Origin: Caballeronia ptereochthonis
Lineage (GTDB): Bacteria > Pseudomonadota > Gammaproteobacteria > Burkholderiales > Burkholderiaceae
NCBI RefSeq assembly: GCF_001545075.1
Contig: NZ_FCOB02000007.1
Location: 124,001 to 188,000 of the forward strand
DNA length: 64,000 nucleotides
Direction: 5' to 3'
The position numbers and the translations under genes are program-made. Position 1 is the first letter of the stretch. Each line of letters opens with the position of its first letter. This document shows positions 1 to 64,000 of this stretch, one piece after another. Under the pieces are notes generated by a model. The model did no database searches. It saw only the letters and a list, made by a program, of their open reading frames with translations, and was not told the DNA's origin.

Positions 1-811
1 ATTGGTTCGTCACCAGCGCCGATGCCGGCAGCGGCACGTTGAGCGTGTGCGACTGCTCCTGCACGAGACGCAGATCCTTGAGCATCAGATCGATGCGAAA
101 GCCCGCGGACGCGTCGCCGTCGATCATCGCGGGCCCGAGCTTGTCCATCATCCACGACGCCGCCGAGCCGCCCAGCAGCACCTCGCGCAATTGCTTGAGA
201 TCCACGCCCGCAGCGCGACCGAGTGCGAGCGCTTCGCAGATCGCCTGGATGTTGATGCCGCAGATGAGCTGGTTGCAGAGCTTCACGGTCTGGCCCGCCC
301 CGCTCGCACCAACGTGCGTGATCGTGGTGCCCATCGCCTCGAAGAACGGCGACGCCATCTCGAACGCCTGCGCCGTGCCGCCGGCCATGATGGTCAGCGT
401 GGCGTTCTTCGCGCCGATGGGACCGCCTGACACCGGCGCATCGACGTATTCGATGCCCTGCGCCGCGCACTGCGCATGCATGCGCCGTTCGGCTGCGGGC
501 GCGATCGTGCTCATGTCGATGATCAGACGCCCCGCCGGCGGATGCGCGAGCAGCCCCTCCTCTCCGAGCACGACCGCTTCCACGTCGGGCGTGTTGGGCA
601 GCATCGTGATGGCTGCGTCCGCGCCCTGCGCCGCGTCGGCGACACTGCTCGCCGCATGGGCGCCAAGCGCCGCGAGTTCGTCGACTGCTTCACGGCGCAC
701 GTCGAACACGCGCACGGCGATACCCGCCTTCATCAGATTCAGGGCCATCTCGCGCCCCATGGTACCCAGACCAATGAAACCCGCCGTGCGCGGCGCTGTG
801 CTCTGTGACAT
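1..811 (-). CDS. NAD(P)-dependent beta-hydroxyacid dehydrogenase (HIBADH family), 3' end cut by window edge
   Basis: The visible 270 residues open with a Rossmann motif (GLGTMG), then the substrate-loop motif DAPVSGG and the catalytic-lysine motif GAGQTVKLCNQ. These are diagnostic of 3-hydroxyisobutyrate / tartronate-semialdehyde / threonate dehydrogenases. The ATG at 811 follows AAGGGGATTCG, a good ribosome site. Family members are about 290-300 residues, so only the last few tens are outside the window. It lies 56 bp downstream of a FadR-type regulator on the same strand and probably shares its transcript. The exact substrate cannot be read from the sequence; an acid-sugar role would fit the neighbouring polyol locus but is inference. 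Confidence 0.88.
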   Translation of the reverse strand, partial: MSQSTAPRTAGFIGLGTMGREMALNLMKAGIAVRVFDVRREAVDELAALGAHAASSVADAAQGADAAITMLPNTPDVEAVVLGEEGLLAHPPAGRLIIDMSTIAPAAERRMHAQCAAQGIEYVDAPVSGGPIGAKNATLTIMAGGTAQAFEMASPFFEAMGTTITHVGASGAGQTVKLCNQLICGINIQAICEALALGRAAGVDLKQLREVLLGGSAASWMMDKLGPAMIDGDASAGFRIDLMLKDLRLVQEQSHTLNVPLPASALVTNQ

Positions 812-867
812 CGAATCCCCTTTCTGATCTCTTTCAGGAATGGTGAAAGCGCTGGACCGCCCTGCGC

Positions 868-1593
868 TCAGGAAGACTTCCATTCGGTTGCGGCCTTGTG
901 CCGGTACTCGTCGCCGATGCTGAAGTGCTCGCGCAGAATCCGGTCGGCCGCCTCTTCGTCGCGATCGACGATGGCCTGAAAAATCCGCCGATGATCCGCG
1001 ATGACGCGCGACTTGATATCCGGATGCATCTGCACGGTCTCGCGGCGGTTGCGATGTGAATGCATCAGCAACGCGGCGACCGTGCTGTGCAGGTTCATCA
1101 GCGTCTTCGAGCCGCCCGCCTGCACCAGCGCCGCGTGGAATTCGAAATCCGCCTGGCTGCCCAGCTCGAGCTGGTCGACGGTGGCCTCGATCCGATCGAT
1201 CGCGGCGCGCAGGCGCTCGAGGTCGGCGAGCGTCGCGCGGCGGCACGCGAGCCGGATGGACTGGCACTCGATCGCGACGCGCGCCTCCATCACGTCTTCG
1301 ACGACGTCCTTCTCCTGCGCGAGTGCGAAGGCGAAGAACTCCCCGAGCGTGGACACGTCCGGGCGGCGCACGATGGTCCCGATGCGTTCGCGGATCTCGA
1401 CGGCGCCGATCATCGACAGCGCCCGCAGCGCCTCGCGCACCACGGGACGGCTCACGCCGAGCTTCAACGCGAGATCGCGCTCGGGAATGAGCTTGTCGCC
1501 GGGCTGTATGGCACCTTCCAGCAGCAGGTCGCGGAGGAAGGAAAAGACCTTCTCGAAGCCCTTGCTGTCCTCCTCTTGCCGAACGATTTGCAT
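868..1593 (-). CDS. FadR-type GntR transcriptional regulator (FCD domain)
   Basis: This 241-residue protein has an N-terminal winged helix (about residues 10-75, with GVSRPVVREALRAL as recognition helix) and a helical FCD ligand domain (about 95-225). FCD proteins usually bind small carboxylates or sugar acids. It is transcribed toward the beta-hydroxyacid dehydrogenase and is separated from the upstream binding-protein gene by 265 bp, so it probably has its own promoter. A FadR-like palindrome TGGTAAGACCA sits 23 bp before the ATG, which suggests autoregulation. Confidence 0.92.
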   Translation of the reverse strand: MQIVRQEEDSKGFEKVFSFLRDLLLEGAIQPGDKLIPERDLALKLGVSRPVVREALRALSMIGAVEIRERIGTIVRRPDVSTLGEFFAFALAQEKDVVEDVMEARVAIECQSIRLACRRATLADLERLRAAIDRIEATVDQLELGSQADFEFHAALVQAGGSKTLMNLHSTVAALLMHSHRNRRETVQMHPDIKSRVIADHRRIFQAIVDRDEEAADRILREHFSIGDEYRHKAATEWKSS

Positions 1594-1615
1594 GACATCT
1601 CTTGCGGTAAAACCG

Positions 1616-1626
1616 TGGTAAGACCA
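1616..1626. promoter_or_regulatory. Candidate FadR-type operator
   Basis: TGGTAAGACCA is an inverted repeat (TGGT / ACCA) that matches the known E. coli FadR core TGGTNNGACCA. It lies 23 bp upstream of the start codon of the FadR-type regulator, where an autoregulatory operator is expected. Regulator and site are adjacent in the sequence; binding is inferred. Confidence 0.5.
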
Positions 1627-1858
1627 GAAGATAAAGGAAGGGATGATCGTTACCTATACGGGCTTTCCCGAAGCGCCGCATCGATCCACGTGGTCCGGGC
1701 CGGCGCTGATCAGGCCGTGCGTAGGCCGTGCGACGCACGCCTTCGGTTTTTACTTGCGGTGAAAGGCATTGATTCGAATGTCCGTTGCTCGCAAGGCCAG
1801 GTCGCCTCACCCGATCAACTCCTTGCGGGCCGGAACAACCGGAGAAACGGCGCAATGG

Positions 1859-2809
1859 TTAGCGCGGCGCCGTCCATCCTTTGTAGTTCCCGACGTTATC
1901 CCGCGTGACCAGCGTCGATGGCATCAGAGTCATCGCCTGGGCGGGCGGCTTGCCATTCATGATGTCGTAGCCGATCGTGACGGCTTGTTGGGCCATCGTG
2001 TAAGGATCCTGGCTCGACGAGGCCTGGATCAGCGAGTCGGGTGACTTCAGCGCGGTTTCGATTTCGGGAGCACCGTCCACGGACGTGATGAAGAGGTCTT
2101 TCCGGCGCAACTGTTTCGCGGCGAGGTCGCTTCCGAGCGCTTGCGGGTCGTTGATCGCGAATACGGCATCGATCCTCGGATAGCGGGTGAGATACCCCTG
2201 CATCGCATTCATGCCGCCTTCGCGAGAGGCCTTGCCGTCCTGATCGTCGGACAGCACCTTGATACCCGGATTCTTCGCCAGCACCGCCTTGCACGCACTG
2301 ACACGATCCACGATGGATGACACCTGAGGCCCGTTCTCGATGATCACGTTGCCCTTGCCGTTGAGTTTCTTCACGATGTACTCACAGGCCAGCTGCCCGG
2401 CTTGCAGATTGTTGGTCTGGACCGTGGCGTTCGCGCCGGCCGAGGCCACGTCCACCGCCACTACCACGATGCCCGCGGCTCGCGCACGCATGACGGCAGG
2501 CTCGATCGCCTTCGGGTCGGCCGAATTCAGCAAGATCATGTCGACGTGTGCGGAGATGAAGTTGTCCATCTGCGTGAACTGCTTGTTCAGGTCGTATTCC
2601 GCCGACACCGAAGTCACTTTCGCGTCGGGGTTGATCTGCTTCGCGCGCGCTTCGGCGCCCTTCACCACCGTCACCAAATACGGGTTGCCGAGCGAACCCA
2701 CGGTAATGCCGATCGACTTGAGCGGCTTGCCGTCGGCATGGGCTGTTGCCGTCGCCATCATCCCGAGCGCGAGCGCGGCGCTCGCGAGTACACCTTTCTT
2801 CTTGAACAT
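1859..2809 (-). CDS. RbsB-type periplasmic sugar-binding protein
   Basis: This 316-residue ABC binding protein starts at the ATG at 2809, preceded by GGAGACGGAGAAC. It opens with a clean Sec signal (MFKKKGVLASAALALGMMA, cleavage near TAHA/D) and continues as a Peripla_BP_4 domain (GITVGSLGNPYLVTVVKGAE). Similar motifs occur in ribose- and polyol-binding proteins. It is the last gene of the minus-strand sugar locus. The permeases upstream are MalFG-type, which normally pair with MalE-type proteins, and no RbsC-type permease is in the window. It may therefore be an orphan receptor or serve transporter genes elsewhere. Confidence 0.9.
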   Translation of the reverse strand: MFKKKGVLASAALALGMMATATAHADGKPLKSIGITVGSLGNPYLVTVVKGAEARAKQINPDAKVTSVSAEYDLNKQFTQMDNFISAHVDMILLNSADPKAIEPAVMRARAAGIVVVAVDVASAGANATVQTNNLQAGQLACEYIVKKLNGKGNVIIENGPQVSSIVDRVSACKAVLAKNPGIKVLSDDQDGKASREGGMNAMQGYLTRYPRIDAVFAINDPQALGSDLAAKQLRRKDLFITSVDGAPEIETALKSPDSLIQASSSQDPYTMAQQAVTIGYDIMNGKPPAQAMTLMPSTLVTRDNVGNYKGWTAPR

Positions 2810-2941
2810 GTTCTCCGTCTCCGAGGAGGTCCGTTTGCGCTTTCTGGCGACGAAGGGACCCGCTTCGCCGCCTGGCAAAGTTTCGATGTGAACTTGGGAG
2901 CCCGGCCTGTCGATCGTCAGGCCGGGCAATCAGGCATGCGC

Positions 2942-4651
2942 TCAGCGAGCGCCGATCTGCTGCTTCAATGCATCGAGCCACAGCGCGACGGCGACCGCTC
3001 CACCATCGGGTACGCCGACTGCCCGCGCGCCCAGATAGCTCGCGCGGCCCACGCGCGGCATCATATTGGCGGTGTCCTCTGCCCCCTTCCGAGCAGCGGA
3101 AACAGCGGCAACCCAAGCGTCTTGCGCAGACTTGCCGGCATTCAGCGCTTCCGCGAAGGTGTTCGCGGCGGGCAGCAAGGCATCGAGCATCGTGCGATCG
3201 CCGGCCTTTGCGCCGCCCAGATCGCTGATGGATTGCACCGCTTCCCTGAACGCCAGGGCCCAGTCCTTCGCGTCAGGTTCGACACTCGCGCTCAGATGGC
3301 GCGCTGCACGCATCAACGCGGTCGCGTAGAACGGGCCCGAGCTGCCCGCGATGGCCTTGCGCAACGCTGCGCTCAAGGCGGATAGCGCACGATCGGGCGC
3401 GCCGAGTGCGCCAGGCGGCACGTCGAGCATCGCCTGCCCCGCCCGTTTCATGCTCGCGCCCAAGTCACCATCTCCGGCGAGCGAATCGAGTTCGGTCAGC
3501 CTGGGCTCGTTCGCGATCAACGCATTTGCGACGGATTCCAGGGCCGGTCGGATGCGCTCCCCCCAACCCCTGGCGGATTCGCTTTCCGCATCGGCTTCCA
3601 GCGTGGGTGGCTCGGCGGTAACATCGATATGAATTGCGCGATTGACCGCGCCGCTGCCCGGCCATGCATGTGCTTGCGTCGGCGCATCCAGCAGGTCGAG
3701 CGTCGCGTCATCCACACGCAGAAGCGAGATCGAACAGCCCGGCATGTTCAATGCCGACAGCAACGTGCCCGCCCAGGCGCGCTCGATCCGCATGTCGCGG
3801 CGAGCGAGATTGTCATGTGCCGCGCGCAGCACGATATCCAGTTCCATTTGCGGCGTTGCACCCAGACCGTTCACGAGCAAAGCGACACGTTCGCCGCTCT
3901 TCAGATGCAGGTCGTCGACGATGTTGGAAACGAGCGTATCGGCGAGTTGATCCACGGGCATCGGCTTCGTTCGCTCGACGCCCTTTTCGCCGTGGATGCC
4001 GAGGCCGAGCTCGATCTCATCGTCGGCAAGCACGAAGCCGGATTTGTCGATGCCCGGCAGGGTGCAGCCGTCGAGCGCGACGCCCATCGTGCCAAGTCTG
4101 CCTGCGGCGTCACGCGCGATCGTCGCCACTTCGTCGAGCGCGAGTCCACGAGCCGCGGCGGCACCCGCAATCTTGTGAATCAGCACCGTCCCCGCGATGC
4201 CGCGACGCTGACTGCGTCCCGCTTGATGGCGCAGGGACACGTCGTCCGCAACGATCACGACTTCGACCGGAATGTTCTCCGAGCGGGCCAGTTCCGCGGC
4301 CAGCCCGAAGTTGAGGCGGTCGCCCGTATAGTTCTTGACGATGAGGAGTGCGCCACTCGGTCCCGCAGTCGCACGAATCGCCGCGAGCACCGCGTCGGTC
4401 GAGGGCGAGGTGAACACCTGCCCGCACACCGCCGCGCTCAACATGCCCGCGCCGACATATCCTCCGTGGGCGGGCTCATGGCCGCTCCCGCCACCGGAGA
4501 TGACGGCGACGGTGCGGTCGGTGCTTTCATTCTGGTCGCGGCGCACGAGCACGTTCTCGTCACCGAGAATCGCGACGTTCGGCGCTTGCCGGGCAATCCC
4601 TTCGAGCATCTCGCGCACGACGTCCGCAGGGTTGTTGATGAGTTTTTTCAT
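2942..4651 (-). CDS. Dihydroxyacetone-kinase-type kinase, DhaK-DhaL fusion
   Basis: The 569-residue single-chain ATP-dependent kinase has a DhaK domain (about 1-340) with the GGGSGHEP loop at residues 53-60 and the substrate-binding histidine in GLGIHGEKG (His220). A DhaL domain (about 365-565) carries the metal/ATP motif GDGDLG (393-398). Relatives phosphorylate dihydroxyacetone or the tetruloses D- or L-erythrulose. The adjacent polyol dehydrogenase and sugar transporter make a tetrulose or related ketose a reasonable guess, but the sequence does not settle it. The start ATG has GGAAA seven bases upstream. Confidence 0.92.
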   Translation of the reverse strand: MKKLINNPADVVREMLEGIARQAPNVAILGDENVLVRRDQNESTDRTVAVISGGGSGHEPAHGGYVGAGMLSAAVCGQVFTSPSTDAVLAAIRATAGPSGALLIVKNYTGDRLNFGLAAELARSENIPVEVVIVADDVSLRHQAGRSQRRGIAGTVLIHKIAGAAAARGLALDEVATIARDAAGRLGTMGVALDGCTLPGIDKSGFVLADDEIELGLGIHGEKGVERTKPMPVDQLADTLVSNIVDDLHLKSGERVALLVNGLGATPQMELDIVLRAAHDNLARRDMRIERAWAGTLLSALNMPGCSISLLRVDDATLDLLDAPTQAHAWPGSGAVNRAIHIDVTAEPPTLEADAESESARGWGERIRPALESVANALIANEPRLTELDSLAGDGDLGASMKRAGQAMLDVPPGALGAPDRALSALSAALRKAIAGSSGPFYATALMRAARHLSASVEPDAKDWALAFREAVQSISDLGGAKAGDRTMLDALLPAANTFAEALNAGKSAQDAWVAAVSAARKGAEDTANMMPRVGRASYLGARAVGVPDGGAVAVALWLDALKQQIGAR

Positions 4652-4696
4652 GACGAATTTCCGGAAGGCGTTATCGATGTCTCTCCGCTCATGCGA

Positions 4697-5839
4697 TCAG
4701 GCGGCGCGAACGAGCGCGGCACGGCTTTCGGCCTCCTGTTCGGCGAGTACCGAACGCTCGCTTCCGGTATCGAACGCGTGCGGCGTGTCGGCCTTGTGCC
4801 TGAGGGTGATCGATCTGCCGACCTCCAGTCCTTCGCGACGTTCGAACTGCGCCATGACAACCGCGTCTCCGGTCGACACCTGGACCATGACCTGCGAGCC
4901 GAGCGGCTCGATCAGTTCGATGCGGCCGCGCACGAAACCGGCGCCGCCTTGCACGCTCTCCCCCTCATCGGCCGGGAAGAGATGCTCGGGCCGAATGCCT
5001 GCGATGACCTTGCCCTTGCCGGACTCCGCCAGCGCCCGGCTCACATGCTCGGACGTGCGCAACTCAAAGCCAGCGCCTTGCAATACCTGCCCGTTGCCTT
5101 GCACGCTCGCGTCGAGAAAATTCATCGACGGACTGCCGATGAAGCTCGCGACAAACTTGTTGACCGGTTCGTCATAAATTCGCTGCGGCGTATCGATCTG
5201 CTGTGCCACGCCATTCCTCATTACGATGACGCGATGGCCCATCGTCAAAGCTTCGAGCTGGTCGTGCGTGACGTAGAAGGTCGTCACTCTCAGGCGGCGG
5301 CAGAGCTTGATGATCTCGCCTCGCATGTCCACCCGCAGCTTGGCATCGAGGTTGGACAGCGGCTCGTCCATGATGAAAATGCGTGGCTCGCGCACGATCG
5401 CACGGCCGAGTGCGACGCGCTGACGCTGACCGCCCGAGAGCGCAGCCGGCTTGCGTTCCAGGTATGGCGTGAGTGCCAGCGATTCGGCGACCTGCCGAAC
5501 GCGCTCGTCGATACGCGCCTTGGACCATTTGCGCACTTGCAGGCAGAACGCGATGTTGTCGTAGACGGTGAGGTGCGGATACAGCGCGTAATTTTGAAAG
5601 ACCATCGCCACATCCCGCTCGGTGGGCGTCTGGTCCGTGACGTCGGCGCCATCGATGAGAATCGAACCGGAGGACACGTCTTCGAGTCCCGCGATCATGC
5701 GCATCGTCGTGGACTTGCCGCAGCCCGACGGGCCGACAATGACGATGAATTCACCGTCCACGGTCTTCAGGTTGAGCGAATCGACGGCATTGGCACCGGC
5801 AAAGGACTTCTTGAGATTGCGTAATTCGACGACTGCCAC
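4697..5839 (-). CDS. Sugar ABC transporter ATPase, UgpC/MalK type
   Basis: This 380-residue cytoplasmic ATPase has Walker A GPSGCGKST (36-44), the ABC signature LSGGQRQR (134-141), Walker B IFIMDEP (154-160) and a C-terminal regulatory TOBE region. It starts at a GTG (5837-5839) after AAAGGAGACAACC. It would energise the two MalFG-type permeases of the same gene string. The gene lies between two sugar kinases rather than beside the permeases, an order common in Burkholderiaceae polyol operons. Confidence 0.94.
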   Translation of the reverse strand: MAVVELRNLKKSFAGANAVDSLNLKTVDGEFIVIVGPSGCGKSTTMRMIAGLEDVSSGSILIDGADVTDQTPTERDVAMVFQNYALYPHLTVYDNIAFCLQVRKWSKARIDERVRQVAESLALTPYLERKPAALSGGQRQRVALGRAIVREPRIFIMDEPLSNLDAKLRVDMRGEIIKLCRRLRVTTFYVTHDQLEALTMGHRVIVMRNGVAQQIDTPQRIYDEPVNKFVASFIGSPSMNFLDASVQGNGQVLQGAGFELRTSEHVSRALAESGKGKVIAGIRPEHLFPADEGESVQGGAGFVRGRIELIEPLGSQVMVQVSTGDAVVMAQFERREGLEVGRSITLRHKADTPHAFDTGSERSVLAEQEAESRAALVRAA

Positions 5840-5888
5840 GGTTGTCTCCTTTAATCGATTAGGCGGGGTGCGGCCTTTTTTTCATGCA

Positions 5889-7328
5889 CTAGGCGGCCCG
5901 CTGATGCCGAAGTTCCTCGACGAAGGCGCGGAACCGAATGAAGTTGCGTTCGTACAGGTCTTGCCATTCCGGATAGGGCTGAATGAATCTCACGTTTCGC
6001 TTCAACGGCGCGCGGTCAGCGCCAAGCGCGTCCTGAGCGATCAATGCGACACCGAGCGCCGTGAGCTCGTCCTCTTCGACCGCGGCCACGGGTTCGCCAA
6101 AGACGCTCGCCCGCAGACGCAACAGTGCGTCGGAGCGCGCCCAACCGCCGATCGAATAGATCGGATTTGCCGGGGCGCCCGCTGCGCGAATCGAGTCGCG
6201 CATGCAGCGTGCATAGAACGTCGCGGCGTCGACCGATGCCCGGAGCCGATCCGGCGCAGTCGATGGGCCCGGCCGCAACGCATGGTCGATCGCGGCAAGG
6301 ACGTCCGTCATCGGCGCCGGTTCACCCGGTGCGACCTCGCCCGAAAGAAAAGCGCTCAAGCCGGACGCGCGAAACCTTTCGAGCGACGCGGCAAACTCGA
6401 ATACGCCGAGACATGCCACGCCGGACTGGCCCAGGGCGGGGACGGAAAACGCCACGTACGGGTCCGCGCGCGGTGCCAGCGCTGCAACCTCGTCATACAT
6501 GAGGTTGGCCGTGCCGAGCGAATCCACCAGTACGTGCGACCTGAGCCGACGCACGGCGGAGGCAGCGACCGGATGATCGTGGCCGCCGGCCACCAGCAGC
6601 GTATTGCCGTCCGCGGCGCCATGTGCGAGCAACGAGCCTGTTGCCACTGTTCCGACCGCTGTGCCGGCCGCAACGACGCGCGGTAGCGGCAAGGCACCGG
6701 ATGCATCGAGCAGCGATGCGATCCACTTTCGGTCGAACACGTCGTAGCACGCGGTTCGTGCGGCCAGGGTCTCGGTCATGAACGGCGTCTGACTCCACCA
6801 CGCGGCCGGAAAGTCCGTCAGCGCCAGCCAGAGGTGCGCCTTGCGGGCAACCTCGGGACGATGCTGTCGCAGCCACTTCCATTTCGCCGCCGTGCGAGAG
6901 AAGTCGATCGCGACGCCTGCGCGGACGCATTCGCCGACCTGCGCTCTCAGCTGCAGGGCTTCCCTCTCCGCGCGCCGGTCGAACCACGGAATGGCGAGAT
7001 CGAGCGGACGCAGATCCGAGGCAACCGGCACGCCGTCCTCGCCCACGCCCGTCACGGCGATCGCCAGAAGCGGCGAGACCGCACCCGTCGCGCTCCAGCC
7101 TTCGATGATCATCGCCTCGAGCGTCGACACGAGGGCGAGCGCATCCGTCGCCGGACGGCCTTCATCGATCACGCGGGGCACCGCGAGAGCTTTCGTCCAC
7201 ACCGTGGTCGCGTCTTTGTCGACGAGCGTGACCTTGACGTTGGTCGAGCCAACGTCGATGCCGCAGACAAGTCCCTCTGGGTGATCAGGGCGATCAGGGC
7301 GATCAGGGCGATCGGTCGCAAGCGTCAT
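5889..7328 (-). CDS. FGGY-family carbohydrate kinase
   Basis: The 479-residue protein carries the FGGY N-domain nucleotide motif GIDVGSTNVKVTLVD and a C-domain with GGWARSDALLRLRASVFGEP. The family phosphorylates pentuloses, glycerol, tetritols and similar sugars; the substrate is not readable here. The ATG at 7328 is two bases beyond the stop of the upstream dehydrogenase and has no clear ribosome site, so translational coupling is likely. Residues 7-15 are an RPD/HPE repeat encoded by tandem 9-bp DNA units just before the first beta strand. Confidence 0.9.
   Translation of the reverse strand: MTLATDRPDRPDRPDHPEGLVCGIDVGSTNVKVTLVDKDATTVWTKALAVPRVIDEGRPATDALALVSTLEAMIIEGWSATGAVSPLLAIAVTGVGEDGVPVASDLRPLDLAIPWFDRRAEREALQLRAQVGECVRAGVAIDFSRTAAKWKWLRQHRPEVARKAHLWLALTDFPAAWWSQTPFMTETLAARTACYDVFDRKWIASLLDASGALPLPRVVAAGTAVGTVATGSLLAHGAADGNTLLVAGGHDHPVAASAVRRLRSHVLVDSLGTANLMYDEVAALAPRADPYVAFSVPALGQSGVACLGVFEFAASLERFRASGLSAFLSGEVAPGEPAPMTDVLAAIDHALRPGPSTAPDRLRASVDAATFYARCMRDSIRAAGAPANPIYSIGGWARSDALLRLRASVFGEPVAAVEEDELTALGVALIAQDALGADRAPLKRNVRFIQPYPEWQDLYERNFIRFRAFVEELRHQRAA
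7283..7309. repeat. Tandem repeat of GATCAGGGC (three copies plus a partial fourth)
   Basis: Three perfect 9-bp copies run in a row, and GATCGG begins a decayed fourth at 7310. They lie in the first codons of the FGGY kinase gene and encode repeated R-P-D/H on the opposite strand. The unit is a multiple of three, so copy-number change would alter the length of the N-terminal tail without shifting frame. Confidence 0.85.
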
Positions 7329-7330
7329 GA

Positions 7331-8320
7331 TCAATCGAACCGCAGCTGCGTTTTGACGGACGTGCCCGACGACATCCTTTGCACGGCCGTGGCGAACTCC
7401 CACACGGAAAACGTGTCGCCGATGATCTTGCCTGCGTTCCGTGCCACGTCATACATCAGGTCGACCGCGGCGGGAAACTGGTTCGCGAGAGAGTTCGAGC
7501 CGATGATGCGCAACTCGTGCTCATAGACCGTGAACGGATTGATGTCGACGGTGGCTTCGACATGGTGGACACCGACCTGCACCAGCACGCCGGTCTTGCG
7601 GATGTGTTTCAACGCTTGCCGCAACGCGGGCATCGCGCCGGCCGCCTCGAACACGACTTCGTATTTCTCGCCTTCGATCGCATCGGGCGTTGCAACCTTA
7701 TGCGCGCCGACATCGCGTGCGATCTGATGCTTGCCGACATTCGGATCGACGACCGTCACTTCGGCCGCGCCGAGATGCTTTGCGATGATGGCAGTCAGTA
7801 GCCCCATCGTGCCCGCGCCGATCACCAGCACGCGCCTGTCTTTCACGCCCTGCGACGACTCGACCGCATGCAGCGCGCATGCGAGCGGCTCGATCAGGGC
7901 GGCTACGCCATGACCGATGTCCTCGCGCACGACATGCGCGTTCTTGCCTGGTACTGCGGCCTGCTCCGCCGCGGCACCCCCGCGGCCGACGCCGATGGGC
8001 GTGAGCGCATTGCACAGATGAGGTTTGCCTTCGCGACACCACTCGCACACGCCACACGAAACATTGGGATTCACCGCGACGAAGTCGCCCTCACGGATGC
8101 CCTTGACCTCGCGTCCCACCGCGAGCACGTGTCCGGCGAACTCGTGCCCCGGCGTGACGGGATAATTCGTGCCCGGAAAACCGTGCTGGCAGATATGCAG
8201 ATCGGTCCCGCAGATGCCGCACGCGAGCGGCCGAACTACAATCTCGTCCGCTTTTGCTACCGGGTCCGGCACTTCCACGACGTCGATCGTGTGATTGCTT
8301 TGGATACGCACTGCGCGCAT
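7331..8320 (-). CDS. Zinc-dependent polyol/sorbitol-type alcohol dehydrogenase
   Basis: The 329-residue medium-chain dehydrogenase has the catalytic-zinc region CGICGTDLH...GHEFAGHV, a structural-zinc lobe rich in cysteines (CGVCEWCREGKPHLC) and a Rossmann motif (VIGAGTMGLLTAI). Relatives oxidise polyols such as sorbitol, xylitol or threitol to the ketose. The ATG at 8320 is preceded by GAGGTCATGAA. It is co-oriented with sugar permeases upstream and a kinase 2 bp downstream, giving an oxidation-then-phosphorylation route. Confidence 0.93.
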   Translation of the reverse strand: MRAVRIQSNHTIDVVEVPDPVAKADEIVVRPLACGICGTDLHICQHGFPGTNYPVTPGHEFAGHVLAVGREVKGIREGDFVAVNPNVSCGVCEWCREGKPHLCNALTPIGVGRGGAAAEQAAVPGKNAHVVREDIGHGVAALIEPLACALHAVESSQGVKDRRVLVIGAGTMGLLTAIIAKHLGAAEVTVVDPNVGKHQIARDVGAHKVATPDAIEGEKYEVVFEAAGAMPALRQALKHIRKTGVLVQVGVHHVEATVDINPFTVYEHELRIIGSNSLANQFPAAVDLMYDVARNAGKIIGDTFSVWEFATAVQRMSSGTSVKTQLRFD

Positions 8321-8342
8321 TTCATGACCTCGATGATATGTT

Positions 8343-9167
8343 TTATCGGACCGCGCCAAATGTGAGACCGCGTGTCAGGCTCTTTTGTGCGAGCCAGCCC
8401 GCCACTACGACAGGGATGTTGAGCAGCGTCGCCACCGCCGCGACCTGCGCCGTGTATAGCTCGCCGAAGCTCAGGAACTTCTGCAGGAACACAGGCAGCG
8501 TGCTCGATGTCGTCGTCAGGTTCACCGCGAGGAAGAACTCGTTCCACGCGAAGATGCCGCACAGGAGCGCCGTCGATGCAAGGCCCGGCATGATGAGGGG
8601 CACCACGACCAAGAGCAGTTCGCGGAAGAATCCCGCGCCGTCCACACGCACCGCATCGAACACTTCCACTGGAATTTCGTTCATGAACGAGCGGATCATC
8701 CAGATGGCGAGCGGCAGATTCATCGACGTGTAGACGATGATGAGTAGACCCGCCGTGTTGAGCAGGTTCAGGCTTTGCGCGACGAGGTAGATCGGCACGA
8801 TGCCCGCTGCGATCGGCATCATCTTCGTCGAAATGAAGAAGAACAGCACATCACGCCATTTTTCGACGGGGCGCACGGCAAGTGCGTAGGCTGCGGGCAC
8901 GGCAAGGCACACCACGATCGCGGTCGAGATGCCCGTCGCCAGCACGGAATGCAGCACGAACGCGCCAAAGTCGTTGTCGAAGATGCGGCGATAGTGATCG
9001 AAGGTCGGTGCGAAGAAGAGCTTCGGTGGCGAGCTCACGGCGTCCTGTTCTGTCTTGAAGCTCGTGAGCACCATCCACGCGATGGGCGCGAACATGGCTA
9101 GCGCGCCGACCCATGTCAGCACGCTCAGCACGACGTCGAAGGCCTGGTTGCGGTCCTTGCGGCTCAT
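8343..9167 (-). CDS. Sugar ABC transporter permease, MalG type
   Basis: The 274-residue inner-membrane protein has about six hydrophobic segments and the EAA cytoplasmic loop region (EVFDAVRVDGAGFFRELLLV) of binding-protein-dependent permeases. Its ATG overlaps the stop of the upstream permease in an ATGA arrangement, so the two are translationally coupled. A much longer upstream reading frame exists, but it runs antisense to nothing useful and lacks a signal; the start at 9167 gives the expected family length. Confidence 0.92.
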   Translation of the reverse strand: MSRKDRNQAFDVVLSVLTWVGALAMFAPIAWMVLTSFKTEQDAVSSPPKLFFAPTFDHYRRIFDNDFGAFVLHSVLATGISTAIVVCLAVPAAYALAVRPVEKWRDVLFFFISTKMMPIAAGIVPIYLVAQSLNLLNTAGLLIIVYTSMNLPLAIWMIRSFMNEIPVEVFDAVRVDGAGFFRELLLVVVPLIMPGLASTALLCGIFAWNEFFLAVNLTTTSSTLPVFLQKFLSFGELYTAQVAAVATLLNIPVVVAGWLAQKSLTRGLTFGAVR

Positions 9168-10108
9168 GCGCGGCCTCCCGTCTTGAAGATGCCCGCGACG
9201 ACCTTGAGCATCGGCATCACTAGCGCAATGGCGATGACAAGCGTAATGACGCCATACGCCGATGCCTGTCCGAGATCGAATGCGCTGAACGCTTCGAGAT
9301 AGACGTAATACGACAGATTGGTGGTTGCGTACGCGGGGCCGCCTGAAGTTAGCGTGGCGATCGCCGCAAAGTTTTCCAGCACATACATCGACGCGAGCAG
9401 CGCGGTCAGTTCGAAGAACGGGCGCAGATGCGGCAGCATCAGTCGTCTGAAGGTCATCCAGCGACCGGCGCCGTCGATGGATGCAGCCTCGGTCACTTCC
9501 ACCGGGAAGGACTGCATGCCCGCAAGCAGAATCAGCAAGGCAAACGACGACCACTGCCATGCGGTCAGGAAGATGATCGAAAGGCGCGGATATTCGCTCA
9601 CCCAGTTCACGCGCCCGAGCCCGAGCGCCGAGGTTGACCATCCGAGCAGGCCGAAAGTCGGATCGAAGAGGCCCGCTTTCCAGAACAGCGCCGCAGCAAC
9701 CGGCATGACGAAGAACGGCGTGACCGCAAGCGTGCGCGCAACGGCGCGTCCGGGAAAACTGCGCGAAAGCCCGAGTGCGAGCAGCGTGCCGACGACGATC
9801 GCGCCCACCACGATGCTCACGGTCATGAATGCCGTATTGCCGATGGCCTTCAGGAACACGGGGTCGCTCACGGCATCGATGTAGTTCTTGAAGCCGACGA
9901 AACGCCGCGCACTCGTCGAGACGAGATTCCAGCGAAACAGGCTATAGAACGCCGTGATGAAAAATGGCGCCTGCGTCACGGCGATGACCACGAGCAATGC
10001 CGGCAGAAGCGGCGCCCTCAACTGCCAGACCTTCCGATGCATGCGCGCTCCGCGAGCCGCGAGCCGGGCGTCGTCAGCCGGCGCGGCGGTTGCTGTTGAA
10101 TAAGGCAT
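9164..10108 (-). CDS. Sugar ABC transporter permease, MalF type
   Basis: This 314-residue inner-membrane permease has about six transmembrane segments (first at LLPALLVVIAVTQAPFFI) and the EAA loop (VEVTEAASIDGAGRWMTFRRL). The ATG at 10108 has GGAAAG about eight bases upstream; an ATG at 10114 is an alternative. It sits between its binding protein (86 bp upstream) and its partner permease (4-bp overlap). Confidence 0.92.
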   Translation of the reverse strand: MPYSTATAAPADDARLAARGARMHRKVWQLRAPLLPALLVVIAVTQAPFFITAFYSLFRWNLVSTSARRFVGFKNYIDAVSDPVFLKAIGNTAFMTVSIVVGAIVVGTLLALGLSRSFPGRAVARTLAVTPFFVMPVAAALFWKAGLFDPTFGLLGWSTSALGLGRVNWVSEYPRLSIIFLTAWQWSSFALLILLAGMQSFPVEVTEAASIDGAGRWMTFRRLMLPHLRPFFELTALLASMYVLENFAAIATLTSGGPAYATTNLSYYVYLEAFSAFDLGQASAYGVITLVIAIALVMPMLKVVAGIFKTGGRA

Positions 10109-10194
10109 GAGCATTCTTTCCAGGTTGATGCGACCGGCAGCGCTGCCGCCGGCGTCGTACTGCTGCCTATCGATGCGCAACGTCATGCGCCGTG

Positions 10195-11541
10195 TCACTT
10201 GAGGTAACCCGCGTCCTCCATGATGTCCTTCGTCTTCTTCTCCGACGCGGCAATCGCCTGGTCTACCGACATCTGCCCGCTGATTGCGCCGGCGATCTGT
10301 TGGGAGGAAAAGTCGCCGATCTGCTCGAACTCAGGAATATCGACGTACTGCACCCCGGTGTACGGGACGGGTTTGACCGTCGGATGCAGCGGATCGGCCG
10401 CGTTGATGGACGCGAGCGTCAGGTCGCCGAATGCCTGGACGGCCTTCTTGTATTCAGGAATTTGATAGGTCGACGTGCGCGATCCCGGCGGCACCTGGCC
10501 CCAACCCGCTTTCTGGCCGGCCAGCTTGATGTATTCGGGGCTCGTGAGCCACGCGATGAGCTTCCACGCGGCATCGCGGTTGCGGCTGGTGCTCGGGATC
10601 GACAGGCCCCATGCCCAGAGCCATCCGGATGCTTTGGTCGCTTTCACGGGCGCCATCGCGAAGCCGATGTTCTCGCGCAGACCAGGCGCCGCCTGATCGA
10701 GCACCGGACCGGCAAACACGGTGTCGTCGTACCACATGGCCGCATGGCCTTGCGAAAAGAGTTGCAGGCATTCCTGCCAGCCGTCCTTGGCCGCGTCCGG
10801 CTGCCCATGCTCGCGCAGCAGGTTCACGTAGAACGTGATCGCCGCTTTCGACTCGGGTGAAGAAAGCGCCGGTTGCCATTTCTCGTCGAACCAGCGCCCG
10901 CCGTAAGTGTTGATTACCGTCGTCAGGGACGCGAGATTCTGACCCCAGCCCGGCACGCCGCGCAGGCAGATACCGGATACGCTCGCGCTCTTGTTGTCGA
11001 GCTTGGCCGCGAACTGCGCGATCTGATCCCATGTCGGGTTCGCCGGCATCGTCAGGCCCGCCTTGGCGAACAGGTCCTTGCGATAGAACATGAACGAGGA
11101 TGAACCGTAGAACGGCGTGGCGTACAGATGGTCCTTGTACGACACCAGATTGCGGATCGGCTTGAGCAGGTCGCCCTGATTCCACGCGGTGTCGGCCTTC
11201 GCGTACGAATCGAGATCGACGATCCAGCCCTTCTGCGCCCACAGTGGTACTTCGTACGCGCCGATCATCACCACGTCGTACTGGCCGGACTTGGTCGCCA
11301 CGTCCTTCAGGACAGCGGGACGCAACTGGTTCTCCGGTAGCGTCTGGAAACGGACCTTGATGTCCGGATACTTCTGCTCGAAGTTGCCGATCAGCTTCGC
11401 CGCAGTCTGCATTTGCGGGTTCGCGGCGAGCGCCACCGTCAACGTGGTTTCGCTGTACGCGAGGGTCGTGAAACCCAATCCCGCCGAGGCAACAAGACAG
11501 CTTTGCAGTGCGAGCGTGCGCAATCCGGCATGAAATGTCAT
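10195..11541 (-). CDS. Sugar ABC transporter substrate-binding protein, MalE type
   Basis: The 448-residue periplasmic protein starts at the ATG at 11541 after TTAGGAGACTTAA. It has an N-terminal Sec signal ending near LAYSE and the SBP_bac_1 fold (NFEQKYPDIKVRFQTLP near residues 50-66; a Trp/Tyr-rich sugar cleft). It is the first transport gene after the GntR/UTRA repressor, 59 bp downstream. A small GC-rich hairpin (11573-11588) lies in that gap and may set relative expression of regulator and transporter. Confidence 0.93.
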   Translation of the reverse strand: MTFHAGLRTLALQSCLVASAGLGFTTLAYSETTLTVALAANPQMQTAAKLIGNFEQKYPDIKVRFQTLPENQLRPAVLKDVATKSGQYDVVMIGAYEVPLWAQKGWIVDLDSYAKADTAWNQGDLLKPIRNLVSYKDHLYATPFYGSSSFMFYRKDLFAKAGLTMPANPTWDQIAQFAAKLDNKSASVSGICLRGVPGWGQNLASLTTVINTYGGRWFDEKWQPALSSPESKAAITFYVNLLREHGQPDAAKDGWQECLQLFSQGHAAMWYDDTVFAGPVLDQAAPGLRENIGFAMAPVKATKASGWLWAWGLSIPSTSRNRDAAWKLIAWLTSPEYIKLAGQKAGWGQVPPGSRTSTYQIPEYKKAVQAFGDLTLASINAADPLHPTVKPVPYTGVQYVDIPEFEQIGDFSSQQIAGAISGQMSVDQAIAASEKKTKDIMEDAGYLK

Positions 11542-11600
11542 TTAAGTCTCCTAACTTATTCTGTTGGTACGCCGGGATGTCCGGCGCGAAACGTTGGATT

Positions 11601-12374
11601 TCAGTCGTTGTTCAGTGCGGCCTGCGCGTCCACAGTTACCTTCACCACGTCACTGCGCAGCCATGACGTGTAGAAATCGAAGGGCTTGCCGTCGGCGCCC
11701 CATGACACCGAGGTCACGAGCAGAAGCGGCGAGCCAACGGGCACTTCAAGCAGCGTGGACAGATCCCGTGTCGCGGCCACGGCCTCGACGCCACGGCGGG
11801 CGCGAAACACTTCGTACCCGGCCGCCTTCAGTGTGCGGTTCAATGAGGCGCCTGAGGTCAGGACCTCGCTGGACCGGAGTACGCTCTCGATTTCGAGCAG
11901 CAGATAGTTCACCGAGTACAACGCGAGCTGGCCATCCAGTCGACGCACGCGCGCCAGCCTGAAGCCGCCGATACCGCTGTCGAGATCCAGCGCTTGCGCA
12001 ACCGCATCAGGCAGGATGCATCGTTCGGCTTCGAGGACCTTGGTCTCCACTGAGCGATGTTGCTCCACTTCCGCTTCGAAGAACCCCTGTGCGACCTGCA
12101 GGGTCCAGCCCGATTGCGCCTGCTCCGCGACGAACGCGCCCCGGCGCGGGATCATCTTGACCTTCCCTTGGTCCGCCAGATGCCGAAGCGTCTCCCGCAC
12201 GGTCGAGCGGGCGAGCTCATAGTCGCGGCACAGGTCGCTCTCGGACGGCAGCCGGTCGCCGGGCGCATAGTCGCCACGGTCGATCGCCTGCATCATCAGC
12301 TGCGAGAGCTGAAGGTAATAGGGAACCGGCGACGAGCGGTCGATTCCAGGCGCGAGTGAAGAGACTGCATTCAT
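11601..12374 (-). CDS. GntR/HutC-type transcriptional regulator (UTRA domain)
   Basis: The 257-residue protein has an N-terminal winged helix (about 15-85; PSESDLCRDYELARSTVRETLRHL) and a C-terminal UTRA effector domain (about 100-245). UTRA regulators usually sense a phosphorylated sugar or similar metabolite and repress the adjacent catabolic genes. The gene heads the transport/catabolism string and is divergent from a class I aldolase. Two identical palindromes TTGTACGTACAA lie in the shared 220-bp intergenic region and are its likely operators. Confidence 0.92.
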   Translation of the reverse strand: MNAVSSLAPGIDRSSPVPYYLQLSQLMMQAIDRGDYAPGDRLPSESDLCRDYELARSTVRETLRHLADQGKVKMIPRRGAFVAEQAQSGWTLQVAQGFFEAEVEQHRSVETKVLEAERCILPDAVAQALDLDSGIGGFRLARVRRLDGQLALYSVNYLLLEIESVLRSSEVLTSGASLNRTLKAAGYEVFRARRGVEAVAATRDLSTLLEVPVGSPLLLVTSVSWGADGKPFDFYTSWLRSDVVKVTVDAQAALNND

Positions 12375-12396
12375 ACCGATGTTCGCGATGTAGGTG

Positions 12397-12408
12397 TTGT
12401 ACGTACAA
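12397..12408. promoter_or_regulatory. Palindromic operator TTGTACGTACAA, copy 1
   Basis: This perfect 12-bp palindrome lies 23 bp before the start of the GntR/UTRA gene and is identical to a second copy at 12503-12514. Its position fits autorepression of the regulator and the sugar operon. Repressor identity is inferred from adjacency. Confidence 0.7.
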
Positions 12409-12502
12409 GACGCACCGAGTATAGGCGGCGGGTCGAGCGAAGAAAAGAGCGGGTTCTCCCCTACTTTTGTACGTTCTGTCCGTGTGTATCATACGGTACG
12501 TA

Positions 12503-12514
12503 TTGTACGTACAA
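12503..12514. promoter_or_regulatory. Palindromic operator TTGTACGTACAA, copy 2
   Basis: This copy is identical to the one at 12397-12408. The copies are 106 bp apart, centre to centre, about ten helical turns. It lies 81 bp before the aldolase start codon. Further half-sites (TTGTACGTT near 12477, ACACGTACAG just downstream) surround it, which suggests a cooperative operator array. Confidence 0.7.
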
Positions 12515-12594
12515 CACGTACAGAAGCACTTTCTTCAACCGGGTGTCTGCAACACGGGTCGCTGCACCCGCATTTCGTCAAGGGATGCTCTCTC

Positions 12595-13377
12595 ATGTCT
12601 ATGGATTACCGCCTTCGCCGTACGCTGCCCGGTGACCGTGTCGCCATCATCATGCCGGTGGATCACGGCCTGATTTTCGATCGCATCGAGGGGCTGGAAA
12701 CCCCCTCGGCGCCCTTTGCCGCCTGGGGCAAGCAGGATGTCACCGGCTTTATGATGACGCCGGGTCAGGTCCGGCAATCCGCCAGGTTCTTCGCGGCCAA
12801 TCCGCATCTCACGCGCGTGTTGACCATCGACACGTATTACGACTATCGGCAGCAGGATGGCGGCGGCTCCCACGGGCTGATCACGAGCGTTGAAGAAGCG
12901 GTCCGCATGGGCGTCGATGCGGTAAAGATGCTCTTCCCCTGGAACATGTCGCGCGCAGAGCAGGTCGCAATGTGCACGCGCGTCGGGCAGGTCGTGAACG
13001 AATGCAACCGCTGGGAGATCCCGCTCGTGCTCGAACCCGTGCTGATCGGTGCGCCGCGCACGGAAGCGGTCATCGAGCAGGAAGAGAAAGTGGCGCGCAT
13101 TGCCTACGATCTGGGCGCGCACATCATCAAGATCGCGTTCCCGGGCGAGGAGCGCACCCGGCGCCTGGTGGATGAACTGAAAGTGCCCCTCGTGATCGCA
13201 GGCGGTCCCCTGTCAGGCGAACCGGGCGATACCGTGGATGCGGTCGCGCAGACGATCCGGGCGGGCGCGCGGGGCGTCATTGTCGGACGCAATATCTGGC
13301 AGCGGGAGCCAGGCGCGGGCAAGAAAGTGCTGGCTGACATCGCCAGGCTCACGCGCCAAGTGAAGTTCGACGACTGA
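12595..13377 (+). CDS. Class I aldolase of the DeoC/LacD/Fba family
   Basis: The 260-residue protein opens with RLRRTLPGDRVAIIMPVDHG, where VDHG is the conserved phosphate-barrel start of archaeal-type class I fructose-bisphosphate aldolases. KIAFPGEE supplies the likely Schiff-base lysine region, and GGPLSGEPG plus GARGVIVGRNIWQ are the phosphate-binding loops. The ATG at 12595 follows AAGGGATGCTCTCTC; a second ATG six bases later is possible. Divergent from the sugar repressor, it probably cleaves the phosphorylated product of the kinases in this locus. Confidence 0.88.
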   Translation: MSMDYRLRRTLPGDRVAIIMPVDHGLIFDRIEGLETPSAPFAAWGKQDVTGFMMTPGQVRQSARFFAANPHLTRVLTIDTYYDYRQQDGGGSHGLITSVEEAVRMGVDAVKMLFPWNMSRAEQVAMCTRVGQVVNECNRWEIPLVLEPVLIGAPRTEAVIEQEEKVARIAYDLGAHIIKIAFPGEERTRRLVDELKVPLVIAGGPLSGEPGDTVDAVAQTIRAGARGVIVGRNIWQREPGAGKKVLADIARLTRQVKFDD

Positions 13378-13496
13378 TCCTTCAGACATGCGGGCGCTCC
13401 CGGTTGGTGCGGGCGTCCGCATCGCTCACTTGTCCCCAAAGCGTCACAACACGCCGGGGAACGTCGCTGGAGGAAGCGGGTTCAATCTCGACGGCT

Positions 13497-13552
13497 GCTG
13501 TCGAAGGAAGGCAAACGGCCGCAGACCGCCAGCCCTTTCGGTCTTCGACAGC
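13497..13552. terminator. Inverted repeat between convergent genes
   Basis: GCTGTCGAAG (13497-13506) and CTTCGACAGC (13543-13552) form a perfect 10-bp inverted repeat. An inner pair AGACCG/CGGTCT overlaps the right arm, so two alternative hairpins compete. It lies between the convergent aldolase and LysR genes, where a bidirectional terminator is expected, but there is no T-run. Confidence 0.4.
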
Positions 13553-13592
13553 CAAAAGCGAGCGCCACCGATGACCGACCTCGCAGCCGCTC

Positions 13593-14486
13593 TCAACCAT
13601 TGAAACGTAACGTCTCGATCACCAACGCCAAAGCCGGGGAAATCTGGCGTCGGTTGGCATAGTAAAGGTGATAGCCGGGATACTGCGGCCACCATTCCTG
13701 CAGCACGGGTATCAGTCGACCCGCCGCCACGTGGGGTTCGATCAGATCGAATGGTACGTAGGCAAGCCCCGTCGCGTCCAACGCGGCCTGCAGCATCAGG
13801 GACGTGCTGTTGAAGACCGTCTGACCGTCTACCCGCACGTTGAACCAATCACCATCCTTTTCGAAGTCCCACGCATAAAGACCTCCGTGGGTTGGCAGGC
13901 GCAGATTGATGCACTGATGATCCGTCAGATTACGTGGCGTTTTCGGAACCGGACGTCCCGCGAAATACTCCGGTGAACCGGCCACGGCCATTCGAAAGGC
14001 AGGGCCGATGCACACGGCGATCATGTCCTTGTCTACGCGATCGCCCACCCGTACACCGGCATCGAAGCGTTGCGCTGCGATGTCCGTGAACGCGTAGTCC
14101 ACGCTGAATTCAAGATGGATGTCGGGATACTCGCGCAGCAGCGATCTCAACCGCGGCCAGAGCACGGTGACGATGGCGTGATCGTGGGCCGTAATGCGCA
14201 CGGTGCCAGCGGGCTTGTCTCGCAGCAAGGCAAGAGACGCCAGTTCTGCCTCGATCTCATCGAGCCGAGGCGCCAACGTCCCGAGAAGCCGTGCTCCAGC
14301 CTCGGTGGTGGAAACGCTGCGTGTGGTGCGCGTGAGCAGCCGCACGCCCAGACGTGCCTCGAGCGCCAGCATGGCATGGCTCAACGCCGAGCGGGAAACG
14401 CCCAGCTGCGCAGCGGCTCGCGTGAAGCTGCGCTCACGCGCGACCGTGACGAAGGCCTGAAGGTCGTTCAAATTTTCCTTTCGCAT
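13593..14486 (-). CDS. LysR-family transcriptional regulator
   Basis: The 297-residue protein has an N-terminal helix-turn-helix (residues about 3-62; [23 protein letters not shown]) and a periplasmic-binding-like effector domain. The ATG at 14486 ([12 protein letters not shown]) gives the standard LysR length; an upstream TTG at 14537 would add an unusual tail. It is divergent from the cupin gene at 14731 and is its likely regulator. Confidence 0.92.
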
Positions 14487-14730
14487 TGGTGAGCTCGTTG
14501 CACCATCGTGTGCAGATTTTCCTATCTTCTCAAACAATAGGCGCGCTTGTACATTTTTGGATGAGCGGTCGACGCACGAACGACGGCATAAGACTCCGGA
14601 CCCGAACCATCATCTTGCCTACGCCGGCGCGAATCCGAGGCTGCCGCGAATGTCTCGGAAAGATGCTGCACGAATGCGGTCGGGCCGTGCGCCGTCCGAA
14701 CCTTTACCTGGAAAACTGAAGGAAGAGATC

Positions 14731-15144
14731 ATGGAACTGAAGCGTGCTGGCTCCCAGCCGTCCGTCAAAGGCCCTGCCGAGTTCTTTACCGGGATCGTTC
14801 GCATCGATCCGTTGAATAATCCGCCGGCGCCGGCGCGTGTGTCATGCGCCAGCGTGACCTTCGAGCCTGGTGCACGGTCCGCATGGCATACCCATCCGCT
14901 CGGACAGACGCTGATCGTGACGGCAGGTTGCGGCTGGACACAGTGCGAAGGCGAAGACATCGTCGAGATCCGCGCGGGCGACGTCATCTGGTGTCCGCCC
15001 GGACACAAGCACTGGCACGGCGCGACGCCCACGACGTCGATGACGCATATCGCCGTTCAGGAAGCGCTCGACGGCAAGAACGTCGAGTGGCTCGAGCACG
15101 TCACCGATGAGCAGTACCTGGTCGGACCCAGAGACGGCCAGTGA
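14731..15144 (+). CDS. Cytosolic cupin, hydroxynitrile-lyase-like
   Basis: This 137-residue single-domain cupin has metal-ligand motifs WHTHPLGQ and PPGHKHWHG. The arrangement His-x-His-x3-Gln plus a later His matches small manganese cupins such as the Granulicella hydroxynitrile lyase. There is no signal peptide. ATG follows GAAGGAAGAGATC. It is the first gene of a five-gene plus-strand string divergent from LysR. The true substrate is unknown; related genes are often induced by electrophiles. Confidence 0.88.
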
Positions 15145-15178
15145 GGTCCAGACGCGCTCGCGAACGAGGAAAACAGTC

Positions 15179-15703
15179 ATGAACAAGACTCTCGATGTTG
15201 TCGCGGCATGCATCGCGATGCTGCCGGTCGTCATGGCCGGCGCAGCCCAGCCGGTGCCGGTCGAAGCGTCTCCGGCAGCGAGCCAGCAGCTCACACCCGC
15301 GGGCGCGCAGGCCTCTGCTGCGGGACCGGCCGGATACTTCACCGGTCGGGTGCGCGTAGACCCGTTATCGCCGGCCAACGACACCATCAATGTGTCGAGC
15401 GCCTACGTGACCTTCGAGCCCGGCGCCCGCTCGTCCTGGCACACGCATCCCAAGGGCCAGTTCCTGGTGGTGACCTCAGGCGTCGGCCTGACCCAGGAGT
15501 GGGGCCGACCCGTCGAGGTAATTCGTCCCGGCGACGTCGTATGGTGTCCGCCCGGCATCAAGCATTGGCACGGCGCGGCGGCGAACACGGCGATGACCCA
15601 TCTGGCCATCACCGGCACCGTCGACGGCAAGAACGTGAACTGGATGGAGAAAGTCACCGATGCGCAATACGACGCCCGGCATGATGTCTCTTCACACGAC
15701 TGA
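15179..15703 (+). CDS. Secreted cupin, paralogue of the preceding gene
   Basis: The 174-residue protein has an N-terminal Sec signal (KTLDVVAACIAMLPVVMAGAA) followed by a cupin domain with the same ligands (WHTHPKGQ, PPGIKHWHG) and the same C-terminal motif (DGKNVNWMEKVTDAQY). The ATG at 15179 has GAGGAAAACAGTC upstream. The pair looks like a tandem duplication in which one copy gained export. It overlaps the next gene by 23 bp. Confidence 0.88.
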   Translation: MNKTLDVVAACIAMLPVVMAGAAQPVPVEASPAASQQLTPAGAQASAAGPAGYFTGRVRVDPLSPANDTINVSSAYVTFEPGARSSWHTHPKGQFLVVTSGVGLTQEWGRPVEVIRPGDVVWCPPGIKHWHGAAANTAMTHLAITGTVDGKNVNWMEKVTDAQYDARHDVSSHD

Positions 15704-16478
15704 TCAACCTCCGCCCCTTCGGCGTAGTCGATGGCTTCCAGCCTTGGCGCTCGGGATGGCGGTGGCGGCCGGGACGTCGCTCTGTCTCGCCCAAAGCGTG
15801 CCGGCTGCGGCACTAGAGGGACATACGAAGATGGATAGCGAACAGACACTTACCGCGAAGCAGCAAGCGATTGCTCCAATCGCAGCCTTTGCGGCGACCG
15901 GTGACATGGCCCGTCTCGACAATGCGCTGAATCAGGGATTGGACGCTGGACTGAGCGTGAGCGAGGTCAAGGAGATGCTCGTGCAGCTCTACGCCTACGC
16001 CGGTTTTCCCCGCAGCCTGAATGCGCTCGGTCAGTTGATGAAGGTAATCGACGCGCGCCGGCACCGCGGGATCGAGGATGCGCCCGGTCGCGAGCCGGGC
16101 CGGCCCATCCCGACCGGCGAGGCGCTCCTTGCCGCCGGCACCGCCAATCAGACGAAGCTGGCAGGGACACCGGTGAAGGGACCGCTGTTCGACTTCGCGC
16201 CTGCCATCGATCGGTTCCTGAAGACGCATTTGTTCGGCGACATCTTCGAGCGCGACAACCTTGACTGGCAGAGCCGCGAGCTGGCTACCGTGGGAGCGCT
16301 GGCCGCGCTCGACGGCGTTGAGCCGCAACTGCAAGCGCACATTCGTATCAGTCTGAACGTGGGCCTGAGCGCGTCCCAGTTGCGTCAACTGGCGCAGGCG
16401 TTGCACGAACGCGGCGACCCCGCCGCGGCCGCGCGCGTGCAGGCTGCGCTCGGCAAACAACTGGCGACCGACAGCTAA
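15681..16478 (+). CDS. Exported carboxymuconolactone-decarboxylase-like protein
   Basis: The 265-residue protein has a basic N-terminus with a hydrophobic signal/anchor (RRSRWLPALALGMAVAAGTS) and two CMD-type helical repeats (about 55-125 and 160-255; second with DWQSRELATVGALAALDGVEPQLQAH). It overlaps the secreted cupin, so the two are probably translationally coupled and may act in the same compartment. The classical AhpD CxxC is absent. Start is uncertain among ATGs at 15660, 15681 and 15684. Confidence 0.82.
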   Translation: MMSLHTTDQPPPLRRSRWLPALALGMAVAAGTSLCLAQSVPAAALEGHTKMDSEQTLTAKQQAIAPIAAFAATGDMARLDNALNQGLDAGLSVSEVKEMLVQLYAYAGFPRSLNALGQLMKVIDARRHRGIEDAPGREPGRPIPTGEALLAAGTANQTKLAGTPVKGPLFDFAPAIDRFLKTHLFGDIFERDNLDWQSRELATVGALAALDGVEPQLQAHIRISLNVGLSASQLRQLAQALHERGDPAAAARVQAALGKQLATDS

Positions 16479-16625
16479 GTCGTCGATCCGTAGCGGATCG
16501 TGGATGGACCGCCTCCGCGATCGCGGCGATATTCATATCTGCAGGCCCTTTGGCCGAGCGAATCATGCGCGTGTCGCCAGGCAAGGAAACGGTTCTCTCG
16601 CTGCTTCATATTTTCGGGCTTGAAC

Positions 16626-17666
<1,041 letters not shown>

Positions 17667-17770
17667 CATCGCGGCGATTTCACGAAAGGCAACATCAGTG
17701 TCGACAGGACACTAAAAGGATCAACGGCCGGTCCAGCGCGACCAGCCGATTAGATATCGCTTGGAGAAGC

Positions 17771-18538
17771 ATGGTGAATATTTCATTTGAAAATCAGGTG
17801 GCACTCGTTACCGGCGCGGCCTCGGGGTTGGGGCTTGCAACGGCGAAGGCCTTCGCGGCATCCGGCGCGTCCGTTGCGCTAGCGGACTGTGACGAAAGTG
17901 CCGTGCGCGATGCGGCCGAGGAATTGGCCGCTGAAGGCCATAGGACATTAGCCATCCGTTGCGACGTATCCGACGATGCGCAGGTCGAAGCAATGGTCGA
18001 ACAGACTGTTCGCACCTTCGGCCGGCTCGACGCTGCATACAACAATGCGGGCGTTCAAAACGTTCTTGCTGAGACCGCGGACTCGCCGCGTGAGGATTAC
18101 GACCGGGTCATGGCGATCAATCTGCGCGGTGTGTGGAGCTGCATGAAGTTCGAGCTGCAGCACATGCGCAGGCAACGAAGCGGCGCCATCGTCAACTGCT
18201 CATCGCTTGGCGGCCTGGTCGGAGGCGCTGAGCGCGGCACCTATCACGCGGCCAAGCATGGAGTCATCGGGCTCACGAAAAGTGCAGCACTCGAATATGC
18301 CGCGCGCGGCATTCGGATCAACGCGGTGTGTCCCGGACTGATCTGGACACCGATGGCAGACCAGATGGTCGCCTCGGGGCAGGGAGAGGCGCTCAACGCG
18401 ATGCTGGCTAATATTCCGATGGGACGCCATGGACGCGCGGACGAAATCGCTGACGCTGTCTTGTGGCTTTGCAGCACGGCTGCAAGCTATGTGACTGGTC
18501 AGTCGATCTCGGTTGACGGCGGATTCATCATGCGTTGA
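17771..18538 (+). CDS. Short-chain dehydrogenase/reductase
   Basis: The 255-residue classical SDR has cofactor motif TGAASGLGLA, NNAG, catalytic Ser in NCSSLGG, the YHAAK pair and C-terminal SYVTGQSISVDGGF. The ATG follows TGGAGAAGC. It ends the LysR-associated string of cupins, CMD and AKR and is likely part of the same response. Substrate unknown. Confidence 0.93.
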   Translation: MVNISFENQVALVTGAASGLGLATAKAFAASGASVALADCDESAVRDAAEELAAEGHRTLAIRCDVSDDAQVEAMVEQTVRTFGRLDAAYNNAGVQNVLAETADSPREDYDRVMAINLRGVWSCMKFELQHMRRQRSGAIVNCSSLGGLVGGAERGTYHAAKHGVIGLTKSAALEYAARGIRINAVCPGLIWTPMADQMVASGQGEALNAMLANIPMGRHGRADEIADAVLWLCSTAASYVTGQSISVDGGFIMR

Positions 18539-18930
18539 GCGTCGGCGATAAATGGCGCTTCATGAGGAAGCAAGCACTCTCTCTCCATGCAGCGCCGCCC
18601 GGCGGGATTTCCGCACATCAGGACGACGGCCTCGTCCGCCGTGCCTTGCAACTGACGACGATAGCCGATTAGGCAGTGTTCGCCCTCGAAACATCGAACG
18701 GTCGTTCGCGAACGTCGCACGCTGCAGGAAGTGCGCGGCCCGGTCATTGACGCGGTCCGGTCGCCAAGCGGATGAAAATCGCAATCTTTACTGGATTTCC
18801 TCGTAACTTTGCCGTTATTGCGAATTGCGACCGGCGGTCCTTCTGCGCTGAGGAGGCGGCTATGGAGAGCGGGCTAAACGCATCGCCCGCCGGCGACATC
18901 GATAAGTAGTTTCTAACGGGGACAAGCGAA
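18539..18930. other. 392-bp intergenic region upstream of the chemoreceptor
   Basis: No gene is supported here. The region contains the nested palindromes CGAACG/CGTTCG and CGTTCGCGAACG (18695-18714), which could be an operator. A weak sigma-28-like match (TAAAC and ATCGATAA near 18876-18906) has wrong spacing. The chemoreceptor promoter must lie here. Confidence 0.5.
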
Positions 18931-20493
18931 ATGTTGCGAAGAACGATCTCGATCAAAGGCCGCATAGCAGTCGCTGTAGGCTTCCTGGCCGCGCTGCTGC
19001 TGATAACGGGCACGCTCGGCTTGATGGGGATGAGCCACACGAACACGGCGCTTCAAGAAACGGCGACCGGTCAAATGCCGAGCGCGACCAACGTGGCAAA
19101 TGCCGAGATCTACGCGGCTCGAGCGCGTCTGGCGCTGGATCGGGCCGCACTGATGACCGACGCCGCCGAAGCCAAGCCAGTCCTGGATCGAGCCAGGATG
19201 CTCTACTCGACGTCCGAGTCGTGGTGGCAAAAATATCTCGCATTGGCTCGCGATGGCGATCAGGATCGACTCGCTCAGGATGTCAAACGGGCGCGCGAGG
19301 TGTATGCCAATGCACTCGCCCGATTCGCCGCCGTGATCGAGTCAGGTGACCGCCCGGCGTTCGTGGATCACGCCAACCAGCTTCAAGTCGCCTATAACAA
19401 GCTGTCGCAGGCGGATGACGCACTGGGCAAGTTCCAGGCAGAAAGCGCGGAGCACGGTCTCGCGGAGGCCCGTTCCAATTATCTGATCCTGCGTCTCGTC
19501 ACAATCGTTGCGCTATGCGCGGGATTGTGTGCGGCGCTTGCCGCGTACCTTACGCTGCGCCGCGCCATCGGAGCGCCGCTGGCCGAGGCTTTGCAGCATT
19601 TTGAGGCGATTGCGGGCGGCGACTTGCGCCGCACGATCGTCTCAAGCTCCAGCGACGAAATGGGCCAACTCCTCCAGGGGGTCTCCCGTATGCAGCAGCG
19701 CTTGACTGAAACGGTACGGTCCGTACGAACCGGCTCAGAATCCATCGCCTCAGCCACCAAAGAGATTGCGGCGGGAAATAGCGACCTGTCCTCGCGCACC
19801 GAAGAACAGGCGTCGGCGCTGCAGGAGACGGCCTCAAGCATGGAGCAACTCACAGGAACCGTGCGCCACAATGCCGACAGCGCACGTCAAGCCTCGGCAC
19901 TGGCATCCAGCGCGTCTGAAATAGCGAACAAAGGAAATGACGTCGTGACCCAAGTGGTGGGCACAATGGGGGAAATCAGCCGGAGTTCAACGCGCATCGC
20001 CGACATTATCTCCATCATCGAAGGCATCGCTTTCCAGACAAACATATTGGCGCTCAATGCTGCCGTCGAGGCAGCGCGCGCTGGCGAAGAAGGACGCGGA
20101 TTTGCGGTCGTGGCGGGCGAGGTGCGCACACTTGCGCAACGCTCCTCCGCTGCAGCCAAGGAGATCAAGGAACTCATCGATTCCTCCGTGGCATGCGTGA
20201 ATACCGGATCAACGCTCGTACACGAAGCCGGAAATACGATGAACGAGATCATCAGTGCGGTACAGCGCGTGACCGACATCATGGGCGAGATAGCCGCAGC
20301 TTCGGAGGAGCAAAGTGCAGGCATCGATCAGGTCGCGCGTGCCGTCACGCAAATGGACGAGGTTACTCAGCAAAACGCCGCGCTTGTCGAGCAGGCAGCG
20401 GCAGCAGCGCAGTCCCTCGACGATCAGGCAACGAAGCTCCAGCAGGCGGTTTCCGTTTTTTCGGTCGGCGCCGCAGAAAGGCATCATGCTTGA
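18931..20493 (+). CDS. Methyl-accepting chemotaxis protein (Tar-type sensor)
   Basis: The 520-residue inner-membrane chemoreceptor has TM1 at about 13-33, a four-helix periplasmic TarH-like sensor (35-190), TM2 at about 193-213 (LRLVTIVALCAGLCAALAAY), then HAMP and a cytoplasmic signalling coiled coil. The highly conserved hairpin tip is IEGIAFQTNILALNAAVEAA. No CheR-tethering pentapeptide ends the chain. The ATG has GGGGACAAGCGAA upstream. Ligand unknown; it stands alone without che genes. Confidence 0.95.
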   Translation: MLRRTISIKGRIAVAVGFLAALLLITGTLGLMGMSHTNTALQETATGQMPSATNVANAEIYAARARLALDRAALMTDAAEAKPVLDRARMLYSTSESWWQKYLALARDGDQDRLAQDVKRAREVYANALARFAAVIESGDRPAFVDHANQLQVAYNKLSQADDALGKFQAESAEHGLAEARSNYLILRLVTIVALCAGLCAALAAYLTLRRAIGAPLAEALQHFEAIAGGDLRRTIVSSSSDEMGQLLQGVSRMQQRLTETVRSVRTGSESIASATKEIAAGNSDLSSRTEEQASALQETASSMEQLTGTVRHNADSARQASALASSASEIANKGNDVVTQVVGTMGEISRSSTRIADIISIIEGIAFQTNILALNAAVEAARAGEEGRGFAVVAGEVRTLAQRSSAAAKEIKELIDSSVACVNTGSTLVHEAGNTMNEIISAVQRVTDIMGEIAAASEEQSAGIDQVARAVTQMDEVTQQNAALVEQAAAAAQSLDDQATKLQQAVSVFSVGAAERHHA

Positions 20494-20604
20494 GCATTCG
20501 GTCGCAGCCGCCTGAAACGGCGCAGCTTGCCTCGCCAATCGCAGGAAGCGCTTGGGAATAGTTGCCGCCGCTGACAGCTGTTCCGCGCCGCATCGGGGCG
20601 CGGT

Positions 20605-21720
20605 CTATTGCGGCATCTCGAGATCCTTGATGACCGCGGCGAGAAAACGTGCCGCCTCGCCGCCGGTGACGACCCGATGATCGAAGGTCAGGCTGAGTGG
20701 CACGATCCGGTGCACCACGGGAACACCGTTCTGCGCCACGACCTGTTCATGAATGCGCCCGGCTCCGAGAATCGCAACCGTCGGCGGCACGACAATCGGT
20801 GCCGCATACTTGCCGGCGATCATGCCGAAGTTCGACAAGGTGATCGTGTTGTTGCGCAGTTCCTCGGGTGGAATCTTCCGCGCCCGGATGTCGGCGCGCA
20901 TCCGGTCGAGCCCTGCGCGCAGGTCGGCGGCATCGCGGTGCACGATATCGCGCAACACCGGGACAAAAAGCCCCTCGGGCAGGTCGACGGCGATGCCGAG
21001 ATCGATCTTCTCGAGCACATGGCGCCGTCCCGCGTGGCCGTCGAACCAGGCATTCAGCCCCGGCTCCGCCCGGCATCCGGCCGCGAGCGCACGGATCAGC
21101 CGGATCGTGACATCGGCATGCTCGGACCACGCCTCTATGTCGGCGTCGTCGATGACCGTCGCCGCCGCCACTTCGCTCTGCGCACGCGCCATGTTTTGCG
21201 CCATCGCGCGCCGCACGCCGCGCAGTACTTCGGGCGGCCCCAGTTCAGCGAGGGTCTTCGCCGCGCGTTGCACGTCCGCGGCCGTGATCACGCCTTCCGG
21301 CCCCGACGGCGTCACCATCGCCAGGTCGACGTCCAGCTTGCGCGCGAGCGCCCGCACCGCGGGAATCGCCTTGATCGAGACCGCACCGGCACCGCCGCCG
21401 AGGGCGGCCGGCGCTTCCTGCACCACTTGCCGGCCCACGTCCATGTGCCCGACCACGGTGCCTGCGTCCGCATCGCCGCCCTCGCCCTCGCCCTCGAACC
21501 CAACGAGCGGCGCGCCCAGATGCACGATCTCGCCCGGCTGACCAAAGAGCCTCGCGATGCGCCCGGAATAAGGCGACGGGATCTCGACGATGGCCTTGGC
21601 CGTCTCCACCGACAGAAGGGGCTGATCGGCGCGAACCTCGTCGCCCGCCTTGACATGCCACTCGACGATTTCCGCTTCCTGCAAGCCCTCGCCGAGATCC
21701 GGCAACTTGAAGACCTTCAT
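20605..21720 (-). CDS. 2-oxoacid dehydrogenase E2 (dihydrolipoamide acyltransferase)
   Basis: The 371-residue E2 has one lipoyl domain (1-77; lipoyl lysine in ETAKAIVEI, Lys42), a peripheral-subunit-binding domain (about 118-153; IPAVRALARKLDVDL) and the catalytic acyltransferase domain. The active-site motif reads DHRVVTGG, with threonine at the place often filled by aspartate in DHRxxDG. It follows E1 beta by 4 bp. No E3 gene follows, so the complex must borrow a lipoamide dehydrogenase. Confidence 0.93.
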   Translation of the reverse strand: MKVFKLPDLGEGLQEAEIVEWHVKAGDEVRADQPLLSVETAKAIVEIPSPYSGRIARLFGQPGEIVHLGAPLVGFEGEGEGGDADAGTVVGHMDVGRQVVQEAPAALGGGAGAVSIKAIPAVRALARKLDVDLAMVTPSGPEGVITAADVQRAAKTLAELGPPEVLRGVRRAMAQNMARAQSEVAAATVIDDADIEAWSEHADVTIRLIRALAAGCRAEPGLNAWFDGHAGRRHVLEKIDLGIAVDLPEGLFVPVLRDIVHRDAADLRAGLDRMRADIRARKIPPEELRNNTITLSNFGMIAGKYAAPIVVPPTVAILGAGRIHEQVVAQNGVPVVHRIVPLSLTFDHRVVTGGEAARFLAAVIKDLEMPQ

Positions 21721-21724
21721 GACG

Positions 21725-22705
21725 TCACGCCGCCTCCATTGCCTGCCTGACCGCGGCGACGATCCGTTGCGGGCCGGGCATGTATTGATTCTCGAGCCTG
21801 TACAGCGGGACCACCACGTCGTAACCGGTGACGCGCTGCACGGGCGCGAGCAGGGAATACAGGCCGTGCTCGGCGATGCAGGCGGCGATCTCCGCGCCTA
21901 CCCCGCCGGTGCGCGAGCCTTCGTGTACGATCACGCACCGTCCGGTTTTCGCCACCGACTCAAGAATCGTGTTCATGTCGAGCGGCTTGAGCGTCGTCAC
22001 GTCGATCACCTCGGCCATCACGCCTTCCGGCGCCAACTGGTCCGCGGCGGCCAGCACGTCCTGCAAGGCGCCTCCCCAGCCTACGAGGGTCACGTCCGAC
22101 CCGTCGCGCAGCGGATAGCAGCAGTCGAGCGGCAATGCTTCGCCATTGTCCTCCACCGTCTGCCTGAACAGCCGGTACAGGCGGGTCGGCTCGAAGAAGA
22201 TCACCGGGTCCGGGTCGCGAATCGCGGCGAGCAGCAAGCCATAGGCGCGCGCCGGCGACGACGGCGTCACGACGCGCAGGCCGGGCATATGCACGAACAA
22301 TGCTTCGGGACTTTCGGAATGGTGTTCGGGTGCATGAATCCCCGCGCCGCATGGCGTGCGGATCACGAGCGGGCAGCCGAGGCGCCCTCGCGTGCGGTGC
22401 CGCAGACGGGCGGCATGGTTCAGGACGTGATCGATGGCCGGATAGATGAAGCCGCTGAACTGGATCTCCGCGACGGGTCTCAGGCCCATGGCCGCCATGC
22501 CGATGGCCGAGCCGACGATCGCCGTTTCGGCGAGCGGCGTGTCGACTACGCGCTCGGCGCCGAAGCGAGCCTGCAATCCGAGCGTCGCACGAAACACCCC
22601 GCCATTTGCGCCGATGTCCTCGCCGAGCAGCACGACCGCCGGATCATGCTCGAGCTCGTACGAAAGCGCCAGATTGATCGCCTCGACCATGTTGAGCTCA
22701 GCCAT
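21725..22705 (-). CDS. 2-oxoacid dehydrogenase E1 beta subunit
   Basis: The 326-residue transketolase-like subunit has motifs GEDIGANGGVFRAT, DTPLAE and EIQFSGF typical of PDH/BCDH/acetoin-dehydrogenase E1 beta. The ATG has AGGAGACCTCA upstream and overlaps the E1 alpha stop by 8 bp. It pairs with E1 alpha to decarboxylate a 2-oxoacid with thiamine diphosphate. The choice between acetoin, branched-chain and pyruvate substrates cannot be made from sequence alone. Confidence 0.94.
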   Translation of the reverse strand: MAELNMVEAINLALSYELEHDPAVVLLGEDIGANGGVFRATLGLQARFGAERVVDTPLAETAIVGSAIGMAAMGLRPVAEIQFSGFIYPAIDHVLNHAARLRHRTRGRLGCPLVIRTPCGAGIHAPEHHSESPEALFVHMPGLRVVTPSSPARAYGLLLAAIRDPDPVIFFEPTRLYRLFRQTVEDNGEALPLDCCYPLRDGSDVTLVGWGGALQDVLAAADQLAPEGVMAEVIDVTTLKPLDMNTILESVAKTGRCVIVHEGSRTGGVGAEIAACIAEHGLYSLLAPVQRVTGYDVVVPLYRLENQYMPGPQRIVAAVRQAMEAA

Positions 22706-23783
22706 TGAGGTCTCCTGCCGGCGCGAAACGCCGTGCCGTCGCCAGTTGCTCCTGCATGGCCCGAGGCAATGCCGCGTAAAGATGGTCGAACATCGCCGAT
22801 GTATCCGGCGCGGGCGTCGCGAGATATGCCTCTACGGCCCGCTCGACCTCCGCATGGCACGCCTTGCCCAGCGCTTCTTCCTGCTCCTTGTCCCACACCT
22901 TCATGCGCATCAGGTAGAGGCGCAACCGACGCAGCGGCTCGGATTCCCATCGCTGGCTCACAACCTCGGCATCGCGATAGCGTGACGCGTCATCGGCCGT
23001 GGTGTGGTCGCCCAGCCGGTAGCTGAGGGCTTCGATCAATGTCGGACCCTCGCCCCGCCGCGCCTTGGCGAGCGCCGCACCGGCAACCTCACGCACGGCA
23101 ATCACATCGTTGCCATCGACCTGAAGACCGTCGATGCCGGCCGCGATCGCCTTCTGCGCGAGCGTTTGCGCGGCCGTCTGGCGGCTGCGCGGCACCGAAA
23201 TCGCCCACTGATTGTCGTTGATGACGAGCACGAGCGGCGCCCGCCACACGCCGGCCATGTTCATCGCCTCGTAGAAGTCGCCCTTTGATGTGCCGCCGTC
23301 GCCGAAGATCGCCACCGCGACGCGCGGTTCGCGACGCAGCCGGAATGCGTAGGCCGCGCCCGCTGCATGGCAGACCTGCGTGGCGATCGGCACGCAGTTG
23401 GGAAAATCGTTGCGGGGTACGCTGAAATCGCTGCCGCGCTCGTCGCCACCCCAGTACAGCAGACTTTCCGTCATCGTGACGCCGCGCAGCAATTGCGCCG
23501 CGTGGTCGCGATAGGATGGAAACAGCACGTCGTCGGCTCGCATTGCGCTCGCCACTCCGACACCGATCGCCTCCTGACCGACCGACGACGCGAACGTGCC
23601 GAGCTGACCGGTACGTTGCAGCGCAACCGCCTTCGTGTCGAACGCCCGTGTCAGCACCATCCTTCGATAGAGCTCGATCAGCACGGCGGCGTCGCTCGCA
23701 AAGCCCGGTAGCGCCTGAACACACTCGCCATCGGGGCCGAGGAATTGGGTGTACCCGATGTTGAAGCTGGCAGCCGTGGTCAT
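22698..23783 (-). CDS. 2-oxoacid dehydrogenase E1 alpha subunit
   Basis: The 361-residue thiamine-diphosphate enzyme carries the TPP motif GDGGTSKGDFYEAMN...NDNQ, the phosphorylation-loop region YRLGDHTTADDASRY and SVGQEAIGVG. It is the first gene of an E1 alpha / E1 beta / E2 operon; ATG follows CGGAGGCGAGTC. Motifs such as FPSYRDHAAQLLRG resemble PdhA-type enzymes. Confidence 0.94.
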   Translation of the reverse strand: MTTAASFNIGYTQFLGPDGECVQALPGFASDAAVLIELYRRMVLTRAFDTKAVALQRTGQLGTFASSVGQEAIGVGVASAMRADDVLFPSYRDHAAQLLRGVTMTESLLYWGGDERGSDFSVPRNDFPNCVPIATQVCHAAGAAYAFRLRREPRVAVAIFGDGGTSKGDFYEAMNMAGVWRAPLVLVINDNQWAISVPRSRQTAAQTLAQKAIAAGIDGLQVDGNDVIAVREVAGAALAKARRGEGPTLIEALSYRLGDHTTADDASRYRDAEVVSQRWESEPLRRLRLYLMRMKVWDKEQEEALGKACHAEVERAVEAYLATPAPDTSAMFDHLYAALPRAMQEQLATARRFAPAGDLNG

Positions 23784-24015
23784 GACTCGCCTCCGCGTCC
23801 TTGCGGATATCGTAGTCCTTCCTGCATCGACGCGCTTATGCTCCGCGTGAATGCGACATCAGCGCCGGATATCCGACACGCGTCAGCCCGATTGCTTATC
23901 GCGACAGTTCCAGTTGGCATGTCCGAAACGATTCACCTAAAGTACAGATTAACCGGCTGCTTTTCGCATGTTCGCCATCCCCGCCTGGCGCGACGGCAGC
24001 TCCGGGAGGTGTGTC

Positions 24016-25479
24016 GTGTTGCGCCAGTGTCTTGCCCGTCTTCTGTTGCGCGTCGCGGTGCCGATCGCGATGCTCGCGGGCATTGCGTGCCTTGCATTTG
24101 CGGCGGCTCCAGCAGGCACGCTGTCAGCGACTGGCGAGCAACCCGCACCGAAAGCGGCCCTCGCGGCGAGTGCCGCCGAAACGTTGGATTTTCCCGCCAT
24201 CGTCGAGCGCTACGGACCGGCCGTCGTGAATGTCAGGGCCGCCACGCCCGACGATCAGCCGCAAACGGCGACCCCCGACATCCTCGATGCCGACGATCCG
24301 CTCCTCGCCTTCTTCAAGAGCGTCGCGCCGCAATTTAAGGAACCGGCCAGTCCTCCGGGCGTCATCTTCGCCACGGGCTCCGGGTTCATCGTGAGCGCCG
24401 ACGGTCTCATCCTCACGACCGCGCATGTCGTGAACCAGGCCGACGAAGTCAGCGTGACCCTGACCGACCGGCGTGAATTCAAGGCGAAGGTCCTTTCGAT
24501 CGATGCCGCGAGCGACGTCGCGCTGCTGCGCATCGACGCGGCCGGGCTTCCCACCGTCAGGCTCGGCGACTCCTCGAAGGTGCGGCCCGGCGAGCAGGTG
24601 TTGACGATCGGCTCGCCCGGACGCTTTCAGACGACGGTCACGGCGGGCATCGTCAACGCGACGTCGCCCGATATGCCGGACGGCAAACGCTTTGCCTTCT
24701 TCCAGACCGATGTCGCGACCCATCCGGACAATTCCGGCGGCCCGCTCTTCAATCGCGCCGGGGAGGTGATCGGCATCGACGTGCAGGTGTATGGCGGCTC
24801 GGAGCGTTTCCAGAGCCTGAGCTTCGCCATTCCGATCAACGCGGCGAAGGCGCGCATGCAGCCCGAAGGACCGCGCGAGGTATCGAAGGGCCGGCTCGGC
24901 ATCGAGGTGCAGGACGTGGATCCCGGGCTGGCGGGCGCCTTCGGCTTGCCGCGGGCGGCGGGCGCGCTCGTGATTTCGGTCGCGCCCGGTTCGCCGGCGC
25001 TCGACGCGGGCCTCAAGCCGGGCGACGTCGTCGAGCAGGTCGGGGACAAACCGATCGATCATGCCGCGGATTTCGTCGAGCGGGATGCGGCGCTCGCGCC
25101 GGGCGAAAAAGTTGCGCTTCGGATCGTGCGCAACGCCAAACCGATGACGCTGACGATCAACCCTGGCGTGGACGCAAAGAGCGCGCATGCGCCGAAGAGC
25201 GAAGCGAGCACCGCGGATCGGCTCGGTCTTTCCGTGCATCCGCTGACCCTTGCCGAGCGCCGCACGAGCGATCTACCGCAAGGCCTGATGGTCGACGCCG
25301 CCTCCGGGGCGGCGGCGAAGGCGGGCATTCAGCCCGGCGACATCGTCCTGGGAGTGAACGATGCGCTCGTCGAATCGCAAGAGGAACTCGCCGCGTTGAC
25401 TTCCAAGGCCGGCAAGAAGGCCGCCTTGCTGATTCAGCGCGACCGTGCGCGCAATTTTGTGTCCGTCGACTTGAAATGA
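24016..25479 (+). CDS. DegQ/HtrA-like periplasmic serine protease with two PDZ domains, altered oxyanion motif
   Basis: GTG at 24016 is preceded by GGGAGG with six-base spacing, better than an ATG at 23968 that lacks a ribosome site. The chain is 487 residues: signal peptide (about 8-31), trypsin-like domain with His137 (TTAHVV), Asp167 (ASDVALLRID) and Ser240, then PDZ1 (about 290-380) and PDZ2 (about 395-485). The serine motif reads HPDNSGGPLF instead of NPGNSGGPLF, so the oxyanion-hole glycine is aspartate. It may be a weak protease or a chaperone/sensor. It is divergent from the E1 alpha gene. Confidence 0.92.
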   Translation: MLRQCLARLLLRVAVPIAMLAGIACLAFAAAPAGTLSATGEQPAPKAALAASAAETLDFPAIVERYGPAVVNVRAATPDDQPQTATPDILDADDPLLAFFKSVAPQFKEPASPPGVIFATGSGFIVSADGLILTTAHVVNQADEVSVTLTDRREFKAKVLSIDAASDVALLRIDAAGLPTVRLGDSSKVRPGEQVLTIGSPGRFQTTVTAGIVNATSPDMPDGKRFAFFQTDVATHPDNSGGPLFNRAGEVIGIDVQVYGGSERFQSLSFAIPINAAKARMQPEGPREVSKGRLGIEVQDVDPGLAGAFGLPRAAGALVISVAPGSPALDAGLKPGDVVEQVGDKPIDHAADFVERDAALAPGEKVALRIVRNAKPMTLTINPGVDAKSAHAPKSEASTADRLGLSVHPLTLAERRTSDLPQGLMVDAASGAAAKAGIQPGDIVLGVNDALVESQEELAALTSKAGKKAALLIQRDRARNFVSVDLK

Positions 25480-25546
25480 ACGATTGGGGCGCGGCGGGGT
25501 GTGTTGAACTTCATTGGAAGGGTTGGGTTTGCCGGATGCGAACACG

Positions 25547-25906
25547 ATGACGAAACTTGCCGCTGCCTTGCTTCTCGCGGCCACAGCACTCGTGGTATTC
25601 GCCGGCACATCGATGATCGGCGACGCCGACTCGACCGCCTCAAGCACTCCGGCTCGCGCATACAGGTTGGCGCAAAGCTCGAATGCGAGGACATACGCCG
25701 ATGTTCGAGTTCAACGATACTTATTATCGGCCAAAGTCCGATCATATCTTGCAGCGCAGGACGTCAACCAGACGTACTCTAGCAACATTGCGCGCTTGTG
25801 CCGGAAGCAAGCAGTCCTCGATCGCACGACAACGTTCGAGTCGCTTGAGAACTATGCAGATTCAAGGGAGTCCGCTTATGAAGGCAAACGACCCACGAGA
25901 CATTGA
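25547..25906 (+). CDS. Hypothetical small exported protein
   Basis: A 119-codon frame opens with a convincing Sec signal (MTKLAAALLLAATALVVFAG). The rest has no recognisable domain and its composition becomes erratic after about residue 45. It overlaps the next gene by 29 bp, and its ribosome site is weak. It may be a real lipoprotein-size secreted protein or a decayed gene. Confidence 0.4.
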   Translation: MTKLAAALLLAATALVVFAGTSMIGDADSTASSTPARAYRLAQSSNARTYADVRVQRYLLSAKVRSYLAAQDVNQTYSSNIARLCRKQAVLDRTTTFESLENYADSRESAYEGKRPTRH

Positions 25907-26102
25907 GCAACTTGAGCCGCACGATGAAAATGATCTCTTGGACGAGGCACTCAAAGAAACCTTTCCCGCTAGTGATCCGATAGCCGTTCGGCCGGATCGC
26001 ACGCGTTCCGACAAAACGCCGGCCGAAGCCAATACTCACCACGCGGGGGCCGTGCATATCGAACGCGTCGTGTCCTTGCGCCCATCCGACTACCGCTGTT
26101 AG
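25878..26102 (+). CDS. Small acidic protein with ETFPASDP motif
   Basis: ATG at 25878 has an excellent ribosome site (AAGGGAGTCCGCTT). The 74-residue product contains DLLDEALKETFPASDPIAV, a motif found in many short uncharacterised proteobacterial proteins; I do not know its function. It is followed by a strong terminator. Acidic in the first half, basic in the second. Confidence 0.75.
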   Translation: MKANDPRDIEQLEPHDENDLLDEALKETFPASDPIAVRPDRTRSDKTPAEANTHHAGAVHIERVVSLRPSDYRC

Positions 26103-26198
26103 CATCAAGGCGTCAGGGTTTCGCGTCGGCAGGCTTGAACAATTGCGATCGATGTCTATATTCGAATCTGTCTCCTCCACTTCTCCAGAGTGGTTTGC

Positions 26199-26227
26199 AG
26201 CCCGCCTAAAAGCGGGCTACTTTTTTT
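26199..26227 (+). terminator. Rho-independent terminator
   Basis: AGCCCGC (26199-26205) pairs with GCGGGCT (26212-26218) around a six-base CTAAAA loop and is followed by AC and seven T. It ends the transcript of the small ETFPASDP gene about 95 bp upstream. Confidence 0.9.
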
Positions 26228-26277
26228 AGCGCTCCATCATTCGGGCCCCCGCACTATCCGAGCCCGTGACGATTGTC

Positions 26278-26469
26278 CTAGATGCCGGTTAGCGCCTCAC
26301 GAGCAGCGACGGCACTCCGATAAACCTTGAAAGCGTCTTGCTGCTTGCCAGCTGCCAGGTCGAGCTCGGCCTTTGTCCTCGCCGACTCACACGCCGCTCT
26401 TGCAAGCGCATAGGCTTCCGCGCAATTCTGTTGAAGCTCTTGAACGTCGGCATCGCCCGAATTTTCCAT
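26278..26469 (-). CDS. Hypothetical 63-residue helical protein
   Basis: The ATG at 26469 has GGGAGATCGGAC upstream, a strong ribosome site. The product (MENSGDADVQELQQ...) is highly helical, rich in Ala, Glu and Arg, with two cysteines and no known domain. It is 88 bp downstream of the histidine-phosphatase gene on the same strand and could be co-transcribed. Confidence 0.7.
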   Translation of the reverse strand: MENSGDADVQELQQNCAEAYALARAACESARTKAELDLAAGKQQDAFKVYRSAVAAREALTGI

Positions 26470-26557
26470 GTCCGATCTCCCATTGATAGCAATCTCGCCT
26501 TCACAACGAGGGCGCCGCCGCTCCCGTTCGAGGATCAAGAAGCGGATGAGTCGTGCT

Positions 26558-27112
26558 CTATATAATCGACTCGGCCGAATCACCGGCGAGTAACAATTGC
26601 GGAAGTTGTGAGAATGACCACCCAGCCCCCGCACTTTCAAGTATCCAGACCATATCGAAGCGGTGTTCCGGCCACGCTGAAGGCACCTTGGGAGCATTGG
26701 GCAGCATTCCGATTAGAGACGGCAGGATTTTGTGCTCCCATGTAATCAGAACCACCCCCGCTTCAACGAGTACGTCCTTCATCAACGCTTCACCGTCATC
26801 CTTCAGGTAATTAGACGAATATTTGACGCGCGATGTTTCCTTGAGCAGCGCGACAAGAGGCGCAACCGTCTGCATTGACCGCTTGCTTTTGCTGCTGGGT
26901 CCGCTCCCCGCGGCGAAAACACAACTCGGTGTCAATTGTTCGCGTCGTCGCTCGTCCGTCGGCCGAAAAAATTGAGCCAACGCTCCGGCACGCTGCCAAC
27001 CACGGACCGCGAGGCTCTCTTCGTCGGACTTCCCCATCTCGTCGATTCCAGCCCCTGTTGAAGCAGTAGGCTTTTCCGCGTGTCGAATGAACATGATTCG
27101 ATGGGGTGCCAT
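26558..27112 (-). CDS. Histidine phosphatase family protein
   Basis: The 184-residue protein opens with HRIMFIRHAEKP, where RHAE is the phosphohistidine RHG-type motif. The second conserved histidine is probably in TWEHKILPSLIG. The ATG at 27112 follows GGAGACGAC. The fold acts as a phosphatase or mutase on phospho-sugars, phosphoproteins or nucleotides; the substrate is unknown. Base composition is more AT-rich than its neighbours. Confidence 0.85.
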   Translation of the reverse strand: MAPHRIMFIRHAEKPTASTGAGIDEMGKSDEESLAVRGWQRAGALAQFFRPTDERRREQLTPSCVFAAGSGPSSKSKRSMQTVAPLVALLKETSRVKYSSNYLKDDGEALMKDVLVEAGVVLITWEHKILPSLIGMLPNAPKVPSAWPEHRFDMVWILESAGAGWSFSQLPQLLLAGDSAESII

Positions 27113-27657
27113 GTCGTCTCCGTGGACAGTCGATGCACAGGGCAATATGTAATATACGACCAGACTTTGTATTCGATGAAAGCTAGCGATACGGCGAATG
27201 AACTCGGAACAGAGGATGCACGCCGAACGCGAGTGTTGATTGTTGAAGGCTAGCACGTAATGCCCCCGCCGGCTCTATTGTCGCTGGGACTCTCGGGCTT
27301 TCGTGCCGACCTCAGCATGCTCGGCCGACGCGACCATGGACGGGAGTTGTTTCAATCCGCAAACAACAATCCAAAAATATTGGCCACCGAGTCGAAACTT
27401 AACGCCTGACACTATGACCAAGCTGTATATCAAGGCACCCTACCCGATTCCAGTCGCACAGCCAAACGTAGAGGCGCTCAACGACGCTCGAAGCCTCGGG
27501 AGGTCGACCAGGATGGCCTTTCCACGTAACCTCGCCACATGTTCAGCTTGCTGATGGTGCAGTCGAGCGTTCAAGCTTGAAAACGTGAGACGATCAAGGC
27601 AAAGCTTGTCCAGAGTGTTTTTTATCTGAACCGCTCATCTTGTCACGGGAGATCCTT
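27113..27657. other. 545-bp intergenic region with lower GC
   Basis: No gene is supported. A plus-strand 84-codon frame at 27303-27554 has no ribosome site or recognisable content. The stretch separates the divergent histidine phosphatase and DyP peroxidase genes and is visibly less GC-rich than the rest of the window, so it may be part of an acquired segment. Confidence 0.5.
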
Positions 27658-28629
27658 GTGAGCCCAAAAACTACGCCGATCAGTGACGCCCAGCGGGCAC
27701 TTGACACCGAGCCACAATCTATCGATGCCCCGATGTCAGCGGCGGCGGCATTCCTCGTCCTGGTGGTAAAAGATGACGACGAGTCAATCGCTAGTGCGCG
27801 CTCGGTGGTAGGCGGCATCGATGACCTGGTAAAAGATCTCAGGATCCGGGCCAACAGCGGATTGTTCACCTGTAACGTCGGGATCTCGCACCGCATTTGG
27901 GAATCGCTCACAGGCAAGCCGCTACCCAGCGAACTCAGACCATTTCGCGAGGTGCGAGGCGCCCAGCATATCGCAGTCGCTACCGCGGGTGATTTGTTGT
28001 ATCACATTCGTGCTGAATCGATGGATCTGGTTATCGAGTTCGAGAAGCTCCTTCTTGAAGCCTTCGGCGATTCGGTGACCGCTGTTGATGACGTGGCCGG
28101 GTTTCGCTACTTTGACGGACGCGACTTGCTCGAATTCGTCGATGGAACTGCGAACCCGGACGGCCTCGACCTGCCGGCCGCGACGATTGTCGGCGATGAG
28201 GATCCCGATCATGCCGGCGGGAGCTATGTCGTCGTTCAGAAATACCTTCATGACCTCCCCGCCTGGAGAGCTCAAAAAGTGGAAGCTCAGGAGGCGATCA
28301 TTGGACGCACAAAGTTCGACAATGTCGAGCTACCGGACGCCACAGAGGGCCAAAAATCTCACAAGACTCTTTGTACAATCCAGGACGCCGAAGGGGAGCA
28401 TGACATCCTCCGCGACAATATGCCGTTCGCGGTTCCTGGTCTCGGGCAGTACGGTACCTACTTTATCGGTTACTCGCGTCACTTGTGGGTGATCGAAAAA
28501 ATGATAGAGCGGATGTTTATTGGCGACCCTGCTCCGCTCCACGACCGCATTTTGGACTTCTCAAAGGCAGTTGCCGGGGTGACGTTCTTTGCTCCGAGCC
28601 GCAAGTTTCTAAGCAACCTAGCCGATTAA
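27658..28629 (+). CDS. DyP-type heme peroxidase
   Basis: GTG at 27658 is preceded by GGGAGATCCTT; a TTG at 27640 in the same frame has no such site. The 323-residue protein has the DyP signature in EFVDGTANP (Asp162) and the distal-arginine region YFIGYSRHLWVIEKM. No signal or Tat peptide is present, so it is cytoplasmic or encapsulated; no encapsulin gene is adjacent. The family oxidises dyes, phenolics and other compounds with H2O2. Confidence 0.92.
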   Translation: MSPKTTPISDAQRALDTEPQSIDAPMSAAAAFLVLVVKDDDESIASARSVVGGIDDLVKDLRIRANSGLFTCNVGISHRIWESLTGKPLPSELRPFREVRGAQHIAVATAGDLLYHIRAESMDLVIEFEKLLLEAFGDSVTAVDDVAGFRYFDGRDLLEFVDGTANPDGLDLPAATIVGDEDPDHAGGSYVVVQKYLHDLPAWRAQKVEAQEAIIGRTKFDNVELPDATEGQKSHKTLCTIQDAEGEHDILRDNMPFAVPGLGQYGTYFIGYSRHLWVIEKMIERMFIGDPAPLHDRILDFSKAVAGVTFFAPSRKFLSNLAD

Positions 28630-28813
28630 ACGATCGTTTTACGAGTCCGTGTTGAGCTGCAGGAAGGGGGCACCGTCTACGGAATTTTTAGCTCGGTGCA
28701 TACATGACGCAGCGGCGAATCGTCGACAAGTCTGGCATGCGGAGCAGACGCTCAGAAGATCGATCCGGATACTGATGCGGCGGTGGACATTGGCCGAATT
28801 TGACTGAGCACGA

Positions 28814-29065
28814 CTACGTGCGCGACGTCTGCCTCAGCAGCGAGAATCGTTCGACTGTCTTTTCGCTCACCCACGACGATGACGCTCGATCGAAGTCGCG
28901 ACAATGCGGCGCGGCGAGATGGAGTCTGAACGCGTCTTCATCGACGTATTTCTCGTAGAGGAAGAACACCGGACGGTCCTGTGCCTCGCAGACGTCGAAC
29001 ACGATGCAGCCGTCCTCTTCTTCCAGTGATGTCGCCGCATTCGCGAGGATCGCGTTCGGCGGGGC
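28814..29065 (-). pseudogene. 5'-truncated antibiotic-biosynthesis-monooxygenase (ABM) domain protein
   Basis: The reading frame ending at 28814 encodes ILANAATSLEEEDGC, then VFFLYEKYVDEDAFRLHLAAPH, and WVSEKTVERFSLL, which match the last two-thirds of small ABM/YgiN-type proteins. The expected first strand and start codon are missing. Upstream the frame runs into antisense of a dehydrogenase fragment. The boundary near 29065 is approximate. Confidence 0.7.
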
Positions 29066-29067
29066 AA

Positions 29068-29675
29068 GCGGGTCGCTGGCAAGCATCCCGACGGTTCTGC
29101 TTTTTCGACTACCCATCAAGGACCTGGAGGGCTCGACGCTTGGCATCATCGGTGACGGCGCATTGGGAAAGGCGACCGCCGATATTGGAAGAGCATTGGG
29201 GCTGAAGGTGCTTTTCTCGGCCTTCAAGGGACGCGACGATATGGGAATGCTCTACACGCCATTCGAGCGCGTGCTCGAAGCGTCCGACATCATCACGCTA
29301 CATTGTCCGCTCAACGAGCAGACCCGCGACCTCATCGGCGATGCGGAGTTCGCGAGGATGAGACAGCGCCCTCTTCTCATCAACATGGCGCGCGGTGGAC
29401 TCGTGAACGAGGCGGCATTGGTTCGTGCCTTCAAGGGTGGCTTGATATCAGGCGCAGGATTCGATGTCGTCAGTCAGGAGCCGCTTCCAGAAGCCAATCC
29501 GTTGAACGAAATCCTGGATCATCCGGCGTTCATTCTCACACCCCACGTCGCGTGGGCAAGCGACGGCGCAATTCAAGCGTTCGCGAATCAACTCATGGAC
29601 AATGTTGCTGCGTATGTCGCAGGGAAGCCGCAAAACACCGTTAATGCACCGCGCGGCAAAGGACTGGCTGTCTGA
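29068..29675 (+). pseudogene. 5'-truncated, frameshifted D-2-hydroxyacid dehydrogenase
   Basis: From DLEGSTLGIIGDGALG to the C-terminus the sequence is a normal NAD-binding half of a 2-hydroxyacid dehydrogenase (NMARGGLVNEAALVRAF; catalytic His in TPHVAWAS). The N-terminal catalytic half is absent. The preceding conserved stretch GRWQASRRFCFFDYP is in another frame: one C is missing in a C-run at 29113-29114, where PIKDLEG is expected. No ribosome site or start remains. Likely inactive. Confidence 0.8.
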
Positions 29676-29981
29676 GCGTGGGAATGTTTCCTGCAGATTC
29701 AGCGTGGTTGCCTGAGATGGGACGGCCGGCGAGTGCGATGCCGGTCGATGACCGCCTCCGCGATTCGAATCGTCACGCGAAGGGCGGCCTGCCGGAAAAG
29801 AAGAACTCCAGACTCCGACACACTCGTTCGCTTTTCGCATCGCGTGACATATGCCCTGTCTCGACAGCAAACCGCGTGTAACATCGTTCGAATACCACCC
29901 ATCGTGGTCGATTGATTGCGGTATTCCAATGCCGCGTGCTCCACCCGTACGAATGTGCACGTGCTACCGGGAGACGATGCG
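29676..29981. other. 306-bp intergenic region upstream of the response regulator
   Basis: I see no gene or recognisable element apart from the ribosome site of the downstream gene (GGGAG at 29969-29973). The response-regulator promoter should lie here. Confidence 0.5.
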
Positions 29982-30731
29982 ATGCGCGTACTGCTCGTCG
30001 ATGATCACGAGCTCTTCAGAGCCGGTCTTGCACTGCTCATCAAAGAGCTGTTCCCGGATGCCGAACTCTTGCATGCGAGTACGTTGTCGCAAGGAGTCGA
30101 TCTGGCGATGACCGAGCATCCGGATATCGTCTTTTTGGATCTCGAACTTCCTGACGGGCACGGTTGCGACGCGCTGGCCCAATTGAAAGACGCACGACCG
30201 TCCTTGCCCGTGGTCGTGATATCGGCTGACGAAAGCGTGGAGACCGTCGGTCGATGTCTCGAACTCCGCGCAATGGGCTACGTGCCGAAATCGTCTTCGC
30301 CCGAAGCACTCCATGCCGCGATCGTTGCCGTACTCTCAGGCGGCGTGTTCCTGCCCGCGGCGAGCATCGCCGGGCTGAGGCGCACGATCGACACCCACGA
30401 AGCGCAGCCACGCGAATCAGGAAAAGCGCAGCCGAACGGTAGCGTTGAACCTTGGGACGCTCCGGGCCTCGGGCTCACGCCCCGTGAGTACGAAACGCTC
30501 GCGTGGCTCGTACGCGGTCTTCCTTCCAAAGCCATCGCGTCGAAGATGGGGCTCGAAGATATCACCGTGCGCAAATACATCAGTCATCTGCTCGCGCACT
30601 TCAACCTGCGGCGCCGCACCGAGCTCATCGTGCTGCTGGCGGACAAGGGCATTACGCTCGGGACGGTGTCAGTCACGGATCCTTCGCGAGAGCGGGGTTC
30701 ATCTTCCGCTGAGCGGCAACGAACCCGCTGA
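29982..30731 (+). CDS. Response regulator, receiver plus LuxR-type HTH (NarL/FixJ family)
   Basis: The 249-residue protein has a receiver domain (1-118; acidic pair Asp7/Asp8, phospho-acceptor Asp53 in FLDLELPDG, Lys in GYVPKSSS). A LuxR-type DNA-binding domain follows (about 160-222; LTPREYETLAWLVRGLPSKAIASKMGLEDITVRKYISHLL, long motif at 30476-30606). ATG at 29982 follows GGGAGACGATGCG. Its 3' end overlaps the 3' end of the opposite-strand histidine kinase by 59 bp, so they are a convergent two-component pair. Confidence 0.92.
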   Translation: MRVLLVDDHELFRAGLALLIKELFPDAELLHASTLSQGVDLAMTEHPDIVFLDLELPDGHGCDALAQLKDARPSLPVVVISADESVETVGRCLELRAMGYVPKSSSPEALHAAIVAVLSGGVFLPAASIAGLRRTIDTHEAQPRESGKAQPNGSVEPWDAPGLGLTPREYETLAWLVRGLPSKAIASKMGLEDITVRKYISHLLAHFNLRRRTELIVLLADKGITLGTVSVTDPSRERGSSSAERQRTR

Positions 30732-32535
30732 TTTCCGCCAGCAAGTCCTCCGGTGCGGAGGACTTGCGCAATAGCACGAACGGCTGGGGAAAGTCGCGAA
30801 GGACGCGATCGGACAGTAGCTCACCGGTGATGAATGCAACGGGAATGACGCCCGCCCACGCGAAATGACGCCTGATGCGATCGGCAACCTCCGTGCCGGT
30901 GGCTCCGTCGCGCAGCCGGATATCGGTGACGATGAGATCCGGAATGCGGCTGTCATCGGCGAGGATGGTTTCGAATCCGGCCATCGACTCGGCGGCGAGC
31001 ACGAGCGCGCCCGCGCTCGAGAAAAGACGCCGCAGGCCTTCGAGGACGGTCGGTTCGTCGTCGCACAGGAGCATGAACGTGCGGTTGAGATCGGGCGTGC
31101 AAACGTTGCCTCCCTGATCTTCCGCTCCGGCGGCCAAGGTCGATGTCGAAACGGTCGCGTAGAGCGAAAAGCGTGATCCGCGGCCTTCGACCGATGCGAA
31201 GCTCATGCCGTGTCCCGGCAGAATGCGGATCACCCGATGCACGATAGACAGCCCCAGTCCCAGCCCTTTCGAACGGTCGCGTCCCGGATTGTTGATCTGA
31301 TAGTACTCGGCGAAAATAGCCTCGCGGTGGGCGGCGGCAATGCCGATTCCCGTATCCCATACGTCGACGCGCAGCCGTCCATCCAGTCGCACCCAGCCGA
31401 GCACGACGCCGCCCGACGACGTGTTCTTGATCGCGTTCGATACGAGATTGGATACGGCCCGCTTGAAGAGCGACCGGTCGGTCTCAATGAACGGCGGGGA
31501 CCCTCGCCGCCCGGCGATTCTGAGATCGATTCCCCGCAACCGGGCCGTCTCTCGATATTGCTCGAAGACCTCGGTCAATAGATCATGCGTGTTGACTGGC
31601 GTGAGATGGGGAATATACGAACCCAGCTCGCTGTAGTCCTGAATGTCCTTGAACATGCCAAGGATGTCGGACGCGGTCTCCTGGATGACGTCGAGGTCGC
31701 GATCCACCGCGTGTCCGTCCCTGATCCTGGTCCGGGCGCTGCGGATGAAGAGGTTGATCGCGGCGAGAGGCTGCTGGATGTCGTGATACGCCGATGAAAA
31801 GAAACGCTCTTTCTCCTTGACGAGCTCCTGCATGCGTTTGTTCTGCTCGTTGACCACGCGCGACGCCGCTTCGACGCGCGCCTTGGCCGCGCGCAACGTG
31901 CGCCGGTACACGAATTCACGCCTCGCGGCACGTTCCAGCGGAATACTGACGAGCAAACCGACGATATACATCATCGGCACCATCGTGGCGTGCGCAATCA
32001 CGGACTCCACGCGCACGTCGACGCTCTGGCCGCTAGGCTTGAAATAGAGCATGACCAGGTAACTGACGACGCATAGCCCGATCAGCCACGCCGCCGTGAT
32101 CACTCGAAGCCGGAAGGCCATGAATATCATGAAAAGGGAGAACGTCAGGATCGGGTAAGCTTCCCGCCAGGCAAGGTCGCCCGGATAGATCTGCACCATT
32201 CTCAGGACCGCGAACCAGCAAGTGACCGTCCAGACACTCAGCAGCCCGACGGCCCAGCGCTCCTCCAATGCGCGCGGGGTCCACAACAGCACGGGCACCG
32301 TCATGCCGATCGTCCCGGCGATTCTCAGGAGAATGAGCTCGTTATGGTGCAGGTGGACCGGATCCAGCGCGTCGAGCCGCCAGAAGTCGCGAATGGAAAA
32401 TGCGATCCACAGCGCGGTGAAGATTGCAATGGCGAGCCGCCGCTGTCCGGAGAAACGCCGCGCGTAGTCCATCCGGAACGCGCGTTCCTGAGCCGCAGAT
32501 CTGAACCTGCGCACCCCGAGGCCTGACGATCTCAT
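30673..32535 (-). CDS. Hybrid sensor histidine kinase with C-terminal receiver
   Basis: The 620-residue inner-membrane protein has six hydrophobic segments between residues 30 and 200 (7TM-like or MASE-type sensor without a large periplasmic domain), a coiled coil, HisKA with phospho-His251 (YHDIQQPLAA), HATPase (N-box NLVSNAIKNT near 363-372; DTGIGI near 394; GLGLGLSIV near 424) and a receiver with Asp538 (IVTDIRL). It probably feeds the overlapping response regulator. The internal receiver may tune or divert phosphate. Confidence 0.94.
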   Translation of the reverse strand: MRSSGLGVRRFRSAAQERAFRMDYARRFSGQRRLAIAIFTALWIAFSIRDFWRLDALDPVHLHHNELILLRIAGTIGMTVPVLLWTPRALEERWAVGLLSVWTVTCWFAVLRMVQIYPGDLAWREAYPILTFSLFMIFMAFRLRVITAAWLIGLCVVSYLVMLYFKPSGQSVDVRVESVIAHATMVPMMYIVGLLVSIPLERAARREFVYRRTLRAAKARVEAASRVVNEQNKRMQELVKEKERFFSSAYHDIQQPLAAINLFIRSARTRIRDGHAVDRDLDVIQETASDILGMFKDIQDYSELGSYIPHLTPVNTHDLLTEVFEQYRETARLRGIDLRIAGRRGSPPFIETDRSLFKRAVSNLVSNAIKNTSSGGVVLGWVRLDGRLRVDVWDTGIGIAAAHREAIFAEYYQINNPGRDRSKGLGLGLSIVHRVIRILPGHGMSFASVEGRGSRFSLYATVSTSTLAAGAEDQGGNVCTPDLNRTFMLLCDDEPTVLEGLRRLFSSAGALVLAAESMAGFETILADDSRIPDLIVTDIRLRDGATGTEVADRIRRHFAWAGVIPVAFITGELLSDRVLRDFPQPFVLLRKSSAPEDLLAEISGFVAAQRKMNPALAKDP

Positions 32536-32892
32536 GACGATGCTCGATCAGGAAATTCGCCGTCCGCTGATACGGCAGCGTGCAACTCAAACAGAATAGC
32601 AGGACGCCATTCGAAGTCGAATACACAAATGTAGCAGTTTTGATGTGCCTGCCAGCTCCCGACCACCTACATCTTTCGCGCCTGGATCTGCAGCGCTCGC
32701 CTACCTACGTGGGTATCGACGGCGCTGCCTTCGACCGAGAATCCATATGACAGCGCCGGGAAACGAGAGTTGAGCTCTCTTCGTAATGGCCGATCATCTT
32801 GATACGCCCTCCTCTTCCGGACTTTCACCAGACGCGCCATGAATGGCGCAGGTTGCACGCGTCAGTGATTCAGGCGTACAAGGAGAGCGTTC
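32536..32892. other. 357-bp intergenic region
   Basis: This separates the divergent kinase and DUF4148 genes. It is comparatively AT-rich near 32580-32640, where promoters are likely. I see no gene; a ribosome site AGGAGA (32881-32886) belongs to the next gene. Confidence 0.5.
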
Positions 32893-33156
32893 GTGAAACT
32901 CAATCGATCTATTGCCACCAGTCTCGTGCTGGCGGCAGGCGTCACGGCAGGCACATGCCTGGCGCAGTCCTCAAACGATCAGCAGGAGACCATGACGGGT
33001 AGTGGTGCGGCACAAGTTTCAGCGGTGGCCGTTCCGTCGGCGGCACTGCCGACCACTGTCGCCGAGAAAACCCGCGCGCAGGTCATGCGTGAACTCGTCG
33101 AGTTTCAAAACAGCCCTCAGGCTGCACAAGTGGGCGAGCTTTACCGAGGAAGCTGA
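32893..33156 (+). CDS. DUF4148 small exported protein, copy 1
   Basis: GTG at 32893 follows AGGAGAGCGTTC. The 87-residue product has a Sec signal (LNRSIATSLVLAAGVTAGTCLAQ contains it) and the DUF4148 core TRAQVMRELVEFQNSPQ ending in GELYRGS. This family is almost confined to Burkholderiales; its periplasmic function is unknown. A second copy follows at 33404. Confidence 0.85.
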   Translation: MKLNRSIATSLVLAAGVTAGTCLAQSSNDQQETMTGSGAAQVSAVAVPSAALPTTVAEKTRAQVMRELVEFQNSPQAAQVGELYRGS

Positions 33157-33207
33157 CAGGAATGCGATGTGGCCGGCGAGTGCAGTCGCCCGCAAGACCG
33201 TTGCGTA

Positions 33208-33240
33208 AAGGAGGGCTCGTTGCGGCCGGCGGCCCTCCTT
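33208..33240. terminator. Strong hairpin between the two DUF4148 genes
   Basis: AAGGAGGGC (33208-33216) pairs perfectly with GCCCTCCTT (33232-33240) around a 15-base GC-rich loop, 51 bp after the first DUF4148 stop. No T-run follows, so it may stabilise or terminate the upstream transcript in a Rho-assisted way. Confidence 0.5.
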
Positions 33241-33403
33241 CGCTGGGCCGTTGGCCCATATCGCGCCAAAGCCTGACGCGGCCATGACGCGAGGGCCGTA
33301 TCCGACCGTATCGAAGCCCAAGGTTTTTCCGCCCGGAGCTCGATGGCCAACTATCGGACCTTGCGCCCGAATCCCGCTCCCTGGCATTCACGAGGAGGTT
33401 GCC

Positions 33404-33724
33404 ATGAAATCAATCCTTATCGCGGTCGTTGCAGCGTCGGCGCTTTCCCTATCCGTTGCCGCGCTCTCTCAGACGGATGCGACACCGACGCGTGCCCAGG
33501 TACGTGCCGAGCTACAGCAGCTCGAACAGGCCGGCTATGATCCGGCCAAAGGTGAGGATGCGAGTTATCCGAGCGACATCCAGGCGGCAGAGGCGCGGAT
33601 ATCGACCCACGGCTCAACCGCGTATGGCGGCGTGGCGTCCAGCTCTTCGACGTCCGGCTCTCGTGCCGTCGTTCGCCCCGCCTCTGCCGAAGACATGAAG
33701 CAGCTCTATTTTGGAGGTCAATAG
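33404..33724 (+). CDS. DUF4148 small exported protein, copy 2
   Basis: ATG at 33404 follows CGAGGAGGTTGCC. The 106-residue product has signal MKSILIAVVAASALSLSVAA and the DUF4148 motif TRAQVRAELQQLEQAGYDPAK, with a Ser/Thr-rich middle and a C-terminus (EDMKQLYFGGQ) like the first copy. Both may be stress-induced periplasmic proteins; function unknown. Confidence 0.9.
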   Translation: MKSILIAVVAASALSLSVAALSQTDATPTRAQVRAELQQLEQAGYDPAKGEDASYPSDIQAAEARISTHGSTAYGGVASSSSTSGSRAVVRPASAEDMKQLYFGGQ

Positions 33725-34070
33725 CAGCTTCCGTTTCTTCCCTCTTTGGGGTAAGACGACGCGACCTCGGCTTGCTCAAGCCTGGATCGGCTCGAGCGCC
33801 GAAGATTGGTCAGTCTTCGGCGAACGTCGGACGCCAGAGGACTGGTCGACGCCTCCGGCGCGCCATATATCCCACCGGTCATTTGCCATTCTGCTGGGTT
33901 TGTCGATTGTCCTCGAACGCATGCGCCCGCTCGCGCCAGCGACCGGCCCAGGTCGACCCCTTGCGGACACTCAACACTAACGACTCCCGCCGAACGCGAA
34001 CAGATGCGATGATAGGGTCGGCCAAAGGCACTGGCGAGATGTCGCAAGCGACTCCCCGACCATTCGCCGC
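33725..34070. other. 346-bp intergenic region with a hairpin
   Basis: No gene is supported. CGCCGAAGA (33797-33805) pairs with TCTTCGGCG (33814-33822) around an 8-base loop and could terminate the DUF4148 transcript about 75 bp upstream, although there is no T-run. The genes on either side converge. Confidence 0.5.
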
Positions 34071-34637
34071 TCACTCCGCCGAACGGTGATAGCGCGCCAC
34101 GTAGCGCGCCTGGCCGATGATCTTTCCGTGCATCTGATAGGCGACGAGCGCCGGACTGGAATCCGCTTTGACATCAAGGCTGGAAACCGCCAGTGCCGAA
34201 ACCGTCACGATATATCGATGGGATTCGCCTTGCGGCGGGCACGGTCCGCCATAAGCCGAGGCACCAAAATCGGTCAGCGTCTCGATGGCACCTATTGGCA
34301 GCACTCGGGCATTGCCCGACGCGCCTTTCTCGATCGAGGTTTGCGACGGCGGAATGTTTGCCACTTGCCAGTGCGTCCAGCCCAGACCGCCCGTGGGCGC
34401 ATCGGGGTCGTGGATGGTGATGACGATGCTCTTCGTGCCGGTCGGAATATGCGACCACGAAATGCGCGGAGACACGTTTTCGCCGTGGCAGCCAAATCGA
34501 CCGTACACTTGTTCGTTTCCGAACTGACCGCGATTCAGCCCATCGACTTTGACAGTGAAAGAGTTTGCAACCGCGACGGCTGGTACAGTTGCAAGCAAAG
34601 CCGTGCAGAAGGCTGGCAGGAGACCGTTGAGTTTCAT
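34071..34637 (-). CDS. YbhB/YbcL-type Raf-kinase-inhibitor-like (PEBP) exported protein
   Basis: The 188-residue protein has a Sec signal (MKLNGLLPAFCTALLATVPA, cleavage near AVAN/S) and the PEBP ligand-site motifs HDPDAPTGGLGWTHW and GPCPPQGESHRY. The ATG at 34637 gives a proper signal; an ATG at 34679 would add a non-signal extension. Function of bacterial periplasmic PEBPs is unclear. Confidence 0.9.
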   Translation of the reverse strand: MKLNGLLPAFCTALLATVPAVAVANSFTVKVDGLNRGQFGNEQVYGRFGCHGENVSPRISWSHIPTGTKSIVITIHDPDAPTGGLGWTHWQVANIPPSQTSIEKGASGNARVLPIGAIETLTDFGASAYGGPCPPQGESHRYIVTVSALAVSSLDVKADSSPALVAYQMHGKIIGQARYVARYHRSAE

Positions 34638-34745
34638 ATCGAGTCCGTTGTGTAGAACTAGTAGAAGAAATGTGCTCATTAACTTTCATTGGCTGAACGT
34701 TATGAGCAGGCACCCGCGGAAATGCCGGCACCTTGCGGGTTTCAA

Positions 34746-35106
34746 TCAACCACAGTAGTCCAAGAAGACCGGCGCGCAACGAAAAGCGTCGCCGTCCAAT
34801 GCCATTCGGCCGGCAGAGAGGAATGGCAGGTGTGCAGCCGCAAGCAACTCATCGGTATCAGCCACGTTCCGCAAGAGATCGACCCGAACGCGTACAGCCT
34901 CATCAGCGTCGTGTTCGAAGCCGTTATGCCAGTTCGGACTCGAAGCCAACGGGGAACACGGCGTCGCCGGCCGGCGTCAGTCGATCGCCGTCGTGGCGAC
35001 CACGAAGATGCTGTGTCCAGGGCTACGGCCGCCAGTGATGCAGACACCCATCGAAGCCACCTCGCACTGCTCCTCGAATAGCTGGAGTCGGCTTTCGTAG
35101 GCACAC
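34746..35106 (-). pseudogene. Decayed C-terminal copy of an MBL-fold hydrolase
   Basis: Directly after the stop of the intact MBL gene, pieces in three frames match its last third. YESRLQLFEEQCEV, ITGGRSPGHS, AGDAVFPVGF and PNWHNGFEHDADEAV...ELLAAAHLPF correspond to VQFEQTVEV, VTGGHTPGHC, VGDAIFEVNF and PDWQNGFEHDPEAAV...ALLAAAHVAF. There is a stop at 34978 and a frameshift near 34930. The N-terminal two-thirds, including HxHxDH, are missing. Confidence 0.8.
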
Positions 35107-35120
35107 TGAAGTCGAGCCAA

Positions 35121-36053
35121 TCAGTAGTCCCACTGTACCGGCACAAAACGGAAGCCCTTACCGGTCTTTGCAATGTGACCGATGGACGGAAACGCGACAT
35201 GCGCTGCGGCCAGGAGCGCGCGGGTTTCAGCGGCTTCGTTGAACAGCGCGATACGCACGTTCACAGCCGCTTCAGGATCGTGCTCGAAGCCATTTTGCCA
35301 ATCGGGATTGTCGAAGTTGACTTCGAAAATCGCGTCGCCTACGAACGTCAGCTTCTCCCCGTTTGATGCGACATCCACTACGCAATGCCCCGGCGTATGA
35401 CCACCGGTTACGCGCGCCGACACGCCCGCTGCGACTTCCACGGTCTGCTCGAACTGCACGATGTTTTCGCTGTAGAGTTTCACGAACTTTGCAGCAGCCT
35501 CGCGGAGCGCGGGAGGAACCGTTTCTGGCATCACCGTCTTGCTGAAGTCTGGATTTTTCCAGAACTCCACTTCTGCGGCTGACACGTGAATGCGCACGTC
35601 CGGACGCAGCCTGGCCTTGACACCATCGACGTTCAGCCCGCCGACGTGATCCATGTGCATATGCGTGACCACGATATCGGTGATCGCAGCCAGGTCGATG
35701 CCAGCTGACTCCAGGCGCATGACCGACTGACCGGCGCGCGAGAAGTATTCGAAACCGTCGCCTACGCCAGAGTCGATCAGGACTAGGCGTTCGCCGCTGC
35801 GCACGAGCGCGATATTCAACGCCCAATCGAACATATCGCGTTGCAGGAAACGACCATCGAACCAATCGTTGCGGTCTGCTTCGCTCACGTTGGTGGACAT
35901 GGTGGAAGTCGGCAGCGGCAGGACGCCATCGCTGATCAACGCCACGTCGACGTCACCCACGCGCACGGCGTAGCGGGAAGGCACGAGTTCGACCGAACCT
36001 TCTTTGCCGAGATTGGCGATAACGGGCTGCACGTTGCGGATTGTTTGGCTCAT
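35121..36053 (-). CDS. MBL-fold metallo-hydrolase
   Basis: The 310-residue cytoplasmic protein has the dinuclear zinc motif THMHMDHVGG (about 130-139), a later histidine in GGHTPGH, Asp in FVGDAIF and the terminal His in AAAHVAFPSIGH. The subgroup includes quorum-quenching lactonases and other esterases; substrate unknown. Immediately downstream lies a decayed partial paralogue, so a tandem pair once existed here. Confidence 0.9.
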   Translation of the reverse strand: MSQTIRNVQPVIANLGKEGSVELVPSRYAVRVGDVDVALISDGVLPLPTSTMSTNVSEADRNDWFDGRFLQRDMFDWALNIALVRSGERLVLIDSGVGDGFEYFSRAGQSVMRLESAGIDLAAITDIVVTHMHMDHVGGLNVDGVKARLRPDVRIHVSAAEVEFWKNPDFSKTVMPETVPPALREAAAKFVKLYSENIVQFEQTVEVAAGVSARVTGGHTPGHCVVDVASNGEKLTFVGDAIFEVNFDNPDWQNGFEHDPEAAVNVRIALFNEAAETRALLAAAHVAFPSIGHIAKTGKGFRFVPVQWDY

Positions 36054-36235
36054 CTTCGATAGTCCTGGAAATTAAGTGGAGTAAGCCGCACTGCGCGGCG
36101 TGTTTTCACGAGCACGACCACGAATGCCGCGCGCTTCGTTTTGCTCGCATTTCGACCGAGCGTGTGACGGATTGTAGGTAGAGGTGGCGAAGGCCAGTAG
36201 CATCACGAATGAGTACACCGTGTTGTCTGGGTGGC

Positions 36236-36504
36236 GACAATAGACGACGGACAGGCGGTGAGTGGCGGCTCGATCCGGCGATTGCGCAACAGCCGACGAA
36301 GCCGCTCGGAGTTGAAGCCGCGGTCGGCGGCGATCACGCGCAGGCATTGCAGTGCAGTGGATGGCCGCGCAATCCGCGAATCGGTGGAGTCGCGTTGATC
36401 GGCGGCACTGATTGCCTGACGTCCTTGACGTTCGTCTATATGGGGATCGTGGCGAGCGAGATGCCGTTGGCGCCGGTCACGGTGTGGTGAAGCTGACCTC
36501 CATG
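36236..36504 (-). mobile_element. Remnant of an IS5-family transposase
   Basis: Two frames give HGGQLHHTVTGANGISLA, then VPPINATPPIRGLRGHP and, after a shift, VIAADRGFNSERLRRLLRNR followed by IEPPLTA. This is the central DDE region of IS5/IS427-type transposases (TGAN.., IPPIRG.RG.P.., ADRGYDS). Stops and a frameshift interrupt it, and neither ends nor inverted repeats are recognisable. It is dead. Confidence 0.72.
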
Positions 36505-37042
36505 GGCATGGAAGACACCTGCCAGGAAAGAAGCCATGCCCGGGAAAAGCGCGGCGCTCCGCTCAGTTATAAAGAAAGCACGCCACAGTTTTCTCGACGG
36601 CTGTTAGCGCCGAGTGAGCAAAGATCTCATGAACCCGCATGCGGCATGAGCGACTGTTTTCAAGCCAAGTTCCACCGTTCGAAACGCGAAGCCGATTGTC
36701 GGCTTCTGGCCGAACTGAGCCGGCTGCACGCCCTACCGCACCCTAAGGCTCCCATCCTGAAGGAAGCGACCCACGCGACCCCCAGCGAACCTCCCCGCCC
36801 TCACCGTTGCTCGATCCAGGTCTCCATCGCGGACAGAGTTCAGACTTGAGCGAACAAAGCGTCAGCCGTCGACCCACATCAGCCCACCGAACTCGCGGGA
36901 CATCAACGGCGCCTTCCCGTGGACTTCAGACATCCGCCGCGCAGCGCGCGACAACGCAATATGCGCAGCGAGTCTCGAAGCCACTACACCCGATCCTCGC
37001 CACGCCAACGATTCGACGCGGCGATCCGCCCGCTTCGACTTA
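36505..37042. other. 538-bp region without a supported gene
   Basis: It lies between the IS remnant and the 3' end of the PRISE-type reductase gene. Open frames exist on the plus strand but none has a ribosome site or familiar content. It may be further IS-associated debris. Confidence 0.45.
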
Positions 37043-38137
37043 TCACAATGCGGGCGGCAGGAGCTTCCGGTCTATGAAAGACTGGAGCGCGTTGCAAAAT
37101 GCGTCCCGAGTGTCGACGGCCGCATTGAATCCCGCTTTGCGAAGCTTGATGGTGCTGACGAAAGCAACCGGGCCGGCCGGTGCGCCGTATGCAAACGCAA
37201 AGTCCGCATGCTGATCGCCCTGTCCGACGAACGCATGGAGATCGCCACTCGCAAGGCCGTACTTCTCGACGACCTTCGCCCACACGTCGGCATTGTCGCG
37301 AATGTACTGCGCAATACTGACAGGCTCATCCGCTCCGACGTTCACGCCCAGCGTCTTCGCCATCGCGGGCCAAACGCTGCGCCATTCGAAGACATCTCCG
37401 TTGGTGACGTTGAAGATCTCGTTCGCCGCCTGCGGGGATTGCGCCGCCCAAACCATCACCTGGCCGACGAGGTCGGCGTCGGCCATTTCCCACACGAACG
37501 ATGGGCCGCCCGGAAAGCTGAATGCTTCGCCCTTTTCGCGGCGGATCGCTGCATAGACGCCAATGGCCGGTAGCACGTTGAGCGCGCCGGCCGTCTTCCC
37601 GGTGACAAGTTGCGGGCGCAGCACGGTGTAGGCGAAGCCGAACTTTTCACCTGCGTCGCGGACGTAATCCTGTTGATCGAAGAAGAAGTTCGCGTGATTG
37701 TCACGGGGGTCGCTCTCGCGTGCAGGGATAGCGATAGGGTGAAGGTGGACGCCGTACGCCTTCGTCCCCTGCAGAATGGACACGTGCTTGAGTGTCGACT
37801 TCCCTGAAACGAGGGGCTCAATGACATTGCTCAGCATCGCATTGTTGATTTCGATCTGCCTTGCGTTCGACCAGCCGCTCACCAGATCTTCGGCGTTCTC
37901 GTAGATTGCTGCGTATGCAACATGCGTGATGCCGTCGAGCGCGGACAGCGCTTCACGGGCAGCCTTTTCGTTGCGCAAGTCCACCGGGATAAATTCGAAG
38001 TCACGGCCGCTCGGCAGTTCCGGCTTGCGCCTGGAAATGCCAACAACATCCCAACCTGCAGAGAGGAAGCCCTCGATAGCGGCTACGCCAATGAGCCCGC
38101 TTGAGCCCGCCACCAGAACCTTATTGCTCGCGTTCAT
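37043..38137 (-). CDS. PRISE-type NAD-dependent epimerase/reductase (iridoid-synthase-like)
   Basis: The 364-residue atypical SDR has cofactor motif VAGSSGLIGVAAIEGF, YAAIYENAEDL, the HVSILQGTKAYG strand and a long C-terminal domain. This resembles progesterone 5-beta-reductase / iridoid synthase-like bacterial proteins that reduce activated enones. ATG follows CGGAGAAATTGA. It is divergent from nothing but next to a LysR gene on the same strand. Confidence 0.85.
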   Translation of the reverse strand: MNASNKVLVAGSSGLIGVAAIEGFLSAGWDVVGISRRKPELPSGRDFEFIPVDLRNEKAAREALSALDGITHVAYAAIYENAEDLVSGWSNARQIEINNAMLSNVIEPLVSGKSTLKHVSILQGTKAYGVHLHPIAIPARESDPRDNHANFFFDQQDYVRDAGEKFGFAYTVLRPQLVTGKTAGALNVLPAIGVYAAIRREKGEAFSFPGGPSFVWEMADADLVGQVMVWAAQSPQAANEIFNVTNGDVFEWRSVWPAMAKTLGVNVGADEPVSIAQYIRDNADVWAKVVEKYGLASGDLHAFVGQGDQHADFAFAYGAPAGPVAFVSTIKLRKAGFNAAVDTRDAFCNALQSFIDRKLLPPAL

Positions 38138-38331
38138 TCAATTTCTCCGATTCCATCGTTTCTATACCGGCTCAAAGCTTGCGCACCGCATATCGCGCGA
38201 CAGGTTTGAGCGACCTTCCGACGTCCGGTCGGTTGAATGAAATTTAGTCTCGAGCAGAAGCTGGCAGTAGTAGGCGTCGCGGAATTCCGGTTATTCCGTC
38301 GAGTAATGGGTTGGGCCGATACGGCTCGCAA

Positions 38332-39219
38332 TTACGCCCGAGCGAGAGCCTCTTCGACGAACTCAACGAAAGCGCGCGCTCTCGCCGTCACCAGCCGCCC
38401 TGACGGGAAGACGGCCCACAGATCGAGCGCGGGCAAAGTCCAGTCAGTCAACACGGCCTTGACCTTGCCGGAGGCCAGTTCGGGGGAAAACATCCAGCGC
38501 GATGCAACGGCGAGCCCCATTCCGCCGAGGACCGCCGTCCGTATTCCTTCGGCCGCACTCACGCGAAGGCGTCCTGACACCGTCACGTCCTCTTCGTCGC
38601 CGTTCCTGCTGAACGTCCACGATTCACCGCCGCCGCGCTGGGAATAAACGATTGCCTGATGCTGGCTCAGCTCGGCGGGCGTCGTGGGCACGCCGGCACG
38701 CGCGAAATACCCGGGCGTGCCGATGACGAGCCGCGGGCTCCGGCCGATGCGCCGCGCCGTCATGTTGGAATCGGCCAGCGATCCCATCCGCAACGCCACG
38801 TCCAGGCCCTCTTCGAGCAGATCGATGTTGCGATCGTCGAGCCTCAGGTCGATTTCCAGCTGCGGATGCCGGCTCATGAGGGCATCCAGCGCCGGCAGCA
38901 CGTGAAGACACGCGAACGTCACCGCTGCGCTCACGCGCAGCATGCCAGACAGGCTATCGGACGCGTCACGAACGATCTGTTCGGCCTCGTCGGCCTCCAT
39001 GATCGCGAGCTTCGCATGCTCGTAGAAACGCTGGCCGGCGTCCGTCATCGTCAGACCTCGCGTCGAGCGCAAGATGAGCCGCGCACCCAGGCGCTCTTCG
39101 AGTTGCGCGACGGCTTTCGAAATGGCGGGCTGCCCGACATTCATCCGCTTTGCCGCTGCCGAAAACGATCCCGCCTCGGCGACGCTCACAAAAATTTCCA
39201 TGGCAGCCAGTCGATCCAT
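38332..39219 (-). CDS. LysR-family transcriptional regulator
   Basis: The 295-residue protein starts at ATG 39219 (GGGAGACGCGCAGT upstream). It has an N-terminal HTH (FSAAAKRMNVGQPAISKAVAQLE) and a CrgA-like effector domain (LRLDDRNIDLLEEGLDVALR). It is a good candidate regulator of the neighbouring enone-reducing and detoxification genes. Confidence 0.93.
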   Translation of the reverse strand: MDRLAAMEIFVSVAEAGSFSAAAKRMNVGQPAISKAVAQLEERLGARLILRSTRGLTMTDAGQRFYEHAKLAIMEADEAEQIVRDASDSLSGMLRVSAAVTFACLHVLPALDALMSRHPQLEIDLRLDDRNIDLLEEGLDVALRMGSLADSNMTARRIGRSPRLVIGTPGYFARAGVPTTPAELSQHQAIVYSQRGGGESWTFSRNGDEEDVTVSGRLRVSAAEGIRTAVLGGMGLAVASRWMFSPELASGKVKAVLTDWTLPALDLWAVFPSGRLVTARARAFVEFVEEALARA

Positions 39220-39280
39220 ACTGCGCGTCTCCCGCATTATTCGAGGTCACTGTGCGGCCGCCGACATGCGCGACGACGAT

Positions 39281-40117
39281 TCAGTCGCCGAAAAACTCCA
39301 TCGCCTGCCCGTTCAAGCGAGGATGATCGACGACCACGCCGAGGCAGCGCCCGCTTTCATAGTCGAATGCGATGACGCCATCCTGCGCGGTGCAATACAG
39401 CTGGCCGTCCGGTCCGAACCGCAATCCGCGCGGACGGCGAAATGGCACGTCGCCCGCAGGAGCGAGGACGCGCACCAGCGCGCCGCTCCTTGCGTCGTAT
39501 TCTCTAACAGATGTCGCTGCTGTGGGTGAGCCGAACGGAAACTCGCTCGACGCCAGCACGTTGCCCCCTGGCGCGATAGCGAGATCCAGCGGACTCATTG
39601 TGTCGTCGGCGGCGAACGTGCTATTCCTGAGTGCGCCGCTGAACCTGAACTGCAGAATCGCATTTCCGCCACGCCCATCCGGTCCGACGCCCGATGCGAG
39701 AAACAACGTGCCATCCCCGGCGAACGCGAAGCCGCGCGGAAACGGGACGATGCCGCGCTGCAGTATGGGCGTGCCGATACCTTCGAGATCGGGTGGGAAT
39801 GCGGCGATGGTCCTTTCTGTCCGCAATCCGACGTAGTAGCGGCCGTCCGGTCCGAAGTTGCCGCCGCCGGCGTTCAGGCCCGGGATATGGCCCGTGTCGT
39901 ATTGAATGTCGCCCCGCGCATCGAGCGCGAGAATGCGGTCGTCGCCGCTGTTGACATAGAGCAGTTGTTGGTTCGCGTGCACGCGAAGTCCACGCGGATC
40001 GACGATACGCAAGTCGTTGCTGAAAACGCCTTGCGCCGTCCCGTCCATCGAGAAGGCCAGTAGCTGGCCGTATCCATCGCCATTCGCGCTGCTGGCACTC
40101 GTCACCAGTATCTTCAT
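39281..40117 (-). CDS. SMP-30/NHL-type beta-propeller protein
   Basis: ATG at 40117 has a perfect ribosome site (AAAGGAGCGGCGAC). The 278-residue cytoplasmic protein has repeated GDGTLFLASG / FGPDGRYYVG / FGPDGQLYCT blades of the gluconolactonase-like six-bladed propeller. It may be a lactonase or a binding protein; catalytic metal ligands are not certain by eye. Divergent from the OYE gene. Confidence 0.8.
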   Translation of the reverse strand: MKILVTSASSANGDGYGQLLAFSMDGTAQGVFSNDLRIVDPRGLRVHANQQLLYVNSGDDRILALDARGDIQYDTGHIPGLNAGGGNFGPDGRYYVGLRTERTIAAFPPDLEGIGTPILQRGIVPFPRGFAFAGDGTLFLASGVGPDGRGGNAILQFRFSGALRNSTFAADDTMSPLDLAIAPGGNVLASSEFPFGSPTAATSVREYDARSGALVRVLAPAGDVPFRRPRGLRFGPDGQLYCTAQDGVIAFDYESGRCLGVVVDHPRLNGQAMEFFGD

Positions 40118-40268
40118 GTCGCCGCTCCTTTGCCCACTGGCCGCCATAACTGCCGCTCAGCGCGCGACGAACATGGCGCGTCGCCGGCGGACATTCGGCC
40201 CTGTACCGTTACACGACCCGACGCGCCGATCATGCCTACATGTTCCGCTTCGCAACAGGCGCGCGTCA

Positions 40269-40285
40269 GGCATAACTGCCATTCC
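40269..40285 (-). promoter_or_regulatory. Shared promoter element GGAATRRCAGTTAT, copy A
   Basis: On the minus strand the sequence reads GGAATGGCAGTTATGCC, oriented toward the SMP-30-like gene and about 150 bp from its start. It matches copies B and C at 12 of 14 core positions or better. Confidence 0.55.
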
Positions 40286-40329
40286 ACCGAGGCATGACGA
40301 TCCGGTCGCGGATCACGAGATGCCCGCAC

Positions 40330-40347
40330 GGAATAACAGTTATCGCC
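40330..40347 (+). promoter_or_regulatory. Shared promoter element GGAATRRCAGTTAT, copy B
   Basis: The sequence GGAATAACAGTTATCGCC lies 93 bp before the old-yellow-enzyme start, same orientation. The centre is a palindrome ATAAC-A-GTTAT, as expected of a dimeric regulator. Confidence 0.6.
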
Positions 40348-40422
40348 GGCAGCTCTCTTCTGCACTGCTGCTGCGGCGACCATGATTCGCTCATCTTCAA
40401 CGCTCCCCAGGGGGATGAACGA

Positions 40423-41538
40423 ATGAACAAGCTCTTCAGTCGTACCCATGTCGGACCTTTCGAACTCAATCACCGTGTCGTTCTCGCCCCGCTCACGCGG
40501 ATGCGTACCGAGGAAGGCAATGTTCGCGGCGACCTGATGGTCGACTACTACGCGCAGCGCGCTTCCGAAGGCGGCCTGCTGATTACCGACGCAACCGCCG
40601 TCTCGCCGCTTGGCATCGCGTATGTCGACGCGCCGGGGATCTACACGCTGGCGCAGGTGAAAGGCTGGAAACGCGTGATCGATGCAGTGCATGCAAAGGG
40701 CGCACGCATCTTCCTGCAGATGTGGCACGCCGGACGCCAGGCGCATCCGGCCAACACGGGCGGCGTCACGCCTGTTGCCCCGTCCGCGTTGCGCTCGCTC
40801 GAACACGCAGCCATTCGCGATGTGGACGGCAACATCATCGAAGCCGAACTGGTCGTGCCGCGTGCGCTCGAACTGAACGAAATCGCGGGCATCGTCGAGC
40901 AGTTCCGCCGCGGCGCCGCGCTTGCGAAGGAAGCAGGCTTCGACGGTATCGAGTTGCACGGCGCAAACGGGTATCTCTTCGAGCAGTTCCTGCTCGATGG
41001 CACGAACCATCGCACCGACGCATATGGCGGTCCGATCGAAAACCGGGCGCGATTCCTGTTCGAAACGCTCGATGCCGTCGTCTCCATGTGGGGCTCCGGC
41101 CGCGTCGCTCTTCGCCTGTCGCCAAGCGGCACATACGGCACGATGTCCGACAGCAACCCGCATGCCACGTTCGGCTATGTCGCAGAGCGTCTGAACAGCT
41201 ATGACCTCGCCTGGCTGCATGTAATCGAGCCGCGCATTCGCGGCATCGTCGATCAGGAAACGAGCGAGTTGGACGTGACATCAAAGGACATGCGGCGCAT
41301 CTACAAAGGCACGATTATCGCCGCCGGTGGTTTCACGGGCGAAAGCGCCGAACAGATCGTCGCCGACGGGCATGCGGACCTCGTCGCATTCGGACGCATG
41401 TTCATTTCGAATCCCGACCTGCCCGAGCGTCTGCGCACCGGCAAACCGCTCACCCGCTACGACCGCTCGACGTTCTACGGCGGCGATGCACGCGGTTACA
41501 CGGACTATGCCTTTCATTCCGGGGCGACAGCCGCGTAG
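40423..41538 (+). CDS. Old yellow enzyme family alkene reductase
   Basis: The 371-residue FMN oxidoreductase has LAPLTRMR, QMWHAGRQAHP, the HGANGYLFEQFL substrate-site His/Asn and the FMN loops DLVAFGRMFISNPDLP. This class (NemA/XenA-type) reduces activated alkenes, nitrate esters and quinones with NADPH. The ATG at 40423 follows GGGGATGAACGA. It has the shared GGAAT..GTTAT element 93 bp upstream. Confidence 0.95.
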   Translation: MNKLFSRTHVGPFELNHRVVLAPLTRMRTEEGNVRGDLMVDYYAQRASEGGLLITDATAVSPLGIAYVDAPGIYTLAQVKGWKRVIDAVHAKGARIFLQMWHAGRQAHPANTGGVTPVAPSALRSLEHAAIRDVDGNIIEAELVVPRALELNEIAGIVEQFRRGAALAKEAGFDGIELHGANGYLFEQFLLDGTNHRTDAYGGPIENRARFLFETLDAVVSMWGSGRVALRLSPSGTYGTMSDSNPHATFGYVAERLNSYDLAWLHVIEPRIRGIVDQETSELDVTSKDMRRIYKGTIIAAGGFTGESAEQIVADGHADLVAFGRMFISNPDLPERLRTGKPLTRYDRSTFYGGDARGYTDYAFHSGATAA

Positions 41539-41557
41539 TGACGTTCCATGAGACGCA

Positions 41558-41588
41558 GGCCAAAACAGGTGGAAGCACCGTTTTGGCC
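41558..41588. repeat. Intercistronic hairpin between OYE and SDR genes
   Basis: GGCCAAAAC (41558-41566) pairs with GTTTTGGCC (41580-41588); inside, GGTG pairs with CACC around a GAAG tetraloop, with one bulged A. This makes a 13-bp stem 20 bp after the OYE stop. No T-run follows, so it is more likely an mRNA-stabilising or attenuating element than a simple terminator. Confidence 0.65.
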
Positions 41589-41651
41589 GACTCAACCATG
41601 CATGAAACACACACGAAACACCGTGTTATTCCATTCCGGAAGGACAGCACC

Positions 41652-42401
41652 ATGAATCGACTTGAAAACAAGACCGCCATTATCACGGGCGGTAGCAGCG
41701 GCATCGGTCTCGCTACCGCGCAGCGGTTTGTCGACGAGGGCGCTTACGTGTTCATCGTCGGCCGGCGGCAATCGGAACTCGACAAAGCCGTGCAGCAGAT
41801 TGGCCGCAACGTGACGGCCGTGCAGGCCGACGTGACGAAGCTCGATGACCTCGATCGCCTCTTTGCGCTCGTCAAGGAGCGGCGCGGCAAGATCGACGCA
41901 CTTTTCGCCAATTCAGGTTCGATCGAACACCGGACACTCGATGAGATCACGCCCGAGCACTACGACGCCACGTTCGACGTCAACGTACGCGGACTCATTT
42001 TTACCGTGCAAAAGGCGCTGCCGCTAATGGTCGAGGGGAGCAGCATCATCCTCACCAGCTCGATTGCAGGCATCAAAGGCCTGCACGCTCACGGCACCTA
42101 CAGCGCAGCGAAGGCCGCCGTTCGATCGCTGGCGCGGACATGGACCGTCGAGTTCAAGGGCCGAGGCATCCGTGTCAATGCGATAAGTCCGGGCGCCATC
42201 GACACACCGATCATCGACAGTCAGGTTTCTTCCGCGGCCGAAGCAGACGAACTGCGGGCGAAGTACGCCGCCGCGACACCGCTGGGCCGCATCGGCCGTC
42301 CCGAGGAAATCGCGTCGGCCGTGTTGTTCCTCGCGTCCGACGACAGCAGCTTCGTCGCCGGCACTGATCTGTTCGTCGACGGCGGCATCGCACAGGTATA
42401 A
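41652..42401 (+). CDS. Short-chain dehydrogenase/reductase
   Basis: The 249-residue SDR has TGGSSGIGLA, FANSG (in place of NNAG), SSIAG, YSAAK and FVAGTDLFVDGGIAQV. The ATG at 41652 follows GGAAGGACAGCACC. It lies 113 bp after the OYE gene, with a hairpin between, probably in one transcript. Substrate unknown. Confidence 0.93.
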   Translation: MNRLENKTAIITGGSSGIGLATAQRFVDEGAYVFIVGRRQSELDKAVQQIGRNVTAVQADVTKLDDLDRLFALVKERRGKIDALFANSGSIEHRTLDEITPEHYDATFDVNVRGLIFTVQKALPLMVEGSSIILTSSIAGIKGLHAHGTYSAAKAAVRSLARTWTVEFKGRGIRVNAISPGAIDTPIIDSQVSSAAEADELRAKYAAATPLGRIGRPEEIASAVLFLASDDSSFVAGTDLFVDGGIAQV

Positions 42402-42574
42402 GCCGCCAGTCCCATCTCTCGATGTCCGCCAACTGCGTCTCCGGATATTGCGCGGCACGGATTGCGTCGAAGTCCACCTGCGGGGATGGCGGATAGCCAG
42501 GGCGGCACGGGCCTCCACAGGTCTTGAGAACCGGGATAGTCCGCGGCGCTGAGGTCGCGGGTCCATTCCCGCGA

Positions 42575-42592
42575 GGAATGACAGTTATCGAC
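42575..42592 (+). promoter_or_regulatory. Shared promoter element GGAATRRCAGTTAT, copy C
   Basis: GGAATGACAGTTATCGAC lies 88 bp before the AhpD-like gene, in the same orientation and at nearly the same distance as copy B from its gene. Downstream similarity (CAG..TCTTCT) extends the resemblance. Confidence 0.6.
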
Positions 42593-42662
42593 ACAGCCTG
42601 TCTTCTTATCACGCGCATTGCGCCTCATTATCTGCTCACCGTCAACCAACGAGGAGCAGATG

Positions 42663-43244
42663 ATGACTTTCTTCGAATCCTTCACGATCGACACCGCACC
42701 TGCAGAGTCGAAGCCCATCCTTGAAGAAGCGAAGCGTACCTTCGGTTTTGTACCGAACCTCCAGGCGCACATGGCCGAATCACCGGAACTGCTCGCCGGC
42801 TATACGGCGCTGTGGGATCTCTTTGCGAAAAGCACACTCACGCCTCACGAGCAGCAGGTCGTCTATCTGACGTCGAACTTCGAAAACGACTGCCACTACT
42901 GCATGGCGGGCCACAGCACGCTCGCGAAGATGATCAAGATGGAGCCTGCAGTGATCGCCGCGCTTCGCGCCGGTACGGCGTTGCCGGACGCGAAGCTGGA
43001 AGCGCTCCATCGCTTCACGACGATCGTCGTGCGCGAACGTGGATTCGTTCCGGAGGCGGAAGTGGACATCTTCCTTGCAGCCGGTTATACGCGCCGCAAT
43101 GTGCTCGAGGTGGTTCTCGGTGTCGCGACCAAGGTCATGAGCAACTACACGAATCACATCGTCCATACGCCGTATGATGCCTTCATGAAGGGCAACGAGT
43201 GGACGAAGCCCGAGCACGTGTCTGGTAAGCAATCTGCCGCGTGA
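42663..43244 (+). CDS. AhpD-like carboxymuconolactone-decarboxylase family protein
   Basis: The 193-residue helical protein has the peroxidatic-type motif CHYCMAGHS (CxxC-x3-H), as in AhpD-like alkylhydroperoxidases. The ATG at 42663 has GAGGAG seven bases upstream; an ATG three bases earlier is possible. Likely a thiol peroxidase or adaptor in the detoxification set. Confidence 0.9.
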   Translation: MTFFESFTIDTAPAESKPILEEAKRTFGFVPNLQAHMAESPELLAGYTALWDLFAKSTLTPHEQQVVYLTSNFENDCHYCMAGHSTLAKMIKMEPAVIAALRAGTALPDAKLEALHRFTTIVVRERGFVPEAEVDIFLAAGYTRRNVLEVVLGVATKVMSNYTNHIVHTPYDAFMKGNEWTKPEHVSGKQSAA

Positions 43245-43398
43245 TTCGTCCAGCCTTCAACAGTCGATGAAGACGTGTCATGTCGCTGCGGGAAAACTCG
43301 ATACCTTGAAGGCCGGGTTCAGTGCGGGCACGTTCCCGGCAGCGCAGGGCGGGAAATCCATCCGGTCATGGAGCGTGCGACTGGGCTTGGCACCGTAG

Positions 43399-43494
43399 CC
43401 GGAACTCCTGCTGTCGGATGTCGCCGCGTTCATGACCGGACAAACGCTGTACGTGGATGGTGGCGCATCAATCGGCAAGGTCGGTTCCAAATGA
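43399..43494 (+). pseudogene. C-terminal relic of an SDR gene
   Basis: The frame reads PELLLSDVAAFMTGQTLYVDGG then ASIGKVGSK and stop, which is the C-terminal cofactor/tetramer segment of classical SDRs. An in-frame stop (43396) directly precedes it and no upstream SDR body exists. It is a fragment. Confidence 0.75.
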
Positions 43495-43534
43495 GTTCCG
43501 ATGCAATATCGAGAACGCTTTGCAACCAACTACG

Positions 43535-43760
43535 CTAAAGCCGTTCGATCAGGAAATTTTCGAGGGAGGACAACACCTCGTTCTGGGCATCCTCAGGCAG
43601 CAGATGTCCACCGGGCAGTCCGCCACCCGTCACATGGATCGATCGTCAAACCGGCACATTCAGTGGCGACTTCTTCTTGCGAAGGCCTGCACGCAGGCTG
43701 TTGCATTCCGGCATACCAGGTGGTGAGGCGACGGCAACGAGCGCGGGCAGAACGGCCTTT
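43535..43760 (-). pseudogene. C-terminal relic of an alpha/beta hydrolase
   Basis: The minus strand reads HVTGGGLPGGHLLPEDAQ then NEVLSSLENFLIERL and stop, which matches the catalytic-His C-terminus of epoxide-hydrolase-type alpha/beta hydrolases (GGHxLPEE). An internal stop interrupts the upstream continuation (RAGLRKKKSPLNVPV*). The body and start are missing. It is convergent with the SDR relic. Confidence 0.65.
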
Positions 43761-43816
43761 CCCGGTTGAGTTGCAGACGTTCAGATGCCGCTAGCCGCGG
43801 CGGGATGAACGGCGCT

Positions 43817-44860
43817 TCATGGCGGGTCAAGACGCTCAACGTTGTGGATCAACGATGCTTGCCTGAAAACCGGTCGAACCTCTTGGGGTGCGATACCGTA
43901 AGCACGCCGGAAAGCCCGCGTAAAGTCCGAGGCGCTGTTGAAGCCGACCGAGTAACCAATCTCCTGGATGGGGATCTTGGGGAACCGGACGAGATCGTCT
44001 ACCGCGGCGCGCAGGCGAAGGTGGCGGATGTAGGCTGCCAGCCCACCCTCGTGCTGGAACAGCCGATAGACCGTCGGCCGCGACAGTGCGAGGGATTCGA
44101 GCACGCGCTCCGGAGAAAGGTCGAAGTCGGTCAGATTGGCCTGGACGAAACGGCGCGCTGCGTCGAACGCAATGGCGCGCGCAATAGCGCGTTTGCTCCC
44201 CCTCAGACCCGCCTGCTCTCCAAACGCGTCCGCAATCAGTTGGACGATATCGCCGAGCCGGCGATGGGCGTCGTCAAAGGACATGCGGCGAATGTTCGCG
44301 GAAAATTCCGTTACACGCTGCCTGATGAGTTGCACGGCCGGCTCGTGCGGCGCGAGCACGCGCCCGTGTAACGCGCCGGGATCCGGGAACACCTCTCTCA
44401 GCGACGTACCGGGCACGAAGAGCGTCACGTGCCGGCACGCACGCCGTATCACATGCAAAGGCTGATCGAAGTCGACCGCGAGGACGCCGACCTCGACGGG
44501 CGTGTCTTGCCGCTTCGCCGGGCGTGCAAGGAGAGTCTCGGAATCGCCTCCGATCACAATATGAAAGGCGATGGCCCGCGCATTGTCTTGCGAGATCCGG
44601 GAAATCGTCCGCTCGAGTGTCAGCTCATCCGTATAGCTATCGCCGAAGAGGAATTCGCCGAACTCATACCAGTCAATCGCGCCGCGAAAGGGCCGCTCCA
44701 TCTGCGCACTCGACAGCGCCACATCCATGATCGGGCCTATGCGCTCGCGCCATGCCAGCAGTTGCTGGCGCGCGGGCAGATCGTTCACGTCGAAATGGAC
44801 ACGAACGATCTGCCTGCGGGACTCCGGGCTTGCACCGGGATAGCTTTCAGTATGCGACAC
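43817..44860 (-). CDS. AraC-family transcriptional regulator
   Basis: The protein has an AraC-binding-like N-domain (about 20-200; WYEFGEFLFGDSYTDELTLERT) and a C-terminal AraC HTH (about 235-335; LSRPTVYRLFQHEGGLAAYIR). No ATG is available near the 5' end. GTG at 44860 with AAGGTGG eight bases upstream gives 347 residues; a TTG at 44941 would give 374. It is divergent from the small gene at 45264. Confidence 0.88.
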   Translation of the reverse strand: MSHTESYPGASPESRRQIVRVHFDVNDLPARQQLLAWRERIGPIMDVALSSAQMERPFRGAIDWYEFGEFLFGDSYTDELTLERTISRISQDNARAIAFHIVIGGDSETLLARPAKRQDTPVEVGVLAVDFDQPLHVIRRACRHVTLFVPGTSLREVFPDPGALHGRVLAPHEPAVQLIRQRVTEFSANIRRMSFDDAHRRLGDIVQLIADAFGEQAGLRGSKRAIARAIAFDAARRFVQANLTDFDLSPERVLESLALSRPTVYRLFQHEGGLAAYIRHLRLRAAVDDLVRFPKIPIQEIGYSVGFNSASDFTRAFRRAYGIAPQEVRPVFRQASLIHNVERLDPP

Positions 44861-45263
44861 GAGAACCACCTTGCGAAGATTGGTCGAGTCGATGAAAACA
44901 GTTTTCTCGGCAACGAGACGGCAACGCAAAGCTGCCAGCAATTCAGGTGGAAAGCGTTAAAGCCCGTCCCGCATAACCGAAAAAGCCGGCGACACCGCGT
45001 TTCTGGATTACGACACAAGGCGCGAGAACTTGAACGCGCTCTCGCCTTGAGGGGCCAAGCTGGCAGGCAGCGCCGCGTTCGCGTCCACGCGAATCGCGAT
45101 TTGAGCGACCGTGGCGCCGAGAAATGAGACGCACGGTAAAGCGTGTCGAACAATGCGAATTATTGTCGTACGGAACAAAGCAGACGGCTTTTCCGCTGTA
45201 TACGGAACATGGCCTAGGGCATCGCGTTTCCGGAAGGTGCGAGACGTACGATCAGAGACAGAC
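44861..45263. other. 403-bp intergenic region
   Basis: It separates divergent AraC and hypothetical genes. The first 80 bp could be coding if the AraC gene uses the upstream TTG. No other gene or element is evident. Confidence 0.45.
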
Positions 45264-45545
45264 ATGAGCGCAAAAAAACACCCTGCTCCGACGGGCGGGG
45301 CGCTGCTGCCGGCCAGCCTGGCCGACGCACAGATCGACCACTTCGAACGCATTGTCCGGCACATTACGCGCGCGGACGCGGGGGCCGCTTATCGTGGGCT
45401 CGATCATGAGTATTCAAAAAAACGCCTTCGAAAACTGGTGGAAACGCATGACCTTGTAGCCGTTCAGCGGCGACGGGTCCTGCTGCTCCTCGACCTGCTC
45501 GAGCGGCACGCATTGGTCAGCACGCGCGGCCGCACGGCAGCGTGA
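45264..45545 (+). CDS. Conserved hypothetical 93-residue protein
   Basis: The product (MSAKKHPAPTGGALLPASL...) is basic and helical, with LRKLVETHDLVAVQRRRVLLLLDLLERHA in the C-terminal half (45418-45516). Its composition and codon use look real, and I believe similar small proteins occur in other Burkholderiaceae. No function is known; possibly nucleic-acid binding. The ribosome site is weak. Confidence 0.65.
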   Translation: MSAKKHPAPTGGALLPASLADAQIDHFERIVRHITRADAGAAYRGLDHEYSKKRLRKLVETHDLVAVQRRRVLLLLDLLERHALVSTRGRTAA

Positions 45546-45748
45546 TGCGGCCAGTCGCATGGGTTCGATGCGCCGGTTTGATTTCGGCATTTGTTTATGA
45601 CCGGTTTCGAAGTGTGTCGCCAACTGGATGTGGCGCCGTTTGAATGCCCATGCAAGGGTGCTGACCAACGAAGAAGTAACGCTTTTCCTGACATCCATCA
45701 CGAAACCGGCAAGAGGCTTGCACCCCCGCTTTAGCGTCAAGCCAGGCT

Positions 45749-46780
45749 TCAGTCAAGGAGATCGGCACCTGTCGTAAGGACAATCTTTCCAAAGTGTGTG
45801 CCGGAATCGATCAACTCATGAGCGCTGCGAGCATCGGCCAGTGTAAAGGTCTTGTAGACAACAGGCTTGATCCTGCCGCTCTCGATGTGCGGCCACACCT
45901 GCCGCTCGAGTTCATTGATGATGGTCGCCTTGTCCGCGGATGTGCGTGATCGCAATGTCGAGCCCATATGCGTCAGACGTTTCGTCATCAACGGCAAGAC
46001 GTCGAGATCCTTCGCCGGCCCCTTGATCACGCCCACCTGGAGGATCCGTCCGTCCATGGCTGCGGCGTCATAGTTTCTAGCCACGTAGTCGCCGGCAATG
46101 ATGTCGAGGATCACGTCGACGCCCCTTCCATCGGTAAACCGCTTCGTTTCGGCGACGAAATCTTCCTCGCGATAATCTATCGCGAGGTCTGCGCCTAGCG
46201 CCAGGCTGGCCTCCCAATGCGCCTGCGAGCCAACTGTCGTGATGATTTTCGCAGCGCCGAATGCCTTCGCCAGCATGGTCGCCGTGGTACCGATACCTGA
46301 TGCGCCGCCATGGATCAACACCGATTCGCCGGCAACCAGCTTGCCGCGCTGGAACAGGTTCAGCCATACCGTCATGAACGTTTCGGGCATGGCCCCCGCT
46401 TCCACCAATGTCAGGCCTTTGGGGATATGCATCGTGTTGCAGGCGTGCGCGACTGCATATTCTGCGTAGCCACCGCCGGGAATCAATGCACACACCAGTT
46501 CGCCGATCCGGAACAGGGACACGTCGGCGCCAACGGCAACCACTTGACCTGCCACTTCCAGCCCCGGAATGTCCGAAGCGCCGGGGGGTGGATCATACAG
46601 TCCTTTGCGCTGGAAAACGTCTGGGCCATTCACGGCGGCCGCGTGGATGCGGATCAGAACCTGATCGGCGGCCGGCGTCGGCACCGGGCGCGTGGTCGGC
46701 ACCAGGACCTCAGGACCGCCGGGTTGTTTGATCTCAATGGCCATCATGGACGACGGCACACGATAAGTTGAAGCAGACAT
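45749..46780 (-). CDS. Zinc-type quinone oxidoreductase (PIG3-like MDR family)
   Basis: The 343-residue NADPH-dependent MDR protein has PGLEVAGQVVAVG, IHGGASGIGTTA (cofactor loop) and a PIG3-like C-terminus; structural zinc cysteines are absent. ATG at 46780 follows AGAAGGAGTGGTATCC. It is divergent from the LysR gene at 46932, which probably regulates it. Confidence 0.92.
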   Translation of the reverse strand: MSASTYRVPSSMMAIEIKQPGGPEVLVPTTRPVPTPAADQVLIRIHAAAVNGPDVFQRKGLYDPPPGASDIPGLEVAGQVVAVGADVSLFRIGELVCALIPGGGYAEYAVAHACNTMHIPKGLTLVEAGAMPETFMTVWLNLFQRGKLVAGESVLIHGGASGIGTTATMLAKAFGAAKIITTVGSQAHWEASLALGADLAIDYREEDFVAETKRFTDGRGVDVILDIIAGDYVARNYDAAAMDGRILQVGVIKGPAKDLDVLPLMTKRLTHMGSTLRSRTSADKATIINELERQVWPHIESGRIKPVVYKTFTLADARSAHELIDSGTHFGKIVLTTGADLLD

Positions 46781-46931
46781 GGATACCACTCCTTCTATGG
46801 ATGAGGCTCGATTGATTCGGGCGAGTCATTGAACGAGGAACTCTTGCGTTCAGTATAGGAATCGACATCGATGAATAAGTGCAGCATTATTCGCGTGGTG
46901 GGATGCAAATTTGCATCAGGAGGGCGGCACG

Positions 46932-47816
46932 ATGAACTGGGACGACGCGCGCGTGTTTCTCGCCGTGCAGCGCGAAAAAACGCTCCGTGGCGCGGCCAGA
47001 ACGCTCAATCTCGATCAGGCGACGGTCGGCAGACGGATTGCGGCACTCGAGCACGCCCTACGTGCAACGCTCTTCCTGCGCACCTCCGAGGGTTACGCGT
47101 TGACCGCCGCAGGCGAGGCCGCGCTGAGATCGGCGGAGAAAATGGAACACTCCGCGCACGAACTCGTCAGGCGAACTCAAGGCACGGATACACGGCTTGC
47201 AGGGGACGTCAGAGTCACCAGCACCGACTCGATCGCGCTCGAATTCCTGCTTCCCGCCATCGAACGCCTGCATGCTGCGCATCCCGACGTGCGCGTCCTG
47301 CTGGACACCTCGACGCGCATGCTGAATCTGGCGAAGCGCGAAGCGGATATCGCGGTCCGGTCAGTCAGGCCGGATAATCCCGATCTGGTCGCGAGGCGCC
47401 TGGCTCGCTGGCCCATGGCGCTCTTTGCGTCGAATGCTTATCTCGAGCAACACGGCAAGCCCGCCGCCGGCTCCGCATTCGGGGGCCATGATCTCGTCGT
47501 CTATCAGGCAAGCGGGACCGGTGATCGATCACCGACTCTTGCGGGCGAACCGATACACGCGGGGCGCATCGTATCGACCTTCAATTCCAGCCTCATGCTG
47601 CGTACCGCGGTGAAGGCGGGCCTCGGCATTGGTGAGCTTCCGATACATCTGGCTGAACACGACGGCCTCGTGCAGATATGGCCGGAACCCGCGCGTGGGG
47701 CGGTCTACGAAATCTGGCTCGTCACGCATCAAGACCTTCGCCATACCGCGCGCATCGCGGCAATGATCGATAGCATCGTCTCCACGTTCGAGGACCCCAC
47801 GACTCGCACAAAATAG
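46932..47816 (+). CDS. LysR-family transcriptional regulator
   Basis: The 294-residue protein has an N-terminal HTH (LRGAARTLNLDQATVGRRIAALE) and a LysR substrate-binding domain. ATG at 46932 follows AGGAGGGCGGCACG. The 151-bp divergent spacing to the quinone oxidoreductase gene is typical of a LysR-target pair. Confidence 0.93.
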   Translation: MNWDDARVFLAVQREKTLRGAARTLNLDQATVGRRIAALEHALRATLFLRTSEGYALTAAGEAALRSAEKMEHSAHELVRRTQGTDTRLAGDVRVTSTDSIALEFLLPAIERLHAAHPDVRVLLDTSTRMLNLAKREADIAVRSVRPDNPDLVARRLARWPMALFASNAYLEQHGKPAAGSAFGGHDLVVYQASGTGDRSPTLAGEPIHAGRIVSTFNSSLMLRTAVKAGLGIGELPIHLAEHDGLVQIWPEPARGAVYEIWLVTHQDLRHTARIAAMIDSIVSTFEDPTTRTK

Positions 47817-48267
47817 TCGCGCACGATTTAGCTGCGGCCGCTGCGTGTCGCGTGACGAATAGTTCCAGGCACGTGCCACCGGAACCGGGCATGTTGTTAC
47901 CATCGAGGCCACCTCGCGCGGCAGCAGGTAGCGCACCGCGAGACGGAGCTTTCAAACCCTCGATCCTATTGGTCCTCAATGTGTCACGAACCAGACCGCC
48001 GAGGATGAGATCGGGCGGTACGTCCTTTCAGCCAGCGATTACAGGCTTATTTCACATTGCCTTTGCGACAGATCATCGATTCGTGAACGTCAGTCATATA
48101 CGCGGAAGGCGGCTATAGCATGGCAATCATTGATCCATCGGGGGCATCACAGATGTGAATGCCGGTGCATTCAAAAAATAAACTTCATCAATACGTCCAG
48201 TCTCGCTACGCTGACTCAATCTTCTTCACTGCACGGCTCACCGCATAAAACGGTGGGTCGATTCCAG
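47817..48267. other. 451-bp intergenic stretch before the island
   Basis: No gene is supported. A minus-strand open frame (47722-47979) overlaps the LysR 3' end and has no start signal. AT content rises toward 48150-48300, where the dioxygenase promoter and operator begin. Confidence 0.45.
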
Positions 48268-48307
48268 ATTTATTTTTGTCGACAAGAATAAATCAAGCGA
48301 CTATCAT
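48268..48307 (+). promoter_or_regulatory. TGTCGACA operator 1 with promoter of dioxygenase gene 1
   Basis: A 26-bp near-perfect palindrome (48268-48293, one mismatched pair) is centred on TTGTCGACAA. Its TCGACA (48279-48284) acts as a -35 hexamer (one mismatch from TTGACA), with a 17-bp spacer and -10 TATCAT (48302-48307). The start codon lies 53 bp further on. The FCD-type GntR protein encoded at 59967 is the likely binder. Confidence 0.75.
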
Positions 48308-48360
48308 GGAAACGACCGGATATGGAAAGCCGAGATCGTCAAAAATGAGGAGACATGCTG

Positions 48361-49206
48361 ATGATCAAGATTGAAAAGCTCACCGCCTGCATTGGCGCTG
48401 AACTGTCGGGCGTCAACCTGGGCGACGCATCGCGCGATGCGTCCTTGTTTGCGGAGATCAAGGCGCTGTTGATGCAGCACCGCGTGCTCTTTTTTCGCGA
48501 CCAGAACATTTCTCGCGAGGAACATGTCGCGTTCGCGCGCAAGTTCGGCGATCTGGAAGATCATCCGGTCGCAGGAAGCGATCCGGAACATCCGGGGCTC
48601 GTGCGGATTTATCGATCCGATGCGAAAAACCCCTACGAAAACAACTTTCACACCGACGGGCTGTGGCGGCCGGAGCCTTCCATGGGCGCGGTGCTTCGCT
48701 GCATCGAGTGCCCCGAAACGGGCGGCGACACGATCTGGGTCAATATGGTCGAGGCCTATAAGCAACTGCCGGAAGACATCAAGCGTCGCATCGCGGGTCT
48801 TCGAGCAAAAAGCAGCATCGAACATTCGTTCGGTGCGGCGATGGATCCCGACGAACGCCGCAAGCTCGCTGCGCAAAATCCCGACGTGGAGCATCCCGTC
48901 GTGCGCACGCATCCGGAAACCGGCGAAAAGGTCTTGTACGTGAGCAGCTTCACGACGCACTTCGTCAACTTCCATACGCCGGACAACGTCCGTTATGGAC
49001 TCGACAAGACGCCGGGCGCCAGCCTCCTGCTCAACTATCTGCAAAGCCAGGCGCTGATTCCCGAATATCAGGTACGTTTCAGATGGAAACCCAATAGCAT
49101 CGCCGTCTGGGACAATCGCTCCACGCAGCACTACGCGGTCATGGACTACTGGCCTGCTCCGCGCAAGATGGAGCGCGCGGGCATCATCGGTGACCGGCCT
49201 TATTGA
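48361..49206 (+). CDS. TauD/TfdA-family 2-oxoglutarate-dependent dioxygenase 1
   Basis: The 281-residue Fe(II) oxygenase has the facial triad His97-x-Asp99 (NNFHTDGLW) and His257 (TQHYAV), with the 2-oxoglutarate arginine Arg268 eleven residues after the distal His. Relatives hydroxylate sulfonates, aryloxyacids or other carboxylates. The ATG at 48361 is chosen because GAGGAG is eight bases upstream; the ATG at 48355 is only two bases from it. About two-thirds identical by eye to dioxygenase 2. Confidence 0.92.
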   Translation: MIKIEKLTACIGAELSGVNLGDASRDASLFAEIKALLMQHRVLFFRDQNISREEHVAFARKFGDLEDHPVAGSDPEHPGLVRIYRSDAKNPYENNFHTDGLWRPEPSMGAVLRCIECPETGGDTIWVNMVEAYKQLPEDIKRRIAGLRAKSSIEHSFGAAMDPDERRKLAAQNPDVEHPVVRTHPETGEKVLYVSSFTTHFVNFHTPDNVRYGLDKTPGASLLLNYLQSQALIPEYQVRFRWKPNSIAVWDNRSTQHYAVMDYWPAPRKMERAGIIGDRPY

Positions 49207-49238
49207 AGCATCGCGGCGCGCTGCTTCCCGAATAGCAG

Positions 49239-49289
49239 CACGGCCAGCGTATCCGGTTCATCTATCGGATAACGCTGGCCGTGTCTTTT
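49239..49289. terminator. Bidirectional terminator between dioxygenase 1 and BKACE 1
   Basis: CACGGCCAGCG (49239-49249) and TATCCG pair with CGGATA and CGCTGGCCGTG (49266-49283), leaving one bulged base. A TCTTTT tract follows on the plus strand. It sits exactly between two convergent stops. Confidence 0.85.
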
Positions 49290-49306
49290 CTACTTCGCTC
49301 GCGGCT

Positions 49307-50365
49307 TCAGGCGGTCTTGCGCAGGAAACCCTGATTGCCACCGTTGCGATTCGGCGCGAAGCCATTGGCCTGCAAAGACTCCTCCACCGTATCGTAGAAG
49401 ACCCCAATACGCGAGATCTCGCGTGCCTGCTGCGCCGTCGCGATCTCGCGTCCGAATTCCCGCGAGATGCGTACCAGTTGCTCGATCTGCCTGACGGTAC
49501 TCATCTTCTCGGTGCGCGACTGATTCCAAAGGCAGTCCTCGGTGCCGCAGCGGACATGCAGACCCGTGGAAATGCCCCACATGTTCACGGGCAGCACGTT
49601 GCGCACGTTGCTTTCCACCGTGACCACCGCGCCATCGGGAACGGCACGGATGAAGTTGGCGAGGCTGTAGACGTTCGGCGTATCCATGCCGCCGGCTATC
49701 GCGACCCAGTTCATCACCAGCGGGCCTTTGTAGAAGCCACGTCGCATCAGGCGCTCGACCGACTCGAAACTGTTGAGGTTGTAGCACTGGAAGGCGCTCT
49801 GAATACCCTTGGCCGTCAGACGCCGAACATGCTCCTCGACCCATCCGGGCTGCGCGGGAACGGTCATCTCCTTGTAGGCATTGAACAGTGCGGGCTGCTC
49901 GCGCGACGTGCCTTTGAAGTCCGCGTCTTCGGCCTGATCCGTGACGTTCATCTGCGAAGTATTCACCGTCACTGTCACCTGATCCGGCTTCGGTTCGAGT
50001 TCGGCCAGCATGTGGCGCGTATCGTCCGACAGCCATTTGGCGGCCTGCCCTTCGTCTTCGGGCGCGAACGAAATGGAACCACCGACCTGGATGATCATAT
50101 CCGGCACTGCCTTGCGCACGCCCGCAATCAATTGATTGAACATCGACAGGCGCTTGCTGCCCTTGCCATCCAGCTCGCGCACGTGCAGATGCAGCACCGT
50201 CGCGCCTGCGTTGTAGCAGTCCACGGCTTTCTGAATCTGGTCTTCCATCGTGACCGGAATGTCTTCGGGGAAGTCACCGGGCAGCCATCCGGGCGCATAC
50301 GGCGCGGCCGTGATAATCAGCGGTTGCTGGTTCTCGGGAAAGAGATGACCGTCGAGAAAATTCAT
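49307..50365 (-). CDS. BKACE (DUF849) beta-keto acid cleavage enzyme 1
   Basis: The 352-residue TIM-barrel enzyme has the zinc pair His59-x-His61 (VLHLHVRE), GGSISFAPE, NWVAIAGGMD and a C-terminal NRNGGNQGFLRK. BKACEs cleave a beta-keto acid with acetyl-CoA to give acetoacetate and a new acyl-CoA. It is longer than the common 290-310 residues. By eye it is about 80% identical to BKACE 2 at 62551. ATG at 50365 is in the same frame as a long artefactual upstream extension. Confidence 0.92.
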   Translation of the reverse strand: MNFLDGHLFPENQQPLIITAAPYAPGWLPGDFPEDIPVTMEDQIQKAVDCYNAGATVLHLHVRELDGKGSKRLSMFNQLIAGVRKAVPDMIIQVGGSISFAPEDEGQAAKWLSDDTRHMLAELEPKPDQVTVTVNTSQMNVTDQAEDADFKGTSREQPALFNAYKEMTVPAQPGWVEEHVRRLTAKGIQSAFQCYNLNSFESVERLMRRGFYKGPLVMNWVAIAGGMDTPNVYSLANFIRAVPDGAVVTVESNVRNVLPVNMWGISTGLHVRCGTEDCLWNQSRTEKMSTVRQIEQLVRISREFGREIATAQQAREISRIGVFYDTVEESLQANGFAPNRNGGNQGFLRKTA

Positions 50366-50478
50366 GTTGATTTCCAGGTGAGAGGCAGATTTCCTTGCGG
50401 CAGGTAGACAGCGCGCGAAGGCGATGATTGTGTCCGCTGTCGCGAGCGGACGCGGACAATGCGGTACAGCGCGTGACG

Positions 50479-51057
50479 CTACCGCGACTTGGCGAGTTCG
50501 CTGATGAATGTCTCGGCCAGCGGCCATTCGCCAAAACCCGACGCCGGATTCAGATGACCGACATCGCCGAGTTCGACGAAGCGGCTTCCCCACGCGCGAG
50601 CAAATTCGCGAGCGCGCGCAAGACGCGTCAAAGGGTCATTACTGCTGGCCGCGACGATGCTCGGAAATGGCAAGGCGCTACGCGGAATCGGTAACCATCC
50701 GTGCTGGTTCAGTGCGTCGATCGTCGGATAGCCGGGCGGCATCGGCGTTTCGAGATCCGCCGGCGCCGCAAGCAGTGCACCGTGAATCGCACGCGAGGCA
50801 TAGCGGCTCGCCCAATGCGCGAGCATCATCACGCCCGCACTGTGCGCAACGACGACGACCGGACCTTCGATCGAACCCAGTGCGCGCTCGATCGCATCGA
50901 CGCGTGCAGCGCAACTGAGCTTGTCATGCTCGAGCGGCGCGACGCTTTGCACGCGCGGCAGCTTCTGCGCGAGCAGAGTCTGCCAATGGTCGGCCACGTG
51001 TTCACGCAAGCCCGGAATAATGAGCACTGTCGCGGATGTAATGTTTGAATTGGACAT
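50479..51057 (-). CDS. Small alpha/beta hydrolase (RBBP9/YdeN type)
   Basis: The 192-residue serine hydrolase has the nucleophile in VVAHSAGVMM, Asp in the SSNDPLT strand and His in DVGHLNPASGFGEW; the last motif is typical of RBBP9-like proteins. It lies upstream of BKACE 1 on the same strand (113 bp) and may be co-transcribed. It could hydrolyse an ester or thioester in the pathway. Start at 51057 is preferred, although its ribosome site is weak. Confidence 0.88.
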   Translation of the reverse strand: MSNSNITSATVLIIPGLREHVADHWQTLLAQKLPRVQSVAPLEHDKLSCAARVDAIERALGSIEGPVVVVAHSAGVMMLAHWASRYASRAIHGALLAAPADLETPMPPGYPTIDALNQHGWLPIPRSALPFPSIVAASSNDPLTRLARAREFARAWGSRFVELGDVGHLNPASGFGEWPLAETFISELAKSR

Positions 51058-51235
51058 GTTTCGGTGATTGGAGGGTGAAAGCGAAAACCGCACAGCGTCT
51101 TTCATGCACGCGCGGATCTCATGTAGTCGATTCGGATAACCATTTTTTTTCGAAGTTTGAAATCAGCGGGTTTTCGACGCTTGACAATGCATGACACGGG
51201 GTTATCCTCTAACGACAACCTCTCGCCTCCTTCCG

Positions 51236-52306
51236 ATGTCCTCACTCGTTCGCGCCGCATGCCTCACTCATTACAGTGAGGTCGCTCGTGCGTCAGCACT
51301 CGATCCCGTGCGTATGCTTCTCGATGCGGGACTCGATCCTTCCGTGCTCGACAATCCGGATCTCAAGATTCCTGTGGAGCGTGGCGGGCAATTGCTGCAG
51401 GCTTCCGCCGCCGTGTCGGGAAACGAAAGTTTCGGGCTGTGCATGGCCGAGTCGCGCCGGCTGTCCAATCTCGGCGCTGTGGGGCTGCTCATTCGGGATC
51501 AGGCCACGCTTCGCGATTCGCTCGGCATACTGATGCGCTATCAGCCCGTGCTCAACGATGCGCTATCGCTGACTATCGAGGAATGCGGCGGGCTCGTCAT
51601 CATTCGCGAGGCGGTCAGGGCCGGCAACGCGCATCAGTCCACGCGCCAGAGAATCGAACTGGCGCTCGGCGTCATGGTGAGTCTCATTCGTCAGCTCATC
51701 CGCCCCGACTGGCGCCCGCGGCAGGTCTGCTTAGAGCACGCGGCGCCACGCGAGCTCAGTACGCATCTGCGATTCTTCGGCCCTTGTGTCGAGTTCGATC
51801 GTGATTTCAACGGCATCGTCTGCGCAAAGACCGATCTCGATGCGCGCAATCCTTCAGCCGACATCGCCATGACGCGCTATGCGCAACAACTGCTCGACGC
51901 ATCGCTCGTCACGCAACACGCGACGACACTCGAGGCCGTGCAGCGAGCCATCCTGCAACTCTTGCCCAGCGGCCGTTGCAGCATCGAACAGGTCGCCGAA
52001 CACATGGGCATGGTCTGTCGAACCGTGCAGCGCCGTCTCGCCGAAGAGGGACATAGCTTCTCGTCCATCCTCAACGAGGTTCGCAAGGAGCTCACGACAA
52101 GACATGTCATCGAAGGCGATCGCCCCCTGATCGACGTCGCGGCCCTGTTCGGCTTTTCTTCGCCGAGCGCCTTTTCGCGCTGGTATCACGCACAATTCGG
52201 TTGCAGCCCCAGGGAAAGCCGCGCACGGCGCGACGCCATGCATCGGCAGACGACGCAAGACTCGCGTCGTCTGCCGGAGCACCGGCTCGTCACGCGATCC
52301 GGGTAG
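51236..52306 (+). CDS. AraC-family regulator 1 (OruR/ArgR-like, PF12625 N-domain)
   Basis: The 356-residue protein has an Arabinose_bd N-domain (about 20-200) and a C-terminal AraC HTH (about 235-335; DVAALFGFSSPSAFSRWYHAQFG). It is divergent from the alpha/beta hydrolase and BKACE 1 genes, which it may control. Start ATG 51236 (MSSLVRAACLTHYSEVA) matches the paralogue at 58751 (MAIFVRSASLIKYSDIA). Confidence 0.92.
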   Translation: MSSLVRAACLTHYSEVARASALDPVRMLLDAGLDPSVLDNPDLKIPVERGGQLLQASAAVSGNESFGLCMAESRRLSNLGAVGLLIRDQATLRDSLGILMRYQPVLNDALSLTIEECGGLVIIREAVRAGNAHQSTRQRIELALGVMVSLIRQLIRPDWRPRQVCLEHAAPRELSTHLRFFGPCVEFDRDFNGIVCAKTDLDARNPSADIAMTRYAQQLLDASLVTQHATTLEAVQRAILQLLPSGRCSIEQVAEHMGMVCRTVQRRLAEEGHSFSSILNEVRKELTTRHVIEGDRPLIDVAALFGFSSPSAFSRWYHAQFGCSPRESRARRDAMHRQTTQDSRRLPEHRLVTRSG

Positions 52307-52336
52307 ACCCTGCACGGATCGCGCCCGTCTTCGTCG

Positions 52337-53308
52337 TCACGGCACGAGCACCGTGGAGCCCACCGTCTTGCGCGATTCGAGCGCGCGATGCGCGTCGGCG
52401 GCTTCATCGAGCGCGAACATCTGTCCGGGCTCGCTTTTGATTTTCCCGGCCAGCACGAGATCGAAAAGCTCGCGAGCCATCGACAGCATGTGTGAGCGCG
52501 GCGTCGCGTAATGCACCATCGCAGGCCGCGTCACCCAGAGCGATCCCTTGCGAGCCAGTACGCGCGTGTCGATCTGCACGGGACCGGACGATGTACCGTT
52601 GCTCACCAACGTTCCGCGCACCTGCAAGCTGTCCAGCGACGCGTCGAGCGTGTCCTTGCCCACCGAGTCGAAAACCACTTCGACGCCCTTGCCATTAGTG
52701 AGCTCACGCACGCGTTCGGCGATGTTTTCCCGCGAAGTCACGATGGTGTGCGTGCAGCCATTCGCCTTTGCCACTTCGGCCTTCGCATCGGAGCTGACCG
52801 TGCCGATCATCGTGACGCCCAACGCGCGCGCCCACTGGCATGCGATAAGACCGACGCCGCCCGCCGCAGCGTGATACAGGATGGTCTCGTGGCCCTTGAG
52901 CGGATACACCTGACGAAACAGGTACTGCGCGGTCATGCCCTTCATGATCAGCGTCGCGGCCGTTTTGTCGCTGATGCCATCGGGCAAGGGAATGAGCACA
53001 TCCGCGGGCATCACTCGGACGTCCGAGTAGGCGCCCTGCGGACCCAGCAGATAGCCGACGCGGTCGCCTACCTTGATGTCATCGACGCCTTCGCCGATGG
53101 CTTCGACCACCCCTACGGCATCGGAGCCGAGGCCATTGGGCAACGCCAGCGGATACTGCCCCGTGCGAAAATAGATGTCGATGAAATTGACCGCCACGAA
53201 TGTATGACGCACACGCGCCTCGCCAGGGCCGGGTTCGCCGACCGCAACGGTTTCGAGACGGAGGACCTCGGGGCCACCGATTTCATCAAAGCGAATCGCT
53301 TTTGCCAT
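52337..53308 (-). CDS. NADPH:quinone oxidoreductase (MDR family)
   Basis: The 323-residue protein has YFRTGQYPL (QOR signature), GLGSDAVGVVEAIG and the cofactor loop YHAAAGGVGLIACQWA. It lacks catalytic zinc ligands. ATG at 53308 follows AAGGAAAGTTGAAC. It may reduce an enone or quinone in the island pathway. Same strand as the porin, 88 bp downstream of it. Confidence 0.93.
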   Translation of the reverse strand: MAKAIRFDEIGGPEVLRLETVAVGEPGPGEARVRHTFVAVNFIDIYFRTGQYPLALPNGLGSDAVGVVEAIGEGVDDIKVGDRVGYLLGPQGAYSDVRVMPADVLIPLPDGISDKTAATLIMKGMTAQYLFRQVYPLKGHETILYHAAAGGVGLIACQWARALGVTMIGTVSSDAKAEVAKANGCTHTIVTSRENIAERVRELTNGKGVEVVFDSVGKDTLDASLDSLQVRGTLVSNGTSSGPVQIDTRVLARKGSLWVTRPAMVHYATPRSHMLSMARELFDLVLAGKIKSEPGQMFALDEAADAHRALESRKTVGSTVLVP

Positions 53309-53396
53309 GTTCAACTTTCCTTGGTGAAGGATCGACTATTCGCGCGGCTCATTGCGCCGCGCTTTCGGGACATCGCGAGATCATGTCGGCATCGCA

Positions 53397-54518
53397 TCAG
53401 AACATCTGGCGAATCCCGACTTCAAAGCCCATCTGATTCGAGCCGCCGAACGGAGCGGCGGGAACGGCGGTGCCCGCCGATACCGAGTAAATCGCGCCTT
53501 TTCCATGATTTTTCATATACCCCGCGACGCCATACACAGATGTGCGCTTGCTCAGGAAGTAGTTCGCCCTGACCATGCCGAGCGTGCCATCGGCGTCGTC
53601 GGCGGCATTGCCGATATGCGAAAGCTGGGCGTCGAACTGCCATGCGCCATAGAGAACGGATGCGCCGAGATATTCGACATCCGTCTTGACCGAGCGCACG
53701 TCGCCGTGCAGAAGACGATGTATCCAGCCCATGCCCAGGCGCACCAGTCCGACGGTGAGATGACCATTCACCTGATAGCGGCGGTCGGTATCGCCGGAGT
53801 TGGTGAACGCGACACCGGGCGCGCCGGGCACGACCGTATCCGGCGCGGAACCTTGCCCGCCTCTCAGCTCCTCGAAGGACGTCGCGACGCCCCAGTTGCT
53901 CGCGTCGTACTTGATCATGGCGGACAAGCCGCGGCAGGCCACGAAGTCGCCTGCAACCTGACCGCCGCAATTGCCGGCCGTCGATGTATCCCGGCCGAAC
54001 GAATATGTTGCGCCGACGGTGAATCCATAGAACGTGCCCATATAGGCGACGGCGTTATCGAATCGGTCGGCCAGCAACGCGCTATCGAGCGAACCCAGAC
54101 TGCCGATGCCGGCGGGACCGACGATGTTCGCATCGGTCATCGCCCATGTCTGCATGCTGTACTGACGCCCGAAGGTAAGCTGTCCCCAGCCGTTCTTCAG
54201 GCCGACATAGGCCTGACGCCCGAATAGGCGGCCGGCCTGCTGCAGCGCGCCGTTCGAGAGGGAGAAGCCATTTTCCAGCGTGAAAATCGCTTTCAGTCCT
54301 CCGCCCAGATCTTCCGATCCCTTCAGGCCCCATCGCGAAGGCAAGTCTCCGCCGCCGATCACCGGCATGCGCGCAACCGATCCGCCGCTCGGGGTCGCGT
54401 GCGTCAGGTATTCGACGCCTGTATCGACGATTCCGTATAGCGTGACCGAACTTTGTGCGAATGCGGGCGCACACGCCAATGGTGTCATCAAAGAAATCGC
54501 AAGTCGTACTTTCCTCAT
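53397..54518 (-). CDS. Burkholderia-type outer-membrane porin
   Basis: The 373-residue precursor has a Sec signal (MRKVRLAISLMTPLACAPAFA) followed by QSSVTLYGIVDTGVEY, SRWGLKGSEDLGGGLKA and terminal GFEVGIRQMF (C-terminal Phe, as needed for outer-membrane assembly). The ATG at 54518 follows CGGAGACGAA. It is the first gene of a minus-strand unit with the quinone oxidoreductase and has a TGTCGACA operator at its promoter. Confidence 0.95.
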   Translation of the reverse strand: MRKVRLAISLMTPLACAPAFAQSSVTLYGIVDTGVEYLTHATPSGGSVARMPVIGGGDLPSRWGLKGSEDLGGGLKAIFTLENGFSLSNGALQQAGRLFGRQAYVGLKNGWGQLTFGRQYSMQTWAMTDANIVGPAGIGSLGSLDSALLADRFDNAVAYMGTFYGFTVGATYSFGRDTSTAGNCGGQVAGDFVACRGLSAMIKYDASNWGVATSFEELRGGQGSAPDTVVPGAPGVAFTNSGDTDRRYQVNGHLTVGLVRLGMGWIHRLLHGDVRSVKTDVEYLGASVLYGAWQFDAQLSHIGNAADDADGTLGMVRANYFLSKRTSVYGVAGYMKNHGKGAIYSVSAGTAVPAAPFGGSNQMGFEVGIRQMF

Positions 54519-54655
54519 TTCGTCTCCGCGTTGTTTATTCTGCATACCGAATCTTTGATCATGCGGCCGGTCTACTGTCCGATCACGGTTTCCACGCATG
54601 ACGTCGGCGGCATCAAGAATCGACGAGCGAAAACATGCAGCATCGCGCTGGACTC

Positions 54656-54691
54656 AGTTTAACAGCTAGACATATTCATGTCGACATAAAT
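54656..54691 (-). promoter_or_regulatory. TGTCGACA operator 2 with porin promoter
   Basis: The operator core is ATTCATGTC/GACATAAAT (54674-54691), an 18-bp near-palindrome. On the minus strand TCGACA (54684-54679) is the -35, a 17-bp spacer follows, and TAAACT (54661-54656) is the -10. The porin start is about 138 bp further down. The same arm ATTCATGTC recurs in operator 4. Confidence 0.75.
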
Positions 54692-55126
54692 TACTGAAAA
54701 CTCGTGGATTCGCAGCCGCTCGAACACCGTGCCGATACGCTGCGCCCCGCCGACGCACATGTAGTTGATCACCTATGGGTCGACACCCGAACGGCCCTTT
54801 CTCGCCCAACAGGGAACCGCCTGATCGTTTGAAATCCGCGTTGCCACCGAATGAAGCGATCGTCCGAGCCAGTCTAGATTTGTCCCGGACCGTCGACTTG
54901 ACGAATCGAGCCACAGACTTGGCATTTGCTGACACTCCGGGTAAACGCCGAAGCGCCGCCGGCTGTCATGCCCCCGATGCCAAACCGTGACGCGATCAGT
55001 CAAGCGCCCGAATCGTGTCGTCAAGACAATCAAGCCCGTAACGAATTCACCGACGCGCGAGCAGTCCGCATCGTTCGATGCATCCCCGACGCGTCGCGAC
55101 CTCATGAATTAAAGGAAAGCGCAACC
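54692..55126. other. 435-bp intergenic stretch between the porin promoter and dioxygenase 2
   Basis: No intact gene. The minus strand near 54712-54771 reads VINYMCVGGAQRIGTVFERL, faintly like a thiolase active-site C-terminus (MCxGGGQG), possibly a relic. The promoter for dioxygenase 2 should be in the right half, but I cannot place it. Confidence 0.4.
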
Positions 55127-55969
55127 ATGCGAATCAAACCGCTTACATGCTCGATCGGTGCGGAACTCACGAATGTGAATGTTGCGGACGTCGTCCGAAG
55201 CGAATCATTGTTCGCCGAGATCAAGGCGCTGCTGCTGAAACATCGCGTGCTGTTCTTTCGCGACCAGGACATATCGCGTGCCGACCATGTCGCCTTTGCC
55301 CGCTGTTTCGGCGATCTCGAAGATCATCCCGTCGCCAACACGGTGCCGGGATATCCCGGTCTGATCGAGATCTACAAGAGCGAGAAGCGCGATCACTTCG
55401 AGAACACCTATCACAGCGATGCCTCGTGGCGCGCGAATCCGCCCAGGGCCGCCGTATTGCGCTGCATCTCGTGTCCCGATGTCGGCGGCGACACCATCTG
55501 GGTGAACATGGTTGAGGCGTACAACAGCCTGCCGGAAGAGATCAAGACGAAGATCGCGGGCCTGCGCGCCAAGCATGGCATCGAGCATTCCTTCGGCGCG
55601 ATTCTCGCGACCGAGGAGCGCGAAGAACTGATCAGAAAGAACCCGCTGGTGGATCATCCGGTGGTCCGGACGCATCCGGAGACAAGTGAAAAGGTCTTGT
55701 ACGTGGGACCGTTCTCGACTCACTTCATCAACTATCACAGCCCGGAGAACGTGCGCTTCGGACAGGACAAGACGCCGGGCGCGAGCCTGCTTCTCAACTA
55801 TCTGATCAGTCAGGCGGCCATTCCGGAGTATCAGGTCCGCTTCCGCTGGGAACCTAATAGTCTGGCGATCTGGGACAACGTGGCGACCCAGCACTACGCG
55901 GTGAGCGACTACTGGCCGGCGCCGCGTCGCATGGAACGCGCGACCGTTCGCGGAGACCGGCCGTTCTGA
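55127..55969 (+). CDS. TauD/TfdA-family 2-oxoglutarate-dependent dioxygenase 2
   Basis: The 280-residue paralogue of the gene at 48361 keeps all ligands: His96-x-Asp98 (NTYHSDASW), His256 (TQHYAV), Arg267. The differences include the loop before the HxD motif and FxTDGLW versus YHSDASW, so the substrate range may differ. ATG at 55127 follows AAAGGAAAGCGCAACC. It is followed on the same strand by an MFS permease and a broken CoA-transferase. Confidence 0.92.
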   Translation: MRIKPLTCSIGAELTNVNVADVVRSESLFAEIKALLLKHRVLFFRDQDISRADHVAFARCFGDLEDHPVANTVPGYPGLIEIYKSEKRDHFENTYHSDASWRANPPRAAVLRCISCPDVGGDTIWVNMVEAYNSLPEEIKTKIAGLRAKHGIEHSFGAILATEEREELIRKNPLVDHPVVRTHPETSEKVLYVGPFSTHFINYHSPENVRFGQDKTPGASLLLNYLISQAAIPEYQVRFRWEPNSLAIWDNVATQHYAVSDYWPAPRRMERATVRGDRPF

Positions 55970-56122
55970 GCGCACATGGCGCGCGCTGACATCGGATGCA
56001 AAGTCTTTGTCACGGGTTGCAAAGCGGCCCGCCGAACAGAGCTTAGAGTCGAAGGGGCCGAGTGATGGCTCGCACCGTAACAGGTTCCGCGCGAAACAAG
56101 ATAGTCCAGGAGACAAGCAAGC

Positions 56123-57472
56123 ATGCACGTGATTTCCGATGCGCCCTCTGCCAGCCATCACGACGGCTACGTCACAGGCCCGCACCAGGCGTGGTTTGCC
56201 TTCGTGATGACCTTCGCGCTCATGTTGTTCGACTTCATCGATCGACAGGTGATCGTTTCGCTCTTCCCTCACATCAGGAGCGAATGGGGTCTCAGCGACA
56301 AGCAACTAGGCTCGCTCGTGTCGATCGTCTCGATCGTCGTGGCGGCAGGCGGCATTCCCGTCGCACTCATTGCCGACCGGAAGGGGCGCGTGAAAAGCAT
56401 CATCGTGATGGCGATCGCGTGGAGCCTTGCGACGATATCGTGCATGTTCACCGGCAACTACGGCCAGTTGTTCGCCGCACGCGCGGTCGTCGGGCTTGGA
56501 GAAACCGGCTACGGCTCGGTCGGCGCGGCCCTCATCTCGACGTTGTTTCCGCGGCGACTGCGAAGCGCGGCGCTCGGAGCGTTCTTCGCGGCGCCGTCGC
56601 TGGGCTCGGTGCTGGGCGTGTTCCTCGGCGGCATCATTGCGGCGCATTGGGGCTGGAAGGCCGCGTTCGGCGTCGTGGGTGTGCCCGGACTCGTGCTGGC
56701 GCTCGTCTATCTGCGCGTGCGCGACTACGACTCCGTGCCGCTGACATCGGGTACGAGCCGCGCCCCGCAGCGTCTGGGTGAAACGCTCAGCCATATCTTC
56801 GGCACGCTGGCGCGCACGCCTACCTTGCTGTTCGTCTGCGCGGGCGCGGCGGCGCAACTGGTCACGGTGTCCGCCATCTGGTCATGGCTACCGAGCTATC
56901 TTAACCGTTATCACGCCATGGATGCCGAGGCCGCGTCCAGAGCGGCAGCGGCGGTCGTCCTGATCGGCGCGCTGAGTTGCACGTTCTGGGGCATCGCGGT
57001 GGGACGCGTGGCGCAACGCAAGCCGCGCAACAAACTGCCCGCGTTGTCGGTGCTTTGCGTGACGACATCCGCCATCTTCATTACGGCCTTCGGCGGACAC
57101 TACACCGGCGATGTGCAATTCAGATGGATCGTCGTGGGCGCATTCTTCATGAACTGCACGGTCGGTGTGGTGGCCGGCGTCGCGATGGACGTCATTCATC
57201 CCGGCATGCGCTCGACGGGCGCCGCGGTGCTGTCTCTGTTCCAGAACATGTTCGGGCTGGCCGTCGGTCCGTTTCTGGCGGGCATCCTGTCCGATCGCTG
57301 GGGTCTGCAGCATGCACTGACTCTCACGCCGCTGTTCAGTCTGCTGGCCGCCGTGTTCTTCGCCATCGCCATGCGCAGCTATGACCAGGACGTCGCGCGT
57401 ATCGCCGCGGTCGAGCGGGACGTGGCGCCCGCCGTCGCCGAAGATCGCGTGCCTGAACCGCAAACCGAGTGA
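56123..57472 (+). CDS. MFS transporter 1 (ACS/phthalate-type)
   Basis: The 449-residue inner-membrane protein has about 12 transmembrane segments, DFIDRQVIVSLFP in TM1 and the loop motif ADRKGRVKS between TM2 and TM3. It resembles anion:cation symporters for organic acids. ATG follows GGAGACAAGCAAGC. About 40% like MFS 2 at 61084 by eye. Likely importer of the island substrate. Confidence 0.92.
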   Translation: MHVISDAPSASHHDGYVTGPHQAWFAFVMTFALMLFDFIDRQVIVSLFPHIRSEWGLSDKQLGSLVSIVSIVVAAGGIPVALIADRKGRVKSIIVMAIAWSLATISCMFTGNYGQLFAARAVVGLGETGYGSVGAALISTLFPRRLRSAALGAFFAAPSLGSVLGVFLGGIIAAHWGWKAAFGVVGVPGLVLALVYLRVRDYDSVPLTSGTSRAPQRLGETLSHIFGTLARTPTLLFVCAGAAAQLVTVSAIWSWLPSYLNRYHAMDAEAASRAAAAVVLIGALSCTFWGIAVGRVAQRKPRNKLPALSVLCVTTSAIFITAFGGHYTGDVQFRWIVVGAFFMNCTVGVVAGVAMDVIHPGMRSTGAAVLSLFQNMFGLAVGPFLAGILSDRWGLQHALTLTPLFSLLAAVFFAIAMRSYDQDVARIAAVERDVAPAVAEDRVPEPQTE

Positions 57473-57544
57473 CGGTGGCGCGCGCTTTTCGAGCCGACGA
57501 ACCACGCAAGTCCCGTTTCCTCCTTCACATCATCAGGAACCTCG

Positions 57545-58709
57545 ATGTCGAATCATATTGCTTCGCTGCCGCTCGCCGGCGTGCGCGTTCTCGACCTTTC
57601 CCGCGTGCTCGCAGGCCCGTGGTGCGGCATGGTGCTCGGCGATCTCGGCGCGGAGGTGATCAAGGTGGAGCATCCGCAACGCGGCGACGACACACGCGAC
57701 TGGGGCTTGCGTGCCGGTTCATCGGGGACGTCCTATTTCAACAGCGCGAATCGCAACAAGCGCTCGGTCACCATCGACCTGCAAACCAGCGAAGGACAGG
57801 ACATCGCGCGAGCGCTCGCACGGCAGTGCGACGTCGTCGTGCAGAACTTCAAGCAGGGCGGCGCCGACAAATTCGGACTCGGGTATGCGCAACTGAAACG
57901 GGAAAATGAGTCGCTCATCTACTGCTCGATCTCGGGCTACGATCCGACCGGAACGGAAGCTGATGGCGTTGAATGGCGAGGCCAGCCAGGCGCCGCTCAA
58001 ATTCGGCGTCGCCGCCGTCGATCTGTTCACGGGCATGTACGCAGCACAGGCAGTGCTCGCGGCATTGTTCGAACGCCAGAGCACGGGACGCGGCCGGCAC
58101 ATCGAAATGGCGCTGTTCGATTGCGGCCTCATGATCACGTCGTATTACGGACTCGAAGCGCTGATGACGGGCAAAGACCCCTTGCGCTACGGCAATGCGC
58201 ATCCGTCGATCGTGCCGTATGGCGTCTTCGAGGCGCAGGACGGAGCGCTCGTCATTACTGTCGGCAACAACGCGCAGTTCGTTCGCTTCTGCCGCGATGT
58301 CATCGATCGACCCGACCTCGCCGAGGACGACCGTTTCCGCACGAACATCGCCCGGGCACAAAACCGGTCGACGTTATTGCCGGAGATCGATCGCGAACTT
58401 TCGCGGCACAAACGCGCCGTTTTGCTGGAGCGACTGAAGAACGCGAGCATTCCGTGCGGCGAAGTGCTCGGTCTGCACGAGGCGTTGTCGTCGGAACGGG
58501 CGACGGGTTCCGGTCTCGTCACGAACGTGCCGCATCCGGAAACCGGCGAGATGCAGGTGCTCGCGCCGCCGTATCGTTTCGACGGAACGCGTCCGCCTGT
58601 GCGGCGCGCGCCGCCGCCACTCGGCGAAGGCACGCGTGACGTGCTTCGGTCGCTGCTCGCAATGAGCGACGAGCAGATCACGCAACTCGAAGCGGATGGA
58701 ATCGTGTGA
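57545..58709 (+). pseudogene. CaiB/BaiF-type CoA-transferase, frameshifted by internal deletion
   Basis: Codons from 57545 give a normal start (LAGVRVLDLSRVLAGPWCG ... SLIYCSISGYDPTGTE). The rest (LMALNGEASQAPLKFGVA ... ITQLEADGIV) is in another frame. Between them the family normally has about 15-20 residues with the GYD segment; here they are missing at 57949-57958, where CGGAA is directly repeated. The total is 388 codons against about 400 in relatives. Unless recoding occurs, no full-length enzyme is made. It is 72 bp after MFS 1. Confidence 0.85.
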
Positions 58710-58750
58710 CCTTTATATGATTGCATTGCCGCGCGGGACGTCGCAGCGCG

Positions 58751-59785
58751 TCAGTGTGCTTCGTTCACGTCGTCACGCGCGACGTCTGCAAAGTAGTCCG
58801 ATCGCCATCGTGTGGGCGGCTTGCCAAACTCACCGCTGAACCATCGCGAGAACGCGCTGACTTCGGAGAAGCCCACGAGATTCGCGATGTCCGACACAGT
58901 ATGGTGGCGATTGCCGAGATATCGCATCGCCAGTTCGCCGCGCACTTCGTTGACGAGCGCGGAGAAGCTTTGTCCCGCCTGCTCCAGTTGCCGCTGCAGC
59001 GTGCGGGGCGCAAAGCCGAGGCGCTGTCCGACGCGTTCGATGGCGCCCTGCCCTTGCGGCAACAGGATATGGATCGCGCGCCGCACCTCGTCCGTTATCG
59101 ATGCGGGCCGCGATGGCAGCCGCAAATCGAGCAGCTCTTTCGCGTAACGCGCGAGCGCGGCATCGCCGAGCGGATTGGGCCGATCCAGTTCCTCGCGCGT
59201 GAGCGCGATGGCGTCGAACTCGGAATCGAATTCGACATTCGGCCCCAGAAACGGCCGATGAAACCGCATGCTCTCGGGCGCGGCATGCGCGAAATACACG
59301 CCACGCGCCTTCCACTGCGCGCCGAGAATGCCGCGGATCAGATTGAACACCGCGCCGACAGTCAGCTCCACGATGTCGCGCCCGGGATCGGGCCGCCCGG
59401 TGACCAGCACCACATGCACGAGCGACACTTCGCCAAAGTCCGCCACGCGGATCGAAACCGAATCGCTCAGCATGTGACGATACCGCTCGACTTCCGCGAG
59501 CACATGGCGCAAAGTCGGCTGATGCTGGAGATAGAGACTCACCGCGCCGAAGTCCGACAGCCGCCACGCTTCGCCGATGCGCACGCCGAGCGATCGAAGC
59601 TCCGTCGATCGCACCGACTCCTGGAACACGCTCGCGAGCCCGGCCTCCGGAATGCGCAAATCAGGCGCGCTCAGACATACCGGGTCCAACCCGGCTTCAC
59701 GCACCTTGCAGATGGGATCGATGCCGACGGCACGGGCGATATCGGAATACTTGATCAGCGATGCGCTGCGAACGAAAATGGCCAT
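58751..59785 (-). CDS. AraC-family regulator 2 (OruR/ArgR-like)
   Basis: The 344-residue paralogue of AraC 1 has an Arabinose_bd domain (about 15-195) and AraC HTH (about 230-325; DIANLVGFSEVSAFSRWFSGEFG). It is convergent with the broken CoA-transferase and divergent from the GntR gene. Probably the module-2 counterpart of AraC 1. Confidence 0.92.
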   Translation of the reverse strand: MAIFVRSASLIKYSDIARAVGIDPICKVREAGLDPVCLSAPDLRIPEAGLASVFQESVRSTELRSLGVRIGEAWRLSDFGAVSLYLQHQPTLRHVLAEVERYRHMLSDSVSIRVADFGEVSLVHVVLVTGRPDPGRDIVELTVGAVFNLIRGILGAQWKARGVYFAHAAPESMRFHRPFLGPNVEFDSEFDAIALTREELDRPNPLGDAALARYAKELLDLRLPSRPASITDEVRRAIHILLPQGQGAIERVGQRLGFAPRTLQRQLEQAGQSFSALVNEVRGELAMRYLGNRHHTVSDIANLVGFSEVSAFSRWFSGEFGKPPTRWRSDYFADVARDDVNEAH

Positions 59786-59900
59786 TTAAAGATTGTCGAA
59801 TTCAGCCGGTAAAACTATAGGATAGACGCTGCGGCGTCTGCACGGAATAACCACTATGGCTTTCGGCGAGCCGCCGCGCCTGCCCGGTTCGTGTCGGTTA

Positions 59901-59937
59901 TATTTTTGTCGACATTACATACAGTGCGTCCTAGAAT
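59901..59937 (+). promoter_or_regulatory. TGTCGACA operator 3 with GntR promoter
   Basis: TTGTCGACA (core TGTCGACA 59907-59914) in an AT-rich context. TCGACA (59909-59914) serves as -35, with 17 bp to the -10 TAGAAT (59932-59937). The GntR start is 30 bp after the -10, which fits simple autorepression. Confidence 0.75.
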
Positions 59938-59966
59938 CAGGATGTTAAAGACCGCCCCGGCTCGTC

Positions 59967-60782
59967 ATGGCTCGACATAAAACGCAAAATCTTCCCGACC
60001 TCTCCGCGCTTCTGACGCCGAAAAATCCGTTGATGCTGGCCGTCGAGCGCGCCGTGCTGCGCGGGCAGGATTCGGCTTATGCGTCTACGCCGATAGCCGA
60101 GCAGATCGCGGCGCGCCTCGCCGGGGTCATCACGCTCGATCTGCTCAAGTCGGGACAACGCCTGCTCGAAAAGGACATCAGCGAGGTGCTTCACGTGAGC
60201 CGCGCCCCGGTTCGGGAGGCGCTGCGCATCCTGGAACGGGATCGTCTGGTCGAATTTCAGGCGAGACGAGGTGCAATCGTCACCGCGCCTGACGAAAGCG
60301 AGCTTCGTGACATCTTCCGCGTGCGCAGCGTGCTCTATCTGACGATGCTGGAACAGGTCGCCAACGAGAGCCCGGCCGAACTGGAAGCGCTCATGTCCGA
60401 GCGGTTGCCGAGGCTCGTCAAGGCGGCCGATGAATCTCCGGACGCGTATGCAGTGGAAAGCTTCCTGCTGAACTTTGCGACTGTCGATCTGTGCCGCAAC
60501 CGGCTGCTGGTGGATATTCTGCAATCGATTTCGCTGCGAACGCTGCGTTATCTGAGGCTGAGCATGGTGGCAGATCCGCAGTCCATTCGCACTTCGCTCA
60601 AACGCTGGCGCGCGTTGCACAAGGCAATCGTCGGCCACGACAATGAAACGCTGCTTTCGCTGGCTGCACAGCGCCTCGACGAAGCACGGGATGCCGCGGT
60701 TCAGGCGATTGCGCCAGTATCGACGACGCGCCGCGCCGCGAAGTCGCCGAAGCAGAGGACGCCGGTAGCCTCGCTCGACTGA
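59967..60782 (+). CDS. FCD-type GntR regulator of the island
   Basis: The 271-residue protein has an extended N-terminal tail (about 1-38), a winged helix (about 40-108; LHVSRAPVREALRILERDRLVEFQ) and an FCD helical domain (about 115-245). It is the only GntR gene in the 48-64 kb island. Four palindromes of the size and symmetry expected for GntR/FCD dimers lie at island promoters, including its own. Its ligand is probably a pathway acid or acyl compound. Confidence 0.9.
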   Translation: MARHKTQNLPDLSALLTPKNPLMLAVERAVLRGQDSAYASTPIAEQIAARLAGVITLDLLKSGQRLLEKDISEVLHVSRAPVREALRILERDRLVEFQARRGAIVTAPDESELRDIFRVRSVLYLTMLEQVANESPAELEALMSERLPRLVKAADESPDAYAVESFLLNFATVDLCRNRLLVDILQSISLRTLRYLRLSMVADPQSIRTSLKRWRALHKAIVGHDNETLLSLAAQRLDEARDAAVQAIAPVSTTRRAAKSPKQRTPVASLD

Positions 60783-61083
60783 GCCCTTCCTGCATCGCTT
60801 CGTGATTGCGGATAGAGCGAAACGTCCTCTGCATCCGCAGCGCATTGACGATTGCGCATGCGGACGTCGTGCCGCACCTGCTTGCCCTTCTTTCTCTTCT
60901 CTTCACGTCCGCCAAAGCAGTTCCGACTCCGCCGACTGTCGGCTCTCCCATGCTTGCGGTTCATGTTCAACACTCGACATGCATGAGGTCTAACCCCTAC
61001 TTGGTTAATGTCGACATGAATTAGGGGCGATGATAGTCTTCAATCGTGGTGAAGAAGTTCGTCAATCACGAGAGGAGACGCCA
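60783..61083. other. 301-bp intergenic region upstream of MFS 2
   Basis: The right end holds operator 4 and its promoter. The left 200 bp show no gene. CCCCTA (near 60994) and TAGGGG (near 61022) flank the operator as an outer inverted pair. Confidence 0.5.
61001..61039 (+). promoter_or_regulatory. TGTCGACA operator 4 with MFS 2 promoter
   Basis: TTAATGTCGACATGAAT is centred on 61012. TCGACA (61011-61016) is the -35, and 17 bp later TAGTCT (61034-61039) is a modest -10. The operator's GACATGAAT is the exact complement of the ATTCATGTC arm of operator 2. Transcription would begin near 61046, which rules out the ATG at 61030 as the MFS start. Confidence 0.7.
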
Positions 61084-62430
61084 GTGAATCTATCAACGAC
61101 CAACGAAATGCCTGCCTCAACCGCTGCAACTCGCGATTCTTCCCGCACTTATGCGTGGGTGGTTTTCGCCTTGATGTTCTGCCTTTTGCTTTCCGACTAC
61201 ATGTCGAGGCAGGCACTAAATGCCTTCTTTCCGATTCTGAAAGTCCAGTGGCAGATGTCCGACACGCACCTGGGCTCGATCAGCAGCGTCGTGCCGCTCA
61301 CGGTCGGTATTCTGACGCTGCCGTTCTCCATCTTCGCCGACCGCTGGGGGCGGGTGAAAAGCATCGCACTGATGGTCGCGCTATGGAGCGTCGCCACATT
61401 GGGATGCGCAATTGCAAGCAACTATGAAGAGATGCTCGTCGCGCGCTTCTTCGTGGGCGTCGGCGAGGCGGCCTATGGCAGCGTCGGAATCGCGATAATC
61501 GTGAACATCTTCCCGAAGCACATGCGCTCCGGCATTGCCGGCGGCTTCACTTCGGCGGCCGCGTTCGGATCGGTGCTCGGCGTCTCCCTTTCGGGCATCG
61601 TCGCGACCCACTTCGGCTGGCGCTGGTCCATGGGTGTCATGGCGATCTTCGGGTTCGTGCTGCTCATCGTCTACTGTTGCGTCGTGACGGAGAAAAGGCT
61701 CGAACGCGCGCATCTGGAAGACGTCGCGCCGGTCACATACGGATCCGCCAAGCTGACATTGCGCGCACTCATCGCAGGCATCTTCCCGAGCCGATCGGTG
61801 TTCTGCGCATACCTCGGATGCGCGCTTCAAGTATTCATCCAGGGAACGCTCTTCGTGTGGCTGCCCAGCTATCTGAATCGTTACTGGGGCATGTCGGTCA
61901 GTCAGGCGGCGTTGACGGCGGCAGGCCTCGTGCTGGTCAGCGGTGTGGGGCAACTCATGTGCGGCGTGATCACGGACCGGATCAGCGGAGGTTCTTCCCT
62001 CAAGCGATGGAACATGGCGATCGCCTATTGCCTCGCGCTCGGTGCGCTGCTGACGATCGCGTTCCAGGTGCCGCAGGGCACATTGCAACTCGTCCTGCTC
62101 GCTTTTGCCGTGTTCTTTCTTGCAAGCTCGTTTGGCACATGCAGCCCGATCATTGCCAACGCAACGTCATCGGCCATTCACGGCTCGGTGTTTGCGACGC
62201 TCACGCTCTTCAATAACATCCTGGGTCTTGCAGCCGGCCCATTCCTGACCGGCGCGGCTGCCGATGCAGTCGGCCTCAAGGTCGCCTTGCATTGCCTTCC
62301 GCTTCTGGCAGTGCTTCCGTTCATCATGTTTATCGTTGGCAGGCGGTTCAGCTTGGCGGAAACGTCGCGTTCAAGACTTGAGCAAGCGATGCTGTCACGA
62401 AATGGCAAGTCTCAGGCGTCCGATGTATAG
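61084..62430 (+). CDS. MFS transporter 2 (ACS/phthalate-type)
   Basis: The 448-residue, 12-TM organic-acid transporter has SDYMSRQALNAFFPIL in TM1 and the loop motif ADRWGRVKS. The start is the GTG at 61084 with AGGAGACGCCA upstream; the in-frame ATG at 61030 falls inside the promoter. It is followed by BKACE 2 on the same strand (120 bp). Confidence 0.92.
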   Translation: MNLSTTNEMPASTAATRDSSRTYAWVVFALMFCLLLSDYMSRQALNAFFPILKVQWQMSDTHLGSISSVVPLTVGILTLPFSIFADRWGRVKSIALMVALWSVATLGCAIASNYEEMLVARFFVGVGEAAYGSVGIAIIVNIFPKHMRSGIAGGFTSAAAFGSVLGVSLSGIVATHFGWRWSMGVMAIFGFVLLIVYCCVVTEKRLERAHLEDVAPVTYGSAKLTLRALIAGIFPSRSVFCAYLGCALQVFIQGTLFVWLPSYLNRYWGMSVSQAALTAAGLVLVSGVGQLMCGVITDRISGGSSLKRWNMAIAYCLALGALLTIAFQVPQGTLQLVLLAFAVFFLASSFGTCSPIIANATSSAIHGSVFATLTLFNNILGLAAGPFLTGAAADAVGLKVALHCLPLLAVLPFIMFIVGRRFSLAETSRSRLEQAMLSRNGKSQASDV

Positions 62431-62550
62431 CGGGAACTCGCTCCTCACCAGATGATTGAATCTGCACTCCAGACAATCGGAAACCAACCCTTCGGGGCGT
62501 TTTTCATTGAACGCTCTCGCCTTCAAAACTTTTGATATACAGCCATCACC

Positions 62551-63609
62551 ATGAATTTCCTTGACGGTCACCTTTACCCCGAGAATCAGCAGCCCCTGAT
62601 CATCACAGCCGCTCCCTACGCGCCGGGCTGGATTCCCTCAGACTTCCCGGAAGACATCCCTGTCACGATGGAGGATCAGATTCAGAAGGCGGTCGATTGC
62701 TATGAAGCCGGCGCCACCGTGCTACATCTGCATGTGCGCGAACCCGACGGCCGGGGCAGCAAGCGGCTGTCCATGTTCAACGAGCTGATTGCCGGAGTGC
62801 GCGCCCGCGTACCTGAAATGGTCATTCAGGTCGGCGGCTCCATTAGCTTCGCTCCCGAATCGGAGGGCGAGGCGGCTAAATGGCTGAGCGACGACACACG
62901 ACACATGCTGGCCAAGCTCGATCCGAAGCCCGACCAGGTGACCGTGACCGTCAACACCACGCAAATGAACGTGACGGAACATGCCGGTCTGGATGACTTC
63001 AAAGGCGTTTCGCGAGGATTTCCGCACCTGTACGAGACCTACAAGGACATGATCGTCCCATCGAATCCGAGTTGGGTCGAAGAGCACATCCGACGCCTGA
63101 CGGCAGCCGGAATCCAGAGCGAGTTTCAGTGCTACAACATCAATAGCTTCGAAACCATCGAGCGGATGATTCGCCGCGGCATCTACAAGGGTCCGCTGGT
63201 GATGAACTGGGTGGCTATCAGCGGCGGGATGGATCAGGCAAACATCTACAACCTGGCCAACTTCCTGCGGGCCGCACCGGACGGCGCAGTGATAACGGTG
63301 GAAAGTTCGGTTCTGAACGTATTGCCGGTGAATATGATAGGGATCGCCCTGGGCCTGCATGTGCGATGCGGCATCGAAGACGTTCTCTGGAATCAGACGC
63401 GCACGGGCAAGATGAGCTCCGTCGAACAGATCAAGCAACTGGTGCGCATCGCCGGCGAATTCGGCCGTCCAATCGCGACGGCAAAGCAGGCAAGAGAGAT
63501 CATGCAGATCGGCGTTTTTTACGAGACCGCGGACGAGACGCTTCAGGCCAACGGCTTCGCGCCCAATCGGAATGGCGGCAATCAAGGTTTTCTGAGGAAG
63601 CCGGTCTGA
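62551..63609 (+). CDS. BKACE (DUF849) beta-keto acid cleavage enzyme 2
   Basis: The 352-residue zinc enzyme has His59-x-His61 (VLHLHVRE), GGSISFAPE, NWVAISGGMD and NRNGGNQGFLRK. It is about 80% identical to BKACE 1 by eye and has the same unusual length. It is probably co-transcribed with MFS 2. A short hairpin CCC-TTCG-GGG before a T-run near 62492-62505 might attenuate read-through. Confidence 0.92.
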   Translation: MNFLDGHLYPENQQPLIITAAPYAPGWIPSDFPEDIPVTMEDQIQKAVDCYEAGATVLHLHVREPDGRGSKRLSMFNELIAGVRARVPEMVIQVGGSISFAPESEGEAAKWLSDDTRHMLAKLDPKPDQVTVTVNTTQMNVTEHAGLDDFKGVSRGFPHLYETYKDMIVPSNPSWVEEHIRRLTAAGIQSEFQCYNINSFETIERMIRRGIYKGPLVMNWVAISGGMDQANIYNLANFLRAAPDGAVITVESSVLNVLPVNMIGIALGLHVRCGIEDVLWNQTRTGKMSSVEQIKQLVRIAGEFGRPIATAKQAREIMQIGVFYETADETLQANGFAPNRNGGNQGFLRKPV

Positions 63610-63770
63610 GAAGCGCTTGCCTCGATATCCGATTCCGAGCGGCTCCGGATGACCGTGTGTGATCGGCTCCGGACCGCGAAGGCGAAGTAAAGCGTCTCAT
63701 AGCCTTGACTTCAAAACGCACCGGGCATTTAACGAAAACGTCCCGACGCGTCACTCTCTCGCCCGATTAC

Positions 63771-64000
63771 CTATTCGATCCGCCTCGCCGACGCGATCTC
63801 CTCGGTCACTGCAAGGAACCTCGCCACATCGCCCGGTCCGTGACAATGCAACGGAGAGATACGCACGGCACCGTCGAGATTGAACGATTTCAGCATGCGG
63901 CCGGAGTAGAGGCTCGTGGCGATGCGTTCATACACCATCACTCCACGCTCTTCATACGCGCGCACGGCGGCGGTCGGGTCCAGACCATCGAAGCCTATGC
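63771..64000 (-). CDS. Class V aminotransferase-like protein, 5' part outside window
   Basis: The last 76 codons are visible: VRAYEERGVMVYERIATSLYSG, RMLKSFNLDG and ISPLHCHGPGDVARFL. These match the C-terminal domain of cysteine-desulfurase-like class V aminotransferases. The PLP lysine would lie outside the window. Convergent with BKACE 2; it may belong to the island. Confidence 0.75.
   Translation of the reverse strand, partial: IGFDGLDPTAAVRAYEERGVMVYERIATSLYSGRMLKSFNLDGAVRISPLHCHGPGDVARFLAVTEEIASARRIE

Follow-up and report, generated by a model that had tools for sequence, protein, structure and literature searches.

Four palindromes in a 64,000-bp stretch of the Caballeronia ptereochthonis genome (hereafter the window; all coordinates refer to it) are candidate docking sites, very probably for the GntR-type repressor encoded in the same gene island. 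We consider it likely that they serve as operators of this FCD/VanR-type GntR, encoded among them, and that, judging from the geometry, its dimer represses transcription at the -35 element. Reading of the bases located the TGTCGACA palindromes with their AT-rich flanks at 48277, 54679, 59907 and 61009, where the original prediction had placed them. It had also proposed that TCGACA inside each palindrome doubles as a -35 hexamer with a -10-like hexamer exactly 17 bp away, and this layout proved exact at 4/4 sites, the TANNNT hexamers being TATCAT (S1), TAAACT (S2), TAGAAT (S3) and TAGTCT (S4). All four sites carry a GT-CG-AC core and conform to the FadR-subfamily operator, an AT-rich palindrome with a GTM-N0-1-KAC center. 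Although the palindromes themselves stood, the broader consensus proposed for them, ATTnnTGTCGACAnnAAT, fails on the right side of the 59907 site, because the right flank there reads TTACAT.

Operator S1 (ATTTATTTTTGTCGACAAGAATAAAT; 48268–48293, plus strand), a 26-bp near-palindrome with an independent matrix score of 37.8, heads tauD1. Its promoter (48279–48307, plus strand) consists of TCGACA at 48279–48284, a 17-bp spacer and TATCAT at 48302–48307. The tauD1 gene (48361–49206, plus strand) encodes a TauD/TfdA-family Fe(II)/2-oxoglutarate dioxygenase; its start was picked by reading, and the longer open reading frame from 48355 matches Pfam PF02668 (E = 1.4e-64). Operator S2 (54674–54691), which reads ATTTATGTCGACATGAAT on the minus strand, is perfect, with 0 mismatches to ATTNATGTCGACATNAAT and a score of 34.3. 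It heads the porin gene (53397–54518, minus strand; Pfam Porin_4, E = 7.4e-51; start picked by reading the sequence) through a minus-strand promoter (54656–54684) with TCGACA at 54684–54679, a 17-bp spacer and TAAACT at 54661–54656.

The gntR gene (59967–60782, plus strand) encodes the proposed repressor, a 271-residue protein with a GntR helix-turn-helix (HTH; Pfam E = 1.5e-11) and an FCD domain (E = 5e-10). It is preceded by the weaker auto-operator S3 (ATTTTTGTCGACATTACA; 59902–59919, plus strand; 3 mismatches to ATTNATGTCGACATNAAT, score 29.6), whose promoter (59909–59937, plus strand) joins TCGACA at 59909–59914 over 17 bp to TAGAAT at 59932–59937. Operator S4 (GTTAATGTCGACATGAAT; 61004–61021, plus strand; 1 mismatch, score 26.0) heads the MFS2 transporter gene, with TCGACA at 61011–61016, 17 bp and TAGTCT at 61034–61039 (promoter 61011–61039, plus strand). 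The ATG at 61030 of the longer MFS2 frame sits between the -35 and -10 hexamers of this promoter. From the sequence and the promoter position, translation probably begins instead at the downstream GTG at 61084 (MFS2, 61084–62430, plus strand; Pfam MFS_1, E = 1.3e-46). The adjoining gene for the beta-keto acid cleavage enzyme BKACE2 (62551–63609, plus strand; Pfam PF05853, E = 6.4e-62) is probably cotranscribed with MFS2.

The original prediction assigned the promoters to dioxygenase 1 (tauD1), the porin, gntR and MFS2, and the operators head exactly those four units, the last probably including BKACE2. Its description of a regulon covering the dioxygenase/BKACE island was too broad, since these units alone are headed by operators. 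The window matrix scan found no operator directly before BKACE1, the hydrolase gene, either of the island's AraC-type regulator genes (51191–52306 and 58751–59785), the zinc-dehydrogenase-like gene or tauD2-MFS1-CoA-transferase, no further place scoring above 7.9.

Within the window TGTCGACA occurs five times, against 1.43 in shuffled sequences, of which 1 in 100 reached five. At the genome rate, finding at least four copies within 12.7 kb has a probability of 1.7e-5, a value uncorrected for a motif picked after being seen. The fifth copy, at 17699, was rejected as an operator: its flanks score -8.1, against +10.0 to +21.8 at the four sites, no TANNNT lies at 16–18 bp, and the 20 flanking bases have 45% G+C, against 15–35%. 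A scoring matrix built from 58 sites outside Caballeronia and run on the window gave high scores to the four sites only (26.0–37.8 bits; next 7.9), the highest score in 100 random windows being 16.7. A consensus promoter scan returned 4 promoter-like sites, where shuffled sequences lead one to expect 4.1, and it missed the S4 promoter, whose TAGTCT is a poor -10. The promoter calls therefore rest on conservation rather than on consensus.

A genome scan had been suggested together with the original prediction, and we ran it as a pattern search, matrix scoring being applied to the window. The 7.71-Mb genome holds 89 TGTCGACA places, and TGTCGACA-N16..18-TANNNT matches exactly four times, at the four island sites; the reversed pattern, used as a control, matched once. 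A genome-wide regulon was likewise rejected, as allowing up to 2 mismatches added one further place (contig C19, position 39045), with no TCGACA-N16..18-TANNNT listed there. A second shared element near MFS2 was also considered and dropped; GAGGTCTAACCCCTA has a single match in the window when up to 3 mismatches are allowed.

The sites and the regulator occur together across genomes. Among 58 genomes of the genus, including our own, all nine with a GntR orthologue (E of 2e-83 or better; next best match 4.7e-18) have a perfect ATTNATGTCGACATNAAT and at least two sites at up to 1 mismatch. The 49 genomes lacking the orthologue have no perfect ATTNATGTCGACATNAAT, and two of them have a single 1-mismatch site. 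In 200 genomes of the family, 23 of them from the genus, a site was present in 6/6 orthologue genomes (perfect in 5/6), whereas the 194 others had no perfect site and ten had one 1-mismatch site; 26 of the 200 genomes are among the matches listed, and the same 200 are assumed for both scans. The exception among the orthologue genomes, G170, has one 1-mismatch site, and its GntR lies on a different contig. Fisher tests for perfect sites gave 9e-11 (genus) and 2e-9 (family); these values, uncorrected for kinship, are guides, because related loci are not independent. The site pattern was drawn from loci covering, in addition to our own genome, five of the nine genus orthologue genomes; the remaining three (G001, G033 and G034), which had no part in it, all have perfect sites.

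Comparison of 31 orthologue loci (575 kb) extended this picture to the promoter layout. AT-flanked sites were present in 27/31 loci, and 71 of the 79 TGTCGACA places found, against 6.6 expected at the rate of our own genome, were AT-flanked. Among these 71 sites, all outside the window, TA...T follows TCGACA at 17 bp in 41 and at 16–18 bp in 54, leaving 17 with no TA...T at 16–18 bp. With the window included the counts are 45/76 and 58/76, against 0–6/76 for control triplets at spacings from 10 to 42; the flank cutoff of 50% G+C admits the 17699 site into the 76. Four loci have no exact AT-flanked site: L028, where a one-base core variant scores 33.9; L040, where gntR lies at a contig edge and the other 10 kb of the locus hold no site either; and L027 and L041, which yielded nothing convincing. 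An alignment of seven gntR promoters shows the operator core and the -10 standing out from mostly variable surroundings, and in six aligned MFS2 promoters further blocks besides the operator are conserved. Tallies of promoter targets are rough, as 13/65 composite promoter strands, including that of gntR in the window, gave no open reading frame, a further 12 led to frames with no island homologue, and the MFS2 row of L021 is doubtful.

An operator precedes gntR itself in the window and in 12 related loci, and it is the weaker type in all 13 gntR promoters listed (2–4 mismatches), for promoter classes that were partly assigned by hand on exact TGTCGACA cores, with L032:4552 counted in two classes. 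Because this weak operator is joined to a good -10, some repressor would always be made.

The GntR protein carries a winged HTH at its N-terminus (PF00392, 44.2 bits; cutoff 27) and an FCD domain at its C-terminus (PF07729, 40.3 bits; cutoff 24.3). Its recognition helix, VSRAPVREA, is identical in 30/30 aligned proteins, and FCD identity is 40–48% in six. In the predicted model, six helices between residues 110 and 248 (block pLDDT mostly 78–97) form the effector domain typical of the VanR group; the DNA-binding domain is poorly modelled, with low confidence. Fold searches ranked AlkR first and the VanR protein Atu1419 third to eighth, with modest TM-scores (0.43–0.51 of the query). Metal-binding histidines were not found, none being invariant or nearly so in the columns of 20 aligned orthologues. 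Assignment to PhnR of Burkholderia was rejected (TIGR03338, 64.5 bits against a curated cutoff of 271.5). The originally proposed link between this GntR and the sites is well supported by co-occurrence, by conserved sites and layout, by the invariant helix and by the fit to the FadR-subfamily consensus.

We propose that a GntR dimer binds the two TGTC/GACA half-sites together with their AT-rich flanks. With the operator centered at about -33, as estimated from a predicted start site, the -35 hexamer TCGACA forms the heart of each palindrome, so GntR and the -35-binding region of sigma would compete for the same bases and a bound dimer would block RNA polymerase. A ligand, probably a pathway intermediate, would release GntR and switch on tauD1, the porin gene and MFS2-BKACE2. 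Repression of its own gene through the conserved weaker operator with a good -10 would secure a basal repressor supply.

One alternative is that an AraC-type regulator binds the palindromes and GntR is a bystander. Both araC genes lie within the island, and AraC1 or AraC2 is present in 9/9 operator genomes (two have both), so co-occurrence alone would accommodate such a binder. Taken singly, however, AraC1 (at least 74% identity) occurs in 6/9 and AraC2 (at least 92%) in 5/9 of these genomes, against 9/9 for GntR, and six loci (L022, L023, L030, L035, L038 and L044) have 2–5 AT-flanked sites with no AraC homologue in the locus stretch (tblastn, 1e-15), although an AraC gene might lie further away. 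AraC proteins as a rule recognize direct repeats, not short symmetric palindromes. We regard this explanation as quite improbable. Still less credible, to the point of being negligible, is a chance origin, with SalI-like palindromes falling beside accidental -10 hexamers; the abundance of TGTCGACA in the genome and the unenriched plain promoter scan would allow it, but the full layout is confined to these four places, the matrix from other genera singles them out in the window, and core and -10 are conserved amid variable bases in the gntR alignment.

It is also conceivable, though unlikely, that GntR binds the sites and activates. Certain FadR-type proteins repress or activate according to position (PMC6608401). 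Here, however, the -35 hexamer lies within the operator at 4/4 promoters, and negative autoregulation is the better match for a site that precedes the regulator's own gene and is joined to a good -10. Activators generally bind upstream of the -35. For CitO this placement is described in PMC6608401.

The proposed switch has relatives among known systems. AlkR (9ISW), the closest solved protein by both sequence (E = 1.9e-13) and fold, is a repressor that binds ATTGTCAGACAAT and controls an oxygenase gene (PMC12042122). Both palindromes have a TGTC/GACA core; that of AlkR contains an extra central base and spans the -10 regions of the alkB2 promoter, whereas the predicted sites here have a spacer one base shorter, contain the -35 and are common to four promoters. 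At 26% identity in the fold alignment GntR is not an AlkR orthologue, and the genes behind the sites (TauD, porin, GntR, MFS, BKACE) show no AlkB2 coupling. The FadR-subfamily consensus, an AT-rich palindrome with GT/AC boxes two bases apart and a GTM-KAC center, is the same here; the targets differ, and the sections consulted mention no regulon that combines a TauD dioxygenase, a porin, an MFS transporter and BKACE (PMC4494728). HypR of Streptomyces coelicolor is likewise an FCD-type GntR protein that represses both its own gene and catabolic genes, but its own operator covers the -10 and its motif symmetry is unclear (PMC6608401). Metal-binding histidines are named there for TM0439 and HypR, whose zinc site has three, unlike the GntR orthologues here. 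VanR (Atu1419) of Agrobacterium fabrum, an FCD repressor solved on palindromic DNA (6ZA3, 6Z74, 6ZA7), is 20–22% identical to GntR. A limited look-up of the open-licence literature with the forms TGTCGACA, ATGTCGACAT and TTGTCGACAA gave no report joining GntR with ATGTCGACAT or describing a Caballeronia GntR dioxygenase regulon, and titles and abstract openings among the matches listed held nothing on such a regulon.

The proposed switch is a new, well-supported example of an ordinary kind, with a mechanism that will not surprise specialists. An uncharacterized GntR family gains a predicted operator, target list and promoter layout, and a TauD dioxygenase, BKACE, MFS transporter and porin are grouped as one probably co-regulated pathway, whose predicted target genes form a shortlist for finding its substrate. 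The conserved weak auto-operator offers a small case of graded operator strength. More speculatively, GntR might head an undescribed regulon, found in Caballeronia, Paraburkholderia, Cupriavidus and relatives, that serves a catabolic route joining a TauD-type dioxygenase to BKACE. With no conserved histidines in its effector domain, it might, like AlkR, respond to a CoA-linked intermediate, the weak auto-operator setting its basal level; we hold this wider reading to be possible but doubtful. One Cupriavidus also has this operator in front of a YeiH-type gene, which we take to encode a putative sulfite/sulfate exporter, hinting at a sulfonated or sulfate-ester substrate.

Four TGTCGACA palindromes, each flanked by AT-rich sequence, sit in the gaps 5′ of tauD1 (48277), the porin gene (54679, minus strand), gntR (59907) and MFS2 (61009). 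TCGACA inside each matches five of the six bases of TTGACA, and at all four sites a TANNNT hexamer lies exactly 17 bp beyond it, precisely as in the original prediction of a −35 element within the palindrome followed by a −10-like hexamer. Across the 7.71 Mb genome, in which the window sits on contig C41, TGTCGACA occurs at 89 places; the composite TGTCGACA-N16..18-TANNNT occurs only at the four window sites and is absent from the other 85. The 18-mer ATTNATGTCGACATNAAT with up to two mismatches is likewise found at four genomic places (48277, 54679, 61009 and C19:39045), while the gntR site is reached at three mismatches, a level at which the genome holds 27 places. A matrix built from 58 sites, all in loci outside Caballeronia, scored the window sites at 37.8, 34.3, 29.6 and 26.0, against 7.9 for the next place in the window and 16.7 for the best among 100 random windows.

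A search with the FCD-type GntR protein (59967–60782, plus strand) as sole query, in which the palindrome was not used, returned 32 loci, with Caballeronia species as the nearest named relatives; 31 (L017–L047) were kept and one weak match, L048, was dropped. These 31 loci hold 79 TGTCGACA places, versus 6.6 expected at the rate of the window's genome, and 71 of the 79 are AT-flanked (flanks of at most 50% G+C). At least one AT-flanked site was present in 27 loci, the exceptions being L027, L028, L040 and L041. Presence of a GntR orthologue matched presence of a perfect (zero-mismatch) 18-mer in 58 of 58 genomes of the genus and 199 of 200 of the family, which, together with the locus counts, supports the proposed tie between GntR and the four sites; in the discordant genome, G170, GntR is 53% identical and a one-mismatch site lies on a different contig. 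Because the 18-mer was derived from loci that, by coordinates, represent five of the eight other orthologue-bearing genomes of the genus and three of the four in the family outside it, fresh tests are limited to G001, G033, G034 and G170, which gave three perfect sites and one with one mismatch. A pattern of 16 bases is seldom expected by chance, so that its lack in other genomes mainly means that it serves no other regulator in them. Ten family genomes carry stray one-mismatch sites, seven of them from one other genus, g12; these small genomes (G117, G126, G152, G159, G198, G215 and G220) each have a single such site and no GntR orthologue.

It is unlikely that the palindromes are instead bound by AraC1 (51191–52306) or AraC2 (58751–59785), although at least one of the two is present in every operator genome. 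Each is absent from several operator genomes, and a better argument against them than these genome-level absences comes from six loci that carry sites without an AraC homologue in the stretch examined. As for GntR, all 30 aligned orthologues share its helix VSRAPVREA without a change, although in six of them identity over the FCD part is 40–48%. Passages of Suvorova et al. 2015 (PMC4494728) describe FadR-subfamily motifs with GT and AC boxes three bases apart, or two in several groups; the GT-CG-AC of the window is of the two-base kind. In an alignment by eye, GntR has proline at position 40 of their numbering, a residue that disfavours G/C immediately 5′ of GT, in agreement with the T found here. 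Both sequence and fold place AlkR as the closest relative of solved structure; its footprinted site, ATTGTCAGACAAT (PMC12042122), has the TGTC/GACA core in common with the window palindromes. Six helices are predicted in the FCD domain of GntR, while its DNA-binding part is poorly modelled. As no conserved column across 20 orthologues holds a histidine, GntR probably lacks the usual FCD metal site and is unlikely to be a metal-binding FCD protein. Paraburkholderia loci hold a further, diverged copy of gntR within a few kilobases of the first one (L022, 13676–14389, 76%; L023, 13603–14400, 71% to the query).

Outside the window, 41 of the 71 AT-flanked sites have, on one or both strands, a TA...T spaced 17 bp from TCGACA, and 54 have it 16–18 bp away; adding the window's five gives 45 and 58 of 76. 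Other three-base spacing ranges from 10 to 42 give 0–6 of the 76 sites, the range 7–9 gives 16 owing to the AT-rich flank, and none of the eight GC-rich-flanked TGTCGACA places has TA...T at 16–18 bp. A plain promoter scan was not enriched (4 versus 4.1 in shuffles) and missed the MFS2 site, so the promoter argument rests on conservation. If transcription begins about 7 bases beyond the −10, the centre of the operator would fall near −33, directly over the sigma contact, which favours repression by competition with sigma, a step inferred from operator position. Directly 5′ of the MFS2 operator, TGAGGTCTAACCCCTA (60984–60999) occurs once in the window and is largely kept in six Caballeronia MFS2 promoters (the window, L017–L020 and L039); it is perhaps the site of a second regulator.

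Judged by mismatches to the 18-mer, the predicted auto-operator of gntR is consistently a weaker site than those of the structural genes. It has 2–4 mismatches in the 13 gntR promoters listed (59902–59919 in the window and 12 related loci), versus 0–3 in 32 structural-gene operators, 31 of which have 0–2 (rank test 2e-7, kinship not corrected). In gntR operators the half next to the −10, which is TAGAAT, TATAAT or TAAAAT in these 13 promoters, has more mismatches (mean 1.9 versus 1.2). We read these graded operators as pointing to a leaky, auto-repressed gntR promoter.

By Pfam, the genes at 48.3–63.6 kb are tauD1, BKACE1, a serine hydrolase gene, AraC1, a zinc-dehydrogenase-like gene (Qor), porin, tauD2, MFS1, CoA-transferase, AraC2, gntR, MFS2 and BKACE2. 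They form one island (48355–63609) with paralogous pairs of TauD, BKACE, MFS and AraC. The proposal of a regulon covering this island stood only in part: operators head four units, and BKACE2, about 120 bp after MFS2, is probably cotranscribed with it, but the matrix scan of the window found no operator for BKACE1 or tauD2-MFS1-CoA-transferase. Among 65 composite promoter strands from the window and relatives, assigned with a crude ORF picker, the promoter lies 5′ of GntR (12), tauD1 (10), MFS2 (7, one doubtful), porin (5), BKACE (4), Qor (1) or tauD2 (1); 12 lead to ORFs of other kinds, and for 13 no ORF was picked. In several Paraburkholderia (L022, L030), the BKACE gene is headed by an operator of its own.

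Structures matched by TauD1 include one named taurine dioxygenase (5VN6, 427 bits) and E. coli TauD (1GQW and relatives), and the alignment keeps the histidines and aspartate that we take to be the iron-site residues. In one Cupriavidus locus (L044, 10829–12918), a single operator serves tauD1 and also a gene of PF03601, the YeiH-like family of putative sulfate exporters; in another (L034, 1943–2728), a gene of this family lies behind an operator in the vicinity of gntR. As relatives of this gene were found, among 33 stretches searched, only in L044, L034 and, at 27%, L038, and not in the window, a sulfonate or sulfate ester as pathway substrate is only a guess. The CoA-transferase family III gene (57545–58709) is broken across two frames, with profile positions 1–130 in one and 144–365 in the other, reflecting disruption of the gene or else an error in sequencing; in seven relatives it is a single open frame of 405–426 aa.
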